Below, piece after piece: positions 1 to 64,000 of a DNA stretch of 64,000 bases. The DNA comes from Geodermatophilus obscurus DSM 43160. Lineage in GTDB: Bacteria; Actinomycetota; Actinomycetes; Mycobacteriales; Geodermatophilaceae. Location: NCBI RefSeq assembly GCF_000025345.1, contig NC_013757.1, forward strand, positions 3,658,001 to 3,722,000, written 5' to 3'. A program made the position numbers and the translations under genes. The notes under the pieces are model-generated. The model made no database searches. It was not told the DNA's origin and worked only from the letters and a program-made list of their open reading frames with translations. Each line of letters opens with the position of its first letter. The stretch's first letter is position 1.

Positions 1-2
1 AT

Positions 3-965
3 CTGGGGGTCCAGCTCGCTCGCCTAGGGGAGCCGGCGGCGGCTCGGCGCGCCTTCCGTCAAGCCATCGGTGCGCGTCCCGACTACGCACTGGGCTGGTT
101 CAATCTGGGCGTCCTGGAGTCCTCCGCCGGCCCCGTTCGCCTGCTGTCCGCCCAAGACGCCCTCGGCAGGGCCTATGCGCTTGACCCGACGCTGCGCGAC
201 CGGCGCCGGGAACTGTTGATCGATGCATCCGTCTACCGGACCGCCCTGGACCTGTCAAAGCCCCTTCCGCCCGCGTGGAGCTTCGCGGACGTGCAGCGAC
301 GGGCGACGGCGACGTCCGCAGGGCTGCTCGTCACACTCGGCCTGGGGCTGGGGCTGGCCCGAGCCGCCGGCCGGCAGGGGACCCAGTCTGCGCAGGAGTG
401 GCTGGAACCGCTGCACCAGCGGTTACAACGGATCCCCGGGCTCAGCCGGCTGCGTCATCCCGCGTGGGGGGTCGCCGCGACGGTCGTGACCTTCGTGCTG
501 GCCGTCCTGCGCCGACCTCCGGGAGTCATCGAATCCGTCGCCTACGTCGCGGGCATCCTCGCGCTGACAGCTGCCGCCATCGGGGTACGCATCGTGGTGG
601 CCCGACGCAACCAGCTCTTGGCGGCCCAGGGCACCTGGTTACCCTCGGCCGGCTTCGGCATCGCGACCGGAGCAGCCGGACTTCCCTGGGCTCCGCTCCC
701 TGTGGTCAAGGCCAAAGACGCCGACGCGCGGTTGCACCTCGCCGCGCCTCTCCTCCTTGCCGTGGCCGCGTTGCTCCTTTTCGTGGAGGCAGCCTGGCTT
801 CGAACTCCGCTGACCGAGGCATGGGCGCTGGCCGCGCTCACGATGGCCGCGTCCCTTCTGCTCCCCATTGATCCGCTCGATGGCGCCCACACCGGGAAGG
901 CGGGGGTCGCGGCGACGGCCGGCGTCGTAGCCGGGGCCGTGCTCGTGGCCCTTGGACTGCCCTGA
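3..965 (+). CDS. TPR / M50-protease-like membrane protein (5'-partial)
   Basis: The reading frame is already open at the left edge and stops at a TGA at 963-965, so the start lies outside the window. The visible 320 residues begin with tetratricopeptide-like helices (LGVQLARLGEPAAARRAF, then GWFNLGVLE). About five or six hydrophobic segments follow. Near the C-terminus PIDPLDGAHTGK resembles the second metal-binding motif of membrane-embedded M50/site-2-protease-like proteins. The HExxH half of such a site is not in the visible part, so protease activity cannot be claimed. A start codon at 216 (TTG) exists, but the upstream residues clearly belong to the same TPR, so I treat the gene as continuous. 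It is the last chromosomal gene before the island border at 1031. Confidence 0.6.
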   Translation: MGVQLARLGEPAAARRAFRQAIGARPDYALGWFNLGVLESSAGPVRLLSAQDALGRAYALDPTLRDRRRELLIDASVYRTALDLSKPLPPAWSFADVQRRATATSAGLLVTLGLGLGLARAAGRQGTQSAQEWLEPLHQRLQRIPGLSRLRHPAWGVAATVVTFVLAVLRRPPGVIESVAYVAGILALTAAAIGVRIVVARRNQLLAAQGTWLPSAGFGIATGAAGLPWAPLPVVKAKDADARLHLAAPLLLAVAALLLFVEAAWLRTPLTEAWALAALTMAASLLLPIDPLDGAHTGKAGVAATAGVVAGAVLVALGLP

Positions 966-1030
966 CCTTGATATGCGGTCGAGGCCGGTGTCCTTTGCGG
1001 GCGTCATCGGCCTTGGTCGCATCTCGGGAC

Positions 1031-1083
1031 GGGTGGGCGCGGCCGGGATCGAACCGGCGACCGCTCGCTTGTAAGGCGAGAGC
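1031..1083. repeat. att site, left copy (53-bp direct repeat, partial tRNA-Val)
   Basis: These bases are identical to 28005-28057. They contain the acceptor 3' strand, T-arm, variable region and most of the anticodon arm of tRNA-Val on the minus strand. After 1083 the sequence no longer matches a tRNA, so this is not a functional tRNA gene. Confidence 0.9.
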
Positions 1084-1093
1084 AGCACAGCGG

Positions 1094-1173
1094 TGGCAAA
1101 CACGCAGGTGGGAGGGCGGGTGGGGTGGTGCTCTGAGCCGCCCGATCCGCACTGTTACGTGGTCTCTGGGCAC
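1094..1173. repeat. putative integrase arm-type sites, left end
   Basis: Two short sequences here recur next to the right att site. 1094-1109 (tggcaaacacgcaggt) matches 27979-27994 at 14 of 16 bases. 1149-1173 (starts gcactgttacgt) matches 27926-27950 at 23 of 25 bases. At both ends the 16-mer lies nearer the att core and the 25-mer further inside. This is the arrangement expected of arm-type binding sites for the island integrase. The right-hand 25-mer also covers the integrase promoter or start region. Confidence 0.5.
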
Positions 1174-1417
1174 TCTCTTCCGCCCGACCCCACCAGTTTG
1201 TCAACCACGGCGTGCCGTCTCTCTCTGCCGCCGCTCTGCACCGCCAACGCGGAGGGTGGGGTGGCGAAGCGGCACCTGCATTACGATGCACGGCCTTGCG
1301 ACTCTATCCACTGCATGGTTATTCATGTAGACGCACGTGCACGCACGCGCACACAAAGGCGGACCAGGTGTTGATCTTGAGAAGGATGGGGCAGAGATCT
1401 CCACCCCGTTGCGAACC

Positions 1418-1648
1418 GTGACGGATCCGGGGAGCCTCCCCGGCGTGACGATCCGGTGGTTCACCGACGCCGACCGGCAGGACATGCGCGACGCGGCCGA
1501 GGAGCGGCAGGTCTTCTACGAGTTGCTGGACAGGTACCTGCCTATGCATGTCCTGACGCCCGAGGAGCGGGACGAGGCGGTTGCGCACTACCCGGAACAC
1601 GGGGAGAGGATGAGCACCTTGCGGATCGACCCGTACCGGCGCAGCTAA
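1418..1648 (+). CDS. small hypothetical protein
   Basis: This encodes 76 residues from a GTG at 1418 to a TAA at 1646-1648. The charged, helical composition (RWFTDADRQDMRDAAEERQ) looks like a real soluble protein, but I do not recognise the family. A GTG at 1445 is an alternative start, and the frame is open further upstream to 1337. No strong ribosome binding site decides between them. The gene ends exactly where an IS-end-like repeat (1646-1692) begins, so its 3' end could have been altered by an insertion. Confidence 0.4.
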   Translation: MTDPGSLPGVTIRWFTDADRQDMRDAAEERQVFYELLDRYLPMHVLTPEERDEAVAHYPEHGERMSTLRIDPYRRS

Positions 1649-1692
1649 TACCGCGTCAGGCAACCTTCGCCCTGAAGGCAGCCTATGGGACA
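1646..1692 (+). repeat. IS-end-like repeat, copy 1
   Basis: The sequence taccgcgtcaggcaacctt, continuing cgccctgaaggc and then gggaca, is closely related to the inverted repeats at 24057-24110 and 26290-26347 and to a partial copy at 59326-59373. Here it is followed by a transposase-like remnant. Confidence 0.6.
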
Positions 1693-1834
1693 GGGGCTGT
1701 CGGCCAAGGCTTGCGACGGAAGCGATGGGACTGTCTACCGTCGCGGACGCCTGCCGGGCAGATCCTAGGCGGGAGGCTGACGGGCTGCGGACCGGTCAGC
1801 CGTCTCGGGCGGATCAGGATCTCGCGGATCCGCG

Positions 1835-1990
1835 TTGACGTCGAGGAACGGATCGCGCAGCACCTGGCGGAGGGGTCATCGGCCTGGCGGGGGCCAAGCA
1901 GCTGGGGATCAGTCGGCAGACGGTCTACAAGTGGGTGCGCCTCCGCCGGGCCGAGGGCCTGGCCGTGCTCCGCCGCTTGATCAACCGGGC
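1835..1990 (+). pseudogene. transposase helix-turn-helix remnant
   Basis: One frame reads EERIAQHLAEGSS. After a one-base shift near 1880 the next frame reads AKQLGISRQTVYKWVRLRR followed by AEGLAVLRR. This is a typical helix-turn-helix head of IS481- or IS3-like transposases. Nothing resembling the DDE catalytic core follows. It lies just inside IS-end-like copy 1, so it is probably the residue of one decayed insertion sequence. Confidence 0.4.
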
Positions 1991-2128
1991 CTGCACCCAC
2001 TACCGCTGGCCGACCCGATCCAGCATCCAACGACTCCGCCAACGATCAATTGCCGGTCGCCCATAATCCGAGTGGCGAGTGGTGCTTAATCTGGCAGAAA
2101 ATTGCGGCAAATTCGCGAGAGGTCTGGA

Positions 2129-3394
2129 TTAGGGAGTCTTATGTGGATTAGGCGCACCTGCGCTCGACGCGAAGGGTCGGTCGCCTCGGAGCGCAAGTCT
2201 CGCCGTGGCGGCCAATATGGCTACCGTGAACCCGCATAAGAGCAGTTGTGCATTTAGAATCGGTGCCAACGGAGGGTCGGAGTAGATTCGCAACCAGACG
2301 GTGTTTGCCAGTACGAAGGCGGCGCCCCCCGCCCATCCCGCGAGGATCGCGCCTTGGAGCGCACCTTGAGTAAAGGCCACAAGAGCAGCCAGGATGACGG
2401 AATAGGCCAGTACCATCGGGTCTGAGAACTTAAGGGTTCCAAAGTCGGAATCAGATGTCGGAATGGTGCTACCGACTAGGGATAGGGCCACAGGGGCAAA
2501 GGCGCCGACAAGAATCAACATAGGGCCGGCTCTGTCGGTTGGGCGCTGGTAACCAAAGCGCTCATCAGGATTCACCGCCAGCAGGAGTGCAACCAGTCCA
2601 AGGGCCACGACGATGGCCAAGACTGGCACCGATTCCGACCCCCACCCAAATGGGTCCCGCACCTGCGCGCTCCGCCACATCCTGAGACCGATGAATGGAG
2701 AAGCGCCAAGTAAGATTCCGCCTCCGATCGCAATCGACGGTCGCGTTCGGGCTGCCAAAATCCCAACTCCGACGGCGCCGACGGCGACAGCAGCTATCGA
2801 ATCGGCAATAAGAGTTGGTAACCACTCTCTGAACGCCCCCGTCACGGATAGGAAACTTTCGGCTATGAAACTTCCGGCAGCCAGAATTAGCAGGAGTCCG
2901 GCCGTCAGCGAGAGGCCGCGCCAACGAAGTCCTGGGTCTATCTCCGAAATGAGACGCGCCACATCGTGGTGGAGGCCCTCGAAGTGTATGGTAAATGCAT
3001 GGCGGTCTGCTAGCTTGGCCAAACTCTTAGGTAGTTCCGACCGACGTGGCATGACGGCACCGTTGGTCAAGACTGGAATTACTCGGACGTCACGCTGAAG
3101 GGCGGCCTCAATTTCCAGGCGCACGAAGTCATCAGGATCCTCAAGACGCCGCTGGCCCTGCGAGTCCGTCATCCTGAGCCATTGGGGGCCGATGACTGCC
3201 AGCAGCACATCGCACGCGCCTACCTTGCTGGCAATTACTTCGCGCCATTTTAGGCCAGGCCCCATCTCGACATCAATAAATACACGCTGCTTGCCGAAGT
3301 GATTGGCTAGCTTGTCATATAAGTGGCCAGCGAGAAAGTTTGCTTCCTGGCGCCGATAGGAAATGAAGATGCGGCTTGCTCCCCCTGTAAACAC
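2129..3394 (-). CDS. TIR-domain protein with C-terminal multipass membrane region
   Basis: The protein has 421 residues. I chose the GTG at 3394 because GGAGGTG lies eight bases upstream and the TIR strand FISYRR follows at once; a GTG at 3433 would add 13 unlikely residues. Residues about 8-155 form a TIR domain. It has the FISYRR start, RVFIDVEMGPGLKWRE (BB-loop area), CDVLLAVIGPQWL, and DDFVRLEIEAAL, whose Glu is the usual NAD-hydrolysis position. After about residue 165 come roughly eight hydrophobic helices. TIR domains in bacterial immunity consume NAD or make cyclic ADP-ribose signals; the membrane part could be an effector or sensor. The gene stands alone on the minus strand. Its base composition is markedly less GC-rich than the core genes, suggesting transfer. 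The defence role is inferred. Confidence 0.75.
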   Translation of the reverse strand: MFTGGASRIFISYRRQEANFLAGHLYDKLANHFGKQRVFIDVEMGPGLKWREVIASKVGACDVLLAVIGPQWLRMTDSQGQRRLEDPDDFVRLEIEAALQRDVRVIPVLTNGAVMPRRSELPKSLAKLADRHAFTIHFEGLHHDVARLISEIDPGLRWRGLSLTAGLLLILAAGSFIAESFLSVTGAFREWLPTLIADSIAAVAVGAVGVGILAARTRPSIAIGGGILLGASPFIGLRMWRSAQVRDPFGWGSESVPVLAIVVALGLVALLLAVNPDERFGYQRPTDRAGPMLILVGAFAPVALSLVGSTIPTSDSDFGTLKFSDPMVLAYSVILAALVAFTQGALQGAILAGWAGGAAFVLANTVWLRIYSDPPLAPILNAQLLLCGFTVAILAATARLALRGDRPFASSAGAPNPHKTP

Positions 3395-3624
3395 AGATGA
3401 TGCACCTCCGGCGCTATGGCGGCGGACCAGCATACCGACGTGGAGCCACCGAAACAGCTGACGTCGGCCCGCCGGTTCGAGGAATCGACGGGCGCCCCCG
3501 AAACTGACAGGCGATGGCCCCCGAAGGCCACCGTCGAGAGCTTGCGGCTGGCGCCCTCCAGGGCGGGCAGCGGCGCGGCACTAGCTACCCGCGCTCCTCA
3601 CGCCTGCCTGAACGGGTTCAGCGG

Positions 3625-3777
3625 TCAGCCCATCCGGCGGGCGCAGCGGGTCAGCCGGTGTGCGATCTCGCGACGGTGCACGACGCAGAACTCCACCGGG
3701 CCCGGCAGGGTGACGGCGACCTCGCGCCGGGCCTCCCGGAGGACGGTCAGCAGCTCGGTCAGCGGGTCGGCGGGCAT
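3625..3777 (-). CDS. small hypothetical protein (50 aa)
   Basis: An ATG at 3777 is preceded by AGGAGA seven bases upstream. The peptide starts MPADPLTELLTVLREA and contains a central CVVHRREIAHR segment. It has no recognisable family. Such short genes are common in actinobacterial integrative elements. It is divergent from the small membrane-protein pair at 3946-4292. Confidence 0.45.
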   Translation of the reverse strand: MPADPLTELLTVLREARREVAVTLPGPVEFCVVHRREIAHRLTRCARRMG

Positions 3778-3945
3778 GTTCGTCTCTCCTGCACACCCCC
3801 ACGATGAGGCAGGGCCGTGGCGTGTCAGCTCCCTGCCGGACGGAGGATCACGCAGGGGGTGACGGGGAGCTAACACGGGTGGTTACCTCCCCGAGCGCCG
3901 TCGGTGGGGCGGCGGTACTGATCATGAACCGGAGACACTGATGTG

Positions 3946-4182
3946 ATGGGGCTGCGCTGGAGCGCGCCGAAGGTGGTCCTGCGGGGTCGTCACCGGGACG
4001 GGGACCCCTTCGTCCTCGCGCTGTGCGCCCTGGGCGGCTTCCTACTCGCCTCGGCCATCACGTTGACCGGCTGGGATTTGTCGAACGTCGTCATGGGTGC
4101 GGGGTCGGTGCTGGCCTTCGCCCTGGCGGGGCGGCTGCGGCGGGGCGGCGTAAAGACGATCAAGGAGGAGAACGACCAATGA
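3946..4182 (+). CDS. small membrane protein
   Basis: The 78 residues start at ATG 3946 (a GTG lies three bases earlier); CCGGAG upstream is the likely binding site. Two hydrophobic stretches (VLALCALGGFLLASAITLTG and VVMGAGSVLAFALAG) flank a short loop, and the C-terminus is basic and then acidic. Its stop codon overlaps the ATG of the next gene. Pairs of tiny membrane proteins in this arrangement are typical of spread (Spd)-type gene clusters in actinomycete conjugative elements. That match is by size and layout only. Confidence 0.5.
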   Translation: MGLRWSAPKVVLRGRHRDGDPFVLALCALGGFLLASAITLTGWDLSNVVMGAGSVLAFALAGRLRRGGVKTIKEENDQ

Positions 4183-4292
4183 CCCTGCTAACGCTCGCCG
4201 CGTCGGCGTGGAAGTGGATCGCGACCGTGGTCACGATGCCGGTGTGGCTGCCCGTGGTGGCCGCACTGCGGCGGGCGGAGGCCCGGTCGTGA
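4179..4292 (+). CDS. 37-residue hydrophobic peptide
   Basis: The ATG at 4179 overlaps the stop of the preceding gene (ATGA), and AAGGAGGAG lies ideally upstream, so this short gene is probably real. The peptide has one hydrophobic segment (WIATVVTMPVWLPVVAAL) and a short basic tail. A GTG at 4289 overlaps its stop and opens a 22-codon frame starting VKLTGRKRGEP. That frame could be the beginning of a lost downstream gene, such as a transfer gene. Confidence 0.5.
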   Translation: MTLLTLAASAWKWIATVVTMPVWLPVVAALRRAEARS

Positions 4293-4730
4293 AGCTCACC
4301 GGACGGAAGAGGGGGGAGCCGATAGGGCCGCGTCAAAGTCGGAAATGCCTGGTCTGACCTGCGGAGATGGTCGACACTGGCCCCGGTGAGGCGCCTGAGC
4401 CTTCCCTATAGCTCCCTGCCTGCAAGGTCAGCACCGGCCTTCCGCCCAGGTCAGAGTGACCTGATGGTTCGATGCGCCGACAGCACGGCCATGTTGACTC
4501 CTCGCCGCAGCTCGTCCTCGGCGGAATCTACGCAGCAGATGCCTGCACAACGACTTGACGCGGCCCTGGATAGGCACCGGGGCGATGCCGGCCCACTCAG
4601 GGGACACTCTGGCCCCCGCGTGAGGCTGAGGTGGCCAACATGGTCGACAGGGTCCCCCTTGCGGATGGATAGTCTCGCAAGAAGACCCCACGGGCAGACT
4701 GGCCCGTTCACGAGGGACCAATGACGCGAT
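4293..4730. other. no intact gene seen
   Basis: Apart from the 22-codon frame at 4289-4357, this stretch shows no coding frame with a convincing start, binding site or recognisable motif. It is probably deletion scar or promoter region between the small membrane genes and the broken pentapeptide-repeat gene. Confidence 0.5.
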
Positions 4731-5730
4731 GTGGCGAAGAAGACACGTACTTTGGGCGCTGTGGGGCGTGGCTGTCGCGGGTCTCATCTTTTCGTCTTCT
4801 GGGGTGGTCCATGGCTCTTCACCCAGCATCCGAGCCATGGACTCACGGCCGAGCAGGAACTCAAGGCCAAGAACGACGTTCGCACGACGCTGGTGCAGAG
4901 CGTCGGCCTGCTCGCCCTACTCGGCGGGGTTATCAGCTACCGCAACCAACGACTTCAGCAACATGACCAGGCCCGCGCCGCAGCCATGACTCTGGCCCAG
5001 CAGATCACCGACACTTACACCAAGACTGTTGACCAACTCGGCCACGCTCAGGCCCAGGTCCGCTCAGGCGCGCTGTACACCCTTGAGAGCCTCGCGCAGG
5101 AGAATCCTGCACGGCGGCCAGACCATCGTCAACATCGTCTGCGCTTACCTCCGGATGCCCTACACCCCGCCTGGGCAAAACGCGTCGAGCCCGGACCCGA
5201 CTGACCGCCTGAAGGATTTCACCGACCAAGAGCGAGAGCGAGACACAGCCCGGGAGCTCCAGGTGCGCCAGACAGCACAGCAGCTTCTCGCCGACCACCT
5301 CCGCCGTCCCCCCTACATGTCGTACGACGAAGAGCAGCGCACCTGGGCCTCCCGCGAGGTGACGTTCTGGCCGCATATCAGCCTCGACCTCACTGGCTCC
5401 ACCCTGGTCGACCTAAACCTGAACGACATGTCAGTCGTCCGTGCAATTTTCACGAGAGCATGCTTTCTTGGTGACGCCTGTTTCAGTGGGGCGAACTTCT
5501 CCGGCGAGGCGAACTTCGACGCGGCAACATTCTTCGACGGGGTCAAGTTCGACGGGGCGAGTTTCTCAGACGACGCCAGCTTCACCGGTACACGCGTCCT
5601 GCGCCTCGACGACCCGGACCTCAACAAGGGCGGCAAGGGCGCACGCAGGGTATGGCCGGAGCAATGGATCATTCACCCTGACGCAGACGACCCGAGGCGA
5701 GGCACGCTGCTTCCTTCAGCACTGGAGTAA
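4731..5730 (+). pseudogene. pentapeptide-repeat membrane protein, frameshifted
   Basis: The N-terminal frame (GTG 4731) gives a hydrophobic segment (VQSVGLLALLGGVISYRN) and then QVRSGALYTLESLAQENP. The next residues of this well-known actinobacterial family, QTIVNIVCAYLRMPYTPP, occur in another frame from about 5110. A one-base shift near 5100 has therefore split the gene. The second half carries pentapeptide repeats of the A(D/N)LXX type, seen as ACFSGANFSGEANFDAATF, and ends at 5730. Other members have one or two N-terminal membrane helices, the QTIVN...AYLR block and a C-terminal pentapeptide helix; function is unknown. A sequencing slip is the alternative to true decay, though nearby genes are also shifted. 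Confidence 0.65.
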
Positions 5731-5896
5731 GCGGGGGTTGACTTCGTCACGTGGAGGTGAAGTCGATGCTCAAGGTCCCCGCCTGGCAATAGGCTCGCCA
5801 CCTGAGATAAGCCCTCCAGCCGCCTTCAGTTTGCGTTGTCACCGGCCCGAGGATCAACCCCATTCGTACCGGGGCTGACTCTTGGAGCCTGCACCC

Positions 5897-6345
5897 ATGA
5901 CCCTGACCACCGGCACCGCCGGACCCCCGAGCAGGTCGAGAGCCTGCTCATCAAGCCTGTCCTCGCTGCGTCCGTCGCCCTCAACCCGTCCTGCTCGCGG
6001 GTGCTCCGGCCGACTGCCCCGTCCGTCAGGCTGCCCGCCGAGTGGGTCGTCACCGCCGTCCGCCGGGACGCCAAGGTGAAGGCCGACCGCTCGGCGTTCT
6101 TCACCTCCGACCGGGTCGCCGTCGGGGCCACCTGCCGGGTCGGCTTCGGCCTCCCTCACCCGGCTGCTCTGGTCCGCATCCGTGTGACGCAAGCTGACCG
6201 ACCGCTTGGGTCCGGCGTCAACGCCACGGGGACCCGCCGACCCGAAGAACCAGCGGGCCGATCGCCGGAACGATGGGAGCCAGCGAGCCCCGGTCCCTTG
6301 AAGTGGCTCACCAGCGCCGGAGCCGGGAACGGCGGAGCCCCCTAG
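5897..6345 (+). pseudogene. HK97-type phage major capsid protein remnant
   Basis: The frame from ATG 5897 begins MTLTTGTAG. After a shift near 5930 another frame continues TPEQVESLLIKPVLAASVAL. Together they resemble the start of actinobacterial HK97-fold capsid proteins. The central part of the protein is missing. The frame then runs straight into a typical capsid C-terminal end (AKVKADRSAFFTSDRVAVGA followed by RVGFGLPHPAALVRI). The result is a capsid gene with an internal deletion and a frameshift. It cannot make a functional shell protein, but it shows that the ancestral element carried its own capsid gene. Prophage origin is the alternative. Confidence 0.6.
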
Positions 6346-6386
6346 GCAGGTCCGCCCAAGGGGCTCCGAGCTGCGGTGATCCACCG

Positions 6387-6878
6387 TCATGGGGCCGTCA
6401 GCCGCTTGAGGAAGTCACGCACGAATCTCTCGACCTCGTGCTTCTTGGTCACGTCCTCGACGACGATCCGGCCGACCTTCCGGATGCCCGCAAGCTCTAA
6501 GAGGTGGTCGCGGCTGGCATCAGCGGCCCGCCGACCCTCTCGGCGATGGTGGGGACCGTCTACCTCGATGACACCGGCCCGACCCCCATAGGTAAGCAGG
6601 AAGTCCAAGTGCCACGTGTGGTTCGGCGGCATGAAGACGCCGGGCAACGGAGCGATCAGGAACGTCTCGCCGTCCCTCTCGGCCAGCGACGCCTGCACCT
6701 CGCGGAGGACGCGGTAAACCTTCTCCTCCTCCACGTTGGTGACGTAGAGACCGTCCTGCATCCGACGGGCAGGGTCCAAGCGGACACGCTGTCCCTGGTT
6801 GGAGGGGGGCTCGGCCGCCAGGTCGCGCGCGAGCTGCTCGCGCCAGTCGTCGCCGACCACGGGCAGCACCTCCCACAC
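6387..6878 (-). CDS. PD-(D/E)XK-type nuclease-like protein
   Basis: The protein has 163 residues from a GTG at 6878, nine bases after the stop of the upstream gene, so the two are probably co-translated. The C-terminal half reads HLDFLLTYGGRAGVIEVDG, then HHRREGRR, then RDHLLELAGIRKVGRIVVED. The order Asp, Glu-x-Asp and a later R/D-rich helix resembles the DUF559/Vsr-like branch of the restriction-endonuclease fold. The N-terminal 80 residues have no recognised domain. A role in DNA restriction or element maintenance is plausible but inferred. Confidence 0.5.
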   Translation of the reverse strand: MWEVLPVVGDDWREQLARDLAAEPPSNQGQRVRLDPARRMQDGLYVTNVEEEKVYRVLREVQASLAERDGETFLIAPLPGVFMPPNHTWHLDFLLTYGGRAGVIEVDGPHHRREGRRAADASRDHLLELAGIRKVGRIVVEDVTKKHEVERFVRDFLKRLTAP

Positions 6879-6887
6879 GCGCCGCGT

Positions 6888-7271
6888 TCACGCCGTCCCC
6901 GTAGTGATCCGGGCAGTGTCCAGGACGTCCACGATCTCGGTGATCCGTTCCTCGGTGACGCGGTACAGCAGGAAGGTCTCGACGTCGAGCACCGCCACGA
7001 TCCTGTAGGTGGGGGTCCACGTGTCGGACTCGAAGCCGACGTAGTCCTTCTCGTAGGTGATGGCCTCCACGTCCAGCAGTAACGCCGCCGCATGGTCGTG
7101 GCCGCGCTTGTGGAGTAGCTGGGCTGTCTGGCCAAGGTCCCGCTCGGCCCGCTCGGCAAGCAAGCGGTCGACGGTCTCCTCGCTCAACCCGTACTCGTCC
7201 GGGTCGCGCAGCTGCTGATCGAGGCAGGGGGCTCGCTCACGGTGCGGAACTATCTCAGCATTGTCTGACAC
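6888..7271 (-). CDS. hypothetical protein, partner of the nuclease-like gene
   Basis: This encodes 127 residues, rich in charged residues, from a GTG at 7271. It shows an alternating strand pattern (TPTYRIVAVLDVETFLLYRV) and ends ITEIVDVLDTARI. I do not recognise a family. The short spacing to 6878 suggests a two-gene operon with the nuclease-like protein. It might be its inhibitor or a specificity partner, but no sequence motif shows this. Confidence 0.45.
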   Translation of the reverse strand: MSDNAEIVPHRERAPCLDQQLRDPDEYGLSEETVDRLLAERAERDLGQTAQLLHKRGHDHAAALLLDVEAITYEKDYVGFESDTWTPTYRIVAVLDVETFLLYRVTEERITEIVDVLDTARITTGTA

Positions 7272-7410
7272 TTCGCGGAGGCGTGTGAACTCATGTAGTT
7301 ATCCGACGGCCTCCGGAGCCATTGCTAGTCAGCCGACTCAACGGTCGCTGCGTCCAGCACGCTGAGGGCCGCCAACGCCTCCAATGCGCGCTGCTCCCCC
7401 CAGTTCTCGG

Positions 7411-7932
7411 TCATGTTGTGGGTGGCAGGCTTACGAAGGAGGGAGAAGACCCTCGGGCGAAGAACAGTCTCCCGCCCTGTAGTGCCTTCTCGAACGGTCG
7501 TCCGGGGGTGGCCGGGATCCGCAGCCGTGGCTTGCCAGGAGCGGGCGGCCGGTAGCTCAGCGCCTCGGTCATCAGCGCGTCGTCCGCTACGTCCCAGCGG
7601 TCCAGCGGTCCGGCTTTGTTTGCACCTTGAGGCTCAGGTTCGCGGCGGCAGCAGCTACCGCCTGCTGGCAATGCTTGCTCGACCACAGGGGCGCGGCGGT
7701 CTCCCGCACCCACGGGTGGAGCGCCTGGGAAGCGAGCTGGGGTCCGGCTGGGGCGAAGGCTTGCCTCACTCACCGCCTCCCGGTCACGGATTGCGCCCTC
7801 GGGACGGAGAATCGCCTCGCGGTGTCGCTGGCGGCTGGCTCGTATCTGGCCGTCGTCCAGTAGAACCACGTACCGGCGCAGGTAGCCAAAAGCGAAGCGG
7901 CCCTCCACGGACAGCGAGGCTACGAGCAGCAC
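7411..7932 (-). pseudogene. TIGR02391-family protein, decayed
   Basis: Pieces of the family appear in two frames. LHPWVRETAAPLWSSKHC followed by QQAVAAAAANL is in the 7587-7769 frame. DRWDVADDALMTEALSYRPP followed by GKPRLRIPA, and the block GRFAFGYLRRYVVLLDDGQI, are in the other. TIGR02391 proteins carry a HEPN-like helical domain and occur in mobile and defence regions; an intact relative lies at 12684-13373. At least two frameshifts make this copy non-functional. Confidence 0.5.
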
Positions 7933-8210
7933 CGTCGAAGGTCGGTAGGCGGACGGGGTGGCAACAACTCTGTCGTTCCGTCCGCGTCGCGAAGGCCAGC
8001 GGCTCCCCGGCCCTTCGAGCGGGGGTGCTGCTGGCCATGCGCTACCGGCTAGGCGCTCCAGTCAGCTGACACGGTAGGGGCAGGCTGCTGCAGCTCCGAC
8101 GAGTACGCTTCGACGACCAGCGCACGTCACCAGGTGGGGAGTCCAGTGCGGATCCGCTTGTTCCGGCGATCGCCTGACAGCCTACGAGCGACGTCTGGCA
8201 CCGTCTACAC

Positions 8211-9188
8211 GTGCTGCCCCGCTGTTGCGGCCCTATCAGGTTACGCCGGCTGATCGACTTGGTGGCGGCCCCCTATCTTCACGACGTGGGTGACCCGTGG
8301 GTCTACGAGCAACTACGCGCGGTCCGGGACCGGCATGACCTAATCCTTTTCGCCGGTGCCGGTCTTTCCGCTCAGGCCCGAAATCAAGATGGCCAGCGGC
8401 CGCCGCTGTGGCGTCCATGTATTGAGCAGATGCTTGCATGGTGTGAGACTGAGGGGCTCATTGCTTCATCTCACGGAGATGAGATTCGAGAACTGCTCGC
8501 GTTGGGATTCCTACCCGAGGCGGCCCAGGAGATTGAGGACGCAGTCAAGCCGGTCTCCGTGGGAGCGCTACAACGCTGTTTGGCCGAAGTATTGCTCTAC
8601 GACTCGGCGGAGACAAGCCTTGCTCATCGGCGTGCCGCACGGGCTGGATTTCGAGCCTTCATAACGACGAATTATGATGATCTGCTTGAGACCGCGTATG
8701 TCCGGACTCAGCGGAAAGTGCTGCCGAAGTACTACGAGGACACCCTGGACAATGTGCTGGACTCCTGGAGAAGTCGACAGCCATTCATCCTGAAGATGCA
8801 CGGCGACGTTTCCCGCCCTGGGCTTCTCGTGCTGGGTAATCGATCCTACGAGCGGGCCATCCACACCAACGGTGCCTTTAGTCGCGTTGTTGAGACCTTG
8901 ATCGGCGCATCATCGATACTATTCGTTGGTTACGGCGCGGGGGATCCGAATTTGGAGGGCTTGTTAACGCGGGGGGCTCTCTTCGATGGTCGCAGTAAGC
9001 GACACTGGCTCTTAGCTCCAGCCGCATCAATGCCAGCGCTCCGCGCTAAGCGGCTCTGGGCCGACAAAGGAATCAATGTGGTGACCTACAAGGGGAGCCA
9101 CGTCCACGTCGAAAGGTTTTTCCAACGCCTAGGTGCGCCAGTGACCTCTCCGGCAACACTCAGAATTCCAGCAGCGTTGGTGATCTAA
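8211..9188 (+). CDS. SIR2-family NADase-like protein
   Basis: The protein has 325 residues from GTG 8211. A GTG at 8286, just before DPWVYEQLRAVRDRHDLI, is an alternative start giving 300 residues, and neither has a clear binding site. It is a SIR2_2-type Rossmann fold. The NAD-binding GAGLSA is at residues 49-54, ITTNYDD at 151-157 (Asn154 and Asp156), and HGD at 197-199 (catalytic His197). LFVGYGAGDPNLEGLL follows near residue 242. Related SIR2 domains in Thoeris ThsA, DSR, Avs5 and SIR2-Argonaute systems destroy NAD when phage is sensed. No SLOG or membrane domain is seen, unlike ThsA. The stop lies one base before the start of the TIR-NLR gene, so the two form one operon. Base composition is lower in GC than core genes. 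A defence role is inferred. Confidence 0.8.
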   Translation: MLPRCCGPIRLRRLIDLVAAPYLHDVGDPWVYEQLRAVRDRHDLILFAGAGLSAQARNQDGQRPPLWRPCIEQMLAWCETEGLIASSHGDEIRELLALGFLPEAAQEIEDAVKPVSVGALQRCLAEVLLYDSAETSLAHRRAARAGFRAFITTNYDDLLETAYVRTQRKVLPKYYEDTLDNVLDSWRSRQPFILKMHGDVSRPGLLVLGNRSYERAIHTNGAFSRVVETLIGASSILFVGYGAGDPNLEGLLTRGALFDGRSKRHWLLAPAASMPALRAKRLWADKGINVVTYKGSHVHVERFFQRLGAPVTSPATLRIPAALVI

Positions 9189-9189
9189 G

Positions 9190-11571
9190 GTGACCTCTCA
9201 GGGGCAGGCTGCACGCTTCGATTGCTTTGTCAGCTACACCCTAGCGGACCGGGCGTGGGGGGAATGGCTGGCGTGGCAGCTACGTGAAGCGGGATACACC
9301 GTATTTTTAGACCCATGGGATATAACGCCCGGTGTCGACCTCATTGATAGCTTTCGGGGCGTGACTGAGGCGGCAGATGTTGTCCTAGTTGTTCTTTCCG
9401 ATGTGGACCCCGAGTTGGCGGTGTTCTCGCGCGCAGAATTGTCGGCACGTGCGTTGCGCGTGGGTGGTCTTGGGGCCATCCTGCCGGTACGGGTGTCTGG
9501 CGACAACCCCAGCGGGATATTCGCCGGACTGCGTTACCTCGACCTAGTTGGGTTGGATGAGGCTAATGCGCGAGACGCCTTGCTCGACGCGCTATACGGC
9601 ATAGAGGCCGCGCATTCGACTCGTGGTGCGGCACGGGTCTCTATCGACGATGAAGCACCAGCCTATCCCAGTCATGCCCCGTCATTCTCGGTGCCGCTAG
9701 CGCCCTCCAGTCGATTTGTCGGAAGGGACGACGACATGCTCAGGCTTGACCGAGCGCTGGCGACGCGGCCCAGGCGAATGGTGGCTCTCTCGGGCGTTGG
9801 AGGCATAGGAAAAACTCGGCTCGCCGTCGAGTACGCTTACTCGCGACGTTGGAACTACGAGGTTGTTTGGTGGCTTCGAGGCGAGTCTCAGGCCAGCCTG
9901 ATGGAAGACTTGGGGAAGCTAGCAACAGAGGGGCCAGCGGCCGGTCCTTCGCGCACACAATCCTCAACTCTGGAGCAGAGGGCTAAACGAGCTCGCGCTT
10001 GGCTCGCGGCCAATAGGGGCTGGCTGCTTATTGCAGATGACCTGAAGGATCCTCGTACGCTTACGGACCTGCTCCCGGAGCCGATTGAAGGTGACGTCAT
10101 TATCACGACGCGCACCCAATCCTTGACTGGCGGTGTAACGGCCGTCGATCTGGAGCCGCTCAATCATGAAGGCGCGGCCAAACTTCTTGAGAGCGAGGCA
10201 CTACCCTCGGGCATATCCCGGGCGGATTTTGAGCGGCTCACGGCGCACCTAGGGGGCCACCCCCTGTCGTTGAAGCTCGCCGCAGCCCAGCTGACGCACA
10301 CCCGTATGAGTGTGGACAGCTTTATATTCCAGCTCGAAAAGGCTGATGCTGACGCTGTAAGCGGCGCGGAGCGATCGTTAGAACTAGCGGTCGGCAACAG
10401 CCTTCGGATGCTGAAGCAAGAGGTGCCGGTAGCCCATGCTCTGCTAATGCTTTGTTCCTTCTTAGATGCTTCACCTCTGCCTACTGGGCTCGTCGTGGAG
10501 AACCGCAGATCGCTGCCTTCGGCGCTTAGGCGCGGCCTTGCCGATCCTTCATCCTATGTTGCTGCGGTTGAGCACCTTCAGAGCGTCGGGTTGATAACCG
10601 CGCGTGGCAACGGATTGCTCGTGCACCCGATGGTCGCCGCGATAGCACGCAGACAGTTGAGTGGGCGGGACCGGCGGCGCTGGGCGCAGGCGAGCGTGCG
10701 CTTGATGGATGCATGTCTTCGAATCGATGCGAGCCGCCCCAAGGACTGGTCGCTTGTTGGGCAACTCATACCGAATGCCGTAGGGGCTAGCGAATACGCG
10801 TCACGCGAAAGTGTGGGTCTGGAAGAGGCGACCCGGCTCTTGTCCTGGGCGGGGTCTTACCTTCACACACGCGGAGATACCACGCGGGCGCTCCCACTTC
10901 TTCGGCGCGCAGCCGACCTCGCAACCCGGTTGTCAGCTCCAGGCAATGCGGGGGCTGAGAGCCCTTGGGGGAACCTCGGAGTTGTGTTGTTCGCCCAAGG
11001 GGACTATGAGGAGGCTCGCCGGCACCTAGTTCGGGCCCTGCACGTCGCAGAGGAGGCGTACGGTCCCGAGGCGTCGGAAACGGCGAGACGTCGGGAGGAT
11101 CTAGCCCTAGTGCTGCGGGCGCTTGGTGAGCGTGCGGCCTCACTCGATCAACTGCATATGGTTCTTGGCATCCGAGAGCGGACCATGGGCCCTGATGACC
11201 CGGAAACGGGTAAGGCGCATGTTAATCTCGCTGCAGTGCTGCGTGAAAGTGACGACTCAACCGGTTCCATGGATCACCTTCGGGTTGCACTAGGCGTCTT
11301 CGAACGGGCGCTCGGTCCAGAGTCGCGCGAAGTTGCCGCTGTCAGGAGCAGCATGGCTGTCCTGCTGCGTGAGCAGGGTGAGCTTGAGGGCGCTCGGGCC
11401 AACTTCGAGGCTGCCCTTCGAATCTACGAGCGGGTCCTGGGCCCCCGACACGAGAACTGGGGCAGAGTGCATCAAGCCTTGGCTGAAATTTACAGGGAGC
11501 TCGGAGACCTGAGCCGGGCGGAAGAACATGCGGTGACGGGCCGAAACGCCATAGCGGATCCCGGTCGGTGA
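9190..11571 (+). CDS. TIR / NB-ARC (STAND) ATPase / TPR protein
   Basis: The protein has 793 residues and starts with GTG one base after the SIR2 stop. Residues about 8-140 are a TIR domain. It shows FDCFVSYTLADRAWGEWLAW, YTVFLDPWDITPG, and FSRAELSARA, whose Glu83 sits at the usual catalytic position. An NB-ARC ATPase follows, with SRFVGRDDDMLRLDRAL, Walker A GVGGIGKT (Lys208), Walker B LLIADD (278-284) and a GHPLSLKLAA helix. After a winged-helix-like part come about five 42-residue kinesin-light-chain-type TPRs to the C-terminus. The architecture is that of a STAND/NLR immune sensor: TPRs bind a trigger, NB-ARC oligomerises, and TIR makes or consumes an NAD-derived signal. Coupling to a SIR2 protein suggests a sensor-signal-effector chain. 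Confidence 0.8.
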   Translation: MTSQGQAARFDCFVSYTLADRAWGEWLAWQLREAGYTVFLDPWDITPGVDLIDSFRGVTEAADVVLVVLSDVDPELAVFSRAELSARALRVGGLGAILPVRVSGDNPSGIFAGLRYLDLVGLDEANARDALLDALYGIEAAHSTRGAARVSIDDEAPAYPSHAPSFSVPLAPSSRFVGRDDDMLRLDRALATRPRRMVALSGVGGIGKTRLAVEYAYSRRWNYEVVWWLRGESQASLMEDLGKLATEGPAAGPSRTQSSTLEQRAKRARAWLAANRGWLLIADDLKDPRTLTDLLPEPIEGDVIITTRTQSLTGGVTAVDLEPLNHEGAAKLLESEALPSGISRADFERLTAHLGGHPLSLKLAAAQLTHTRMSVDSFIFQLEKADADAVSGAERSLELAVGNSLRMLKQEVPVAHALLMLCSFLDASPLPTGLVVENRRSLPSALRRGLADPSSYVAAVEHLQSVGLITARGNGLLVHPMVAAIARRQLSGRDRRRWAQASVRLMDACLRIDASRPKDWSLVGQLIPNAVGASEYASRESVGLEEATRLLSWAGSYLHTRGDTTRALPLLRRAADLATRLSAPGNAGAESPWGNLGVVLFAQGDYEEARRHLVRALHVAEEAYGPEASETARRREDLALVLRALGERAASLDQLHMVLGIRERTMGPDDPETGKAHVNLAAVLRESDDSTGSMDHLRVALGVFERALGPESREVAAVRSSMAVLLREQGELEGARANFEAALRIYERVLGPRHENWGRVHQALAEIYRELGDLSRAEEHAVTGRNAIADPGR

Positions 11572-11714
11572 TGAAGCCGAGACCTTCCTGCCAGTGCTAC
11601 CGCCTGTGCACGGGCAGGAAGAACAGGGTGAGGTCGCGGCTTCGCCATGTACGGCAACGGCACAGTCTCGGCAGCCGGTCAGTGTGATGCGCGCCGGGGG
11701 ATGACCCGAGGCAT

Positions 11715-12015
11715 CTAGTGGTCATCCGAGTAGAGCAGCGCGGCGAAGGCTGCAAAGGTCCGAGAGCGGTCCGTGTTGGCCAGTCGGTATTCGCTGCGGT
11801 TGGTCCCGCCCTGCTGTTCTACGATGCCGCTCTCGCGTAGCCGCCGCAGGTAGCGGCGGGCGGTGCGGTCTGGCAGTCCGGTCTAGGCGCTTTACCGTGG
11901 CCGGCTTGACCCACGTGGGCGCGGCAGCGGCCAGGACCCGCACGACGGCGGTATGGCCGGGGGTGACGGTGAGCGCGGCGGCCCTGTTGCTGTTCCCGGC
12001 TTCCGTGCTGGTCAT
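11715..12015 (-). pseudogene. winged helix-turn-helix regulator, frameshifted
   Basis: The frame starts at ATG 12015 as MTSTEAGNSNRAAALTVTPG and continues HTAVVRVLAAAAPTWVKPAT. After a one-base shift near 11885 another frame gives GLPDRTARRYLRRLRESGIV followed by EQQGGTNRSEYRL, to a TAG at 11715. The whole is a roughly 100-residue winged HTH of the MarR/ArsR-like type. The total length is not divisible by three, confirming the shift. Confidence 0.5.
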
Positions 12016-12683
12016 GCCGTGGAAGGTACGCAAACTTCGCCCAACGAGTGGCCCAGGTAGCCCCTCCGGTACAAGCTCCGCTCCCCGGCCTCCCCGGCCT
12101 CCCCGGCCTCACCAGCCGGGACCACCACCACCGGAGGACGCCGTGCCCACCTCCCCCACTCTCTGCCCACCACCCCAAACGGCCCGCCCGTCGATGTGCC
12201 CGAGGCCGCCCGCGACTACACCGGCCGCGTCGGGGACGCCACCGCCGCGTCCTACGCCCGCCAGGTGGCCGGGCAGTGACCCAGCCCTACTGGGGCAGCG
12301 CGTCCCGCCCCACCTCCGCGCGTCCTGGGCGCGGCACGTGGAGGACGCGAACGGCACCCCCGCCGTCGAGGCGCTGGAGGCGTCCGTGCGCTCGTACTGG
12401 CGGTCGCGTCACCGCGCCGGGCTCGCCGCTGACCTGCGGATCTTAAAGGCACCCGGCGGGCAGGCCGTGGCCCCCCGCCGGGCTCCGGCGCGCGCCCGGT
12501 GCGCCGGGAACCACCCCGGCGCATCCACCACCACCCACGGGAAGCACCCGTGGAGGCGGTGCCGATCCTGGCACCGGGCGCGGCCCACAGTCAGCGGGGG
12601 GACCGCCTGCCCCGCCTACGACCCGCCCGCTAGAGGGGGACGACGCGGGACAGGGATCCCGTGCACTCCGCGATCTAGCGCCG
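12016..12683. other. decayed coding region, no intact gene
   Basis: The plus strand holds scraps of coding sequence in different frames. One ends AARDYTGRVGDATAASYARQ at a stop near 12280. Another reads LLGQRVPPHLRASWARHVED and then EALEASVRSYWRSRHRAGLA without a start. Neither has a clear family. A C-rich tract (three tandem copies of ggcctcccc with slight drift near 12088-12115) may be a slippage site. I regard the stretch as remnants of small element genes. Confidence 0.4.
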
Positions 12684-13373
12684 TCACGGCGTTTCAGGTG
12701 ACTGCTGGCGCTTCTCGGCCAGGTCGAGACGCCGCATCAAGAGGCTGGCTAGGGCCAGGTACTCCAATGCCTCGTCAGGGCTGTCCTGCACGGCTGACCC
12801 ATGTCCGCGCGGGTTGCGGATTCCGAGCATGGAGCCCATGAACAGGAACTTAAAGCCTTCTTGCTCATCCTGAGCACTGCGTCCCTGTACGCGGCTGATG
12901 TCCAGCAGCGGGGCGCTGAACACTGCGCCCATCAGCGGCGTACCTGAGTCCTGCCGTCCGGTCAGGGTCTGAACACGAGTCTCCACGGCCTGGAAGGCCT
13001 CCAGGACCGCCTGCCGGTAGGTCCCGGCCGCGTACAGATCAATTACGTCCTTGGGCAGCGCCGGATGAAGGCCCGGCAGCTCAACCTGAGCCTGGGTCAC
13101 CGGGCGGGGTGCCACGGCTACCGAAAAGTCGGCGGCGATGTGGTCGAGGTTGCGCGAACCACCGAAGGGACTCTGGTTGTGGGCGACCTTGGTTAGCTGC
13201 ACGGTCCGGATTTTGCCGTTAGGCAGCTGGTACTCGACCAGGTCTCCCTCCTCTACGTCAGTGGTGATCGGGAAGTACATCTGGTCGCCGATGAAGGCCT
13301 TGGCCTCGGTCGTCGTCGTCTCGTCTTCCCCGTCGGAGCGGAGAATCTTTACGGGCGTTTGGTACCGAATCAC
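12684..13373 (-). CDS. TIGR02391-family protein
   Basis: The protein has 229 residues from a GTG at 13373. The N-terminal about 80 residues are beta-rich (YFPITTDVEEGDLVEYQLPN). The C-terminal part is the family domain, seen as LHPALPKDVIDLYAAGTYRQ, EAFQAVETRVQTLTG, GFKFLFMGSMLGIRNPRGHG and LEYLALASLLMRRLD. The IRNPRGH segment corresponds to the conserved RN-x-H-like feature of HEPN-related domains. HEPN domains are often RNases in toxin and defence systems; for this family activity is not established. It is intact, unlike the copy at 7411-7932, and is transcribed away from the broken serine integrase. Confidence 0.65.
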   Translation of the reverse strand: MIRYQTPVKILRSDGEDETTTTEAKAFIGDQMYFPITTDVEEGDLVEYQLPNGKIRTVQLTKVAHNQSPFGGSRNLDHIAADFSVAVAPRPVTQAQVELPGLHPALPKDVIDLYAAGTYRQAVLEAFQAVETRVQTLTGRQDSGTPLMGAVFSAPLLDISRVQGRSAQDEQEGFKFLFMGSMLGIRNPRGHGSAVQDSPDEALEYLALASLLMRRLDLAEKRQQSPETP

Positions 13374-13474
13374 GTCAGCACGCTATGCGCGCACGGTCGG
13401 CCTCGAAGCTGCGACGCGCCCCGCAACTCCGCACGCCCCTGCCCGTACAGCACGCACTCGTAGGGTCATCAACC

Positions 13475-13656
13475 GTGGGCAACGAGGGAGCGTCGTGGTG
13501 GCTCGGCATCGTGAGGGCCTCCTGACGGCGATCGTGGCAGGCGGCTTTACGGTGCTGGGCGTGCGGCTGACGCAGCGGCACGCCGCTGAGCAGCGCCGCC
13601 TCGACCGGCTGGAGGGTCTCCGCGTGGAGCGGCGGGAGGCGCTGGTCGAGCTGTGA
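13475..13656 (+). pseudogene. small single-pass membrane protein, frameshifted
   Basis: A GTG at 13475 gives MGNEGASWWLGIV and then breaks. The expected continuation, LLTAIVAGGFTVLGVRLTQR followed by HAAEQRRLDRLEGLRVE, is in another frame and stops at 13656. This is a common actinobacterial pattern of one N-terminal helix followed by a charged tail. The 182-bp length confirms a frameshift. Confidence 0.4.
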
Positions 13657-13726
13657 CGCTGGGGGCTGCTGCAAGGATTGGCGGCAGGGACGCCGTCGTG
13701 CGGCGGGCGGGGCGTGCGTCGACCCC

Positions 13727-15056
13727 ATGTCCCGCGTTCGGCGGGTACATATCAGCGAGGTGACTCGGGGGGCACCAGCCGCGAGCGCGCCACTCGAGGA
13801 TGTGCGGGCGCTCTGCGCCGGTGTGCTGCCGGACCCAGGCGTGCATGGCGAGAACTGGCCGGTGCGCGAGCTGTACGAGCTGGAGCTGCTGCTGCGCGTC
13901 TGCGAGGACGTCGGCGCGCAGCACCTGCTGACCGGCGAGGGCGAAGTCACCAGCGAGGGCGTCATGGTGGCCCGCATCCGGGCCAGTGTCTCGGCGGAGG
14001 AGATCCGGAAGATGCGCGAGCGGCGGAAGCGTCGGCAGGAGGACATCGCCCTGGATGGTCGGTGGGGCAGCGGGTTCCGCCCGTTCGGGTACTCCGTCGA
14101 GCACCGGCCGGGCGACCGGAAAGCCTCCTACTCCGGGCACGTCCTGGTGATCAAGGAGGCGGAGGCGGCGCTGCTGTGCAACGCCGCGCCGGATCATCGA
14201 AGGGGCGTCGACCGAGAGCATCGCGCAAGAGTGGAACGCCGACGGGGTGACCACGGTGACCGGCCGCCGCTGGCGGGGGAAGAGCCTGCGCCGGATTATC
14301 ACCGCGCCGAGCGTCGCCGGGCTGCGAATCCATCATGGCGAGGTGATCGGTGACGCCGCGTGGCCCGAGATCCTGGACCGGGTCACCTGGGAGGTGGTTC
14401 TGACCACCTCGGAGTACGTCCCGAGGCCAGGAGGGTCGACCCCCGCGCGAGTACTCCCTCGCCGGGGGACGACCGTCTGCGGTCGGTGCGGCGGGCCGCT
14501 GAGAGGCCGCCCACGGGCGGACAAGGTCCGGTCGTACGTGTGTGGTGTCGCCAAGGACCGCGCGGACGGCTCACGGCCGTGTGGCGGCGTCCGGTGCGTG
14601 GCCGAGCCGCTGGAGGCGCTCGTCTTCGACGCCGTCCTGGCGGCGGTGGACGGCGGCGCGCCGGACACGGTGCTACGCGCGGACCTGGACGACGACGCCA
14701 CCGCCCGCCGGACCAACCTGCTGGCCGTGCTCGCCGAGGCGGAGACGAAGCTGGCGGGCGCGACGGAGAGGTTCCTGGAGGGCGAGGTCAGTCGAGCCGC
14801 GTACCTGCGGGTGAAGGCTTGGCACGAGGGCGTCGCCGCCGGTGCCCGGCGCGAGCTGGCCGCCATCGAGCGGAACAGCCGGCCCGAGGACATTCCCCGC
14901 AACACCAAAACGCTTCGGGAATGGTGGCCGGAGGCCACTCTGCTGCAGAGGCGCACTTTCCTGAAGCTTTTCATCGAGAGGGTGCACGTACTGCCCGCTC
15001 CGCATCGGGGAGCGCGTTTCTCGCACGAGCGAGTGGGACTGTTCTGGATCCGCTGA
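13727..15056 (+). pseudogene. large serine recombinase (integrase), truncated and frameshifted
   Basis: From ATG 13727 the frame gives the end of a resolvase catalytic domain (MVARIRASVSAEEIRKMRER) and the linker to the recombinase domain (LDGRWGSGFRPFGYSVE). After a shift near 14190 the gene continues SIAQEWNADGVTTVTGRRWR, through a zinc-ribbon-like part (TVCGRCGGPLRGRPRADK and a later CGGVRC), and a coiled-coil C-terminus to a TGA at 15056. The N-terminal catalytic Ser region is missing. This was a phage/satellite-type serine integrase and is now inactive. It lies upstream of the replication operon, the usual layout in actinobacterial satellites. It is a second integrase, separate from the tyrosine enzyme that explains the island borders. 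Confidence 0.7.
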
Positions 15057-15081
15057 CCTTTGTTCACCTGATTGTGTGAAG

Positions 15082-15109
15082 CGACCCCTGGCGCTTGTGC
15101 CAGGGGTCG
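15082..15109 (+). terminator. hairpin terminator after the serine integrase
   Basis: An 11-bp perfect stem (cgacccctggc / gccaggggtcg) with a 6-base loop lies 26 bp after the integrase stop. The downstream tract is not strongly T-rich. Confidence 0.55.
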
Positions 15110-15211
15110 TCTACATTTGTCGGCAGGAATCAGGAACCCAGCACGGAGAGCCGCACCCGGCTCCGTGGTCTGGCTTCCTGTCCTGGGTGCCTCCCTCGCG
15201 GAGGTAGTTCG

Positions 15212-15535
15212 TTGGCAAGCCGGTACCGCACGCAGACTCCGCTGTCCTTCCGTAAGCAGCCGGCGCTGCAGATCCTGCGGGAGATGGACCTCACCGTCCG
15301 GCAGGCGGCCCAGAGGACCGGGACGCCGTACTACACGCTGCGCAACATCCTGTACGGCGGGACCCGGGCGACCACCGGACAGCGCGCGGCGCTGGTGGCG
15401 CTGACCGGCCGGAGCGTCGAAGAGCTGTTCGACGCGGGATCCCTGGTCCCCCGACGGTCGTCGGAGCGGTGTCGGTGCAACCGCTGCACCCTGGAGCGCG
15501 CCCGCCGGGCTGAGGACGCGGGGGTTGTCCTGTGA
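15212..15535 (+). CDS. helix-turn-helix DNA-binding protein
   Basis: The protein has 107 residues from a TTG at 15212, chosen because GGAGG lies eight bases upstream. The central part (LTVRQAAQRTGTPYYTLRNI) is a Cro/cI-like HTH. A cysteine pair C-x-C-x2-C near the C-terminus (CRCNRC) hints at a metal knuckle. The stop overlaps the next gene by four bases (GTGA). As the first gene of the replication operon it may regulate it. Confidence 0.6.
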   Translation: MASRYRTQTPLSFRKQPALQILREMDLTVRQAAQRTGTPYYTLRNILYGGTRATTGQRAALVALTGRSVEELFDAGSLVPRRSSERCRCNRCTLERARRAEDAGVVL

Positions 15536-15660
15536 CCGCCGAGCAGCTGGCCGCCTGGGTGGCCGCCAGCAGGACGGCGCAGGACCTGCCCGAGACGATC
15601 ACCGACCGCACCGTGTTGGCGCGGGCGGCTGCGGTGCTGCGGCCGGAGCGTGCCCAGTGA
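15532..15660 (+). CDS. 42-residue hypothetical protein
   Basis: This frame starts with a GTG overlapping the stop of the HTH gene and ends at a TGA that overlaps the GTG of the primase gene. The double four-base overlap strongly suggests a translated, coupled gene. The peptide (starts VTAEQLAAWVAASRTAQDLP) is mostly helical. No family is recognised. Confidence 0.5.
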   Translation: MTAEQLAAWVAASRTAQDLPETITDRTVLARAAAVLRPERAQ

Positions 15661-18098
15661 CCGCGCAGGAGAACAGTCCCCCGAACACTGCGGGGGGCCT
15701 CGCCGTTGACACCGACGAGGCCCCACCGAGCAATGACCCAACCCAAGGTCGCGCCCGGTCTAGCTTGAGCAACCTTGTAGAAGCACTGACGTACGAACCG
15801 GACGAGGTCGTCGCCGTCTGCCACCAGGACGCACAGGGTGGCGAGCGAGGCATATTCACGCACCAGCACGTCCCGGCCACCGCCGACGCGATATGGGACG
15901 AGGCGTCCCGGTGGGTCGACACGTCGGACCTCTGGTGGTCGATCAACCCGCTGGCCGTCCCTGAGGGCTACGGAGGGCGCGGCACCGCCGAGCACGTGAC
16001 GCGGTTCGCCGCCGCGTACGCCGATCTCGATGTGAAGCCGGGCGGGCTCCCGTCGATGGCGGCGGCGTGGGAAGTGATCGACGTCGTCTCCGCCCTGCTC
16101 GGACACGAGCCGGTGGCGGTGATCTCCTCCGGGCACGGGCTGCAGCCGGTCTGGTCGATCGACCCCACCGACGAGCGCACGAACCTGACCGCCGACGACA
16201 AGCACCGGTCGGACGCCCGCGCGCTCATGCGTCGGTTCGGCCGCCTGGTGGCCCACGTCGCCGAGACGGTCACTGAAGAGCACCGGGGACACGTCGACAG
16301 CGTGTTCGACCAGGCGCGCGTGCTCCGGCTGCCGGGGTCGGTGAACCGGAAGGTCCCCGGCGCTCCGGTGCCGACCGGCGTTCGGTTTCCCGGCGGCTCC
16401 CCCCTGGGGGTCGCGGAGCTGGTCGACGTCCTGGACGCCTACGGCGTGCTGGAGCGACCCGAAGACCGTGACGCGCCGGGCGTGATCCGGTCCGAGCCGG
16501 GGTCGTGGGCGTGGGCCCGCACGACGTGCACGTGGGCGCTGTCGGCGGTCGCCGGCTGGCGGACGGACACCCCGCGCGCCAACAGTGCCGGCCGGCACCC
16601 CGCACTAGTCAGCAAGGCCACCAGGCTGGCCGTGATGCACCGCAACGGCTGTCTGACCGAGGCCGCGTATCGCGAGGGCGTGGCGAACCTGTCGAGCCGC
16701 TTCACCGAGCTGTGCGAGCAGGGGATAGGCGGGGAGCCGCGCAAGGTCGCGCCGGGCGAGGTGTCCGACGCGCTCTCGTGGGGACGCGCCAAGGCCGCCA
16801 CCAAGACCGAGGCGGCGCTACAGCGCGAGCTGAGGTCTCACCGCCCGCACGAGCGTCCCGAGGCCCCCACGGAGGCGCACACGGCGACGGCGGGGGAGTC
16901 CACGGCGCTGCAGGCCGTGCTGGACCACGTCCAGGGCTGGATCGACGGCGACGCGGGTCAATTCGTGTTCGCCGCCGCCATCGCCGTGGCAGCGGCCGAG
17001 ACCGGCTTCGAACCGGTCTGGGGTGACGTGGTCGGCCCGTCCTCGGGCGGCAAGACCGAGGCCATCCGGACTCTCGACCGGATCGCCACGGACACCGTGG
17101 ACGAGATCACCGTCGCCGGCCTGCTGTCGTGGCAGGGGAGTGTGCAGAAGGGCCGGCCCACCGGGGCCCTGGTCCGGATCGGCAGCAACCCGGTGGCCGG
17201 CCTGCTGACCATCCGCGACCTGTCGACGCTGCTGCAGACCGACAGCCGGAGCAGCGGCGCTGAGGCGAGTGGAGTCTTCAACGCGCTCAGGGTCCTCTTC
17301 GACGGCAAATACACCCGGGAGCACGGCGGCGCGCCGGTCAAGCTGGAGTGGACCGGACGGCTCACCGTGCTCGCCGCCGTCACCGACTCGATAGACAACT
17401 ACGCGTCGTTCGGTGGGCAACTCGGCGAGCGCTTCACGTACTTCCGGGCTCGCGGGGTGCCCGAGCACCTGCGGCGGTCGAGTTGGGACCGGCCGGCGAC
17501 CGGGCGGGCCGAGCTGCGGGCGGAAGCTCAGGAACTGATGACCCGCGCCGTCACGGCGGCGCGCGCCCGACTGGCCGGGGTGACGCTCTCCGCCGAGCTG
17601 ACCCACGCCGTGGACGCGGCAGCGTCGCTGCTCGCCGTCGGGCGCGGCAAGGTCCCACGAGACGGCTACGGGCGTCGGGACATCATCGCCGAGCCGGAGG
17701 TCGAGGACCCGTATCGACTGCGGCAGCAGCTACTGAACCTCGCCCGTGCGCTGCTCGCGCTGGAGCTGACCGAGGCGGAGGCGACCGCGTTCGTCTACCG
17801 GGTCGCGGTCGACACCATCCCCAGGACCCGGGCCAAGGTGCTGAGCGTGCTCACCACCGGCGGCGAGCAGCACAGCGTGAAGGGCGTCAGCGCGGCCACC
17901 GGGGGCGTCGACCGACGGGTGGTGCGCCGGGTGCTGGAGGACCTTCGCGCGCTGCACCTGGCCCGCTGCCCGAGCCTGGACGCGCACGAGGACGACGGGG
18001 CCGAGACGGTGCTCAGCGTTCCACGCGATTGGCAACTCGCCGACAACCTGCACACCGCGCACGCTCGGCGCATCATCCCAGCTCAGTGGCCGAATTGA
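15657..18098 (+). CDS. primase-helicase replication protein of the element
   Basis: The protein has 813 residues from the GTG at 15657, which overlaps the stop of the 42-residue gene. The N-terminal third resembles archaeo-eukaryotic-type primase domains. AAYADLDVKPGG carries the Asp123/Asp125 metal site, and AVISSGHGLQPVWSID carries the His160 motif. LRLPGSVNRKVPG follows. The middle third is an ATPase with a Walker-A-like GPSSGGKTEAIR (Lys466), fitting a helicase. The C-terminus is likely a winged helix (VSAATGGVDRRVVRRVLEDL). Such fused primase-helicases drive autonomous replication of plasmids, satellites and actinomycete integrative elements. The gene is intact although the integrase upstream is broken. 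The repeat cluster at 18102-18217 directly downstream may be its origin. Confidence 0.7.
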   Translation: MTAQENSPPNTAGGLAVDTDEAPPSNDPTQGRARSSLSNLVEALTYEPDEVVAVCHQDAQGGERGIFTHQHVPATADAIWDEASRWVDTSDLWWSINPLAVPEGYGGRGTAEHVTRFAAAYADLDVKPGGLPSMAAAWEVIDVVSALLGHEPVAVISSGHGLQPVWSIDPTDERTNLTADDKHRSDARALMRRFGRLVAHVAETVTEEHRGHVDSVFDQARVLRLPGSVNRKVPGAPVPTGVRFPGGSPLGVAELVDVLDAYGVLERPEDRDAPGVIRSEPGSWAWARTTCTWALSAVAGWRTDTPRANSAGRHPALVSKATRLAVMHRNGCLTEAAYREGVANLSSRFTELCEQGIGGEPRKVAPGEVSDALSWGRAKAATKTEAALQRELRSHRPHERPEAPTEAHTATAGESTALQAVLDHVQGWIDGDAGQFVFAAAIAVAAAETGFEPVWGDVVGPSSGGKTEAIRTLDRIATDTVDEITVAGLLSWQGSVQKGRPTGALVRIGSNPVAGLLTIRDLSTLLQTDSRSSGAEASGVFNALRVLFDGKYTREHGGAPVKLEWTGRLTVLAAVTDSIDNYASFGGQLGERFTYFRARGVPEHLRRSSWDRPATGRAELRAEAQELMTRAVTAARARLAGVTLSAELTHAVDAAASLLAVGRGKVPRDGYGRRDIIAEPEVEDPYRLRQQLLNLARALLALELTEAEATAFVYRVAVDTIPRTRAKVLSVLTTGGEQHSVKGVSAATGGVDRRVVRRVLEDLRALHLARCPSLDAHEDDGAETVLSVPRDWQLADNLHTAHARRIIPAQWPN

Positions 18099-18101
18099 GG
18101 G

Positions 18102-18217
18102 GTGGGCCGAAAAGGACAAACCCGGGTCAGGGGGGGTGTGCCGAAAAGGACAGACTGTCCCCCCATCCCCCCCATAGATCAAGAGACCCCAGGGGGTGTC
18201 TGTCCGTTTCGGCCCAC
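18102..18217. repeat. iteron-like repeats, candidate replication origin or operator
   Basis: Three copies of a 20-bp motif occur within 116 bp: gtgggccgaaaaggacaaac at 18102-18121, gtgtgccgaaaaggacagac at 18136-18155, and the inverted copy gtctgtccgtttcggcccac at 18198-18217. Copies 1 and 3 form an inverted repeat that could fold into a cruciform. The position directly after the primase-helicase gene suits an origin. A terminator or operator for the small genes downstream is the alternative. Confidence 0.5.
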
Positions 18218-18260
18218 CCCCTGATCAAGATCGAGCCACTAGTGGAAGGACCGTCAGACC

Positions 18261-18485
18261 GTGATCGAGAACCCCACAGGGACCCTGGTCGGGACCCGAG
18301 GACGCCAAGCGCTGTGGTGGGCCCGCCACCACGAGCACGACTCGCCGGCAGCCGCGTTGGCGCACGCCCACGTCCTCGCCGATCAACTCGCCGGCCTGCC
18401 GCACCTGGCGGGGTGGACCTTCGTCGTGCGGGACGAGCCGGAGCAGCACCGCGTGACTGTCATCGGGACGGCTCCCCGTGGGTGA
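18261..18485 (+). CDS. small hypothetical protein (74 aa)
   Basis: A GTG at 18261 follows GGAAGG. The protein has an acidic/His-rich middle (ARHHEHDSPAAALAHAHVLA) and a beta hairpin-like end (GWTFVVRDEPEQHRVTVIG). No family is recognised. It heads a run of very short overlapping genes (18261-19396) downstream of the replication gene. Confidence 0.5.
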   Translation: MIENPTGTLVGTRGRQALWWARHHEHDSPAAALAHAHVLADQLAGLPHLAGWTFVVRDEPEQHRVTVIGTAPRG

Positions 18486-18504
18486 CCCGACCTTGGAAGT
18501 GACG

Positions 18505-18706
18505 ATGGAGCGGTGGGACCCGCACGCCGCCCGCTGGCGGCTGATGTGCCACCGCCACGCCGCTCAGCGGCTCATGGACGGCCAGACACCGCGCCGGGTG
18601 GCTCCGGTACCTGCACCAGACGCTGGGCATGCCGCAGGAGGACGCTCGGGCGGTTGGGGAGCGGGTGTCGGCGGAGCTGGCGCTGCGGACCGGGCTGGCG
18701 CTGTGA
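18505..18706 (+). pseudogene. small element gene, frameshifted
   Basis: ATG 18505 (GGAAG upstream) gives MERWDPHAARWRLMCHRHAA and then AQRLMDGQTP. The natural continuation, RWLRYLHQTLGMPQEDARAV followed by GERVSAELALRTGLAL, is in another frame and ends at 18706, overlapping the next GTG. The 202-bp length is not divisible by three. Confidence 0.4.
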
Positions 18707-18795
18707 CCGCGCTGGCGGAGCTGTCGGCCGCGCTGGGGGTGACCGTGACCGGCGTCCAGCGCCGGTGGATCCACGTCAACGGCCGCCACCACTAG
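18703..18795 (+). CDS. 30-residue peptide
   Basis: A GTG at 18703 overlaps the previous stop; the peptide TALAELSAALGVTVTGVQRR ends WIHVNGRHH. The pattern resembles one HTH recognition unit. It is very short and supported mainly by the overlap layout. Confidence 0.3.
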   Translation: MTALAELSAALGVTVTGVQRRWIHVNGRHH

Positions 18796-18933
18796 CACGC
18801 CGACGGGTGGGCGCTCAACCTGCCAGACGCGCCGATACCGGGGGACACGTGGTGTTCGTCGGACGGGCGGTGGACCTACCCCGTACGGACGTCCTGATGG
18901 CGGCGGGCCGATGAGCTGACCCGCCTGGCCACC

Positions 18934-19044
18934 ATGTGGGGCCGCGACCCCGCCGCCGAGCCATTCACCAGTACCGAGCCGCGCCGGATCCTCCGGCGGC
19001 TGCACGAGGCCGCCGAGGCGGCGGGCAGGGAGATGACGGCGTGA
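18934..19044 (+). CDS. 36-residue peptide
   Basis: ATG 18934 opens MWGRDPAAEPFTSTEPRRIL and ends RRLHEAAEAAGREMTA at a TGA overlapping the next GTG. The frame is open a little further upstream without a better start, so the gene may be 5'-truncated. Confidence 0.3.
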   Translation: MWGRDPAAEPFTSTEPRRILRRLHEAAEAAGREMTA

Positions 19045-19205
19045 CCGGGCCCGGCGAGTGCGAAACGGCGCTGGAGCGTCTGCACGAGAAGATCGCGGCT
19101 AGGAAGATCCTGGCGGTCTACACCCCCGCCAAGCGCCAGATCCGACGCCGCCTGGCTGACCAGCGGACGCGTGAGCACGCGGCGAAGGGGCAGCGGCCGA
19201 CGTGA
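19041..19205 (+). CDS. 54-residue hypothetical protein
   Basis: A GTG at 19041 overlaps the stop of the preceding peptide. The protein is basic and helical (CETALERLHEKIAARKILAV then AKRQIRRRLADQRTREHAAK). Its stop again overlaps the next GTG at 19202. Translational coupling through the whole run is likely; the function is unknown. Confidence 0.4.
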   Translation: MTGPGECETALERLHEKIAARKILAVYTPAKRQIRRRLADQRTREHAAKGQRPT

Positions 19206-19396
19206 CCCCGCCGGTCTACGTGATCGAGGACCGGGAGGACCGGGCCGCGCGGTTCCTCGAGGCCGCCGTCGCCGCCAGGCTCAACGTGCTGGTCTCCGGC
19301 GGCACCCACACCGGCAAAGACGACACTTCCTTAGGACGCTGGCTCGGCGGGACGCTGCCCAAAGCCATCCCGGCAGTGCCATGCTGCATTCCATGA
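19202..19396 (+). pseudogene. CpaF/VirB11-like ATPase, 3'-truncated
   Basis: A GTG at 19202 starts VTPPVYVIEDREDRAARFLE, followed by AAVAARLNVLVSGGTHTGKD. The segment 'N-V-L-V-S-G-G-T-H-T-G-K' is the Walker A region of secretion/conjugation ATPases of the CpaF type. After it the frame drifts and ends at 19396. The coding character changes near 19330, where the less GC-rich DUF2971 module begins. The ATPase was therefore probably cut by insertion of that module. This remnant supports a conjugative or secretion past for the element. Confidence 0.45.
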
Positions 19397-20223
19397 CTGA
19401 CCTGCCACGGGGACTCTGTCACTACACGAGCGGTCAGGGATTGCTCGGGATAGTCCAGGCACGCGAAATCTGGGCCACACACATCCTCTACTTAAATGAT
19501 CACACGGAATACCAATCTGTGTACGACGATGCAAAGTCTCTGCTTGAGCGCATCACGGTATTGCGGGAGCTGAGCCATGAGGCCCCACGACTCCGGGATG
19601 CCATTCTTTCCAACCTCGGGCCGATCACTCGGGGTCGACCGGCCGGTGTATTCGTGGCGTCGCTCAGCGAGAATTGGGACGATCTGAGTCAGTGGCGCGG
19701 TTATACCCAACCTGGGGACGGATATGGCGTCGTCTTCGATCCCGAGGTGCTAAGAGCCCATGCGGTGAGTGAAGGTTGGACACTTGAAAAGTGCCTCTAC
19801 GGCAGTCGCAGCGTGAGTACCCTCGTGTCGATCATCCGCGAGACGTTCACGCGCTACATCGGAGGGGGCTGGACCCATGACGAGGCGGGTGCAACCTCGG
19901 CGGTAATGGACCTATCGCAAAAAATCTTGCCAATTGCTCCACTCGTAAAACACGAGGCCTTCGCGGCTGAAAACGAGTGGCGTCTAATCAGCCCTCCCCT
20001 CTATTACAAGAACGAAAGGCTTGAGTTTCGGCCCGGTCGCAGCTTCTTGGTTCCTTATCTGAGATTCAAATATGCGGACCCGGGAGAACGTGCGATTATG
20101 CACGTTAGCGTCGGCCCCGGACCTAACGCCGACTTGGCCGTACAGGCGGTACTGGCGGTGATCGGCCAGAACGGTCTGAATTGCGGCTGTGGCGCGACGG
20201 GGGCACCGTATCGACCGTGGTGA
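19393..20223 (+). CDS. DUF2971-family protein
   Basis: The protein has 276 residues from ATG 19393 (an ATG at 19381 would add four). The N-terminus LCHYTSGQGLLGIVQAREIW followed by ATHILYLNDHTEY is the hallmark of DUF2971. Later family features are FVASLSENWDDLSQWRGYTQ, GYGVVFD and FAAENEWRLI. DUF2971 proteins occur widely in defence islands and mobile elements, but their activity is not established. The gene is less GC-rich than its neighbours and replaces the end of the CpaF-like gene, so it arrived separately. It stands alone and is followed by a MITE-like element. Confidence 0.7.
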   Translation: MTDLPRGLCHYTSGQGLLGIVQAREIWATHILYLNDHTEYQSVYDDAKSLLERITVLRELSHEAPRLRDAILSNLGPITRGRPAGVFVASLSENWDDLSQWRGYTQPGDGYGVVFDPEVLRAHAVSEGWTLEKCLYGSRSVSTLVSIIRETFTRYIGGGWTHDEAGATSAVMDLSQKILPIAPLVKHEAFAAENEWRLISPPLYYKNERLEFRPGRSFLVPYLRFKYADPGERAIMHVSVGPGPNADLAVQAVLAVIGQNGLNCGCGATGAPYRPW

Positions 20224-20322
20224 GCGATCAGCACGCCCCATCTGTGTCCCGCTTTAGCTGATAGTTCTGGGGGGTAGTTCGGTGGCCCGGCGTGTTCTCT
20301 GCACCCTATAGGTGAACTATCA

Positions 20323-20533
20323 GAGGTTTTCTCACCAGGATTCGCCGTCCACGGACGGGGCAAGAGAGGCATTCCTGCAGGTCAGCGTCGTGAGTCGGCC
20401 GAGCGCCGAGTGCGGCTTGGCGGGAGCCTGTTCCGAGGGGCGGCGCTGGAAGTCCCTGACGACTCGCTGCAGGCCTGGCCAGCGGCGTCGATCGCAGCCT
20501 TCAACGGGCACGGATTCCTGGTGAGAAAACCTC
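20323..20533. mobile_element. MITE-like element with IS5-type ends
   Basis: The 211-bp segment starts gaggttttctcaccagga and ends with its exact inverse complement tcctggtgagaaaacctc (18 bp perfect). The outer twelve bases gaggttttctca are the same as the ends of the IS5-family element at 59554-60523. No transposase is inside. Left of it, ctgatagttc (20258-20267) and gaactatcag (20313-20322) form another 10-bp inverted repeat. No target duplication is evident. Confidence 0.6.
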
Positions 20534-21055
20534 GTTGTTACCAATAGGATTGATCGCAAGTTGACGCCGAAATGGTACCGGTACGCCCGGGCGAACCAGA
20601 GATATCGCGAAAGCCCAGGTGAGGGGCCACAAGTGGCGTATCCGGGGTGATACTCGAGTCAGCCTACCAACGATCCTTTTAGTAGCGGGCTCATCGCAGA
20701 CGAGGGTGTTGTCGGGGGCGGAATCCCTCGATCTCGAGTAGGGATCTGGCGATGTAGTTGGTGAGGTTGCAGAACCCGTGGGCGCAGCTGCGGAGGTGTT
20801 CCTGGCGTCCGTTGAGGGCTTCGGTGAGGCCGTTTGCTGGTGCCGGGGCGGTCGACGTGGGCCAGCACGTCGGCGGCCCCGCTGAGGGGGGCTGCGTCCT
20901 GGCCGGCGGAGCTCGGTCAGCGTTGCTGAAACACCGGAGCCGAGTGCTGCGATCAAGGTGGTCATGGTGGCCTTACTTCGGGCCCATGTCCGTATGCGGT
21001 CCCCGTCGTCAGGGAGCTGCTCGCGCAGCTGACCTGACCGTCGTCGGCGCTCAGG
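20534..21055 (-). pseudogene. ISL3-family transposase C-terminal remnant
   Basis: On the minus strand, roughly 20850-20691, one frame reads GFTEALNGRQEHLRSCAHGF, then CNLTNYIARSLLEIEGFRPR, then a stop at 20691. This resembles the C-terminal end of ISL3-family transposases. Upstream the frame is scrambled. The rest of the 520-bp stretch shows no gene. Confidence 0.5.
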
Positions 21056-21961
21056 TCAGGTGAGTTGCTCGTGCCGGAACGTCTCGCCGTGGGGGTAGAT
21101 GAGCTCGACCTCGAAGCAGTCTGCGGCGACATGCTCGAGGAAGCTGCGGGCGGTCCCGGTGGGTGCGGCCGGGAGCAGGACCGCGATGGACTCGACGGTG
21201 GTCCGGTCGTCGAGGGCGGAGGTGTTCGCTGCGTACCGGTAGGCGGCTGCCTGAGCCCACGCGTGAGCGACCGTGACGACATCGGCGGCGGCTTTCGCCT
21301 CCACGATGCGCCGGACCGTCGGCTCGTACACGTCGGCTCGCAGTTCACCAATGGGGTGCTCGCGGAGGTAGCGGTGCGGGAGTGTCGCGACATACGCGGC
21401 GACGAGGTCCGCTTCGAGCTGCTGGCGGGCGGGTGAGGCCGGCGGTTGCACGGCGACGGCTTCGGCCCGCTGGGCGAAGCGGCCGGCTGTGTCGAAGCGT
21501 GACGGCAGGTCCGTCCGCTGCCAGTAGACGCGGCCGCTCTTGAGCTCGTGACCTTTCAGCCGCTCGTGCATGGCGTCGTAGACGTCGCAGTGCCGGTAAC
21601 GGCCGCCGAGCTCCTCGAACGCCTCCCAGATGGACCGGCTGCCGCCCGGTCGGTCGTTGCGGGTGCACGGCCACTGCAGAGCCAGGACGGCGGCCGCGAC
21701 CTCATGGAGGGGTGCGGGTGCGGCGTCGCCGGGGCGGGGGCGGCGCATGCCCTCGAGGGCGTAGAACATCACGTCGGTGCGTTCGAGGTCCAAGACGGCG
21801 CGCGTGACCGCCAAGGTGGCCTCATTGGTGTAGCCGCCCGCCTTGAGGTGGTCGATCACCTCGCTCCACTGCAGCGGATCTTCCCCGAGGTGCTGCTCGA
21901 TGTAGCGGGTCGCGACGGCAGTGACGTGGTCGAGGTTCTGCGAGGCGGAGGTGGTACTCAT
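21056..21961 (-). CDS. winged-helix / PD-(D/E)XK-like hypothetical protein
   Basis: The protein has 301 residues from an ATG at 21961 (MSTTSASQNLDHV); the open frame upstream looks non-coding. Residues about 20-70 (WSEVIDHLKAGGYTNEATLA) look like a winged helix. The C-terminal region has GELRADVYEPTVRRIVEAKA, in which Asp and E-A-K fit the PD-(D/E)XK nuclease core. This is followed by VAHAWAQAAAYRYA and an all-beta end. I do not recognise the family by name. It lies 190 bp downstream of, and on the same strand as, the GmrSD-like gene, so they may act together in restriction. Nuclease activity is an inference from the motif. Confidence 0.5.
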   Translation of the reverse strand: MSTTSASQNLDHVTAVATRYIEQHLGEDPLQWSEVIDHLKAGGYTNEATLAVTRAVLDLERTDVMFYALEGMRRPRPGDAAPAPLHEVAAAVLALQWPCTRNDRPGGSRSIWEAFEELGGRYRHCDVYDAMHERLKGHELKSGRVYWQRTDLPSRFDTAGRFAQRAEAVAVQPPASPARQQLEADLVAAYVATLPHRYLREHPIGELRADVYEPTVRRIVEAKAAADVVTVAHAWAQAAAYRYAANTSALDDRTTVESIAVLLPAAPTGTARSFLEHVAADCFEVELIYPHGETFRHEQLT

Positions 21962-22151
21962 CACCACGAACGCTACGACGATCACGGGCTCGTCGGGGAC
22001 CGAGCGCAGGTCAGACAGATCTGAGTGCGAGCAGTTCAGCCCGGCTCCGCTGCCGGCTCCTCGCCGCCGCTCTACACCCTCAACTGCGATGAGCCTCTTA
22101 CAGTAAGAGAACCGCACGGCCGTGCGGCTAATGTCGGAGCTCGGGGCGCTC

Positions 22152-23792
22152 CTACAGCGGCCAGGCGAGAGGTGCCAAACTGGCTAGCTCTCGAGCGCGC
22201 TTATCCACGTCTGCCTTCGTCCACGTCTGTTGCTCTTTCAGTGCGGCCGTCACCTGAAACGCCGATGTGCCATAAGTGACTGTCTTTTCGGCGAACGGCT
22301 TATCCTCAAGATTCTTATTGAGCCCCTTTTCCAGAAGTGCCATGTTGCCCAGCGTCTCGACGTAAGTGGCCTTGACTGCGTCGTTCTTGGCCTCCGCTCG
22401 AGGCATCAAGTGCTCTAGGGTCACCGTCCTGCTACTCCAATCGGGCATCCCGTCGAGGGGCATGCTGAGCTTGACGCGGTGTGCGCGCTCCAGCATGGCG
22501 AGCAGGTACTTCGCCCTTGTGAGCGGAACGTTACCAAAGGCGCGAAAATTGTCCGTAAACTCTCGGTCGCCAACAATCAGCGTCGAAAGGGCGGCTCGCA
22601 CCTCCTCTTGGTTCTTCGCGGTCTTGTTGCTGACGAGCTGGGCTGCTCGGCTGAACGCCTTCTCCGCAACGCTGCCTCCCAGACGCCCAGCAAATAGGGC
22701 GCGGATTGACCAGTTGGTCACCTTGGTAAAAAATCTAGCAGCTTTGTCTTTGTCGTCCGCCCAGGTGGCGAAGGTCGCCATGATCAATGGGTAGCTGCTT
22801 TCCAAGCCAAACCGGCGCATGGCAAGCACCGACTCGCGCATGTCAAAGTCCAGGGACTCCCACAGCGTGTTGTCGACGTCCTTAAGTGCGAGGTATGTGG
22901 CTCGGGCCGCGTCGAGTTGCTGGACGTATTTTTTTGCCTTCGACGGCCCAGTGCCGATGTCTTCCTGCAGCGCCTTGTACAATGCTCTGGTCGTCACGTG
23001 CCCGTTCCGGGACATGTAGTCATAGCGAAGGAACTTGACGAAATCCTCCGCTTTATCGAAGTCGCCGCTAATCTTCGTCCATGTAGCCTGCACGAGGGCG
23101 AAGTTGTGTTTCGCCTGACTGAACAGATAGTTTTTGAGCAGGTCGGCAGTTGTGAGGTCCGCGCCCCGATCGTTGAGCGTCTCGAAGATCACGTACGCTT
23201 CTGGCAGATCGGATGCGACCGCGACGAGCACCTGGACGTCCTCGTCCAACTGGGTAGTAATCTCGATGAGCCGCCTGTAGTCATCTTCTGCCGGCGCGAG
23301 CTCTCGAAGGTAGCGGCTCGCCTGCCGGTATGCGTCCGCAATCGAAGACGTGCCCTCGGCCGGCAGTGGCGCTCGCGCTAGTAGTAGGTCATACGCTGGC
23401 TGATCGGCCGGGTTTAGCACGATCCGCTCGACGAGCTCCTCCGCGTCCAGGTCGTATCCGCGAAGATAGGTCTCATCGATGTGCGTTGCGGACTTGTCCT
23501 TTTTAAAATCGCGGAGGGCGTCGCGGATGGCAACCAGGAGAATCGCGGTGGTCGCAAGCCTTTGCTGGCCGTCAACGATTTGCTGGCGGTGACTGTCGGT
23601 CGCATTGGCGAAGACGACCGTTCCGAGGAAGTAGCCGGTCTGTTTCTGGCGAGCAGTCGCTAGATCCGAGAGGAAATCTGCAACATTGCCCTCATCCCAC
23701 GAATAGCTCCGCTGAAACGCCGGGACCTCCAGCAAGCGGTCCGCAAGAAGGTGGCTAATGCGGTCGTGGTCAAACTGTGTTGTGTCTGCCAT
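22152..23792 (-). CDS. GmrSD-like DUF262/DUF1524 protein (type IV restriction family)
   Basis: The protein has 546 residues. I chose the ATG at 23792 because GGGGGAA lies just upstream and DUF262 starts at once. The N-terminal DUF262 (GmrS-like, ParB/Srx fold) shows LLEVPAFQRSYSWDEGNVAD, QIVDGQQRLATTAILLVAIR and TLNDRGADLTTADLLKNYLF. The C-terminal DUF1524 (GmrD-like HNH nuclease) shows TVTLEHLMPRAE, LGNMALLEKGLNKNLEDKPF and the final AEK. GmrSD enzymes cleave glucosylated-hydroxymethylcytosine phage DNA, and relatives (including the BrxU type) act on other modified DNA. The fused single-chain form is common. The gene is visibly poorer in GC than the core genome. Confidence 0.75.
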   Translation of the reverse strand: MADTTQFDHDRISHLLADRLLEVPAFQRSYSWDEGNVADFLSDLATARQKQTGYFLGTVVFANATDSHRQQIVDGQQRLATTAILLVAIRDALRDFKKDKSATHIDETYLRGYDLDAEELVERIVLNPADQPAYDLLLARAPLPAEGTSSIADAYRQASRYLRELAPAEDDYRRLIEITTQLDEDVQVLVAVASDLPEAYVIFETLNDRGADLTTADLLKNYLFSQAKHNFALVQATWTKISGDFDKAEDFVKFLRYDYMSRNGHVTTRALYKALQEDIGTGPSKAKKYVQQLDAARATYLALKDVDNTLWESLDFDMRESVLAMRRFGLESSYPLIMATFATWADDKDKAARFFTKVTNWSIRALFAGRLGGSVAEKAFSRAAQLVSNKTAKNQEEVRAALSTLIVGDREFTDNFRAFGNVPLTRAKYLLAMLERAHRVKLSMPLDGMPDWSSRTVTLEHLMPRAEAKNDAVKATYVETLGNMALLEKGLNKNLEDKPFAEKTVTYGTSAFQVTAALKEQQTWTKADVDKRARELASLAPLAWPL

Positions 23793-24246
23793 AGTTCCCC
23801 CGATGATCATTCGCGCCTCGGAGGAGCGTAGTGCGAGCGCGCCGCTGGCGCGCTCTTGACCCGAGGAAGCAACGTAACTCGGGAGCCCTCGGGCCTCCTT
23901 CGTCCCCCTTCGTTTTTCACCTCGGGCGTCCTCCCCTAGGTGCTGGCGCAGGTCTGCGGGGAGTCCGTCAAGGGCGCAGAGCGGGCGAGGCGTGTGGTTC
24001 AAGATCGGTATTACGCTAGTTACCACATACGCCTCCCGGTTACCTCAGCACCGAGCTAGTACCGCGACCGGCAATCTTCGCCCTGAGCGGCCCACTATGG
24101 GACACCGCGAGCCCGCTGACGGGCGGCTCGACCGTCAGCCGCCCGTGGGTTGATGCCGGCTGCGGCGAGTGCAACGGGACGTCGCATGCTTCCTCGGTGA
24201 GTCGAAGCGCGAGGCGTGTCAGGTCGGGCCGGTAGGGGCTACCGGC

Positions 24247-25128
24247 TCACGCCTGCTTCGGGGGCGTCAGCGCGTCGGCCGGGTCGTGGGTGGCCGCCCA
24301 ACTGGCGAGGAACCTCAGCGAGTCGTCGGCGGGTGAACCTGCTTCGGCGCTGAAGGCGATCAGCGACAGGCCGGGGTCGGCGGGTAGCTCCATGACCTCG
24401 TAGAACAGGTGCAGGTCACCGACGACGGGGTGATGGAAGGACTTGACCCCGGTGCGGTGCAGGCGGACGTCGTGGGCGGCCCAGCGGACCCGGAAGGCGT
24501 CGCTGCGGGTCGACAGTTCCCCGACGAGGTCGGTCAGCCCCTTGTCGTAGGGGTCGCGACCAGCCTGCAGGCGCAGCGTGGCCACGGCGTCGTCGGCCGC
24601 TCGTTCCCAGTCGATCCAGAAGTCGTGGGCGCGGGGATCGAGGAAGCAGAACCGGGCGTGGTTGACCGGTCGGGCCGAACCGGCGAACACGGGGGCGAAC
24701 AGCGCCTTTCCCAGCGGATTCGCGGCGAGCAGATCGAGGGTCCCGCTGTTCACGATGGCCGGGACCTCGGTCATTCCGGCGAGGATGCGCGCCACGCTGG
24801 GCCGGACCTGCTGGACGGGGTGCGTGCGCCGGGCGCGGCCGACGGGGCCGGCGGCGCGGGCGAGGTCGGCCAGATGCACCCGCTCCGCCTCATCCAGCTG
24901 TAGTGCGCGGGCGAGAGCGTCGAGCACGCTCTCGGAGACGCCGCTGAGATCGCCCCGCTCGAGTTGGGCGTAGTACTCGACGCTCACGCCGGCCAGGTCA
25001 GCAACCTCGCTGCGGCGCAGGCCCGGCACGCGCCGGTTGCGGCTGTAGTGGGCCAGCCCGGCCTGCTCAGGGGTCAGCTTGGCCCGCCGGGTACTGAGGA
25101 AGGCCTTGACCTCGTCGCGGTTGTCCAC
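24247..25128 (-). CDS. XRE-family regulator with MmyB-like ligand-binding domain
   Basis: The protein has 293 residues. Residues about 10-75 form the HTH typical of this family: RVPGLRRSEVADLAGVSVEY then YAQLERG. The rest is the MmyB-like (MLTR_LBD) domain, seen as NPLGKALFAPV, FWIDWERAADDAVATLRLQA, HHPVVGDLHLFYEVMELPAD and the C-terminal TPPKQA tail. In Streptomyces and relatives such regulators are usually divergent from a short-chain dehydrogenase that they repress, as here. Ligand unknown. Confidence 0.85.
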   Translation of the reverse strand: MDNRDEVKAFLSTRRAKLTPEQAGLAHYSRNRRVPGLRRSEVADLAGVSVEYYAQLERGDLSGVSESVLDALARALQLDEAERVHLADLARAAGPVGRARRTHPVQQVRPSVARILAGMTEVPAIVNSGTLDLLAANPLGKALFAPVFAGSARPVNHARFCFLDPRAHDFWIDWERAADDAVATLRLQAGRDPYDKGLTDLVGELSTRSDAFRVRWAAHDVRLHRTGVKSFHHPVVGDLHLFYEVMELPADPGLSLIAFSAEAGSPADDSLRFLASWAATHDPADALTPPKQA

Positions 25129-25311
25129 AGACCCGAGGCTAGGTCGGTCTCCTCAGACGAGGGGTGCCCTGTCAGTACACCTCCCGGCAGTAACTTCTCC
25201 GGCCTCCCGGCACCCGCTTGCATGGTGTTCGCCGCCGCTGGCCGGGGCGTGGGCACCACGCGACCAGCACCTGACGCGGGGCGCGAATCTGCGATGGAGG
25301 ACGAACGGAAC

Positions 25312-26178
25312 ATGGCTGACAACACGAGTGAGAAAAAGGTCTGGCTGGTCACCGGTGCCGGCCGGGGCATGGGTGTGGACATCGCACAGGCGGCCCTGGC
25401 GGCCGGGCACGCGGTCGTGGCCACCGGCCGCAACCCCGAGCGGGTCAGCGCCGCGATCGGCCCGCACGCCGACCTGCTGACGGTCACCCTGGACGTCACC
25501 GACCCGGCCAGCGCCCACGCCGCCGTGCAGGCCGCCGTCGACCGGTTCGGGCGGGTCGACGTGCTGGTGAACAACGCGGGCAACTTCTACGCCGGCTTCT
25601 TCGAGGAGATCAGTCCGGAGGACTTCCGGGCGCAGGTGGAGACCAACCTGTTCGGTCCGCTGAACGTCACCCGCGCCGTACTGCCAGTCATGCGCGCCCA
25701 GCGCTCCGGAGTCGTGGTGACCATGAGCTCCTCCGCCGGCCTGATCGGGCAGGAGTTCACCTCCGCCTACGCCGCGTCGAAGTTCGCCCTCGAAGGGTGG
25801 ATGGAGTCGCTCTCGCCGGAGGTGGCTCCGTTCGGCATCCGCACGATGGTCGTCGAGCCCGGGTTCTTCCGCACCGACCTGCTCACCCCCGAGTCGACGA
25901 GCTACGCCGAGCCCTCGATCGAGGACTACGCCGAGCGCACTCGGCAGACCGTCACGGCGTGGAAGAGCATGAACGGCCAGCAGGGTGGGGACCCGGCCAA
26001 GCTCGCGGAGGCGCTGGTCCAGCTGGCCGACCAGGACGAGCCCCCGGTGCGCTGGGTCGCCGGCGCGGACGCCGTCGCGGGCGTCGAGCAGAAAGCGAAG
26101 GATCTGCTCGCCCAGGTGGATGCCCACCGGGAGCTGTCGTCATCGCTGGCCCGCGACGACGCCACGGCGAACGCCTGA
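25312..26178 (+). CDS. short-chain dehydrogenase/reductase (SDR)
   Basis: The protein has 288 residues from ATG 25312 (an in-frame ATG at 25294 is possible). Classical SDR motifs are present. WLVTGAGRGMGVDIAQAAL is the NADP-type TGxxxGxG, VDVLVNNAGNFYAG is the NNAG motif, and a Ser with YAASKFALEGWMES forms the Ser-Tyr-Lys triad. VVEPGFFRTDLLTPEST precedes the substrate loop. The substrate is unknown. It is divergent from the MmyB-type regulator, with about 180 bp between for shared control, and both sit inside the inverted repeats. Confidence 0.85.
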   Translation: MADNTSEKKVWLVTGAGRGMGVDIAQAALAAGHAVVATGRNPERVSAAIGPHADLLTVTLDVTDPASAHAAVQAAVDRFGRVDVLVNNAGNFYAGFFEEISPEDFRAQVETNLFGPLNVTRAVLPVMRAQRSGVVVTMSSSAGLIGQEFTSAYAASKFALEGWMESLSPEVAPFGIRTMVVEPGFFRTDLLTPESTSYAEPSIEDYAERTRQTVTAWKSMNGQQGGDPAKLAEALVQLADQDEPPVRWVAGADAVAGVEQKAKDLLAQVDAHRELSSSLARDDATANA

Positions 26179-26497
26179 CGTCAGGCAAATGAGGCAGAGG
26201 TGCGGCGTCGGCGTCCTCCGAGCGCCGCACCCCAGCGGGCGGCCGGGGCGCGACGCTCGGCCACCGTGCGCGCATCGTCTGCCGTCCGGAGCAATGCGGT
26301 GTCCCACAGGCCGCCTTCAGGGCGAAGGTTACCGGTCGCGGTACTACGGAGACCTCACCGTGGGAGTTACGGGCCCTGCGGGGAGCCCCGGAAGCATCCG
26401 GCCCTGCCACGCTGCTGGCCAGGCTTCCTGACCACTACCCGGACTCGACTTCGGGCCGTCCTGTAACCCCCGCACTTAGGTCTCTGTAGACGAGCAG

Positions 26498-26695
26498 GTG
26501 GACGAGCGACGCGCGGCGGATGTTGAGCTGAGAGCAAACCTGTGCGCGCAGGTGATGGCCGTTGGCAAGGAGTCCCGCGAGGGGCGCACCGACCTGGAGG
26601 GGAAGCTAATCGACGTAGCCACTGGCCGAGTACGGCAGGAGCTGCTTGGACTGGCTCTCGTCGTGGCGGGAACCTTCGTCGGCGCGTTCGGCTGA
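26498..26695 (+). CDS. small tail-anchored protein, possibly 5'-truncated
   Basis: GTG 26498 starts VDERRAADVELRANLCAQVM. A charged coiled stretch is followed by a C-terminal membrane helix (LLGLALVVAGTFVGAFG). Longer relatives in actinobacteria usually have an N-terminal helix as well, so this may be a fragment. A similar short tail occurs at 63830-63994. Confidence 0.35.
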   Translation: MDERRAADVELRANLCAQVMAVGKESREGRTDLEGKLIDVATGRVRQELLGLALVVAGTFVGAFG

Positions 26696-27020
26696 GCAAC
26701 CGGTGCATTGGGGGACCCGACTATGACAGCCAGTGATGGCAGGACCATGCCCAGTCGCCGTCGACGTCCTCGTCCACCTCAACATCGAGGTCCGTATCGC
26801 CGGACTCAAGAGGGCCTCCCCATTAGAGGTGTCCTGAGAATCTGAAAAATTTCGCGCGCCCACCTCGGATGCCCTGCCCGCGCGCCCATGCACGCTTTTC
26901 GGAAGATGCCCCCACGACATCTCGCCGCTCAGGATCACCCTGAGCCTGTCTCTGCCGGGCGGGGACAAGGTGCCTAGTCCAATCACCTTGCCGAGTTCTT
27001 CGCAAAGCTCCTAGAGGCGC
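26696..27020. other. no gene seen
   Basis: Neither strand has a frame with a plausible start and known motif. The stretch lies downstream of the integrase stop and may contain its terminator. No strong hairpin was found by eye. Confidence 0.4.
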
Positions 27021-27920
27021 TCAGAGCGCATCGCCCAACGCCATTCGACGGTGCGCGTCCCTCGCTCTCTCATCGGCAGTGCTGGCGGCGTACCGGCGAA
27101 GCATCTGTACCGACCGCCATCCCATGAGACGCATGAGGTCGGTCTCGGATCCACCGTTGGCTCCCCACCTGTGCGCGGCGGTGTGACGAAACTGGTGGGC
27201 GTGCAGGTTCGTGATGCCGACCGAGCGCCCTCTGCGCTCCAGCATCTGCACGATCCCACCCGGTGACAGCGGTCCACGGCCCTTCTCGGACAGCCACAGA
27301 TGCCCCGTGTGAGCCCACGGGTCCTTGTCCCGCATCCGGAGGTACCTACCGAGCGCCTGCGCCGTCCTGGAGCCGAACGGGACCACCCGGATCCGGCGTC
27401 CCTTGCCGAGCACCTGGATGGTCTGGTTCGCCAGGTCCACGCTGTCCACCGCCAGCTCGGCGATCTCTGCCCGACGGCATCCGGTATCCACGAACAGCCG
27501 GATCATGGCGTGGTCACGCCTGTCCGTGAAGCTCCTACCGTTGCACGTTGCAAGCAGTTCACGCAGCTGCAGGTCCGTCAGCACCGGCACGGGCACCTCG
27601 GGCGTGTGCGGCGGACGCATCCCCTCCATCGGGGACTTCTCGATCTCTTCCTCACGCACCATCCACCCGAAGAACTGCTGCAGCGCTCGGTACACCAGGC
27701 TGCACGTGCCCGGCTTCCACTCCGTCTGCATGTCGGCCATGAAGCGGGTGAGGTCTCCGCGCGTCACCGCCAGCGGGGACGCAGGTCCACCGGTTTCTAT
27801 GCACCAGGCCGAGAGCTTGTCGACGGCTCCGGTGTACAGCCGCACCGTGTTAGGCGACTTGTTCTCCGCTCGCAGGGTGGTGGCGAAGTCGCGTCGCAGC
27901 GCCGTCCATTCCTGTCCCAT
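27021..27920 (-). CDS. tyrosine recombinase (island integrase)
   Basis: The protein has 299 residues from ATG 27920 (a GTG at 27929 is possible). The N-terminal SAM-like core-binding domain ([20 protein letters not shown]) is followed by the catalytic domain. Arg is in [12 protein letters not shown], Lys in [14 protein letters not shown], His-x-x-Arg in [13 protein letters not shown], and the Trp/His plus Tyr nucleophile in [16 protein letters not shown]. Such enzymes integrate elements into tRNA 3' ends. This one is 85 bp from the tRNA-Val att core and transcribed away from it, the normal arrangement. A 25-bp repeat (27926-27950) overlaps its promoter, suggesting self-repression by arm-site binding. 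Confidence 0.9.
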
Positions 27921-27925
27921 GGCGC

Positions 27926-27994
27926 GCACTGTTACGTCGTCACTGGGCACCGTCAACCGCCAGCGCGCTACGCTCCGCTGGCAAACGTGCAGGT
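27926..27994. repeat. putative integrase arm-type sites, right end
   Basis: 27926-27950 and 27979-27994 are the right-hand partners of 1149-1173 and 1094-1109. They lie between the integrase start and the att core. Confidence 0.5.
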
Positions 27995-28004
27995 CAAAGA
28001 TGCA

Positions 28005-28057
28005 GGGTGGGCGCGGCCGGGATCGAACCGGCGACCGCTCGCTTGTAAGGCGAGAGC
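28005..28057. repeat. att site, right copy (53-bp direct repeat)
   Basis: This copy is identical to 1031-1083 and lies inside the intact tRNA-Val gene. Confidence 0.9.
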
Positions 28058-28079
28058 TCTCCCGCTGAGCTACGCGCCC
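28008..28079 (-). tRNA. tRNA-Val(UAC)
   Basis: This is a 72-nt cloverleaf on the minus strand. The acceptor is GGGCGCG/CGCGCCC, the D-arm GCTC/GAGC, the anticodon stem CTCGC/GCGAG with loop CTTACAA (anticodon TAC), the T-arm GCCGG-TTCGATC-CCGGC, and the discriminator A. The CCA end is not encoded. It is the integration target of the island. Confidence 0.93.
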
Positions 28080-28103
28080 CGCGCGCCCAGGGTAGAGGAA
28101 GGA

Positions 28104-28140
28104 CTCCCCTGCCCCGCCACGCGCGGCGGGGAGCAGGGGC
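28104..28140 (-). terminator. hairpin between peroxiredoxin gene and tRNA
   Basis: ctcccctgccccgcc and ggcggggagcagggg pair over about 15 bp with one mismatch and a 6-base loop, just after the peroxiredoxin stop on the minus strand. Confidence 0.5.
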
Positions 28141-28162
28141 CGTGCCGGGGCAGGGGCCTCAT

Positions 28163-28624
28163 TCAGGCGGCGAGCTGGGCCACGGCGTCCTTCCACCCCG
28201 ACTGCTCGCGGGCGTCGCCGGGGCCGTTGACCTCGGTGAAGGCGATGCGGCCCTCGGCGTCGACCAGGAAGGTGCCGCGGACGGCCATGCCAGCCTTGTC
28301 GTTGAAGACGCCGTAGGCCTGCGCGACGGCGCCGTGCGGCCAGAAGTCCGACAGCAGCGCGAAGTCGAAGCCCTCCTGCTCGCGCCAGGCCTTGAGGGCG
28401 GGGGCCGGGTCGGTGCTGAGCGCGAGCACCCGCACGCCCGCGTCGGTGTAGGTCGCCAGCTCGTCGCGCAGCTGGCACAGCTCCCCGGTGCAGATGCGGG
28501 AGAAGGCGAAGGGGTAGAAGACCAGGAGGACCGGCGTCCCGCGCAGGCCGGTCAGCGACACGACCTGGCGGTCCTGGTCGGGCAGGCTGAACTCGGGCGC
28601 GACGTCCCCGACGGAGAGGCTCAT
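28163..28624 (-). CDS. ahpE: AhpE-like peroxiredoxin
   Basis: The protein has 153 residues from ATG 28624. It shows the thioredoxin-fold peroxiredoxin sequence [18 protein letters not shown], then [20 protein letters not shown]. The peroxidatic Cys lies in the P-x3-T/S-x2-C-like segment SRICTGEL, with a second Cys three residues later. The later [20 protein letters not shown] also fits 1-Cys peroxiredoxins of the AhpE type. Their role is detoxifying peroxides in the cytosol with mycothiol-dependent partners. In Mycobacterium the ahpE gene also lies beside a DUF3052 gene and aceE. It is the first chromosomal gene right of the island. Confidence 0.85.
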
Positions 28625-28677
28625 GCGCCGATCGTGCCGCACCCGCCCGGAGCCGGTCCGGGGTGGGGCCGGGTGCC

Positions 28678-29103
28678 TCAGCGGCGGCTGCGAGCGGCCT
28701 TGGGGGTGACCAGGCGGATGCCGGACCAGTCCTTGGCCGCGGAGACGCTGCTGGTCTGCGACAGGCCCGCGGTGGGCGCCACCTCGGTGACGTCACCGGG
28801 CTCGACGTGCCCCGGCCGGCCGGACTTGGGCACCAGCAGCCACACGACGCCGTCGTCGGCCAGCGACGTGATCGCGTCGGTCAGCGCGTCGAAGAGGTCG
28901 CCGTCGTCCTCCCGCCACCACAGGAGCACGACGTCGGCCACCTCATCGGTGTCCTCGTCGACCATCTCGCTGCCGGACACCTCGACGATGGAGTCCCGCA
29001 GGTCCTCGTCGGCGTCCTCGTCCCAGCCGAGCTCCTGCACGACCATGCCCGGCTTGATGCCCAGCCGGGCCGCCATGCTGGCGCTGCCCGAGTCGACGCT
29101 CAT
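28678..29103 (-). CDS. DUF3052 protein
   Basis: The protein has 141 residues, is acidic, and is a near full-length match in layout to DUF3052. It shows [20 protein letters not shown], then [35 protein letters not shown] and a C-terminal [11 protein letters not shown]. Function is unknown. The gene is restricted to actinobacteria and conserved next to ahpE and divergent from aceE, as here. Confidence 0.85.
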
Positions 29104-29459
29104 CCCTGCTGTTCCTCCATGGGTTCCGTTGCTGCTGACCGGGGAGCACGGACGTGCCCGCGCCGGCGGGGTGTCGTGGGTGTGGGACGCGTGGCCTGGT
29201 GCGCGGGGTGCGGCGAACGGCGGCGGAGCAGGACACGACCAGCGGGAGACCTCCCCCGCAGCCCGGCCATGTCACCCCTTCCCGTCCGCACCGGTCCTCC
29301 CCGCCTCGGGTCGTCCGAGGCCGCGGCCGGCGTTGGCGGAAGCGTAGGGCATGCCTGGTCAGGTGCAAGCGTGTCGAGATGCGGCCCGGAACCGGCCGTC
29401 GTCCCGACAGATGGGCGGCAGGCGTGACGCGCACCCCACGTACGGGGGACGATGTGCCC
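29104..29459. promoter_or_regulatory. divergent intergenic region upstream of aceE
   Basis: These 356 bases contain no convincing gene. They must hold the promoters of DUF3052 (minus) and aceE (plus). No clear -10/-35 pair or riboswitch could be assigned by eye. Confidence 0.4.
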
Positions 29460-32273
29460 ATGAGCGCTCCGCAGCAGCCGGGCGGCGACACCGCCCGCGA
29501 CGCCGGCAACGAGACCGGACGGGCCCGCGCGGTCATCACCGACGGGCTCCCCAGCCAACTGGTCGACACCGACCCCGACGAGACCAACGAGTGGCTGGAG
29601 TCGCTGGACGCCGTCGTCGACCACGCCGGTCGCGGCCGCGCCCGCTACCTCATGCTCCGCATGCTGGAGCGCAGTCGCCAGCAGCAGGTCGGCGTCCCCG
29701 CCCTGCGCAGCACCGACTACATCAACACCATCCCGCCGGAGCGGGAGCCGTGGTTCCCGGGCGACGAGGACGTGGAGCGCCGGATCCGCGCCTACATCCG
29801 CTGGAACGCCGCGATCATGGTGCACCGCGCGCAGCGCCCGGGGGTCGGCGTCGGCGGGCACATCTCCTCCTACGCGAGCTCCGCGTCCCTGTACGAGGTC
29901 GGCTTCAACCACTTCTTCCGCGGCAAGGATCACCCCGGCGGCGGCGACCAGATCTGGTTCCAAGGGCACGCCTCCCCCGGCATCTACGCCCGCGCCTTCC
30001 TCGAGGGCCGCCTCGACGAGAACCAGCTCGACGGCTTCCGGCAGGAGGTGAGCCACCCCGGCGGTGGGCTGTCGTCCTACCCGCACCCGCGGCTGATGCC
30101 GGACTTCTGGGAGTTCCCCACCGTCTCCATGGGCCTGGGCCCGATGAACGCGGTCTACCAGGCACGGTTCAACCGCTACCTGCACGCCCGCGGCATCAAG
30201 GACACCTCCGACCAGCACGTCTGGGCCTTCCTGGGCGACGGCGAGATGGACGAGCCCGAGTCGCTGGGCGTGATCGGCCTCGCCGCCCGCGAGGAGCTCG
30301 ACAACCTCACCTTCGTCATCAACTGCAACCTGCAGCGGCTCGACGGCCCGGTGCGCGGCAACGGCAAGGTCATCCAGGAGCTGGAGTCCTTCTTCCGCGG
30401 CGCCGGGTGGAACGTCGTCAAGGTGATCTGGGGCCGGGAGTGGGACCCGCTGCTGGCCGCCGACCGCGACGGCGCGCTGGTCAACCTCATGAACCAGACG
30501 CCGGACGGCGACTACCAGACCTACAAGGCCGAGGACGGCGCCTTCGTCCGCGAGCACTTCTTCGGCCGGGACCCCCGCACCCGCAAGCTCGTGGAGAACA
30601 TGAGCGACCAGGAGGTCTGGAACCTCTCCCGCGGCGGGCACGACTACCGCAAGGTCTACGCGGCGTTCAAGGCGGCGGTGGAACACAAGGGGCAGCCCAC
30701 GGTCATCCTCGCCAAGACCATCAAGGGCTGGACCCTCGGCAGCCACTTCGAGGGCCGCAACTCCACCCACCAGATGAAGAAGCTGACCGCGGAGGACCTC
30801 GCCGGGTTCCGCGACAGGCTCTACCTGCCGATCCCCGACGAGCAGCTCGACAAGACGCTGCCGCCGTACTACAAGCCGGACCCGGACTCCGACGAGATGC
30901 AGTACATGCTGGAGCGGCGCCGGCAGCTGGGCGGCGCGGTGCCCCGGCGCCGGGCGGAGTTCAAGACGCTCAAGGCGCCCGAGGACAAGGCGTTCGACGT
31001 CCTGCGGCGCGGCTCCGGCAAGCAGGAGGTGGCGACGACGATGGCGTTCGTCCGCCTGCTCAAGGAGCTGCTCAAGGACAAGGAGCTCGGCCCGCGGTTC
31101 GTGCCGATCATCCCCGACGAGGCCCGCACATTCGGGTTGGACTCGCTGTTCCCGACCCAGAAGATCTACAACCCGGCCGGCCAGCGCTACACCTCGGTCG
31201 ACCGCGAGCTCATGCTGGCCTACAAGGAGTCCGAGCAGGGCGTAATCCTGCACGAGGGCATCAACGAGGCCGGCTCCACGGCGTCGTTCACCGCCGTGGG
31301 GACGTCGTACTCGACGCACGGCGAGCCGATGGTCCCGATCTACATCTTCTACTCGATGTTCGGGTTCCAGCGGACCGGCGACTCCTTCTGGGCAGCCGCC
31401 GACCAGATGACCCGCGGCTTCGTCCTCGGCGCCACCGCCGGCCGGACGACGCTCAATGGCGAGGGCCTCCAGCACGAGGACGGCCACTCGCTGCTGCTGG
31501 CGCACACCAACCCGGCCGTCGTCTGCTACGACCCCGCGTTCTCCTACGAGGTCGGGCACATCACCAAGGACGCGCTGGCGCGCATGTACGGCGACGACCC
31601 GGGCGCCCCGCTGGGCGGGTCCCGCTCGCCCGACGTCATGTACTACCTGACGGTCTACAACGAGCCGTACAACCAGCCTGCCGAGCCCGAGGGTCTGGAC
31701 CTCCAGGGCCTGCTCGCGGGCATGTACCGCTACGCGGAGGGCCAGGGCGACGGCCACAAGGCCCAGGTGCTCGCCTCCGGCGTCGCGGTGCCGTGGGCGC
31801 TGCGCGCGCAGGAGCTGCTGGCGAACGACTGGGGCGTGTCGGCCGACGTGTGGTCGGTGACGTCGTGGAACGAGCTGCGGCGGCAGGCCGACGCGGCCGA
31901 GGAGCACAACCTGCTGCACCCGGAGGACGAGCCGCAGGTCCCGTACGTGACCCAGCGGCTGCAGGACGCCCCCGGGCCCGTCGTGGCGGTGTCGGACTGG
32001 ATGCGTGCGGTGCCCGACCTCATCGCGCCGTACGTCCCCGGCGGGATGGCGACGCTGGGCACCGACGGGTTCGGCCTCTCCGACACCCGTCCGGCGCTGC
32101 GGCGGCACTTCCACGTCGACGCCGAGTCGATCGTCGTCCGGGTGCTGGCCTCACTGGCCGACCGTGGCGAGGTCGAGCGCGACGTCGTCCGCCAGGCGGT
32201 GGAGAAGTACCAGATCCGTGACGTGCAGGCCGCCCCCGCGGAGGAGCGGTCGGACCCGAGCCCGGCCACCTGA
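29460..32273 (+). CDS. aceE: pyruvate dehydrogenase E1 component (homodimeric type)
   Basis: The protein has 937 residues from ATG 29460. It is the single-chain AceE-type E1, which decarboxylates pyruvate with thiamine diphosphate and passes the acetyl group to the E2 lipoyl domain. The thiamine-binding motif [15 protein letters not shown] ends about 26 residues later in NCN. Other family signatures are [60 protein letters not shown] and [20 protein letters not shown]. Length equals other family members. The gene stands at the head of the fatty-acid region, fitting its role as acetyl-CoA supplier. An intergenic palindrome follows directly after the stop. Confidence 0.95.
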
Positions 32274-32330
32274 GGAAGGACTCCGTCCTGCCCACCCTTC
32301 GCAGGCTCAGGGCGGGGCCCGGGACGGGGC
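32272..32330. repeat. intergenic palindromic repeat, copy A
   Basis: The sequence aaggactccgtcctgcccac, then ccttcgcaggctcagggcgg, then acggggcc folds by pairing cgtcc/ggacg-type ends around the middle. It belongs to the same family as copies at 37064, 39833, 41222, 42950 and 46029. It probably acts as an aceE terminator. Confidence 0.6.
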
Positions 32331-32362
32331 CATCCCCCGCCGCTGGCGACGGCCGCCGAGAC

Positions 32363-33283
32363 GTGGCCGTCGTCGGCGGCGGGGTGGTGGGGCTGACCTG
32401 CGCGCTCGAGCTCGCCCGCGCCGGTCACCGGGTCCGGCTGCACACCGCCGACCCGCACGAGGCGACCACCTCCGCCGTGGCCGCCGCCCTCTGGTTCCCC
32501 TACCGGGCGGCGCCCGCCCACGCCGTCCTGCGCTGGGGGGCGACCTCGCTGGAGGTCCTCACCCGGCTGGCCGCCGATCCCGCGACCGGGGTGGTGCTCC
32601 GGCCGGGCACGGTCGTGCACCGCACGCCGGACCCCGACCTCTGGTGGACGCCTGGTGCGGCGGGCATCCGTCCGGCGACTGCGGAGGAGCTCCCTCCCGG
32701 TGCGCCCGCCGGCACTCGGTGCACGCTGCCGGTGGTCGACATGGGCCGCTACCTGCCCTGGCTGGCCGCGACCTGTGCGTCGGCGGGGGTCGAGACGGTG
32801 CCGGGCCGGGTGGGCGGGCTCGACGAGGTCGCCGGGGACGTCGTCGTGGTCGCCGCGGGGCTGGCGTCCGGGGCACTCGTCGACGACGACTCCGGCATCC
32901 CCGTGCAGGGTCAGGTGGTGCGGCTGGCCGACCCGGGTCTGACCGGCTGGGTGCTGGACGACGACGACCCGGGCGGGCTCACCTACGTCGTCCCCCGTGG
33001 CGGCGACGTGGTCTGCGGCGGCACCGCCGTGGAGGGTGCCACCGGCACCGAGCCCGACCCGGAGGCCGAGGCCGCGATCCTGGAGCGGGCGTGCGCGCTG
33101 GTCCCCGAGCTGCGTGGACAGCCGGTGGTCTCCCGGGCGGTCGGCCTGCGCCCCGGCCGGCCCACCGTCCGGCTGGAACGGCTGGACGTCGCCGGGCGAC
33201 CGGTGGTGGCCTGCTACGGGCACGGCGGTGCCGGTGTGACCCTCTCCTGGGGCTGCGCCGCCGACGTCGCCGGCCTGGTGTGA
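32363..33283 (+). CDS. FAD-dependent D-amino-acid-oxidase-like enzyme
   Basis: The protein has 306 residues from a GTG at 32363. It begins with the FAD-binding beta-alpha-beta motif VVGGGVVGLTCALELARAGH. LWFPYRA, GQVVRLADPGLTGWV, TYVVPRGGDVVCGGTAVEGA and the C-terminal YGHGGAGVTLSWGCA (flavin-contacting end of the DAO family) follow. Such enzymes oxidise D-amino acids to imino acids with hydrogen peroxide release, so the nearby peroxiredoxin is sensible company. The specific substrate is unknown. The gene is slightly shorter than eukaryotic DAO. Confidence 0.85.
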   Translation: MAVVGGGVVGLTCALELARAGHRVRLHTADPHEATTSAVAAALWFPYRAAPAHAVLRWGATSLEVLTRLAADPATGVVLRPGTVVHRTPDPDLWWTPGAAGIRPATAEELPPGAPAGTRCTLPVVDMGRYLPWLAATCASAGVETVPGRVGGLDEVAGDVVVVAAGLASGALVDDDSGIPVQGQVVRLADPGLTGWVLDDDDPGGLTYVVPRGGDVVCGGTAVEGATGTEPDPEAEAAILERACALVPELRGQPVVSRAVGLRPGRPTVRLERLDVAGRPVVACYGHGGAGVTLSWGCAADVAGLV

Positions 33284-33292
33284 GGGAATGGT

Positions 33293-34498
33293 TCAGACAG
33301 CCAGGGCGTCCAGCGCCATCGCGGCGTAGAGGGCCGCACCGGCCGGCAGCACGTCCTCGTCGAAGACCACCAGGTTGGAGTGGTTACCCGCGGCGGTGTC
33401 CGGCTCGGCACCCGGCGGGCAGGCGCCCAGGAAGGCCATCGCGCCGGGCACCCGCTGCAGCACGTAGGCGAAGTCCTCCGCGCCCATGAGCGGTTCCGCG
33501 GCGACGACGCTGGACTCCGGCCCGACCAGCTCACCCGCGACCGCCAGCACCCGGTCTGCCACCGCCGCGTCGTTGTCGGTCACCGGGTAGCCCTGCCGGT
33601 GCACGAAGTCGATCTCCATGTCGTGCGCGGCGGCCACGTGCGTGGCGACCCGCCGGACCGAGGCGACGACGTCGGCCCGCCGCTCGGGCGAGAGGGTGCG
33701 GATGGTGCCCTGCAGGTAGGCGGTGTCCGGGATGACGTTGTCGGTGGAGCCGGCCGCCAGGTTGGCCACCGTCACCACGGCCGGGTCGAAGACCGGAGCT
33801 CGGCGGGTGACCATCGCCTGCAGCGCCAGCACGATCTCCGCGGCGACCGGTACCGGGTCGGCGGCGGCGTGCGGCATCGAGGCGTGCCCACCGCGGCCGC
33901 GGACGGTGATCTCCCAGTGGTCGGCGGCAGCCATCATCGGCCCGGGCCGCACGCTGACCACGCCACCCGGCTGGTTGGCGAAGACGTGCAGCGCGAACGC
34001 CCCGACGACCGGCGCCTCCGGGACGGCGTCCAGCAGGCCCTCCTCGAGCATGTAGCGCGCCCCGTGGAAGCCCTCCTCCCCCGGCTGCAGCATGAGCACG
34101 ACCTGGCCGGCGATCTCGTCGCGGCGCTCGGCCAGCAGCCGCGCGGCGCCCAGCAGCATCGCGGTGTGCAGGTCGTGTCCGCAGGCGTGCATCGCGCCGG
34201 GCACCTCGGAGGCGAACGGCAGCCCGGTGTCCTCGTGCACCGGTAGGGCGTCCATGTCGGCGCGCAGCAGGTAGGTGGGTCCGGGGCGGGCGCCGCGCAG
34301 CACGCCGACCACCGAGGTCGTGCTCGTCCCCGTCGTCACCTCCACCGGCAGCCCGGCCAGCACCTCCAGCACGGTGGCCTGGGTGCGCGGCAGGTGCAGC
34401 CCGATCTCCGGGGTGCGGTGCAGCCGGCGGCGCAGGTCCACGGTGCGGTCGGCGTCGTCACGGGCGGCGGCCAGCAGGTCCGCGGCGGAGGTGGGCAT
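33293..34498 (-). CDS. M20-family amidohydrolase
   Basis: The protein has 401 residues from ATG 34498. It is an M20D aminoacylase/hippurate-hydrolase-type metallopeptidase. It shows LRRRLHRTPEIGLHLPRT, LLRADMDALPVHEDTGLPFA, MHACGHDLHTAMLLGAA (metal-binding Cys/His) and VVLMLQPGEEGFHGARYMLE (catalytic Glu). GRGGHASMPHAAADPVPVAA is in the dimerisation domain, and EPLMGAEDFAYVLQRVPGAM lies near the end. It removes N-acyl groups from amino acids or related amides. It is convergent with the DAO gene. Confidence 0.9.
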   Translation of the reverse strand: MPTSAADLLAAARDDADRTVDLRRRLHRTPEIGLHLPRTQATVLEVLAGLPVEVTTGTSTTSVVGVLRGARPGPTYLLRADMDALPVHEDTGLPFASEVPGAMHACGHDLHTAMLLGAARLLAERRDEIAGQVVLMLQPGEEGFHGARYMLEEGLLDAVPEAPVVGAFALHVFANQPGGVVSVRPGPMMAAADHWEITVRGRGGHASMPHAAADPVPVAAEIVLALQAMVTRRAPVFDPAVVTVANLAAGSTDNVIPDTAYLQGTIRTLSPERRADVVASVRRVATHVAAAHDMEIDFVHRQGYPVTDNDAAVADRVLAVAGELVGPESSVVAAEPLMGAEDFAYVLQRVPGAMAFLGACPPGAEPDTAAGNHSNLVVFDEDVLPAGAALYAAMALDALAV

Positions 34499-34619
34499 GC
34501 CGCCACTGTCACACGACCGGACCGGGCCCCGCCCCGGACCCGGCACTCTCGTGGAGCGCCCTGAGCTCGCGAAGGGCTCGGGGAGAGGTTCCGGCGAGTG
34601 GCGGGGCAGGGGTCCGCTC
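34499..34619. repeat. intergenic palindromic sequence, inverted relative of the repeat family
   Basis: gccctgagctcgcgaagggc (34559-34578) and its surroundings are a degenerate inverted version of the 'cccttcgcaagctcagggc' core seen in copies A-F. No gene is present. Confidence 0.4.
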
Positions 34620-35165
34620 TCAGTCGCGGGCCCAGGCCGGGCGGGTGACGTCCAGCTGCCAGACCACCGCGGTCGCGGGACCGGACACCGGGCCACCCGC
34701 CTGCTGCTCCACGCGGACGCCGGCGGGTCCGGTCAGCACGAGCAGCCCGGGCGGCACGGTCGCCGACGTCCCGCCCGCCACCGTCTCGGTCCACAGCCGG
34801 GCGTCGGGCCGGCCCAGGTCCACCCAGCCGTCCGCGTTCGGGTGCACCTCGTGCGCGGCGTCGTCGTCCGGGCGGGCGCTGCGCAAGTAGCTCTGCAGGA
34901 CGTGCGCGCCGTCGTCCCCGGCGACCTCGTCGTGCTCCAGGCCGGTCCCGGCGCGCAGCACGGCGACGTCCCCGGCGGTCAGCACCGCGCCGCTCCCCCA
35001 CGCGTGCCGCAGCGAGCCGGCCAGCACGACCGCGACGACGTCGACCGCCCGGTGCGGGTGCCGCCCGTAGCCGGTGCCGGGCGCCAGCCGGTCATCGGCG
35101 AGGCGCAGCAGCGGGCCGAGCGAGCCGTCGTCGGGCTCCAGCAGGACGTCGGAGGTCAGGGTCAC
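34620..35165 (-). CDS. pirin-like cupin protein
   Basis: The protein has 181 residues. Its GTG at 35165 overlaps the PAP2 stop (GTGA), so translation is coupled. Cupin features are GYGRHPHRAVDVVAVVLAGS (metal-binding His pair), HAWGSGAVLTAGDVAVLRAG and TGLEHDEVAGDDGAHVLQSY. The second half is a degenerate cupin. Pirin-like proteins are metal-binding, some with quercetinase activity; the role here is unknown. Confidence 0.7.
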   Translation of the reverse strand: MTLTSDVLLEPDDGSLGPLLRLADDRLAPGTGYGRHPHRAVDVVAVVLAGSLRHAWGSGAVLTAGDVAVLRAGTGLEHDEVAGDDGAHVLQSYLRSARPDDDAAHEVHPNADGWVDLGRPDARLWTETVAGGTSATVPPGLLVLTGPAGVRVEQQAGGPVSGPATAVVWQLDVTRPAWARD

Positions 35166-35839
35166 GGCTGCTCCCTCCGTGGCAGTGCCCCGCGGCCGCC
35201 GGGCAGCGCGTCGAAGGCGAGTGCCACCAGCAGCGTCCAGGCCGCGCCGAACGCCCAGCCGCCGAGGACGTCGGACAGGAAGTGCACGCCCAGCCACATC
35301 CGGGTCAGCCCGACGAGCACGACCAGGGCGGCCCCGGCGGCGAGGGCGAGCCGGCGCTGCCGGCCCATGAGCCGCGGCCAGGCCAGGACCAGGGCGATCG
35401 TCACCAGCGTCGCGATGCCCGAGGAGTGACCGCTGGGGAAGCTCAGGCTGTCGTAGGTCGCGCCGCCGTTCTCGAACGCCGGGCGCACCCGGCCGAACGT
35501 CTCCTTGAGCAGGGCGGTGAGCGGACCCACCAGCACGTTCGCGGTGACCACCCAGGCCGCGGTGCGCCACGCCCTGCGGGTGCCCAGCCAGAACAGCACC
35601 GGCAGGGAGGCGACCACCCGGAACCAGGTGGCGCCGGGGGTCGTCAGCACCTCGAGCAGCACCCCGGTGAAGGCGGAGCGGTCGTCACCGGCGTAGAGCG
35701 CGCGGCTCACCGCCTCATCGAGCCGGACCTGCGGCGCCCAGCCGACCAGCACGCCGGCGCCGAGCGCGAGCACGACGCCGAGTCCGGCGCCGACCCCGGT
35801 GCCCGCCGTCCGCCGGGAGCCCCGCTGCAGCACGTCCAC
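35162..35839 (-). CDS. PAP2-family membrane phosphatase
   Basis: The protein has 225 residues from GTG 35839. About six membrane helices carry the three PAP2 motifs: LLKETFGRVRP (KxxxxxxRP), SLSFPSGHSSG (PSGH) and GLTRMWLGVHFLSDVLGG (R-x5-H-x3-D, here starting TR). The family dephosphorylates lipid phosphates such as phosphatidic acid or undecaprenyl diphosphate outside the membrane. It is divergent from the fatty-acid regulator and co-transcribed with the pirin-like gene. Confidence 0.85.
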   Translation of the reverse strand: MDVLQRGSRRTAGTGVGAGLGVVLALGAGVLVGWAPQVRLDEAVSRALYAGDDRSAFTGVLLEVLTTPGATWFRVVASLPVLFWLGTRRAWRTAAWVVTANVLVGPLTALLKETFGRVRPAFENGGATYDSLSFPSGHSSGIATLVTIALVLAWPRLMGRQRRLALAAGAALVVLVGLTRMWLGVHFLSDVLGGWAFGAAWTLLVALAFDALPGGRGALPRREQP

Positions 35840-35884
35840 TCCCCCACTCTCCCTGACCGCGTCCTGCGTGCCACGCTGGCCGCT

Positions 35885-37063
35885 GTGTCCGACCGGGTCA
35901 GCAGGCGCCCGCCGTCCGCCGCCACGCTGCGGCGGCTGGAGCGCGCGTCCGGGTCGCTGGCCACCCGCGCGGTGGCCCGGATGGACGACGAGCTGCCCTG
36001 GTTCCGCACCATGCCCGCCGACCAGCGCTCCTGGGTGATGCTCGTGGCGCAGGCCGGACTGGCCTCCTTCGTCGAGTGGTGCCGCACCCCCGACCGCCCG
36101 CCGCGGCTCACCGGCGAGGTCTTCGGCGCCGCTCCGCGCGAGCTGGCCCGCGTCGTGCCGCTGAAGCACACCGTCGACCTGGTCCGGGTGACCGTCGAGG
36201 TGATGGACGACTTCGTCGGCACCGTCGCCGAGCCCGGGGACGCCGACGTGCTGCGGCTGGCGGTGCTGCAGTACAGCCGGGAGGTGGCCTTCGCCACCGC
36301 GCACGTCTACGCCACCTTCGCCGAGAGCCGCGGCGCCTGGGACGCCCGGCTGGAGGCCCTGCTCGTCGACGCCCTGGTCCGGGGCGAGCGCCCCGAGGAG
36401 CTCTCCGGACGGGCCTCGGCGCTGGGCTGGGCCGCGATGACCCCGGTGACCGTGCTGGTCGGCGCGGCCCCCCAGGACGGCGACGTGCACGCCGCCATCC
36501 GGCGAGCGGCGCGGCAGGTGCGCAGCGAGGTGCTGGTCGGGGTGCACGCCGACCAGTTGGTCGTCGTCCTGGGGGGCTCCCCGGACCTGCAGTCGGCGGC
36601 CGAGCGGGTCAGCGACGAGTTCGGCCCCGGCCCGGTCGTCACGGGTCCGGTGGTCGACGGCCTGGGGCGGGCCGGCGACTCCGCGTCGGCCGCGCTCGCC
36701 GGGCTGCGTGCCGCGCCCGCCTGGCCCGGCGCCCCCCGGCCGGTGGCGGCCGACGCGCTGCTGCCCGAACGGGCCCTGGACGGGGACCCGTCGGCACGCA
36801 CCACGCTGCAGGAGCGGATCGCGCAGCCGCTGCAGGCCGCCGGCGGCGAGGTGCTGGAGACGGTGCGCGCTGTGCTCGCCAGCGGGGGCAACTTGGAGGC
36901 CAGTGCCCGCGCGCTGTTCGTCCACCCGAACACCGTCCGGTACCGGCTCCGGCGGGCCACCGAGATGACCGGTCTGCCGGTCACCGACCCGCGCGGCGCG
37001 TGGACGGTGCAGGTCGCGCTGGCCCTCGCCGCCCTGGACCAGGAGCGCTCCCTCTGGCACTGA
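35885..37063 (+). CDS. fasR: PucR/CdaR-type regulator of fatty-acid synthesis genes (FasR-like)
   Basis: The protein has 392 residues from GTG 35885. The N-terminal half is an all-helical sensory region (SWVMLVAQAGLASFVEWCRT). A degenerate GGDEF-like middle follows (VLVGVHADQLVVVLGG). The C-terminus is the PucR-type HTH, with VLASGGNLEASARALFVHPN then TVRYRLRRATEMTG. In Streptomyces, FasR with this architecture lies directly upstream of fabD and activates the fab genes; Mycobacterium Rv2242 is in the same place. Position and domain order make the same role likely here. The symbol is by synteny. Confidence 0.8.
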   Translation: MSDRVSRRPPSAATLRRLERASGSLATRAVARMDDELPWFRTMPADQRSWVMLVAQAGLASFVEWCRTPDRPPRLTGEVFGAAPRELARVVPLKHTVDLVRVTVEVMDDFVGTVAEPGDADVLRLAVLQYSREVAFATAHVYATFAESRGAWDARLEALLVDALVRGERPEELSGRASALGWAAMTPVTVLVGAAPQDGDVHAAIRRAARQVRSEVLVGVHADQLVVVLGGSPDLQSAAERVSDEFGPGPVVTGPVVDGLGRAGDSASAALAGLRAAPAWPGAPRPVAADALLPERALDGDPSARTTLQERIAQPLQAAGGEVLETVRAVLASGGNLEASARALFVHPNTVRYRLRRATEMTGLPVTDPRGAWTVQVALALAALDQERSLWH

Positions 37064-37165
37064 GAAAGGACCCCGTCCTCCTCACCGTGGAAGGACCCCG
37101 TCCTCCCCACCCTTCGCAAGCTCAGGGCGGGACCCGGGACGGGGCCTTGCGGCGAGCCTCTGGAC
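37064..37165. repeat. intergenic palindromic repeat, copy B (double)
   Basis: Two successive units begin aaaggaccccgtcctc (37064) and gaaggaccccgtcctccc (37090). The second continues cacccttcgcaagctcaggg and ends acggggcc. The ends pair to form a hairpin. The rest of the gap to fabD (to 37346) shows no gene and should contain the fab promoter. Confidence 0.6.
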
Positions 37166-37346
37166 GGGGCCACGGCGGGGCCCCTGCACGGCGACCGCGC
37201 CGGCGCACAGTGCGGTTCCCACCACGACGACCCGGATGACACGGCGCGCAAACCCGGTCGAGTTGTAGGAACCCTCCAAAGACCAGCGGTGCGCTTTCGT
37301 ACCGCTCCCCAGTACGCGGCTCCGCCGACCCTGGCACGGTGAGGAC

Positions 37347-38549
37347 GTGCTGGCCGTTCTCGCCCCCGGACAGGGTGCCCAGAAGCCCGGGATGCTGACC
37401 GACTGGCTCGAGCTCCCCGGGGCCGAGTCCTTCTTTCGCTGGGCCGGTGCGATCGCCGACGCCGACCTGCTGGCGCTGGGCACCACCGGCGACGCCGAGG
37501 CGATCAAGGACACCGCGGTGACCCAGCCGCTGGTGGTCGCGATGAGCCTGTTCGTCGCCCGCGAGCTCGGCGGCCTGCCCGGCCCGGTCCCGCACACGCC
37601 GCACACCGGCCGGGACGTCGTCATCGCCGGGCACAGCGTCGGCGAGCTGACCGCGGCCGCCCTCGCCGGGGTGCTAAGCGTGGAGGCGGCGATCGCGCTG
37701 ACCGCCGTCCGCGGCCGGGCGATGGCCGCCGCGTGCGCGCAGACGCCGACCGGGATGTCCGCCGTCCTCGGCGGCGACCCCGACGAGCTGGCCGCCGCAC
37801 TGGAGGAGCACGGGCTGGCCCCGGCCAACATGAACGGCGGCGGCCAGGTCGTCGTCGCCGGGCCGCTCGACGGCCTCGCCGCCTTCAAGGCCGACCCGCC
37901 GGCCAGGGCGCGGGTCCTGCCGCTGTCGGTGGCCGGCGCCTTCCACACCCGGTACATGGCGCCCGCCCGTGCCGAGCTCGAGGCCCTGGTCGGCGGCCTG
38001 CGCCCCGCCGACCCCAGCCGGCTGCTGCTCTCCAACGCCGACGGCGCCGCGGTGACCACCGGTACGGAGGTGCTGTCCCGGCTGGTCAGCCAGGTGACCA
38101 GCCCGGTGCGCTTCGACGCTTGTCTGGCCACCCTGCGCGACCTCGGCGTCACCGCGGTGCTCGAGCTGCCGCCCGCCGGCGCGCTGGCCGGCCTGGCCAA
38201 GCGCGAGTGGAAGGACAGCGACATCGAGGTCCTGGCCGTCAGCAGCCCCGCCGACCTCGACCGCGCCCGCGCGCTCATCGAGGCCGAGCGTGGCCGCCCG
38301 GAGCCGGACCACCTGCCCGACTGGCGGGTCGTCGTCTCCCCCGTGCGCGGCACGGTCAGCCCGGCCGAGGTCGCCGAGGGCACCCACCTGCCGGCCGGCA
38401 CGCTGCTGGGCCGCATCCGCAGCCGCCGCCAGGAGGCCGACGTGTCGGCCGGGTACGACGGCGTCCTCGCCGAGTGGCTCGTGCAGGAGGGCGACCTCGT
38501 CGACGCCGGTGACCCGATCGCGCGGCTCTACCCGGAGGTGCAGTCATGA
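37347..38549 (+). CDS. fabD: malonyl-CoA:ACP transacylase with C-terminal biotinyl-like domain
   Basis: The protein has 400 residues. Residues 1-310 are FabD. It shows the N-terminal VLAPGQGAQKPGML, nucleophile motif GHSVGELTAAAL (Ser), RGRAMAAACAQTPTGMSAVL, catalytic His in SVAGAFHTRYMAPA, and VTSPVRFDACLATL. It moves malonyl from CoA to ACP at the start of type II fatty-acid synthesis. Residues about 325-398 are an extra biotinyl/lipoyl-like barrel: WRVVVSPVRGTVSPAEVAEG then AGYDGVLAEWLVQEGDLVDA. At the hairpin where biotin carriers have MKM, this one has SRRQEADVS without lysine. It therefore cannot be biotinylated there and may serve as a docking module. Its stop overlaps fabH by four bases. 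Confidence 0.9.
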   Translation: MLAVLAPGQGAQKPGMLTDWLELPGAESFFRWAGAIADADLLALGTTGDAEAIKDTAVTQPLVVAMSLFVARELGGLPGPVPHTPHTGRDVVIAGHSVGELTAAALAGVLSVEAAIALTAVRGRAMAAACAQTPTGMSAVLGGDPDELAAALEEHGLAPANMNGGGQVVVAGPLDGLAAFKADPPARARVLPLSVAGAFHTRYMAPARAELEALVGGLRPADPSRLLLSNADGAAVTTGTEVLSRLVSQVTSPVRFDACLATLRDLGVTAVLELPPAGALAGLAKREWKDSDIEVLAVSSPADLDRARALIEAERGRPEPDHLPDWRVVVSPVRGTVSPAEVAEGTHLPAGTLLGRIRSRRQEADVSAGYDGVLAEWLVQEGDLVDAGDPIARLYPEVQS

Positions 38550-39514
38550 CCGGACTCCAGTTGACGACCGGAGCCCCCGGCGCCCGCATCCTCGGCTTCG
38601 GCAGCTACCGACCGCGCCGCCGGGTCACCAACCACGAGCTTGCCGAGACCATGGACACCAACGACGAGTGGATCCAGGCGCGGGTCGGCATCGCCGAGCG
38701 CCGCTGGGCCGGGCCGGACGAGTCGCTGCTGGAGATGAGCGCCGCCGCCGGCGGCAAGGCCCTGGCGGCCAGCGGCCTGGACGCCGCCGAGGTCGACCTC
38801 GTGCTGCTCGCCTCGGCGAGCCTGCCGCGGCCGATCCCGGGCCTGGCCCCGGAGATCGCGCACCGGCTCGGCGCCCAGCGGCCCGGCGCGTTCGACCTCA
38901 ACGCCGGCTGCGCCGGCTGGTGCTACGCGCTGAGCGCGGCCGCCGACGCGATCCGCAGCGGCTCGGCCCGCAACGCCCTGGTGATCGGCGGCGAGCGGCT
39001 GACCGACTACACCGACCTGACCGACCGGTCGACCGCGGTGATCTTCGCCGACGGCGCGGGTGCCGCCGTCCTCGGCCCCTCGGACACCCCGGCCGTCGGG
39101 CCGGTCGTGTGGGGCAGCGACGGCGACCAGTCCAGCGCCATCGCCATCCCCGAGGGCGAGAAGGCGATGAGCATGGCCGGCCAGGCGGTGTACCGCTGGG
39201 CCACCACCCGGCTCACCGCCACGCTGCTGACGGCCATGGAGCGCGCCGGCGTGGGCCCCGAGGACATCGACGTGTTCGCGCCGCACCAGGCCAACCTGCG
39301 GATCATCGAACTGATGGCCAAGCGGCTCGGGCTGCCCGAGAGCACGGTCATCGCACGCGACGTCGTGCGGTCGGGCAACACCTCCTCGGCCTCGGTGCCG
39401 TTGGCGCTGTCGGCGCTGCTCGAGTCCGGTGAGGCCAGGAGCGGTGACCTCGCCCTGATCCTGGGGTACGGAGCCGGCCTCACCTTCGCCGGCCAGGTCG
39501 TCGTCCTGCCCTGA
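38546..39514 (+). CDS. fabH: 3-oxoacyl-ACP synthase III
   Basis: The protein has 322 residues; its ATG overlaps the fabD stop (ATGA). KAS III condenses acetyl- or branched acyl-CoA with malonyl-ACP to begin chains. The catalytic triad is visible: Cys in FDLNAGCAGWCYALS, His in VFAPHQANLRIIELMAK, and Asn in VVRSGNTSSASVPLALS. TNDEWIQARVGIAERRW is the typical N-terminal substrate loop. The order fabD-fabH-acpP-fabF is that of Streptomyces. Confidence 0.95.
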   Translation: MTGLQLTTGAPGARILGFGSYRPRRRVTNHELAETMDTNDEWIQARVGIAERRWAGPDESLLEMSAAAGGKALAASGLDAAEVDLVLLASASLPRPIPGLAPEIAHRLGAQRPGAFDLNAGCAGWCYALSAAADAIRSGSARNALVIGGERLTDYTDLTDRSTAVIFADGAGAAVLGPSDTPAVGPVVWGSDGDQSSAIAIPEGEKAMSMAGQAVYRWATTRLTATLLTAMERAGVGPEDIDVFAPHQANLRIIELMAKRLGLPESTVIARDVVRSGNTSSASVPLALSALLESGEARSGDLALILGYGAGLTFAGQVVVLP

Positions 39515-39590
39515 CCGGCGCCACAGATCCCCGGGCCACAGGGGCCCGACGGCGGGAGCATCCCGCCCCACCCGAGAGAGAGGACCGCGC

Positions 39591-39830
39591 GTGAGCGAGG
39601 ACATCCAGACCGGTCTGGCCGAGATCCTGGAGGAGGTCGCGGGCGTGGCGCCCGCCGACGCCACCCCGGAGAAGTCGTTCACCGAGGACCTCGACGTCGA
39701 CTCGCTGTCGATGGTCGAGATCGCCACCGCGGTCGAGGACAAGTTCGGCGTCGCCATCCCCGACGACGAGCTGGCCAACATCAAGACCGTCGGCGACGCC
39801 ATGAGCTACATCCAGAAGAACAAGGCCTGA
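39591..39830 (+). CDS. acpP: acyl carrier protein
   Basis: The protein has 79 residues, is acidic, and starts at GTG 39591 with GAGAGAGG upstream. Helix II carries DLDVDSLSMVEIATAVEDKF, with the Ser that receives phosphopantetheine. The helix IV end VGDAMSYIQKNKA is typical. It carries the growing acyl chain between the enzymes of this operon. Confidence 0.95.
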   Translation: MSEDIQTGLAEILEEVAGVAPADATPEKSFTEDLDVDSLSMVEIATAVEDKFGVAIPDDELANIKTVGDAMSYIQKNKA

Positions 39831-39832
39831 AC

Positions 39833-39930
39833 GAGGACCCCGCTGCCCCCACCGTGGGAGGACCCCGTCCACCTCACCCCTCGCAGGCTCGGGGTGAGCC
39901 TCGGGACGGGGCCCGCGGCGGGGCCCTGCA
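39833..39930. repeat. intergenic palindromic repeat, copy C (double)
   Basis: Two units start gaggaccccgctgccccc and gaggaccccgtccacctc. They continue acccctcgcaggctcggggt and end with acggggcc and gcagcggggcc. Each start pairs with its own end, giving two nested or tandem hairpins inside the fab operon. Confidence 0.6.
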
Positions 39931-39979
39931 GCGGGGCCACGCCTGGCCCCTGACCGCACGTCCCAGGAGGAACCCCGTC

Positions 39980-41221
39980 ATGAGCACGTCCGACGGCGAT
40001 GTCGTCGTCACCGGCCTCGGTGCCACCACGCCGCTCGGGAGCGACGTCGCCAGCACGTGGGACGCGCTGCTGGCCGGGCGGTCGGGGGTCAGCCGGATCA
40101 CCGACGACTGGGCCAAGGACTTCCCGGCCCAGCTCGTCGCCCGGCTGGCCACCGATCCGTCCCAGCAGATCGACCGCGTCCGCGCGCGTCGGCTGGACCG
40201 CAGCCAGCAGGTGGCCGTGGTCGCCGCCGAGGAGGCCTGGCGCGACTCCGGGGCGGCCGACGCCGGTGTCGCCCCCGAGCGGGTCGCCGTCGTCTTCGGC
40301 ACCGGCATCGGCGGGGCGCTGACCCTGCTCGGCCAGGACGACATCCTGGAGGAGAAGGGCCCCAAGCGGGTCTCCCCGTTCACCATCCCGATGCTCATGC
40401 CCAACGGCCCGGCCGCCGCGGTCGGCCTCGCGGTCGGCGCCAAGGGGGGCGTGCACGCCCCGGTCAGCGCCTGCGCCTCCGGTGCGGAGGCGATCCGGTG
40501 GGGCCTGGACCTGCTGCGCTTCGACCGGGCCGACGTCGTGTTGGTCGGCGGCGCGGAGGCCTGCGTGCACCCGCTGCCGATGGCCGGCTTCGCCGCGATG
40601 CGCGCCATGAGCACCCGCAACGACGAGCCCGAGCGCGCCTCCCGCCCGTTCGACAAGGCCCGGGACGGCTTCGTGCTCGGCGAGGGCGCGGCCGCACTCG
40701 TCCTCGAGCGGGGGGACGCGGCGCGGGCCCGCGGCGCCCGCATCCACGCCCGGCTGGCCGGGGCCGGCGGCACCGCCGACGGCTACGACCTGGTCGCCCC
40801 GCACCCGGAGGGCGAGGGCGCCGGCCGGGCCATCGCCGCCGCCGTCCGCGACGCCGGGCTGACCCCCGACGACATCGGCCACGTCAACGCGCACGCCACC
40901 TCCACACCGGTGGGCGACACCGCGGAGGCCGCGGCCATCCTCAGCACGGTCGGCGAGCACACCCTCGTGACGGCGACCAAGAGCCAGACCGGTCACCTGC
41001 TCGGCGCGGCCGGGGCGCTGGAGTCGGTCTTCACCATCCTCGCGCTGCGCGACCAACTCGTGCCGGCCACCGCCAACCTCGACGACCCGGACGACGACGC
41101 GGCCGTCCAGGCCCTCGACATCGTGCGTCGCGAGCCGCGGCGCGCCCGGCTCGACGCCGCGGTCAACGACTCCTTCGGCTTCGGCGGCCACAACATCGCG
41201 CTGGTGTTCACCACCGCCTGA
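39980..41221 (+). CDS. fabF: 3-oxoacyl-ACP synthase II
   Basis: The protein has 413 residues from ATG 39980 with AGGAGG nine bases upstream. KAS II elongates acyl-ACP with malonyl-ACP. The Cys-His-His triad is present: Cys in APVSACASGAEAIRWGLD, His in GHVNAHATSTPVGDTAEAAA, and His in KSQTGHLLGAAGALESVF. The glycine-rich end is NDSFGFGGHNIALVF. VTGLGATTPLGSDVASTWDA marks the N-terminus. Confidence 0.95.
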   Translation: MSTSDGDVVVTGLGATTPLGSDVASTWDALLAGRSGVSRITDDWAKDFPAQLVARLATDPSQQIDRVRARRLDRSQQVAVVAAEEAWRDSGAADAGVAPERVAVVFGTGIGGALTLLGQDDILEEKGPKRVSPFTIPMLMPNGPAAAVGLAVGAKGGVHAPVSACASGAEAIRWGLDLLRFDRADVVLVGGAEACVHPLPMAGFAAMRAMSTRNDEPERASRPFDKARDGFVLGEGAAALVLERGDAARARGARIHARLAGAGGTADGYDLVAPHPEGEGAGRAIAAAVRDAGLTPDDIGHVNAHATSTPVGDTAEAAAILSTVGEHTLVTATKSQTGHLLGAAGALESVFTILALRDQLVPATANLDDPDDDAAVQALDIVRREPRRARLDAAVNDSFGFGGHNIALVFTTA

Positions 41222-41285
41222 AAGAGGACCCCGCTGCCCCCCGCCACTCGCGAGCTCGCGGCGGGACCCTGCAGCGGGGCCACCC
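41222..41285. repeat. intergenic palindromic repeat, copy D
   Basis: aaagaggaccccgctgcccc, then ccgccactcgcgagctcgcg, then ggaccctgcagcggggcc. The outer arms ggccccgctgc/gcagcggggcc pair. It separates fabF from the carboxyltransferase gene. Confidence 0.6.
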
Positions 41286-41356
41286 CACCCGCCTTGGCAG
41301 GCCGTGTGCCTGCCTGGGCCGTCCCCGCACGCCCGCGTCCGGCCCGTGGAGGTCCC

Positions 41357-42769
41357 GTGAGCACGCTCCAAGCCGTTCCCCCCGCCATCGCCGCCGACCC
41401 GCGCGACCCCGAGGACCGCCTGGTCCGGTTCTTCGACGCCGGGTCGATGTCGCTGCTGGTGTCCCGGGACACCTCCGGCGTCGTGGCCGCCCGCGGCACG
41501 GTCTCGGGCACCCGGGCGGTCGCCTTCTGCACCGACGCGACCGTCATGGGCGGCGCCATGGGGGTCGACGGCTGCCGGCACATCGTCGACGCCATCGACA
41601 CCGCCCTGCGCGAGCGGCTGCCGGTCGTCGGCATCTGGCACTCCGGCGGCGCCCGGCTGGCCGAGGGGGTCACGGCGCTGCACGCGGTGGGCGAGGTCTT
41701 CGGGGCGATGGTCCGCGCCTCGGGACGCATCCCGCAGATCTCGGTCGTCCTGGGCCCGGCCGCCGGCGGCGCCGCCTACGGTCCGGCGCTGACCGACCTG
41801 GTGATCATGGGTCCGGCCGGCCGGGTGTTCGTCACCGGCCCGGACGTCGTCCGCTCGGTCACCGGCGAGGACGTCGACATGGAGAGCCTGGGCGGTCCGG
41901 ACACCCACGGCCGGCGCAGCGGCGTCGTCCACGTGGTGGCCGTCTCCGAGCAGGGCGCGCTGGACACCGCGCGGCAGGCCGTCGACCTGCTGGCCGCGCA
42001 GGGCACCTTCGCCTCCCCCGAAGGCGAGCCCGACGTCGACCTTCGGGCCCTGCTGCCCGAGCAGGCTAACCGCGCCTACGACGTCAAGCCCGTGGTGGCC
42101 GCCGTCCTCGACGGGCCGTCGCTGGAGCTGCACCCGCGCTGGGCGCCGAACATCGTCACCGCGCTGGGCCGGCTGGCCGGCCGGACCGTGGGCGTGATCG
42201 CCAACAACCCGCTGCGGCTGGGCGGCTGCCTGGACTCCGCGTCGGCGGAGAAGGCGGCCCGCTTCGTGCGGATGTGCGACGCGTTCGGCGTCCCGCTGGT
42301 GGTGCTCGTCGACGTCCCGGGCTACCTGCCCGGCGTGGGCCAGGAGTGGGACGGCGTGGTGCGCCGCGGGGCCAAGCTGCTGCACGCCTTCGCCGAGGCG
42401 GTGGTGCCCCGGGTGACGCTGGTGACCCGCAAGTCCTACGGCGGCGCCTACATCGCCATGAACGCCCGCTCGCTGGGCGCGACGGCCGTCTTCGCCTGGC
42501 CGGGCGCGGAGGTGGCGGTCATGGGCGCCAAGGCAGCCGTAGGCATCCTGCACCGCAAGAAGCTGGCCGCCGTCCCGCCGGGTGAGCGCGAGGCGCTGCA
42601 CGCCCGGTTGGCCGCCGAGCACGAGCGGATCGCGGGCGGCGTGAACCGGGCCCTGGAGATCGGGGTCGTCGACGAGGTGGTCGACCCGTCGCAGACCAGG
42701 CGACGGCTGGTGGCCGCACTCGCGGCCGCGCCGCCCGGCCGCGGGGCGCACGGCAACATCCCGCTGTAG
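41357..42769 (+). CDS. accD6: acyl-CoA carboxylase carboxyltransferase (beta) subunit
   Basis: The protein has 470 residues from GTG 41357 (GGAGG upstream). Carboxyltransferase halves are seen. FCTDATVMGGAMGVDGCRHI, IWHSGGARLAEGVTAL and LGPAAGGAAYGPALTDLVIM are in the N-terminal half. DVPGYLPGVGQEWDGVVRRG, LVTRKSYGGAYIAMNARSLG and AWPGAEVAVMGAKAAVGILH are in the C-terminal half. It transfers carboxyl from biotin to acetyl- or propionyl-CoA, making malonyl-CoA for FabD. In Mycobacterium the accD6 gene ends the fabD-acpM-kasA-kasB operon in the same way; the symbol is by synteny. The biotin-carrying alpha subunit is not in the window. Confidence 0.9.
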   Translation: MSTLQAVPPAIAADPRDPEDRLVRFFDAGSMSLLVSRDTSGVVAARGTVSGTRAVAFCTDATVMGGAMGVDGCRHIVDAIDTALRERLPVVGIWHSGGARLAEGVTALHAVGEVFGAMVRASGRIPQISVVLGPAAGGAAYGPALTDLVIMGPAGRVFVTGPDVVRSVTGEDVDMESLGGPDTHGRRSGVVHVVAVSEQGALDTARQAVDLLAAQGTFASPEGEPDVDLRALLPEQANRAYDVKPVVAAVLDGPSLELHPRWAPNIVTALGRLAGRTVGVIANNPLRLGGCLDSASAEKAARFVRMCDAFGVPLVVLVDVPGYLPGVGQEWDGVVRRGAKLLHAFAEAVVPRVTLVTRKSYGGAYIAMNARSLGATAVFAWPGAEVAVMGAKAAVGILHRKKLAAVPPGEREALHARLAAEHERIAGGVNRALEIGVVDEVVDPSQTRRRLVAALAAAPPGRGAHGNIPL

Positions 42770-42786
42770 CGGGGGCAGACGACGGC

Positions 42787-42820
42787 CGGGCCCGGCACCT
42801 CCGCGGAGGTGCCGGGCCCG
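42787..42820 (+). terminator. strong hairpin after the fab/acc operon
   Basis: A perfect 16-bp inverted repeat cgggcccggcacctcc / ggaggtgccgggcccg with a 2-base loop begins 18 bp after the carboxyltransferase stop. It is very likely the operon terminator. Confidence 0.85.
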
Positions 42821-42949
42821 ATCGTGTGGGGAGTGTCTGGTCGTCCGGACGCCGCTTCCCCGACGACGTCCGGACGACCCGTCTGAGCCTACGACGAGAG
42901 GTGCGGGGCTGCCGTCCCGTCGTAGCCGGTTCGTGATGAAGTCGAAGGT

Positions 42950-43012
42950 GGAAGGACCCCGGTGCCCCCCACCACTCGCAAGCTCGTGCCGGGCCCCTGC
43001 ACCGGGGCCTAG
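42950..43012. repeat. intergenic palindromic repeat, copy E
   Basis: ggaaggaccccggtgccccc, then caccactcgcaagctcgtgc, then cgggcccctgcaccggggcc. Arms ccccggtgc/gcaccgggg pair. It lies at the 3' end of the DUF3145 gene (minus strand) and overlaps its stop, so it may end its transcript. Confidence 0.6.
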
Positions 43013-43509
43013 ACGACCTGGTGCAGCCAGGTGACTGGGCTCCCGTCACCGGCGTGCCGGTAGACCTCGAGGTCGGCGTCCCAGGCGGCACCGAGCAACT
43101 CGTCGACCCCGTGCCGGAACGCCTCGATCGACGTGGCGTGGGCCGCGAGGTTGCGCAGCTGCTGCTCGCTCACCACCAGGTCGCCGTTGGCGCTCGTGGG
43201 TGCGCGGAAGACACCGTGACCGGGCACGTACGACATGCGCTCGCCGTCGTTGCCGTAGCTCGCCTCTTCGGTGACCTCGAAGCGCAGCATCGGCCACGCG
43301 CGCAGCGCAGCGACGAGCTTGGCGCCCGTTCCGGGAGCACCAGTCCAGGCGACCTCGGCACGGTAGGAACCGTGTGCCGCGGGCTGGTCGGCCCACGACA
43401 GGGAGACCGGCGCGCCGATGACGCGCTCGAGCGCCCACTCGACGTGCTGGCAGAGCGCCTTCGGGCACGCGTGCACGAAGACGACACCCTGGGTAGACCG
43501 TCGCTGCAC
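43009..43509 (-). CDS. DUF3145 protein
   Basis: The protein has 166 residues from GTG 43509 with GGAGG seven bases upstream. It shows GVVFVHACPKALCQHVEWAL, then LSWADQPAAHGSYRAEVAWT, LRFEVTEEASYGNDGERMSY and a C-terminal RHAGDGSPVTWLHQVV. This is the conserved actinobacterial DUF3145 family. Function is unknown; it commonly lies beside the fatty-acid synthesis locus, as here. Confidence 0.9.
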   Translation of the reverse strand: MQRRSTQGVVFVHACPKALCQHVEWALERVIGAPVSLSWADQPAAHGSYRAEVAWTGAPGTGAKLVAALRAWPMLRFEVTEEASYGNDGERMSYVPGHGVFRAPTSANGDLVVSEQQLRNLAAHATSIEAFRHGVDELLGAAWDADLEVYRHAGDGSPVTWLHQVV

Positions 43510-43882
43510 GAGGCACCTCCATCGACTCGATCGGTCTCGTCTTCCCCAACGGACGATCGATTCGGTGACAGGCTGTGTTCAGCGATCTCGGACCAGGGGT
43601 CCCGGGGACAGTGTGCACGATGGTCACCCCATCGCGCCAGTGCGGACGTGGCAGTTGGGTCCGGTGTGACGGGTCGGTTCCCCGCGTCGCCCCTACGCGC
43701 TGGTCAGCGGGGGTGCCGCGTGGTCGGGGCCACTGTGCACCGATCCACCGCCACCCCACACGCCGTCCACAGGATCTCCCCCGCGGGTCCACAGATACTC
43801 GCTCCACGACCGGAGCTGTACCGGAAGCCGCTCACGGACCGTAGTGGGAGGCCGGGCGCTCATCCGTACCGAGAGCCGCAGG
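43510..43882. other. no gene seen
   Basis: This stretch holds the DUF3145 promoter region and then sequence without a convincing coding frame. It ends at the stop of the GGDEF gene. Confidence 0.4.
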
Positions 43883-44995
43883 TCAGCGGGCGAGCGCGGT
43901 CACCCGGTTGCCGCCGGCGCCCTTGGACCGGTACATCGCCTGGTCGGCGCGGCTGAGCACCTCGCGCCCCTCGTCGCCGGGCCGGACCACGGTGGCGCCG
44001 ACGCTCGCGGTGACCCCGGAGCCGGCGCCCACCGCCGCGACGGCGTCCCGCAGCCGGGCGGCCAGCGGCTCCTCCTCGCCGGGGGCCGCCTCGGCCAGGA
44101 CGGCGAACTCGTCGCCGCCCAGCCGGGCCACCGTGTCGGTCTCCCGGACCACGCCGCTCAGCGCCGCGGTCACCGCCCGCAGGACGGCGTCGCCGGCGGC
44201 GTGGCCGCTGCCGTCGTTGACGCCCTTGAAGCCGTCGAGGTCGACCAGGCAGACCACCCACCCCCCGTCGGCGTCGGCCGCGGCGCGGTCCAGCCGGTCG
44301 AGGAAGGCCCGGCGGTTGAGGCAGCCGGTCAGCGGGTCGGTGGCGGCGAGCACCTCGGAGGTGCGCAGGAGCAGCTGCTGCCGCTCGTAGGACTCCCACT
44401 GGTTGGCCGAGGCCATGGCGCAGAGCACCGTGTAGGTGCCCATGACCACCCCGATGAAGGACGCCGAGGAGTCCACGCCTCCGCCGGCGACGCAGAGCAG
44501 GTAGGCGCCGGTCATCACGGTCCCCATCGCGACGACGCCCCACGGCGGGTAGGCGATGCTCAGGAAGCCCAGGGTGATGAACAGCAGCGCGAAGAGCGGG
44601 CTGTCGGCCCCGCCGTCCACCCGGGTGCCCACGGTGACCAGCCCGGTGACCGCGAGGCTCCAGCCGTAAAAGTGCAGGCTGCCGCGCGGACCGCGGACCA
44701 TCCGCGCCACCGGTGCCACGAGCAGGAGCGGCGCGGCCAGGACCGCGGTGCCGGCCACGGCCAGCAGGACGACCCTGCGCCCCGCGGTGCCCGGCGTCAG
44801 GAGGACGTACCCGACCACGGCCAAGGCTGCGACCTCGGTGAGCACGACACCCAGCCGCACGTGGCGGACCCAGTAGGCGGCCCGGTCGTCGTCGTCGGCC
44901 AGTTGGCGGTACAGGGCGGCGCACAGCACGGTCCAGGAGGCGCGCACGCCGCCGGAGCGGCGGCGGCGGCGGTCCCGGGCCGGTTCGGCGTCCAT
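43883..44995 (-). CDS. membrane diguanylate cyclase (GGDEF)
   Basis: The protein has 370 residues from the ATG at about 44995; the frame is open further upstream but out of character. About six membrane helices (VRLGVVLTEVAALAVVGYVL through FIGVVMGTYTVLCAMAS) precede a GGDEF domain starting DPLTGCLNRRAFLDRLDRAA. The active-site loop is RLGGDEFAVLAEA. RETD lies five residues before GGDEF, matching the RxxD product-inhibition site. The domain should make cyclic di-GMP from two GTP and be feedback-inhibited. The membrane part is an unnamed sensor. Confidence 0.9.
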   Translation of the reverse strand: MDAEPARDRRRRRSGGVRASWTVLCAALYRQLADDDDRAAYWVRHVRLGVVLTEVAALAVVGYVLLTPGTAGRRVVLLAVAGTAVLAAPLLLVAPVARMVRGPRGSLHFYGWSLAVTGLVTVGTRVDGGADSPLFALLFITLGFLSIAYPPWGVVAMGTVMTGAYLLCVAGGGVDSSASFIGVVMGTYTVLCAMASANQWESYERQQLLLRTSEVLAATDPLTGCLNRRAFLDRLDRAAADADGGWVVCLVDLDGFKGVNDGSGHAAGDAVLRAVTAALSGVVRETDTVARLGGDEFAVLAEAAPGEEEPLAARLRDAVAAVGAGSGVTASVGATVVRPGDEGREVLSRADQAMYRSKGAGGNRVTALAR

Positions 44996-45116
44996 GCACC
45001 CGCCATCGACGTGGAGCGGCCCGACCTTGACCGTCCTCACCCTGCAGGGGTGGCGACGGGCGCCGGGCGAGACCCACGCCACGCCTGCCGCCGTCCGCGC
45101 TGGGTAGGAGGCCCGC

Positions 45117-46028
45117 ATGGCGCGCCGCGGGGACACCTCTCGCCACCAGGGGATGGCCGACGCCGGACGCGACACGGTCGGCCCGCTGGTGCTCGGCGCC
45201 TGGGACGCCTTCCTCGAGCAGGCCGCGGCCGTCGACCTCGACCGGCCGACCCGGCTGCCCGGCTGGCGGGCGCACGAGGTGTGCGTGCACCTGGGCCTCT
45301 GGGACGACCACGCGGCCCTGCCCGACCTCGTCGCCTCGGCGCGGGCCGGAGGGGCCGGGACGCCGCCGGACGTCGACGCGACGAACGCGCGGGTGACCGC
45401 GGCGCACCGGAACGCCTCGCGGGAGGAGGTGCTCGCCGCGCTGCGCCGCAACCGGGACGCCACCGCCCGTTACCTCAGCGAGGAGCCCGCGGAGCTGGAC
45501 ACCGCGCCTGCGGTCGCCGTCGTCGGGCGGCTGCCGTTGCTCAGCGTCGTCCTCGGCCAGGCCTACGAGCTGGCGGTGCACGGGCTGGACCTGGTGCCCC
45601 TCGGGGCGCCCCCTCCCCCGCCGGCGGTGCTGCAGTCGGGCCTGGCCGCGCTGGCCGACGTGACCGGCGCGCTGGCGGCCCGCGAGCGCGTCGACGGCGG
45701 GGCGACGCTGGCGACGCCGGAGGGCGGCTGGGCCTTCGCGGCCGGCGACCGCGGCTGGACGGTGCGCCGGACGCCCTCCGGCGAGGTCCGCGGCCCCGTG
45801 GTGGAGGCAGCGGCGGACCTGTTGCTGGAGGCGGCCTCGGGCCGGGTCAACCCGGTGACCGCGCTGGCCCGGCGCCGGCTGCGGGTGCACGAGCTCGGCG
45901 GCCTGCTGGCCCTGGCGCCGATCGTCCAGTCCGCGCCGGGCATCCCCGGCGGCCCGATCCTGGCACTGGCGGCGCAGACACTCGGCGGCGTGGGCGGCCT
46001 GCTCGGCCGGCTGCGCGGACGCCGCTGA
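45117..46028 (+). CDS. mycothiol-dependent maleylpyruvate-isomerase-family protein
   Basis: The protein has 303 residues from ATG 45117. The N-terminal four-helix DinB-like domain has the family motif PTRLPGWRAHEVCVHLGLWD (conserved W, H) and AYELAVHGLDL with a metal-ligand His. The middle has an SCP2-like part (GWAFAAGDRGWTVRRTPSGE), and the C-terminal tail is Gly-rich and hydrophobic. The family includes mycothiol-dependent isomerases and S-transferases of actinobacteria; substrate unknown. Confidence 0.75.
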   Translation: MARRGDTSRHQGMADAGRDTVGPLVLGAWDAFLEQAAAVDLDRPTRLPGWRAHEVCVHLGLWDDHAALPDLVASARAGGAGTPPDVDATNARVTAAHRNASREEVLAALRRNRDATARYLSEEPAELDTAPAVAVVGRLPLLSVVLGQAYELAVHGLDLVPLGAPPPPPAVLQSGLAALADVTGALAARERVDGGATLATPEGGWAFAAGDRGWTVRRTPSGEVRGPVVEAAADLLLEAASGRVNPVTALARRRLRVHELGGLLALAPIVQSAPGIPGGPILALAAQTLGGVGGLLGRLRGRR

Positions 46029-46115
46029 CAGAGGACCCCTGGGCCCGCACCAGGCCCCGTCCAGAGGCTCGCCGCGAGCTTGCGAGCGGTGAGGAGGACG
46101 GGGTCCTTCCTCAGC
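46029..46115. repeat. intergenic palindromic repeat, copy F
   Basis: The region contains agaggacccctgggcccg, ggccccgtccagaggctcgc and gaggacggggtccttcctca. Units on both strands meet here between convergent genes, and ggccccgtcc can pair with ggacgggg-type sequence. It probably serves as a bidirectional terminator. Confidence 0.5.
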
Positions 46116-47331
46116 AGGCGCCGCCCAGCGAGATGCCGTGCGACTGCAGCCACGGCATCGGGTTGACCCGACTGGCGTAGAGGCCGCCCTTGTGCACCTC
46201 GAAGTGCAGGTGCGGCCCGGTGGACTGGCCCTTGTTGCCGACGTCGGCGATGTGGTCCCCGGCCTGGACGACCTGGCCGGCGCCGACGAAGAACTGGTTC
46301 ACGTGCCCGTAGAGGGTGATCTGCCCGTCGCCGTGCTGGACGTAGACGGCCTGGCCGAAGCCGCTGGCCGCGCCGGCCTGTAGGACGACGCCGTCCTCCG
46401 GCACGTAGATCGGGGTGCCGATGGGCGCGGCGATGTCGACGCCCTGGTGCATGGTCCCCCAGCGCGGGCCGTAGCAGGAGGTGACGCGGCCCGCAGTCGG
46501 CATGCCGGAGGTGCCGGACGCGCTGGCGAGGGCCTGCTGCTGCTGGGCCTGCCGGGCGTTCCACGCGGCCGCGGCGTCGGCGGCGCCCTGTGCGGCGAGC
46601 ATGCGCTCACCGGCCTTGCGGAGCTCCTCGTCCAGGCGGGCCTTCTCCGCCGCCCGGGCGTCGTAGTCGGCCTGCGCGCGAGCGAGGTGGTCGTTGGCGG
46701 CACGCTCGGCCTCGTCGGCGGCGCGAGCGAGCCCGTCGAGCTCGGCGACGGCGGCCTGGGCGGCGCGGTCCGCTGCCTCGACCCGGGCCTCGACGACGAG
46801 GAACTCCCGCAGCCGATCGGCGCGGTGGTCGCCGATGACCTCCATGGTCGCGGCCTGCTGCAGCAGCTCGGTGGGGCTCGTCGCGTCGAGCACCATCTCG
46901 AGGTCGCCGTAGCGGTTGTCGGCGCCCATGTAGGCCTCGCGGCCGAGCTCGGCGATGTCGTCCTCGGCCTCGGCGACGGCGGCCTGGGCGGCGGCAAACT
47001 CCGCGGCGGTCCGCTCGGCCTCAGCCTGGCCGTGGGCGAGCTGCGCGCGGGCGACCAGGGCGGCGTCGGCGGCCGCCTCGGCCTCCACGGTCATCCGCTG
47101 CAGCTGCTCCTCGGCCGCTTTCACCTGGGCCTCGATCTGCTCGACCTGCTCGGCGAGCGCGGCCTGCTCGGAGGCGGCGGGAGCGGGAGCGGCACCGGCG
47201 ACGACGGGAGTGCCGGCCAGGAGCCCGGCCACCGCGGCGGCGACGACGACGGCCCGGCGGGGTGCGCTCGGGCGGCTGCGGGGTGAGGTGGCGCAGCGGA
47301 CCACGGTGTTCTGGCGGTGCAGGGTCGCCAA
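46111..47331 (-). CDS. secreted M23 peptidase with coiled-coil (cell-wall hydrolase)
   Basis: The protein has about 406 residues. I prefer TTG 47331, which follows GGGAG with correct spacing; the frame upstream to 47544 lies inside the riboswitch and should not be translated. A basic N-region and hydrophobic core (AVVVAAAVAGLLAGTPVVAG) form a signal peptide ending near GAAPAPA. A long coiled coil (residues about 50-250, rich in Ala and Glu) follows. The C-terminal M23 domain shows HQGVDIAAPIGTPIYVPEDG, GQITLYGHVNQFFV, and GPHLHFEVHKGG with the zinc-binding H-x-H. Such proteins cleave or regulate cleavage of peptidoglycan cross-links. The leader riboswitch implies control by cyclic di-AMP. Confidence 0.88.
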   Translation of the reverse strand: MATLHRQNTVVRCATSPRSRPSAPRRAVVVAAAVAGLLAGTPVVAGAAPAPAASEQAALAEQVEQIEAQVKAAEEQLQRMTVEAEAAADAALVARAQLAHGQAEAERTAAEFAAAQAAVAEAEDDIAELGREAYMGADNRYGDLEMVLDATSPTELLQQAATMEVIGDHRADRLREFLVVEARVEAADRAAQAAVAELDGLARAADEAERAANDHLARAQADYDARAAEKARLDEELRKAGERMLAAQGAADAAAAWNARQAQQQQALASASGTSGMPTAGRVTSCYGPRWGTMHQGVDIAAPIGTPIYVPEDGVVLQAGAASGFGQAVYVQHGDGQITLYGHVNQFFVGAGQVVQAGDHIADVGNKGQSTGPHLHFEVHKGGLYASRVNPMPWLQSHGISLGGAC

Positions 47332-47349
47332 GGCGACGGTTCTCCCATC

Positions 47350-47545
47350 CTCGCAACCGCCTACCGAGTTAGCTGACGGGTTCGGGCCGGACGGCGCCCT
47401 ACCTGCCTGCGTTTCCCCGACGCAGGCAGGACTCACCCCAGAGGTTCGGTGGGTCCCCGGTCCGCCTCGGCCCCGGGAGGGGACGTCGGCGGTTCGGCGG
47501 TGCCGTGCCGAGGCCCTCGGTTCCCGAGGAGCTGAGCCCGGCAAG
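47350..47545 (-). promoter_or_regulatory. cyclic di-AMP riboswitch (ydaO-yuaA class)
   Basis: Read on the minus strand, the 3' end carries the highly conserved block cccgaacccgtcagctaact followed by cggtaggcgg. Upstream are ggggtgagtcctgcctgcg and a tetraloop-like hairpin gcctgcgtcggggaaacgcaggc. The order and spacing fit actinobacterial ydaO-type riboswitches, which precede cell-wall hydrolase genes (M23, NlpC/P60, Rpf). In that class c-di-AMP binding usually turns expression off. The 5' boundary is approximate. Confidence 0.85.
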
Positions 47546-47959
47546 GCCGTCGGGAAAGCTACACGGATCCGGGCTCTGGGTCACGATCGGGTAACGCAGC
47601 CGGGGTGCCCTCTTGCCGCTGCAGACCAGCACCCACTACGCGCTGTCAGTACACGACAGCGAAGCGGTGACCGATGGTGCAGTCGTGACGCGCGAGGCGA
47701 GCAGCACGAACGCCGGAATGTCCCGGTTTCCCGGGCACGACCGCCTGCACACCCCGTGCCCGCTGTGATGTCGCCCACGAAACAACCCGATCGGGGGGCT
47801 GTGGACGGCATCCGGCCGCCGTCCACAGGGCTCGACGCCCTCGGCCGCAGAGGTGTAGCGGCGCCGCCGGCTGCCGATCGGTGGCGGCCGGGAGTGACGC
47901 CTAGGGTCGAACCAGGACGCCCGGCGGGAGTGCGCGGGCCGGATGGCGGGAGGGCGCGG
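47546..47959. other. no gene seen; promoter region of pstS-like gene and riboswitch
   Basis: This is a divergent region between the riboswitch (minus) and the phosphate-binding gene (plus). No coding frame is convincing. GGGAGGGCG just before 47960 is the binding site of the next gene. Confidence 0.4.
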
Positions 47960-49057
47960 GTGTCGGCCCGGAGGAAGGTCGCCGCTGCCGTCGGGGTCGC
48001 CGCAGTGGCCGGCGCCGCGGTGGCGCTGTCGCAGTACGTGCCACCGAACGAGCGCGGCCAGGCGGTCACGGCCGGGGACCTGAGCGGCTCCCTCGTCGGC
48101 GCCGGGGCGAGCAGCCAGCAGGCGGCCATGCAGGGCTGGACCGCGGGGTACTCGGGCGTGCAGCCCGGCGTGACCGTGGACTACGACCCGGTGGGCTCCG
48201 GCGGTGGCCGCGAGCAGTTCATCGCCGGCGGCATCGACTTCGCCGGCTCCGACGCCCCGCTCGACGAGGAGGAGCTCGTCGCGGCCCGCGAGCGCTGCGG
48301 CGGGGAGGTCTTCGAGATGCCAAACTACATCTCGCCGATCGCGGTGGTGCACAACGTCCCCGGCCTGCCGGAGCTCGGACTGTCCCCCACGACGCTGGCC
48401 CGGGTCTTCGACGGCCGGATCACCACCTGGAACGACCCGGCGATCGCCGCCGACAACCCCGGCGCCTCGCTGCCGGACCTGCAGATCACGCCGGTGAACC
48501 GCTCCGATGAGTCGGGCACCACCGAGAACTTCACCGAGTACCTGGCGGCCGCGGCCGGCGAGGCGTGGCCGTACGAGCCGGACGGCGAGTGGCCCGTGGC
48601 GGGCGGCGAGGCGGCCCAGGGGAACTCCGGGGTGGTGGCCGCTGTCGCCGGTGGCCAGGGGACCGTCGGGTACGCCGACCTCTCGCAGGCCGGCGACCTG
48701 GGTGTGGCCAGGATCGGCGTCGGCGGGGACTTCGTCGCGCCGACGCCGGACGCCGCAGCGGCCGTCGTCGAGGGGTCAGAGCCACTGCCCGGCCGCGGGC
48801 CGTACGACTTCGCCCTCGAGCTCGACCGGACCACCGCCGAGTCCGGCGAGTACCCGATCGTGCTGGTCAGCTACCACCTGGGCTGCATCGGGTACGAGGA
48901 CCAGCTCACCGCCGACCTGGTCGCAGACTTCATGACGTACGTGACGAGTAAGCAGGGCCAGGCCGCGGCGGCCGAGGTCGCCGGCTCCGCGCCGATCTCC
49001 GACGCGCTTCGCGACCAGGCCCGGACGGCGATCGACGCCATCAGCACCGCGTCCTGA
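47960..49057 (+). CDS. PstS-type phosphate-binding protein
   Basis: The protein has 365 residues from GTG 47960. The N-terminal signal segment (VAAAVGVAAVAGAAVALSQY) has no lipobox cysteine, so the protein may be anchored by an uncleaved helix or secreted. PstS features are GAGASSQQAAMQGWTAGYSG, VDYDPVGSGGGREQFIAGGI then DFAGSDAPL, NVPGLPELGLSPTTLARVFD, GRITTWNDPAIAA and NRSDESGTTENFTEYLA (phosphate-contacting Ser/Arg/Asp residues). It captures phosphate for an ABC importer. No pstC, pstA or pstB follows, since a tRNA and an integrase come next. Confidence 0.88.
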   Translation: MSARRKVAAAVGVAAVAGAAVALSQYVPPNERGQAVTAGDLSGSLVGAGASSQQAAMQGWTAGYSGVQPGVTVDYDPVGSGGGREQFIAGGIDFAGSDAPLDEEELVAARERCGGEVFEMPNYISPIAVVHNVPGLPELGLSPTTLARVFDGRITTWNDPAIAADNPGASLPDLQITPVNRSDESGTTENFTEYLAAAAGEAWPYEPDGEWPVAGGEAAQGNSGVVAAVAGGQGTVGYADLSQAGDLGVARIGVGGDFVAPTPDAAAAVVEGSEPLPGRGPYDFALELDRTTAESGEYPIVLVSYHLGCIGYEDQLTADLVADFMTYVTSKQGQAAAAEVAGSAPISDALRDQARTAIDAISTAS

Positions 49058-49090
49058 GACGGCCCGCGCATCTGGCAGGCTGGACACCGC

Positions 49091-49164
49091 GGGGCGGTAG
49101 CTCAGCTGGTCAGAGCATGGGACTCATAATCCCTGGGTCGTGGGTTCGAGCCCCACCCGCCCCA
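49091..49164 (+). tRNA. tRNA with CAU anticodon (Met, possibly Ile2)
   Basis: This is a 74-nt cloverleaf. The acceptor is GGGGCGG/CCGCCCC, the D-arm GCTC/GAGC, the anticodon stem TGGGA/TCCCT-like with loop CTCATAA, the T-arm GTGGG-TTCGAGC-CCCAC, and the discriminator A. CAU can be elongator Met, or Ile after lysidine modification; the sequence alone does not decide. The integrase at 49245 suggests its 3' end was used for integration. Confidence 0.9.
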
Positions 49165-49244
49165 CCGGTATAAGTGCAGGTCAGCGGCTCGGTGCTTGAT
49201 CGTTGATCTTGTCGGCAGGGCCCCGTGCCCACACGGTGCCCACA

Positions 49245-50342
49245 CTACGCACCGTGACGTCTGGTGACAGAGGCCTCGTGGGCGGCGTCCATGCGATCGG
49301 CGAGCGCGCCGAGGTCGTCGTCGAAGAGCCCGGAGTAGACGTCGAGGGTCATCGCCGCGGAGGCGTGGCCGAGCATCCGCTGGACCGCTTTGACGTTCGC
49401 GCCGCTGGCCACCAGCAGGCTCGCGGCGGTGTGCCGGAGGTCGTGCGGGCTGAGGTCCTCGAGCCCGGCTGCTTTGGCCGCCGGGTCGAAGAACCGCCGC
49501 CGGAAGTTGCCCGAGCGCAGCACCGCGCCACCCGGCGAGGTCAGCACGAGGTCGTCCCGGCCCTTGCCCCCGCAGCGGCGCGAGAGCGGCTCGACGAGCA
49601 CGGCCGGGATCGGCACGGTGCGCTGCTGGTGCGTCTTGGGCGTGCCGTACTCGACGGTGCCGCCGACCTCGGTAGCGCTCTCAGCGACGGTGAGCCGCCT
49701 GCGGAGAAAGTCGACCCGGCGGACCCGTAGGGCGGCCATCTCGCCGAACCGGAGTCCGGTGTAGGCCAGCAGCCGGACGACGTCGCCGTACTCCCCCGCT
49801 GCGTCCGCCAGCCGCTCTACCTCCTCCCGGGTGAGGAATCGGGGGTCGGCGCGCCGGGTCCTGGGCAGCGGGACGCCGGCAGCCGGGTTGCGCGGGATGC
49901 GTCCGTCCCGGACGGCGAGGGTGAGGATGAGGGCGAGCACGCGGTGGGCCTGCCGGACCGTCGGGGGCGCGAGACCGCCGGCGACGAGCTGGGCCACCCA
50001 GGCCGCCACGTCTGCGTGGGTGATGTCGGCGAGCCGGTGCCGGCCCCAGCGCGGCAGGATCTGGGCCCGCAACAGCGACCGGTAGCGGTAGAGCGTGCTG
50101 GGCTTGAGGCCCGTCTGCGCGGCCAGCCACTGCTCCGCCCAGGCCTCGACCGTGACCCGGCCCCGCTCCGGCGCCGTCCAGGTCTGCGTGACGATCGCCG
50201 AGGTCTGCTCGTCGAGCCAGCGCTGGGCGTCGACTCTGCGCTGGAACCGCTTTTCGTGCTGTCGCCCGCCGGCGTCGCGGTACCGCGACCGGTAGCGCTT
50301 GCTGCCGTCGCTGAGCACGTCCACGGTGATGGTCCCTGCCAT
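49245..50342 (-). CDS. tyrosine recombinase (second integrase)
   Basis: The protein has 365 residues from ATG 50342. It has the AP2-like arm-binding start (SKRYRSRYRDAGGRQHEKRF), a core-binding domain (LKPSTLYRYRSLLRAQILPR) and a full catalytic set. Arg is in YTGLRFGEMAALRVR, Lys in TPKTHQQRTVPIP, HDLRH in LSPHDLRHTAASLL, and HAS-x8-Y in MLGHASAAMTLDVYSG. The stop lies 81 bp from a tRNA 3' end and an excisionase gene lies upstream, so it came with a tRNA-targeting element. Confidence 0.92.
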   Translation of the reverse strand: MAGTITVDVLSDGSKRYRSRYRDAGGRQHEKRFQRRVDAQRWLDEQTSAIVTQTWTAPERGRVTVEAWAEQWLAAQTGLKPSTLYRYRSLLRAQILPRWGRHRLADITHADVAAWVAQLVAGGLAPPTVRQAHRVLALILTLAVRDGRIPRNPAAGVPLPRTRRADPRFLTREEVERLADAAGEYGDVVRLLAYTGLRFGEMAALRVRRVDFLRRRLTVAESATEVGGTVEYGTPKTHQQRTVPIPAVLVEPLSRRCGGKGRDDLVLTSPGGAVLRSGNFRRRFFDPAAKAAGLEDLSPHDLRHTAASLLVASGANVKAVQRMLGHASAAMTLDVYSGLFDDDLGALADRMDAAHEASVTRRHGA

Positions 50343-50426
50343 CAGGCGACCGTGCCCACGACTGGTCCCCGGGTCAACGCCGTCCTGCCGTCCTGGGGAG
50401 GAAGCGGCGCATCGGTGGACGGTCGG

Positions 50427-50639
50427 TCACCGACGGTCGAGTGTCTCGGCGCGCTGCTGCGCGATCCAGTCGTGGAGGTCGTCGCGCCGGTAGAGGACCC
50501 GGCGGCCCAGCCGGAAGCTGTGCGGACCCGTGCCGAGGTGTCGCCAGTAGCGCAGGGTGGCCACCGGCGCGCGCACGATCTCGGCGGCCTCGGTGATGGT
50601 GAGCAGCTCGGGCTCGCGGCCGGTGGCGGGCTGGGTCAT
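50427..50639 (-). CDS. excisionase / MerR-like HTH protein
   Basis: The protein has 70 residues from ATG 50639. The single HTH has the usual excisionase pattern: LLTITEAAEIVRAPVATLRY, then WRHLGTGPHSFRLGRRVLYR and DDLHDWI. It lies 84 bp upstream of the integrase on the same strand. It should bind DNA at the att region and promote excision. Confidence 0.85.
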   Translation of the reverse strand: MTQPATGREPELLTITEAAEIVRAPVATLRYWRHLGTGPHSFRLGRRVLYRRDDLHDWIAQQRAETLDRR

Positions 50640-50814
50640 GACGCACTCCGGATCCGATCGGCTGGTGTGGGCCTTACGCCTGGAGAAGGCGCTGTTTCGG
50701 GGCGTTTGGTGACAGCTCACAGCCAGGTTCTTCCGACGGTCTCCAGTCCTCCTCCGGTAGTCCTCCGGTAGCTCTTCTCCCGAGCCCTGGTCCCGCTACC
50801 GGAGACCACGTCGG

Positions 50815-51150
50815 TCAGCGCCCGACAGACGGGCCGGCACCCCGACGACCGGTGGGCACCTCGTGGTGCCACGGCTGCGGGCCACCCAACCCAGCTGCGG
50901 GAGCGGTCGGCCGCCGGGAGCTCGACTGGAACTGCCGGCAGTCGGCGTCTCGCGCTACGCGCCAGGCTTCGCGTTCTGCGACGAGCCGGTCGGCCGACTG
51001 GTCGGCCAGGGCCGGTTCGGCCTCCAGCTGGGCGATGCGCGCCCGTGCTGCGGCCAGCCCACGCTGGTCGGCGGCGATGTCGCGATCGAACTCGGTCAGC
51101 CTGTCCGCGGGGTCCGGGGTCCGGCCGAGTGCGCCGAACCTGCCCAGCTC
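50815..51150 (-). pseudogene. coiled-coil fragment, possible C-terminus of a lost element gene
   Basis: On the minus strand a frame ending at 50815 has coding character: DPADRLTEFDRDIAADQRGL, then AAARARIAQLEAEP and LVAEREAWRVARDADCRQ. It has no credible start; upstream it becomes low-complexity. Helical, charged C-termini like this occur in relaxases and other element proteins, but the family cannot be named. Confidence 0.35.
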
Positions 51151-51220
51151 GTCATCGCGCCGGCGACGCCTGCTCCGGCGACATGCTGTTGCATGCCCGC
51201 TGGCCTGTGCCGGCGTGACG

Positions 51221-51487
51221 ATGCGCAGTGTCGCGACGGCGATGGGCATCGACATCCGCAACGGCCGGCTCCGGGCAAGCACCGAGATGGACGCCCTCGG
51301 CACGCTCGGCGTCTCCCGGAAGGCGCCCGTGGGGCTCGGCGACATCCAGGTCGTGGTCGAGCTGGACACCGACGCGGACGACGCGACGCTGGCCAAGCTG
51401 GCGGAGCTGACCGAGCGCGACTGCGTCGTCGCCCAGACCCTGGCCCGGCCGCCGCACCTCACGATCCGGCGGGCAGCCGGGGAGTAG
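51221..51487 (+). pseudogene. OsmC-family protein, C-terminal fragment
   Basis: The frame from ATG 51221 gives IQVVVELDTDADDATLAKLA, then ELTERDCVVAQTLARPPHLT. The motif E-R-x-C-V-V is the second-cysteine region of OsmC-like peroxide-resistance proteins, which are normally about 140 residues. The first half with the catalytic Arg and first Cys is missing. This is probably truncated by element rearrangement. Confidence 0.5.
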
Positions 51488-51531
51488 CCGCAACCCGGCG
51501 GTCGGTCGCCCGTCCGGCGGGCGCGGGAACC

Positions 51532-51666
51532 CTACTTCTTGCCGTGGGTCAGGTTCTCCATCTGCGAGGTGTGGTCGCTCTTCGCCTTCCTGTCGAGGCG
51601 CTTCTCCTTGATCGACTTGCCGTGCGGCTTCTTGGCGTTCGTCTGTTTCGGGGACTTGTCACCCAT
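51532..51666 (-). CDS. small basic conserved protein (44 aa)
   Basis: ATG 51666 starts MGDKSPKQTNAKKPHGKSIK and ends KKAKSD-like lysine-rich sequence, then TSQMENLTHGKK, at a TAG. An upstream GAGGGAGCG can bind the ribosome. Very similar 'MGDKSPK...KK' mini-proteins are widespread in actinobacteria; function unknown. It is intact although both neighbours are debris. Confidence 0.65.
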   Translation of the reverse strand: MGDKSPKQTNAKKPHGKSIKEKRLDRKAKSDHTSQMENLTHGKK

Positions 51667-51894
51667 GGTGTGCGCTCCCTCGTCGGAAACCCGAGCGGCT
51701 CCGTGCGCCGGACGCTACGCCGGCGGAGACGGTTCCCGGCGAGTCGTGGACGCCGCTAACCGGCGCCCGGGGGACGGCGGGGCGGGCGAACGGATCGGCC
51801 GACCGGCGGAGCCGGGAATCGGCGGTGCGGCCGATGTGCGGAGCAATCCGGATGCGGGACGGTTCGATCCCGTCCCGATATCAGGAGGCCTCCG

Positions 51895-52502
51895 TGATCG
51901 ACAGCTCTCCCGTCCAGCGCGAGAACCGCAGCCCGGCCGGCTCGTCTGCGCTCCCGCCCGCCGCTGGTTCCTCATCCTGGCGCCGGCCCTCGCCGGCCTG
52001 TTCAGCGTCGCCGGAGCGGCGGCCGACCCGGGCGTCGACCAGAACGGGGCGCTGATGTACGCGGCGTATGCCAGCAACCCCGACGCGGTTCAGTTCAAGT
52101 TGGTGGCCTACCACTTCTCCCACGCGCTGATGAGGGCAGCGGCGCCGCCGCAAGGTGGCTCTCGACGGCGTCGACCTGCACGTGCGGGCCGGCGAGGTCG
52201 TCGCGCTGGTCGGGAACAACGGTGCGGGGTTGGTGGTCGCGGCGGCCGGCGCGGCGACGCTGCCGGCCGGCAACCTCATCGAGTTCTACGGCGTGCTGCT
52301 GCAGGACCGGCCCAACTCCTACGCCGCCTACGGCTCGGGCCAGGAGCCCTGGATCGGCTCGGACGTCGGCTGGATCACCTTCCTGCTGGGCGCGCTGATC
52401 CTTCTCATCGGCGGGGTGCTCGCCGCCGTCGGGATGGCGCGGACCGGCATGCGTCCGCGCTGGCTGGTGGTTTTCGCGCCCTGCTGGCCCCAGGAGTGCT
52501 AG
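51895..52502 (+). pseudogene. mosaic gene debris with an ABC-ATPase fragment
   Basis: Three unrelated pieces follow one another. First is a membrane-protein start (RWFLILAPALAGLFSVAGAA, then GALMYAAYASNPDAVQF). Next, at about 52150-52230, is the first 25 residues of an ABC transporter ATPase (VALDGVDLHVRAGEVVALVG then NNGAG, a Walker A cut before its Lys-Ser/Thr). Last is a hydrophobic stretch (ITFLLGALILLIGGVLAAVG). The pieces lie in different frames. This is recombination scar, not a working gene. Confidence 0.5.
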
Positions 52503-52709
52503 CCGGCAATCTCTTCGCGCTCGGGCCGGCCCTGCTCAGCGTGGTTGCGCTGACCGCCTACGCGCAGCGTGGTCGTTGTTCGGACGGCTGCTGCTCCGCC
52601 GTCCCTGAGCCGTTCCTTAATCGGCGCACCACGACCCCGCTTCCGGGATGCGACCACCGCCGGCTCAGCGGAAACCGGGTCCCGGCGGCCGTGGGTCGGA
52701 ATGGTGCGA

Positions 52710-53537
52710 CTACCGGCTGGCGATGAGGAGCACGCCTGCCATGACCAGGACGGCGCCGGTGACCTGTAGCGGACGCAGCCGTTCATGCAGCAGCGCACGG
52801 GCGAGGGCGATGGTGACGACGGGGTAGAGACTCGCCGACACCGCGGACAGGGACAGCAGCGCTCGGGTGCTGGCGAGGGTGTAGGCGAGATTTGCGGCGG
52901 TGTCGAGCACTCCGACCACCGCGGCAGCAGGCAGCGCCCGCACCGGCGCGCGGGTGCGGGCGAACAGCAGCACAAGAACGAAGATGCTCACGCTGACAGC
53001 CCGGCTCGCGCCAACCCCGCTGAGTGCATCGATGCTGCCGGCGCGCTGCAGGGCGACCAGCTGGCCCCCGGCACACACCGCTGCGGCCACCGCCAGGAGC
53101 ACGCTGAGCCGGTGATCGGCTGGCGGGTGGTAGGCCTGCTGCCTGCTGGCGAGGACCACCCCGGCCAACGCCAGCACGATGCCCGCACCCGCGGCTGGAC
53201 CCGGCCGCTCACCCGTGGCGAGGCCGACCAGCACGGGCACCACCGCGGAGGTGGCCACGATTGGAGCGATCACGCTCATCGTCCCGATGGCCAACGCCCG
53301 GTAGAGGCAGGCGACGCTGCCCACGGAGAGCACACCGGCGACCGTCCCCCACCCGGCCGCCGCGGGCTGCACGCCGCCACGCACGAGCAGGACGATCAGC
53401 AGGGCCACGAGCCCGGCGCCTTGGCTGCAGGTGACCACGATCAACAGCGGCAGATGCCGGCTGAGCCGGCCACCGGCGAAGTCCGCGGTGCCCCACAGCA
53501 CCGAGGCGGACAGCGCCAGCACCAGGCCGGTGACCAT
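52710..53537 (-). CDS. EamA/DMT-family transporter
   Basis: The protein has 275 residues from ATG 53537 with ten hydrophobic helices in two repeated halves. VLALSASVLWGTADFAGGRL starts the first EamA domain; VVGVLDTAANLAYTLASTRA then LLSLSAVSASLYPVVTIALA is the typical second. The family exports amino acids or other small metabolites across the membrane; substrate unknown. Confidence 0.85.
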   Translation of the reverse strand: MVTGLVLALSASVLWGTADFAGGRLSRHLPLLIVVTCSQGAGLVALLIVLLVRGGVQPAAAGWGTVAGVLSVGSVACLYRALAIGTMSVIAPIVATSAVVPVLVGLATGERPGPAAGAGIVLALAGVVLASRQQAYHPPADHRLSVLLAVAAAVCAGGQLVALQRAGSIDALSGVGASRAVSVSIFVLVLLFARTRAPVRALPAAAVVGVLDTAANLAYTLASTRALLSLSAVSASLYPVVTIALARALLHERLRPLQVTGAVLVMAGVLLIASR

Positions 53538-53817
53538 CCGGGCACCATGCAGGGCCGCCACCCGGTGGCGCCAGTACACCGGGTGGTACCAGTACTGCCA
53601 GCACTGGGCCGTCGGCGTGTACGAGGCGCAGCAAGCCGAGCCCGGCGGGTCCCGGAGGACATCACCGAAGCCACCTTCGGTGTCCGGTGAGCGATCGTCT
53701 GCAGGACAGCAGCCGTCCTGATTGTTTCGCCAGTCCTCCACCGCGACCGGACAATGCGGCAGTCGCCTGGGCTCTCACGATGGATGCTCCGCCTCTGTGG
53801 CCACCTAGGCTCCCGGC

Positions 53818-54843
53818 ATGGCTTCCAATCGCAAGCCACTCGATGACCTGCGTGAGACTGTCGGTCGCCTGGGCGATCAACTTCCGTGGCCCGGTCGGCG
53901 GGGCGTGGACGACCTGGTGAGCGACCTCTTCGGCGGCCGCCCCGGGCCGGCTCGGCCGCTCTCGGCGGTGCAGGCGGAGCTCGATGGGCTCGTCGGACTA
54001 GAGACGGTGAAAGAGCAGGTGCAGGCGCTCGTGGCCTTCCTGCAAGTGCAGGCGCGCCGCAAGACACACGGCCTGCCCGAGGTGGCGACGTCCCAGCACC
54101 TCGTGTTCCTCGGAAACCCGGGCACCGGCAAGACCACGGTGGCGCGGCTCCTGGCCGAGATGTACCGAGCGGTCGGCTTGCTGCAGAAGGGCCACCTGGT
54201 GGAGGTCGATCGGGCCGCTCTGGTCGGGCAGTACGTCGGTGCGACCGCAATCAAGACCGACCGCGTAATCCGCCGGGCACTCGACGGCGTCCTGTTCATC
54301 GACGAGGCCTACTCGCTGGCCCCAGAGGGCGACGGCCGGCTGGACTTCGGACCCGAGGCAGTCGAGGTCCTGCTCAAGCGCATGGAGGATCACCGCCATC
54401 GCCTGGTGGTGATCGTGGCCGGCTATCCCCGGCTGATGGAGTCGTTCCTGCTCTCGAACCCTGGTCTGCGCTCCCGGTTTGCTCGCGAGGTGAGGTTCCC
54501 CGACTACTCGACGGACGAACTCGAAGCGATCTTCGCGATCATCGTGGCCCAGCACGAGTACGCGCTGGAGCCTGGCGCCGAAGCGACGCTCCGGCGCATC
54601 CTCGGTGGCCTCCGCCCTGGTGAAGAGTCCGGCAACGCGCGCTTCGCCCGCACGCTGTTCGAGCAGGCGCTCAACCGCCAGGCGCTGCGGCTGACGCGCA
54701 ATAAGGACCGGAGTGTGGATGCGCTCGACCGTGCCGACGTAACGACGCTCACCGCGGACGACGTTGCTGAGGCTGCCCGCGCGCTGGGCCAGGAGCCAAC
54801 GCATGAACCCGAGCCCTCTCGATGGCAACGCTGGCTCGAGTGA
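53818..54843 (+). CDS. CbxX/CfxQ-type AAA ATPase
   Basis: The protein has 341 residues from ATG 53818. After about 60 residues comes a AAA module: [20 protein letters not shown], Walker [21 protein letters not shown], pore-loop area [13 protein letters not shown], Walker [21 protein letters not shown], sensor 1 [20 protein letters not shown] and arginine finger [15 protein letters not shown]. The family includes Rubisco activase CbxX and the EccA chaperones of type VII secretion, all remodelling partner proteins. No Rubisco or ESX gene is nearby, so the client is unknown. Confidence 0.88.
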
Positions 54844-54889
54844 CGTCCAGGACGCCGGCGACGTCACGGCTGTAACCCAAGCTTTAAAG

Positions 54890-55780
54890 TTCGTTTCACT
54901 TTGACCTCGGCGTGGCTGCCGTAGGACATGGTCGGTCCTGAGCAGGCTGGCCTGGGTGATCGAGAAGCTCGTGCCTGACGGGCTGTGGGAGCGGATCGCT
55001 CCGCTGCTGCCGCCGCCCAAGCCCCGTCGCCACCGGTATCCGGGCCGCCGGCCGATCGACGACCGGGCCGCACTCGCCGGCATCGTCTTCGTGCTCAAGA
55101 CCGGCATCACCTGGAACCAGCTGCCCACCGCACTGGTCGGCTGCTCGGGGGTGACCTGCTGGCGGCGGCTGCGCGACTGGACCGAGGCCGGCGTCTGGCC
55201 GGCGCTGCACGAGCAGCTGCTGGCCCAACTGCGCGCGCTCGGTGAGCTGGACCTGGACCGGTGCGCGGTCGACGGCTCCCACGTGCGAGCCCTCAAAGGG
55301 GGGACCACGTCGGCCCCTCACCGGTCGACCGCGGGCGTCCCGGCTCCAAGCACCACCTGATCTGCGATGCCGGCGGCATCCCGCTGGCTGTGACACTCAG
55401 CGGCGGCAACCGCAACGACATCACCCAGCTGATCCCGCTGGTCGACGCCGTCCCGCCGATTCGGGGCCGACGCGGCCGCCCTCGCCGCCGACCGCGGGAG
55501 CTGTTCGCCGACCGCGGCTACGACCACGACATCTACCGTCGACAGCTCCGACAGCGCGGGATCACTCCGCGGATCGCCCGCCGCGGCGTCGCCCACGGCT
55601 CGGGCCTGGGCCGTCAGCGGTGGGTCGTCGAACGAAGCTTCGCCTGGCTGCACGCGTTCAAGCGGCTGCGCACCCGGTATGAACGCCGCGCCGACCTCCA
55701 CCTCGGACTGCTCCAGCTGGCCTGCGTCCTGATCTGCTATCGCCGGCTTCGGTCGTTCTGAAACGGGTTGTAAGAGCTTG
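54890..55780 (+). mobile_element. IS5-family (IS427-type) insertion sequence
   Basis: The element contains one transposase split over two overlapping frames (54956-55360 and to 55761). The outer sequences caagctttaaagttcgtttca (left) and tgaaacgggttgtaagagctt (right) are imperfect inverted repeats. Exact ends and target duplication are uncertain because another IS5-type fragment joins directly on the right. Confidence 0.7.
54956..55761 (+). CDS. IS5-family transposase made by -1 frameshifting
   Basis: The first frame (GTG 54956) encodes the DUF4096-type head LVPDGLWERIAPLLPPPKPR, then TGITWNQLPTALVGCSG and the first Asp in DRCAVDGSHVRALKGG. The second frame, entered by a -1 shift at caaaggggggacc (about 55294-55306), encodes the DDE remainder. 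It reads GSKHHLICDAGGIPLAVTLS, then ELFADRGYDHDIYRRQLRQR and RWVVERSFAWLHAFKRLRTR. The run of A and G at the junction is the typical programmed slippage site of IS427-type elements, so the split is probably functional. Confidence 0.75.
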
Positions 55781-55782
55781 TC

Positions 55783-56240
55783 TCACGTGGCGAGCTTCTT
55801 GTAGCAGGTCAAGGTGGCGGCCAGGGTGAGAAATGCGGTGAACAGCCGGGCGGAGCGTTCGTAGCGGATGGTCAGCCGGCGGTAGCCGGTCAGCCAGGCG
55901 AAGGAGCGTTCGACGACCCAGCGGTGCCGGCCCAGCCGGGTGGAGGTCTCCACGCCGCGGCGGGCGATCCGCGGAGTGATGCGGCGTCGGCGCAGCCAGG
56001 CCCGCAGGTGCGGATAGTCGTAACCCTTGTCGGCGTGCAGCTTGGCCGGCCGGCGGCGGCGCGGGCCGCGCCGGGAGCGGATTGCGGGGATGGCCTGCAC
56101 CAGTGGGATCAGCGCGAGGCTGTCGTGGGTGTTGGCCGCCGAGGTCGCCACGGCCAGCGGCAGGCCGGTGGCGTCGGTGAGCACGTGCAGCTTGGACCCG
56201 GGTTTGCCGCGGTCGACGGGGTTGGGGCCGGTCAGCGGGC
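55783..56240 (-). pseudogene. IS5-family transposase, 5'-truncated
   Basis: The minus strand encodes only the C-terminal half. It reads GPNPVDRGKPGSKLHVLTDA, then AKLHADKGYDYPHLRAWLRR, RITPRIARRGVETSTRLGRH and RWVVERSFAWLTGYRRLTIR. The catalytic Asp of the first half is lost. The reading breaks at about 56240, where unrelated sequence begins. It abuts the IS5 element on its left in opposite orientation. Confidence 0.75.
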
Positions 56241-56322
56241 CCCTTATCTGTGGAGGGACCCCCGGTCAACCGGTCCGTTGTTCTTGGCCTCCTCCGTCGG
56301 CCTGGGGCGGTGTCGGTCCGCT

Positions 56323-56370
56323 GCCGCGGTCAAGGTGGAGCGCCCGTGGACGAACGACCTTGACCGCGGC
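56323..56370. other. perfect 14-bp inverted repeat (hairpin)
   Basis: gccgcggtcaaggt and accttgaccgcggc enclose a 20-base loop in a stretch (56241-56683) without a gene. It may be a terminator or the folded end of an insertion sequence. Confidence 0.5.
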
Positions 56371-56683
56371 GAGGACCGGCCCATGCTGCTCGCCGCGGAG
56401 GAGGACGGGGTCAGGAGTTCAGGTCACGGGCGGCTCCCGTTCCGGCGCGGTGGCCGGTGGTTGGCTGGCATCCGGGTGGGGTGCGCGGGCGCCCAGCCTT
56501 ATCTCGGTGCACGGAGCCGTCGGTGCTGCTCCGGCGACATGATGATCGATGGGGTGTCCCGGCAGGGTGCGGCCGCTCGGTCTTTTGAGGCCGGTCGCGA
56601 TCAGGCGCGCCGGCAGGGGCTCGGGCAGGAGCAGGCCGCGGGCATCGGTGGGTGGGCTGATGCGCGCACCCGGCCTCGGATGG

Positions 56684-57709
56684 TCAGACCGGAGCGAGGG
56701 CCTCATCACCGAGCGCCCGCAGGGTGTGGTGCGCCCGCCGGGCGATCTTGCGGGCGACCGAGAGTGCCGCCCGGTTGCCGCCGAGCCGGTCGGCGACCTG
56801 CCGGTAGTAGGCGTGATCCGGGGAGCCGGGGCGGGCGGCGCACTTGGCCGCCTCGAACAGCGCCCAGCGCAGCAGCGGCGAGCCCTGCCGCGATAGATGC
56901 CCCGGTGGGCGCTTGCCGTCGGAGGAGTAGACGGTGATGTCCAGCCCGGTGTGCCGGACCGCCTTGCGGGACGCGGAGAAGCGTCGGGTGTCGCCGAGCT
57001 CGGCCCACAGCGCCACCGCGGTGATCGGCCCGACCCCGTATTGGGCCTGCAGCGCCCGGCAGCCGGGCTGGCGGCGGGCGAACACCGCGATCTGCTTGCG
57101 CAGCGGAGCCAGCTCCGCGTCCAGGGCGTCCAGGATGCGCAGCGCCGCGGCGACCGCCTCCCGCCCCGCCGAAGACAGCTCTTCGGCTGCCTCGAGCCGC
57201 TGGCGGTTGCCCGCCCCGAGCAGATCGCCTGCGATCGCCGCGGCGCCCTGGTGCAGCAGGATGGCGTGGATGCGCTGGACCCAGGCGGTGTGCTCCTCAC
57301 GCAGGTCGCGGAACAGCTGCAGCCGGGCGCGCATCTCGCACACCTGCTCCGGCGGAATCCACGACTCCGGCAGCCGCCCGCCGGCCAGCAGCTCGCGCAG
57401 GTGCCGGGCGTCGGTCCGGTCGGTCTTCGCCCGCCGCTTCGGGCCGCGGGCGGCCGCGGTGTCGGCCGGCTCGGCCAGATGTGCCTCGATCCCGGCACGG
57501 CGCAGCTCCTCCACCACGAACCGCCAGCCGGTGCAGGCCTCCACCGCGAACGCCGCCGGCGAGTCGGCGACGGTGTCCTGCAGCCAGCGGCGCAGCAGCA
57601 TCCGGTCGGCCGGGGCGATCCGGCCGCGCCGGGTCTGGCCGCTGCGCTCATCGAGGTAGTCAAAGGTGATCTGCCGCCGGTGAACGTCCAATCCACCTAC
57701 GATCCGCAT
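56684..57709 (-). CDS. IS110-family transposase
   Basis: The protein has 341 residues from ATG 57709, with GAGGAGG upstream. The DEDD catalytic N-terminus is RIVGGLDVHRRQITFDYLDE, then FAVEACTGWRFVVEELRRAG and RAKTDRTDARHLRELLAGG. The C-terminal transposase-20 domain shows YGVGPITAVALWAELGDTRR, then FSASRKAVRHTGLDITVYSS and the Ser-rich PPGHLSRQGSPLLRWAL. IS110 enzymes are RNA-guided (bridge RNA) in well-studied members. The non-coding flanks 57710-57780 and 56241-56683 are where such an RNA would lie. It is inserted at the 3' end of the IS701 gene. Confidence 0.88.
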   Translation of the reverse strand: MRIVGGLDVHRRQITFDYLDERSGQTRRGRIAPADRMLLRRWLQDTVADSPAAFAVEACTGWRFVVEELRRAGIEAHLAEPADTAAARGPKRRAKTDRTDARHLRELLAGGRLPESWIPPEQVCEMRARLQLFRDLREEHTAWVQRIHAILLHQGAAAIAGDLLGAGNRQRLEAAEELSSAGREAVAAALRILDALDAELAPLRKQIAVFARRQPGCRALQAQYGVGPITAVALWAELGDTRRFSASRKAVRHTGLDITVYSSDGKRPPGHLSRQGSPLLRWALFEAAKCAARPGSPDHAYYRQVADRLGGNRAALSVARKIARRAHHTLRALGDEALAPV

Positions 57710-57720
57710 CGGGGGCCTCC

Positions 57721-58920
57721 TCACGCTCCTACAGCCGACGCACGTAAACGTGCGCCTGAGCTGAGGGGGTCCCTTCGCATGTCATCTTTTTCCGCGGTGG
57801 CTCGGGTAGCACTCAGATAGGCGTGGGCGAGCATGGCCAGGGTGATGTGCCGGTACCAGGCGGTGTAGTCCCGCACTTGGTAGGAGGCCAGCCCGGCCTG
57901 GTTTTTGGCCGCCTGAAAGCACTCCTCGATGCGCCAGCGACCACCGGCCACTGCGATGAGCTGCTCGAGGGTGGTTTCGGCCGGTCCGGCGCAGACGTAG
58001 AACGCCAGCTCCGCGGTCTCGCCGAGGTCGGTGGGAATGCTGCGGCGGGCCAGCACCCAGCGCGCCCAGCCGGGATCGAACCCGGCCAGCAGCTCGATCC
58101 GGGCCCAGTCGTAGAACCGCTGGCCGTGCGCGCCGGCGCCGGCCGAGCGCCGAGCCCAGGCCTCGGCCGGGACCTCGGCGATCAGGGCGCGGACCCGGCG
58201 CTGGCGCCAGTCGACGGTGGCCACCGTGTCGGTGCTGCGAGTGGCCAGCACATAGGGCAGCCCGTGCTGCTCGCACCACACCCGCAGCTGCTTGTCCTGC
58301 CCGTAGATCTCATTGGCGGTCAGCCAGCCGACCGGCACCCCGGCGTCCAGGGCGCGGGTGAGCATGCGGCGGGCCAGCTCCGGCTTGGTGGCGAAGCCGA
58401 CCTCGTCGCCGATGCCGGCGGCGCGGGCGCGCTCGCGGTCGTCGGTCCAGGCTCTCGGTAGGTAGAGCTCCCGGTCGATCAGCGCCCGCCCGGCTGAAGT
58501 GGCGTAGGCCAGGAAGACGCCGATCTGACAGTTGTCGATCTTGCCGGTGGTGCCGGTGTACTGCCGGCCCACGCCGGCCGACCGGCTGCCCTTCTTGATG
58601 AACCCGGTCTCATCCACGATCAGCACCCCGCCCGGGCCGAGCCGCTCCACCACGAAGGACCGCAGCTCATCGCGCACGGCGTCGGCATCCCAGTCCGCGG
58701 TGCGCAGCAGCCGCTGCATCCCATCCGGAGACACCTCCCCGGCGGCCTCGGCCAGCGTCCAGCCGTTCTTGCGCTCCAGCCGCCCGAGCAGGCCGCGCAG
58801 ATAGGCCAGCACCCGGGCCCGCGGCTCGGCCCGAGCAAACGCACCGGCAATCCGCCGGTGGACCTCCTCCAGGCCCGCCGCCCAGTCCTGCACCTCGGCC
58901 ACCAGGCCATCACAGCGCAT
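57721..58920 (-). CDS. IS701-family transposase, altered catalytic residue and 3' end
   Basis: The frame gives 399 residues from GTG/ATG 58920. The IS701 core is present: NGWTLAEAAGEVSPDGMQRL, VLIVDETGFIKKGSRSAGVG (first Asp), RQYTGTTGKIDNCQIGVFLA and RIEECFQAAKNQAGLASYQV (Glu). The second acidic site, usually T-A-D-E-x-Y-G, reads WLTANEIYGQDKQLR, with Asn for Asp, so catalysis may be lost. After ATRATAEKD the sequence becomes PLSSGARLRASAVGA, unlike family C-termini. It runs into the IS110 leader, so the end was probably replaced by the IS110 insertion. Confidence 0.75.
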   Translation of the reverse strand: MRCDGLVAEVQDWAAGLEEVHRRIAGAFARAEPRARVLAYLRGLLGRLERKNGWTLAEAAGEVSPDGMQRLLRTADWDADAVRDELRSFVVERLGPGGVLIVDETGFIKKGSRSAGVGRQYTGTTGKIDNCQIGVFLAYATSAGRALIDRELYLPRAWTDDRERARAAGIGDEVGFATKPELARRMLTRALDAGVPVGWLTANEIYGQDKQLRVWCEQHGLPYVLATRSTDTVATVDWRQRRVRALIAEVPAEAWARRSAGAGAHGQRFYDWARIELLAGFDPGWARWVLARRSIPTDLGETAELAFYVCAGPAETTLEQLIAVAGGRWRIEECFQAAKNQAGLASYQVRDYTAWYRHITLAMLAHAYLSATRATAEKDDMRRDPLSSGARLRASAVGA

Positions 58921-59057
58921 CCGAAAACGCTGCTACCAGCCCTCACTGGATCCCGGCAGCGACACACCTTCAAGTGCCGTTGCAGTACTAGCTCGTGATT
59001 CACTAAGGAGATCGCTAGTAGCTTGATCGCTAGCCAATGCGCGGAGACCATTGAGGA

Positions 59058-59245
59058 GTGCGCCAGGACGACGGCCGCAAGCTCGACCACCAGACGCTGC
59101 AGGCGCTGCGGCTGCGGGCGGTCGAGCAGGTGGCCCGGGGTGTGCCGGTGGCCGAGGTCGGCGCGGGCGGCCGCGCCGCCGCCTGCGGGAGCTGTTCGCC
59201 GACCGCGGCTACAACTACGACATCTACCGCCGACGGCGGCTGCTG
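59058..59245 (+). pseudogene. fusion of IS630- and IS5-type transposase fragments
   Basis: The first part (RQDDGRKLDHQTLQALRLRA, then VEQVARGVPVAEVG) is the N-terminus of an IS630-related transposase. It switches near 59165, in a different frame, to RGRPRRRLRELFADRGYNYD, an internal IS5 piece like that at 55470-55540. Recombination between insertion sequences is the likely cause. Confidence 0.5.
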
Positions 59246-59325
59246 GAGTCAGGCTCCGCAACACACCACGACCCTGCCCCGCCCGTCACCAGCAAGACGT
59301 CCCGCTAACCAGGCACGAGGTCATA

Positions 59326-59373
59326 AGTACCGCGTCAGGCAAACATTCGACGTGAAGGCGACCTCAGACACGC
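59326..59373 (+). repeat. IS-end-like repeat, partial copy
   Basis: agtaccgcgtcaggcaaaca continues with ttcgacgtgaaggcg. The first 17 bases match copy 1 at 1646 and the rest is diverged. Confidence 0.45.
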
Positions 59374-59553
59374 CCCGGTCGAGGTTCCGGTGCTCCGGGT
59401 CGATGCCCTCATGGTGAATGTCGGCGACTCCTGCGAGGTCAAGAGCAGCGCCTTGGTCTCCGCGGTCCTCAACCGCTGATCGACCGTGAGCTGGTCCTCG
59501 CGGAGTCGGTCGATTGCCGGCGTGGGACGAAGGCGCGGGGCGATCACGCCAGT

Positions 59554-60523
59554 GAGGTTTTCTCAGCGGATTGGTGGCCGACTGGATTGCCTGTGTTGAA
59601 GAGTGCAGGTCAGCAGCCGGTCGGGCGTGTCGCTGCATAGAGCGTGGGGCCCCGCATCGAGGATCGGTTCTGCCTAGGAACGATCGTCACCGCAAGGACC
59701 CCACGTGATCACCTACTCTGCCACGCTCGACGTGCCCGCTGAAACCGCCACGCTGCTGACCGAACTGCTGATCGCCGAACGGCTGCGCCGGGGCACCGGC
59801 GTGGGCGCCCGCGCCGCGTCGGCCCGAGAGCAGGCGGTGCTGGTGCTGCGCTGGTTTCGCGAGGACGCCGACATGACGGTGCTCGCCGCCGACACCAAGA
59901 TCTCGATCGCCACCGGCTACCGCTACCTGCACGAAGGCATCGACGCCCTCGCCGCCCACGCACCAGACCTGCACCAGGTGCTCGAGGCCGGCAAGGCCGC
60001 CGGCTGGACCCATGTCGTGCTTGACGGCACCCTCATCCGCACCGACCGCTGCCGAGTGAAGAACCCCGACACCGGTCATGACCTGTGGTTCTCCGGCAAG
60101 CACCACACCCACGGCGGCAACGTGCAGATCGTCAGCGACCCCGACGGGCACCCGGTCGCAGTCTCTGACGTCGAACCCGGCTCGACCCATGACCTGGCTG
60201 CCGCCCGAGCCACCGGCTTCCTCGGCGCGCTGCAGGCCGCAGCTGCCCTGCTGGGCCTGCCCGCGCTGGCCGACAAGGGCTACAACGGCGCCGGCGCCGG
60301 CGTGCTGACCCCAACCAAGGGCCACGGCCTGCATCCGGACAACCTCGCCCGCAACCAGCTCATCGGCTGCCTACGCGCCGAAGGCGAACGCGGGATCGCG
60401 CTGCTCAAGACCCGCTGGAAGGCGCTCAACCGCATCCGACTGTGCCCTCAGCGGATCGGCGCCGTCACCAAAGCAGCGCTCGTCCTGACCCGCGCCGAAC
60501 GACCAATCCGTTGAGAAAACCTC
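59554..60523 (+). mobile_element. complete IS5-family (ISL2-like) insertion sequence
   Basis: The 970-bp element has 21-bp terminal inverted repeats (gaggttttctcagcggattgg left; one mismatch on the right). A 3-bp target duplication agt lies on both sides (59551-59553, 60524-60526). Its outer 12 bases equal those of the MITE-like element at 20323-20533. Confidence 0.9.
59705..60514 (+). CDS. IS5-family DDE transposase
   Basis: The protein has 269 residues from GTG 59705. A helical N-terminus (AREQAVLVLRWFREDADMTV) with HTH-like ISIATGYRYLHEGIDAL precedes the DDE core. WTHVVLDGTLIRTDRCRVKN has the first Asp, VQIVSDPDGHPVAVSDVEPG the next acidic strand, LPALADKGYNGAGAGVLTPT the second Asp, and EGERGIALLKTRWKALNRIR the Glu helix. 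It belongs to the DDE_Tnp_4 branch and is complete within intact ends, so it may still be active. Confidence 0.88.
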   Translation: MITYSATLDVPAETATLLTELLIAERLRRGTGVGARAASAREQAVLVLRWFREDADMTVLAADTKISIATGYRYLHEGIDALAAHAPDLHQVLEAGKAAGWTHVVLDGTLIRTDRCRVKNPDTGHDLWFSGKHHTHGGNVQIVSDPDGHPVAVSDVEPGSTHDLAAARATGFLGALQAAAALLGLPALADKGYNGAGAGVLTPTKGHGLHPDNLARNQLIGCLRAEGERGIALLKTRWKALNRIRLCPQRIGAVTKAALVLTRAERPIR

Positions 60524-60536
60524 AGTGGTAGCCCTA

Positions 60537-61701
60537 GTGCTCCGTTGCGGTGTTCCTTGATGTGATCATGGCTTGGGGTCGACCATTTCCTATGCCTGCG
60601 CACGTGCGGACGGTCGAGGTGCCGGAGGGCGATCGGCGAGAGCTGGAACGGCGGGTCCGGGACAAGGCAGCACCGGCCCGGGTGGTCGAGCGAGCCCGGA
60701 TCGTGCTGCTGGCCGCCGACGGCGTGCCGGGCAAGCGGATCGCCGCGATCGTCGGCTGCGCCGAGCCGACGGTGGTGACCTGGCGCGGCCGGTACGCCGA
60801 GCGCAGCCTGGCCGGCTTGGAGGATCTGCCCCGGCCGGGCAAGCCCTCGCCGCTGCCCGAGGCGCTGCGCGATCGGGTGCTGGAGCTGACCCTGACCGAG
60901 CCGCCGACGCAGTTCGGGGCGACGCATTGGTCCTCGCGGCTGCTGGCTGAGGCGCTGGCCGGCGAGGGGACGCCGATCTCGCACGTCACGGTGGCCCGCA
61001 TCTGGCATCGCTTCGGCGTGCAGCCGTGGCAGGCACAGACGTTCAAGTTCTCCACCGATCCGCAGCTGGAGGCCAAAGTCCGTGACGTCGTCGGGCTGTA
61101 TCTGCACCCGCTGGAGAAGGCAGTGGTGCTCTGTATGGGCGAGAAGCCGCAGATCCAGGCGCTGGAGCGGACGGCTCCGACCCTGCCGGTGCGGCCCGGA
61201 GATCCCGAGGCGGCCACCCTCGACTACGTCCGGCACGGCACCACCACGCTGTTCGCCGCTCTGGAGGTGGCCACCGGGCGGGTCACCGAGGCCTGCACCC
61301 AGCGCCACCGTCACCAGGAGTTCCTGGCGTTCCTCAAGCAGGTCGCCGCCGCCTATCCCCGCCGCGAGCTGCACGTCGTGGTCGACAACCTGTCCACCCA
61401 CAAGCACCCGGCGGTGCGCGCCTGGCTCGAGCGGCATCCCAGGATGCAGCTGCACTTCACCCCGACCTCGGGATCGTGGCTGAACCTGGTCGAGGCCTTT
61501 TTCTCGATCATCACCCGGCAGGCGCTGCGCCGCGGGAACTTCCCCACCGTGGCCGACCTCGTCAACGCCATCGAGCGCTTCATCGCCGCCTGGAACGACC
61601 GCTGCCGACCGTTCACCTGGACCAAGGATCCCGACACCGTCATCGCCAAGGCCACCGACCCTCGCCGCCGGAAGACACAGACGACGTCAGTTACGGAGCA
61701 C
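60537..61701 (+). mobile_element. IS630-family insertion sequence
   Basis: The ends gtgctccgt (60537) and acggagcac (61701) are inverted repeats. TA dinucleotides flank both sides (60535-60536, 61702-61703), the target duplication of this family. It starts 13 bp after the IS5 element. Confidence 0.85.
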
Positions 61702-61704
61702 TAG
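60592..61704 (+). CDS. IS630-family transposase with changed first catalytic residue
   Basis: The protein has 370 residues from ATG 60592 (GTG 60550 or ATG 60568 are in-frame alternatives). The HTH region GKRIAAIVGCAEPTVVTWRG and linker are followed by THWSSRLLAEALAGEGTPIS and the DDE core. In this family the first Asp normally lies in a V-D-E-K-S-Q motif; here the sequence is VVLCMGEKPQIQALERT with Gly in place of Asp. The second Asp (HVVVDNLSTHKHP) and Glu (SGSWLNLVEAFFSIITRQAL) are present. The element ends look intact, but the Gly change suggests loss of activity. Confidence 0.85.
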   Translation: MPAHVRTVEVPEGDRRELERRVRDKAAPARVVERARIVLLAADGVPGKRIAAIVGCAEPTVVTWRGRYAERSLAGLEDLPRPGKPSPLPEALRDRVLELTLTEPPTQFGATHWSSRLLAEALAGEGTPISHVTVARIWHRFGVQPWQAQTFKFSTDPQLEAKVRDVVGLYLHPLEKAVVLCMGEKPQIQALERTAPTLPVRPGDPEAATLDYVRHGTTTLFAALEVATGRVTEACTQRHRHQEFLAFLKQVAAAYPRRELHVVVDNLSTHKHPAVRAWLERHPRMQLHFTPTSGSWLNLVEAFFSIITRQALRRGNFPTVADLVNAIERFIAAWNDRCRPFTWTKDPDTVIAKATDPRRRKTQTTSVTEH

Positions 61705-61893
61705 CGCGTTTAGGACAGCGCGGCCGGCGATCGCGAAGACGATGAGCAGTGCGCCAGAATAGGTCGCAGCTTTTAGCGGCCGGAGTCGAAGCCCGGTGGG
61801 CGGCCGCCGGCCGAGCCGCGACGTCGGCGACGGTTGGCCTGGTAGGCATTGTCCGGAATGGTGTGGCCGATGCTCCGGGAGCGCAGCAGCCGC

Positions 61894-62170
61894 GTGACCA
61901 CGACAACCGACGTCATCGCGCCGGCTGCGGGGCCCAATGCCGCACCGCCGCCGAGGTTCTGGCGCACCGTCCTGGTTCGACCGACCGCCGCCGTGTCAGC
62001 CGGCGTGCTCCTCCCTATGTCGTGGCCTGGGCCCTGGCTGAGGTGATCGCGCCCTGCCCGCCGCTCGAGCAGGACTTGACTGCCGCCAACGCACTCCCGT
62101 CGGCGGACCACCTCCTCGGCACCGACGCCATTGGCCGGGACGTCCTCAGCCGGCTCCTGCACAGCGGCGC
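61894..62170 (+). pseudogene. DppC/OppC-like ABC permease, N-terminal fragment
   Basis: GTG 61894 starts VTTTTDVIAPAAGPNAAPPP, then RFWRTVLVRPTAAVSAGVLL. After a shift near 62012 another frame gives VIAPCPPLEQDLTAANALPS, then ADHLLGTDAIGRDVLSRLLH. The last motif (L-G-T-D-x-x-G-R-D-V-L-S-R) is the hallmark of peptide/nickel permease DppC just before its permease domain. The rest of the protein is missing; the sequence joins the aldolase remnant at about 62170. Confidence 0.6.
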
Positions 62171-62717
62171 CCCCGACGGCCAGGCACAGGTCCGACGGGC
62201 CCACGTAGACATCGTCGACTCCGGGGGTGGCGCAGATTTTGCGCACGTTGGCCAGGCCCGAGGGGTTTCGATCATGATGATGACGAGCCGCGTGGCGTGG
62301 GAGTCCGCCGGCGTCGGGCCGCCCCGTAGACCGGAGCGCATGGGTCCATAGGAGCGGCGCCCGGCCGGTGGGTACGTCGCCGCGGCGACCGTCGCAGCGG
62401 CCTGCGTCTCGTCGTCCACGAGCGGGACGACGACCCCGCCCGCCCCCACGTCGAGCACCTTTCCGATGTAGGTGGGGTCGTTGGCCTCGACCCGCACCAT
62501 GCCCACCGGACTGCCCGCCGGCGTCGATCGCGGTCAGTCCGGCGAGCACACCCAAATAGCCCAGCAGCCCGTGCTGGGCGTCGAAAGCGCTGTAGTTGTA
62601 GCCGACACGGGCGAGCCGCTCGGGCGAGACAGGCGAGTCCAGCTTCACCCAGTAGCCGAGCATCCGTTCACGAGCTGGGAACCTGGCGGCGAAGGCGGTG
62701 AAGTGTGGGTCGGGCAC
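62170..62717 (-). pseudogene. HpcH/HpaI aldolase, frameshifted and truncated
   Basis: The minus strand starts at ATG/GTG 62717 with MPDPHFTAFAARFPARERML, then GYWVKLDSPVSPERLARVGY. In another frame it continues VRVEANDPTYIGKVLDVGAG then GVVVPLVDDETQAA (metal-site area). In the first frame again it reads SGLANVRKICATPGVDDVYV then GPSDLCLAVGG. All are family motifs of 4-hydroxy-2-oxoheptanedioate-type aldolases. Two frameshifts and loss of the C-terminus make it non-functional. It lies 15 bp downstream of the aldo/keto reductase, which probably formed an operon with it. Confidence 0.65.
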
Positions 62718-62732
62718 GGATCTCCGATGAGG

Positions 62733-63725
62733 TCAACGGTTGTAGGCAGGCATCGGGCCGCGCAGCGAGGTCCCGACTTCATTGCAGGCGGCGACGACGT
62801 CCACCGGGAGGGGTCCCGCTGCGGCCGCGGCGATGTTCTGCTGCAACTGCTCGACCCGCGAGCCACCGAGCAGGACCGCACCGATGTCGGGCGAGCTCAG
62901 CAGCCAGCGCAGGGACAGTTCCGGCAGGGCCACACCGGCGTCGTCGGCGATCCTGGCAAGCCGCTCGACGGCCGCGAAGATCCCCGGGGTCCAGTAGCGG
63001 TCCCGGTACATCCGGGCGAGCCGTGACTCCCCGAAGCGGCCGGTGCCGGCAGCGGTGAACGAGTGCTTGCCGGTGAGCAGTCCTCCACCGAGGGGGTTGT
63101 AGACCATCGTCAGGAGCCCGCTGACGCGGGCGAACTCCAGGTACTCCTCCTCGATCCGGCGGGCGACGAGGTTGTACACCTGCTGCGCGACGACCGGTCG
63201 CGGGCAGCCGACCACGTCGGCTGTGGCGTTGAGCTCGGCGATCTGCCAGGCCGCGTAGTTGGAGACACCCAGTGCTCCGATCTCCCCGCGGTCCATCGCC
63301 TCCTTGACCGCCGTGAGCGTCTCGTGGATGGGCGTCGCCCGGTCAGGCTGGTGCAGGTAGAAGATGTCCACACGCTCCACCTGGAGCCGCCGCAACGAGC
63401 CCTCGAGGGACGCACGTAGGCCCGCGGCCGACAACGGTGCGGATTCCCCGGCGTCGGGATGCGGGATCCCGGCCTTGGTCGCCAGGACCATCCGGTCGCG
63501 TCGGGTCGCCATGAGGGATCCGAGGATGACCTCGCTCTGACCGCCGGCGTACCCGTTGGCTGTGTCCACGCCGGTGAGCCCGGCGTCGAGGGCCGCGTCG
63601 AGCATCGCCGCCGCTCCTTCGGCGTGCACCGTGTCGCCGAAGGTCATGGTGCCGAGCACCAGCCGAGACAGCGGAACCGGTGCGCCGGGCACCTCGACGG
63701 CGGCGGGGTCGGGAACGGCCATCAT
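62733..63725 (-). CDS. aldo/keto reductase
   Basis: The protein has 330 residues from ATG 63725 (next codon is also ATG); GGAGG lies ten bases upstream. The NADPH-dependent barrel shows SRLVLGTMTFGD, GLTGVDTANGYAGGQSEVIL (catalytic Asp and Tyr), RMVLATKAGIP (Lys), VERVDIFYLHQPDRATPIHE (His), ALGVSNYAAWQIAELN and a C-terminal GAVLLGGSRVEQLQQNIAA. It reduces aldehydes or ketones; substrate unknown. Pairing with an HpaI-type aldolase suggests sugar-acid catabolism in the ancestor. Confidence 0.88.
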   Translation of the reverse strand: MMAVPDPAAVEVPGAPVPLSRLVLGTMTFGDTVHAEGAAAMLDAALDAGLTGVDTANGYAGGQSEVILGSLMATRRDRMVLATKAGIPHPDAGESAPLSAAGLRASLEGSLRRLQVERVDIFYLHQPDRATPIHETLTAVKEAMDRGEIGALGVSNYAAWQIAELNATADVVGCPRPVVAQQVYNLVARRIEEEYLEFARVSGLLTMVYNPLGGGLLTGKHSFTAAGTGRFGESRLARMYRDRYWTPGIFAAVERLARIADDAGVALPELSLRWLLSSPDIGAVLLGGSRVEQLQQNIAAAAAGPLPVDVVAACNEVGTSLRGPMPAYNR

Positions 63726-63829
63726 GTGGACGCTGCCTCCTTGGTCACCGGCTCAACACTCGTCACCGCTGCTGTCGCCTCCGGGCCCTGACGGCACAGA
63801 CGGGATGCCCAGGTGACCCGAGTGCATCC

Positions 63830-63994
63830 CTCCGAGACCTGGACCGGCAGGTCGGCGAGGTCGGCAGCGAGGCCGCACACCGGGACGTGCAGACACGGCA
63901 GTTGCTCATCAGGGCCACCACCGGCAGCACGGTGGCTGAGCTCTTGGCGGTGATCCTGATCGGCGCGGGATCGATCTTAAGCCTCTGGGCCTGA
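63830..63994 (+). pseudogene. small tail-anchored protein fragment
   Basis: The frame reads LRDLDRQVGEVGSEAAHRDV, then QTRQLLIRATTGSTVAELLA and a membrane helix VILIGAGSILSLWA, to a TGA at 63994. There is no good start. The helical-charged stretch plus C-terminal anchor is like that at 26498-26695. Confidence 0.35.
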
Positions 63995-64000
63995 TCACCG

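What the first reader, a model, noticed from the sequence alone, without database searches (positions are those of the whole stretch)
8211..11571. SIR2 gene translationally coupled to a TIR-NB-ARC-TPR (NLR-like) gene: candidate undescribed immune system
Seen: a SIR2_2 protein with GAGLSA, TTNYD and HGD motifs, followed after one base by a 793-residue TIR / NB-ARC (GVGGIGKT) / TPR protein. Known: in Thoeris a stand-alone TIR makes a cyclic ADP-ribose signal that activates a SIR2 NADase (ThsA), and in Avs5 SIR2 is fused to a STAND sensor. Inference: here the signal-making TIR is fused to an NLR-type sensor while the SIR2 effector is separate. This would combine both designs: TPR-NLR senses phage, TIR signals, SIR2 depletes NAD. 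The SIR2 protein lacks an obvious SLOG domain, so the activation route would differ from ThsA.
Basis: partly seen in the sequence, partly recalled or inferred. Interest (0 to 1): 0.9.

Follow-up and report, generated by a model that had tools for sequence, protein, structure and literature searches.

The report
NAD-destroying enzyme paired with NLR-like sensor
An actinobacterium carries, on a mobile DNA segment that also holds other defence-type genes, a two-gene unit joining a predicted NAD-destroying enzyme to a plant-like immune sensor; the exact pair was not found elsewhere, but similar enzyme-and-ATPase pairs turned out to be common in related bacteria.

Summary
An intact SIR2_2 gene (8211-9188) is followed after one base by an intact TIR/NB-ARC/TPR gene (9190-11571). 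They match in codon usage and lie in a 27-kb element bounded by a 53-bp repeat that copies part of tRNA-Val, with other defence-type genes. SIR2 N154 and H197, P-loop K208 and TIR E83 are present; there is no SLOG domain. What recurs is a lone SIR2_2 gene joined to a STAND ATPase gene: in 394 actinomycete genomes, 23 of 31 lone SIR2_2 genes abut an nSTAND1 gene, and 20 of these face a TIR-less NB-ARC-TPR gene (17 of the 20 near FxsB, i.e. in FxSxx-COOH peptide loci). TIR fused to NB-ARC occurred in 0 of 18 FxsB loci with SIR2 and 9 of 20 hand-picked ones without (partly confounded by lineage). Best reading: an acquired two-gene NLR defence unit whose SIR2 NADase is controlled in trans by the STAND partner, probably by contact; unusual in holding both NADase types. 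New variant of a known kind.

The parts
8211..9188 (+). SIR2_2 gene, 325 aa (start may be 8262 or 8286); predicted NADase effector, single SIR2 fold, no SLOG
8670..8672 (+). codon of N154 in TTNYD (catalytic Asn position of SIR2 NADases)
   Evidence: role of this Asn from PMC12931631 passages
8799..8801 (+). codon of H197 in HGD (catalytic His position)
   Evidence: HG motif from PMC12931631 passages
9190..11571 (+). TIR/NB-ARC/TPR (NLR-like STAND) gene, 793 aa; 282.8 bits against the fxsT model, cut-off 300
9226..9582 (+). TIR domain (residues 13-131), E83 in the conserved Glu column
   Evidence: that this Glu is catalytic is recalled
9685..10689 (+). NB-ARC region (residues 166-500), P-loop GVGGIGKT at 9793-9816
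10819..11553 (+). TPR superhelix (residues 544-788)
1031..1083 (.). left copy of the 53-bp perfect direct repeat (probable att site)
28005..28057 (.). right copy of the 53-bp repeat, in the tRNA-Val gene (28006-28079, minus strand)
22152..24026 (-). GmrSD-type (HEC-06-like) restriction gene in the same element
2129..3433 (-). second TIR_2 gene in the same element
12684..13373 (-). Hypoth_ymh gene (PD-Lambda-3_B-like) in the same element

Best explanation
A horizontally acquired two-gene NLR-type abortive defence unit. The TIR-NB-ARC-TPR protein senses an invader through its TPR superhelix and switches by nucleotide-driven oligomerisation of NB-ARC; the SIR2 protein encoded with it is the NADase effector held and released in trans by this STAND partner, most likely through direct contact or co-assembly, as a split counterpart of SIR2-STAND fusions. 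The TIR is a second NADase or an assembly surface. Shown: gene structure, domains, retained catalytic positions, predicted SIR2 fold, element setting, codon-usage match, recurrence of lone SIR2_2 genes joined to STAND genes. Inferred: defence, sensing, co-transcription, NAD loss, contact activation.
For: One-base spacing and mutual nearest codon usage among 19 chosen genes. 27-kb element at tRNA-Val with GmrSD, TIR and Hypoth_ymh genes. SIR2 model matches ThsA, DSR2, KomBC and Avs5 SIR2 domains (Z 21-28). NLR model matches STAND-TPR 6mfv, RPP1, Apaf-1, Avs3. PF13289 survey of 394 class genomes: 23 of 31 lone SIR2_2 genes (window included) abut an nSTAND1 gene downstream and 20 face an NB-ARC-TPR gene (TIR-less). 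G546 and Vibrio relatives overlap an upstream ParA-like or AAA ATPase gene. 19 of 80 SIR2_2 places lie within 12 kb of FxsB, about 0.15 expected for 8-Mb genomes. TIR-NB-ARC fusion in 0 of 18 FxsB loci with SIR2 and 9 of 20 without.
Against: The exact pair is a singleton in the searches made. The window SIR2 is a long branch outside the SH-aLRT-99 branch that holds all 28 Fxs-linked SIR2 rows (quick tree), so the recurrent pairs are analogous, not shown to be homologous. In Fxs loci the gene joined to SIR2 is nSTAND1 while NB-ARC-TPR is divergent, so the wiring differs. The 0-of-18 versus 9-of-20 contrast is confounded: 7 of the 9 TIR-fused loci are from family f33 and the SIR2 loci from f31 and f32; only G643 and G589 hold both kinds. 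4 of 18 SIR2 loci have a separate TIR gene, and 4 of 20 loci without SIR2 still have nSTAND1. E83 is retained, which the contact model does not need. No complex was modelled.
Confidence: 0.5

Rival explanations
1. Thoeris built on an NLR: sensing by TPR/NB-ARC activates the TIR, which makes a cyclic ADP-ribose-type messenger that switches on the SIR2 NADase.
For: TIR and SIR2 genes adjacent; E83 retained; ThsA SIR2 domains are the best matches by sequence and fold; a small SIR2 protein can act with dITP and a partner (KomBC, PDB titles only); 4 of 18 SIR2-bearing FxsB loci have a separate TIR gene nearby.
Against: No SLOG in the SIR2. SIR2-STAND partnerships elsewhere mostly do without a TIR. 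The TIR has Asp where 31 of 34 rows have Tyr (position 73) and a low-confidence loop there.
Confidence: 0.2
2. Two independent neighbours: the TIR-NB-ARC-TPR protein is a self-sufficient TIR-NLR defence and the SIR2 gene is separate or orphan cargo of the element.
For: A TIR-STAND-TPR protein system protects E. coli (PMC9122126, passages; that it is one gene is my reading). 28 of 29 NLR homolog loci show no SIR2 within about 1.5 kb and the other is an Fxs-type divergent one; four TIR-NLR paralogs in the same genome have none adjacent. The pair is not conserved.
Against: One-base spacing and codon-usage match; lone SIR2_2 genes in the class sample mostly have an abutting ATPase gene (23 nSTAND1 and 1 ParA-like of 31; HerA-like at three loci).
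Confidence: 0.22
3. A derived remnant of an FxSxx-COOH locus that lost its peptide, maturase and nSTAND1 genes and kept or acquired a TIR-type fxsT.
For: The NLR scores 282.8 against the fxsT model; SIR2 genes occur in part of Fxs loci.
Against: No FxSxx-ending small ORF in the window, no FxsB over cut-off in the genome, SIR2 outside the Fxs SIR2 group, direction and partner differ.
Confidence: 0.06

Closest known systems
TIR-NLR (TIR-STAND-TPR defence, Rousset 2022, PMC9122126, passages)
   Same: TIR, central STAND NTPase, C-terminal TPR in one protein
   Different: No SIR2 partner in the passages read; not aligned directly here
Avs5 / AVAST type 5 (SIR2-STAND fusion, PMC12931631, passages)
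   Same: SIR2 NADase governed by a STAND ATPase with C-terminal repeats; the same SIR2 fold
   Different: Here SIR2 is a separate protein, the STAND is NB-ARC and carries its own TIR; the Avs5 proteins there are fusions with a predicted nSTAND3 part
Thoeris (ThsA SIR2-SLOG + ThsB TIR)
   Same: TIR and SIR2 together; SIR2 closest to the ThsA SIR2 domain
   Different: No SLOG; the TIR is fused to NB-ARC-TPR
FxSxx-COOH (Fxs) loci with fxsT; TIR-AP-ATPase-TPR in them described by Kaur 2020 (PMC7159879, passages)
   Same: NB-ARC-TPR (with TIR in some loci); SIR2_2 genes near 19 of 110 FxsB places
   Different: No peptide or radical SAM gene here; NLR just below the fxsT cut-off; Fxs SIR2 is joined to nSTAND1 and usually faces a TIR-less NB-ARC-TPR gene
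SIR2-HerA and Kongming KomBC
   Same: Stand-alone SIR2 protein acting with a separate partner; HerA-like pairs seen in the survey at L153, L156, L157 (Pfam-checked for L157 only)
   Different: Partner is HerA or KomB, not a STAND NLR

Membership tests
Thoeris | SIR2 effector with SLOG-type ligand domain | tested here: not met
   Only SIR2_2 by Pfam up to E 0.1; the model is one SIR2 fold over about residues 22-318 of 325
Thoeris | stand-alone TIR messenger synthase (ThsB) | tested here: not met
   TIR is the N-terminus of an NB-ARC-TPR protein; a separate TIR_2 gene lies about 5 kb away, link unknown
Avs5 | SIR2 fused to STAND in one polypeptide | tested here: not met
   Two ORFs, stop at 9186-9188, start at 9190
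TIR-NLR (Rousset) | TIR-STAND-TPR architecture in one protein | tested here: met
   architecture of the reference from passages
TIR-NLR (Rousset) | sequence membership | not tested
   The reference protein was not compared
FxSxx-COOH (Fxs) system | fxsT at or above the NCBIfam cut-off | tested here: not met
   282.8 against 300 bits
FxSxx-COOH (Fxs) system | FxsA peptide and FxsB maturase | tested here: not met
   No FxSxx-ending small ORF of 25-159 aa in the window; no FxsB over cut-off in the genome
SIR2-HerA | HerA partner | tested here: not met
   Adjacent downstream gene is TIR/NB-ARC/TPR
SIR2 NADase superfamily (PF13289) | family match with catalytic Asn and His positions | tested here: met
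NAD-depleting defence | NAD loss on infection | not testable with these tools
   needs an experiment

The most novel reading that the evidence does not exclude
Actinomycetes hold a general, so far unnamed class of in-trans SIR2-STAND systems, in which a lone SIR2 NADase is encoded directly with a STAND ATPase. In FxSxx-COOH loci a radical-SAM-modified peptide would help gate NLR-controlled SIR2, with TIR fusion and SIR2 gene as interchangeable NAD-destroying outputs; the window unit is a peptide-free form that carries both outputs on one NLR circuit.
Probability: 0.35. Interest if true: 0.78.

Novelty: new variant of a known kind. Interest (0 to 1): 0.55.

Why it matters
It gives a testable case in which one NLR-type unit holds both NADase families of immunity, TIR and SIR2. 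It also led to a recurrent arrangement (NB-ARC-TPR facing fxsA-SIR2-nSTAND1, with fxsB near) that offers a concrete effector for FxSxx-COOH peptide loci. The one relevant paper listed on those loci proposes that the peptide acts as a toxin or signal amplifying the system, coupled to AP-ATPase effectors (PMC7159879, passages); 'sir2' and 'sirtuin' have 0 occurrences in its main text. Searches in which I saw no description of SIR2 in these loci: (open-licence PMC library only; one search listed 12 of 301 papers).

Tried and rejected
Conserved pair: searched in genus, order, class, genome contigs (exact short peptide patterns, so moderately diverged kin could be missed), viral contigs, plasmids and phages: no second copy seen. 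In one search at most two candidates per genome were scored. Plasmid neighbours were read for 2 of 109 NLR records (no SIR2 annotated) and 4 of 60 SIR2 records: Hymenobacter has a DUF262 gene one base upstream and no gene annotated as STAND; Vibrio has an AAA ATPase gene overlapping upstream; the Burkholderia and Enterococcus stretches had no annotated features, and their ORFs read by eye suggested a ParA-like gene and a Thoeris-like pair. Fxs membership: rejected. Window SIR2 in the Fxs SIR2 group: not supported, on a quick tree only; the careful tree did not finish and the window row is a long branch. Promoter and terminator scan gave nothing clearly above shuffles. Absence of other families from fold lists is not used as evidence.

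Rows dropped and selection: in the SIR2 survey 3 of 79 non-window places (L162, L167, L174) were not recognised by my SIR2 profile; one search leaves out the window, includes it and lacks L153 at a stricter threshold, so both show 31 short genes. Of the 31, four (L161, L176, L177, L194) showed no partner by these profiles and two (L156, L157) are HerA-like pairs. One search scored at most four candidates per genome; of its 110 FxsB places 109 are over the cut-off. FxsB loci without SIR2: 20 fetched of 91, hand-picked, 11 of them among the 24 best scorers, and 8 of the 9 TIR fusions are the 8 best scorers, so 9 of 20 is not a rate for the family. FxsB loci with SIR2: all 19, as 18 loci. Rows are related species and lineage is confounded, so the Fisher p-value (0.0013) overstates the case.
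Full report
Observation. The two ORFs are as described: 8211-9188 (325 aa) and 9190-11571 (793 aa), separated by one base. Pfam finds SIR2_2 in the first and TIR_2, NB-ARC and TPR in the second. The SIR2 start could be 8211, 8262 or 8286; the first 20 residues are poorly predicted. N154 and H197 are nearly invariant in a 54-row alignment, the P-loop K208 is invariant in 26 NLR rows, and E83 falls in a column with Glu in 31 of 34 TIR rows, two of them the window gene itself. In the same alignment the window TIR has Asp where 31 rows have Tyr (position 73), so its activity cannot be told.

Setting. G000 is one 5.32-Mb contig; from its size I recall Geodermatophilus, no call names it. A perfect 53-bp direct repeat lies at 1031-1083 and 28005-28057, the second in a tRNA-Val gene, so the pair probably sits in a 27-kb integrated element; no integrase was identified in it. 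The element also carries a GmrSD/HEC-06-type gene, a second TIR_2 gene and a Hypoth_ymh gene. GC is 0.588 and 0.617 in the two genes against 0.68-0.78 in the ten genes sampled outside the element, and each is the other's nearest in codon usage among 19 chosen window genes. Among the matches listed when 20 kb of window DNA was searched in 26 genus genomes, none but the window itself covers 8211-11571 (the list was cut).

Is the pair conserved? For SIR2, 25 of 26 genus genomes have some match at 1e-3, but apart from the own gene (736 bits) these are at most 44.7 bits, in open frames of 542 aa or more where listed (own second match 660 aa). At 1e-15, 1 of 298 order genomes matches, the own one; at 1e-12, 3 of 394 class genomes, own included. 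The genome-contig scan gave 16 relatives at 21-33% identity, none with a TIR-NB-ARC gene in the fetched stretch by my profiles. For the NLR, 29 of 394 class genomes match at 1e-40, own included (at most two candidates scored per genome); of 29 non-window loci read out of 43 non-window places, only L080 has a SIR2 neighbour within about 1.5 kb, an Fxs-type divergent one. Five other strong NB-ARC-TPR matches of the own genome (1.9e-40 or better), four with TIR, have no adjacent SIR2. Phages gave no match for either protein; plasmids gave only matches under 60% identity (60 and 109 records).

What recurs. A survey with PF13289 over 394 class genomes found 80 places in 63 genomes; I fetched stretches around the 79 others. 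Lone SIR2 genes (415 aa or less) numbered 31; 20 had an NB-ARC-TPR gene within 1 kb, on the opposite strand and without TIR by my profile, against 1 of 45 longer SIR2 genes. In one search (31 short genes, window included), 23 abut an nSTAND1 match just downstream and one a ParA-like gene upstream; HerA-like genes follow at L153, L156 and L157 (Pfam for L157). Pfam confirmed nSTAND1, and reported no TIR, in seven such partner proteins scanned. Locus L127 was confirmed by NCBIfam as fxsT (987.9 bits), FxSxx-COOH peptide (34.4) and FxsB (461.9), with SIR2 and nSTAND1 genes between peptide and FxsB; the other loci were assigned by my profiles and coordinates. FxsB gave 110 places, 109 over cut-off, in 78 of 394 genomes. 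19 of 80 SIR2_2 places and 19 of 110 FxsB places are within 12 kb of each other, against about 0.15 expected for 8-Mb genomes; by matching loci, 17 of the 20 NB-ARC-facing SIR2 genes are among these 19.

Output swap. In 18 FxsB loci with SIR2 (all 19 places), none has TIR fused to NB-ARC and all have nSTAND1; in 20 hand-picked of the 91 without SIR2, 9 have the TIR fusion, 4 have nSTAND1 and 2 show no NB-ARC (Fisher p 0.0013). Against a simple swap: 4 of the 18 SIR2 loci have a separate TIR gene without NB-ARC; 7 of the 9 TIR-fused loci are from family f33, while the SIR2 loci are from f31 and f32. Genomes G643 and G589 (f31) hold one locus of each kind. So TIR fusion and SIR2 gene look like alternative outputs in Fxs loci, with lineage as a confounder; the window unit has both.

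Structure. The SIR2 model (54 rows, mean pLDDT 83.4) aligns to ThsA, DSR2, KomBC, Avs5 and FAM118B SIR2 folds (best chains Z 20.6-27.9). The NLR model (26 rows, mean pLDDT 83.1, pTM 0.69) matches STAND-TPR 6mfv, plant RPP1, Apaf-1 and kinesin light chain TPRs. No complex was modelled.

Mechanism. I judge a STAND-controlled SIR2 effector in trans most likely (0.5), because lone SIR2 genes are repeatedly joined to STAND genes in which no TIR was found. The Thoeris-like route (0.2) stays open because E83 is kept and because KomBC structures pair a small SIR2 with dITP (PDB titles only). Independence (0.22) stays open because TIR-NLR defence exists without a described SIR2 partner (PMC9122126 passages). 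The window SIR2 is a long branch outside the Fxs SIR2 group (quick tree), so the comparison is by analogy.

Literature. Kaur 2020 (PMC7159879; passages) describes TIR-AP-ATPase-TPR genes downstream of FxSxx peptide systems; 'sir2' and 'sirtuin' have 0 occurrences in its main text. Kaur 2021 (PMC8195603; passages) names SIR2 among 13 alternative effector domains of a TPR, GreA/B-C and PIN system. PMC12931631 (passages) shows SIR2 NAD hydrolysis in Avs5. PMC10952713 was read in passages. Searches for this pair or for SIR2 in Fxs loci; I saw no description of either in what was shown, but for most papers only listings were seen, and most subscription papers and preprints are not held.

Noticed in passing
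1031-1083 and 28005-28057: Perfect 53-bp direct repeat, right copy in tRNA-Val: probable 27-kb integrative element.
   Followed up: partly
L127:1815-8474; similar at L175, L178, L179, L181, L183 and others: SIR2_2 gene joined to nSTAND1 in FxSxx-COOH loci, facing a TIR-less NB-ARC-TPR gene; near 19 of 110 FxsB places.
   Followed up: yes
L209-L216, L228: FxsB loci whose NB-ARC carries a fused TIR and in which no SIR2 was found: apparent output swap, confounded by lineage.
   Followed up: partly
L137:3471-13662 (own genome): Two SIR2 genes (711 and 410 aa); the second abuts an nSTAND1 match, the first an ORF with a similar start but no Pfam match; about 8 kb from a TIR-NB-ARC-TPR gene.
   Followed up: partly
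L164:2990-5683: One ORF with NB-ARC and SIR2 profile matches in a single polypeptide, beside another NB-ARC gene.
   Followed up: no
L050:7247-9123, L207:3461-5316: Lone SIR2 relatives overlapping an upstream ParA-like or AAA ATPase gene.
   Followed up: partly
13727-14353 and 14247-15056: Two overlapping reading frames that look to me like pieces of a recombinase, perhaps a frameshifted gene; neither has an NCBIfam match.
   Followed up: no
56684-61704: Cluster of IS110, IS701 and IS630 transposases.
   Followed up: no
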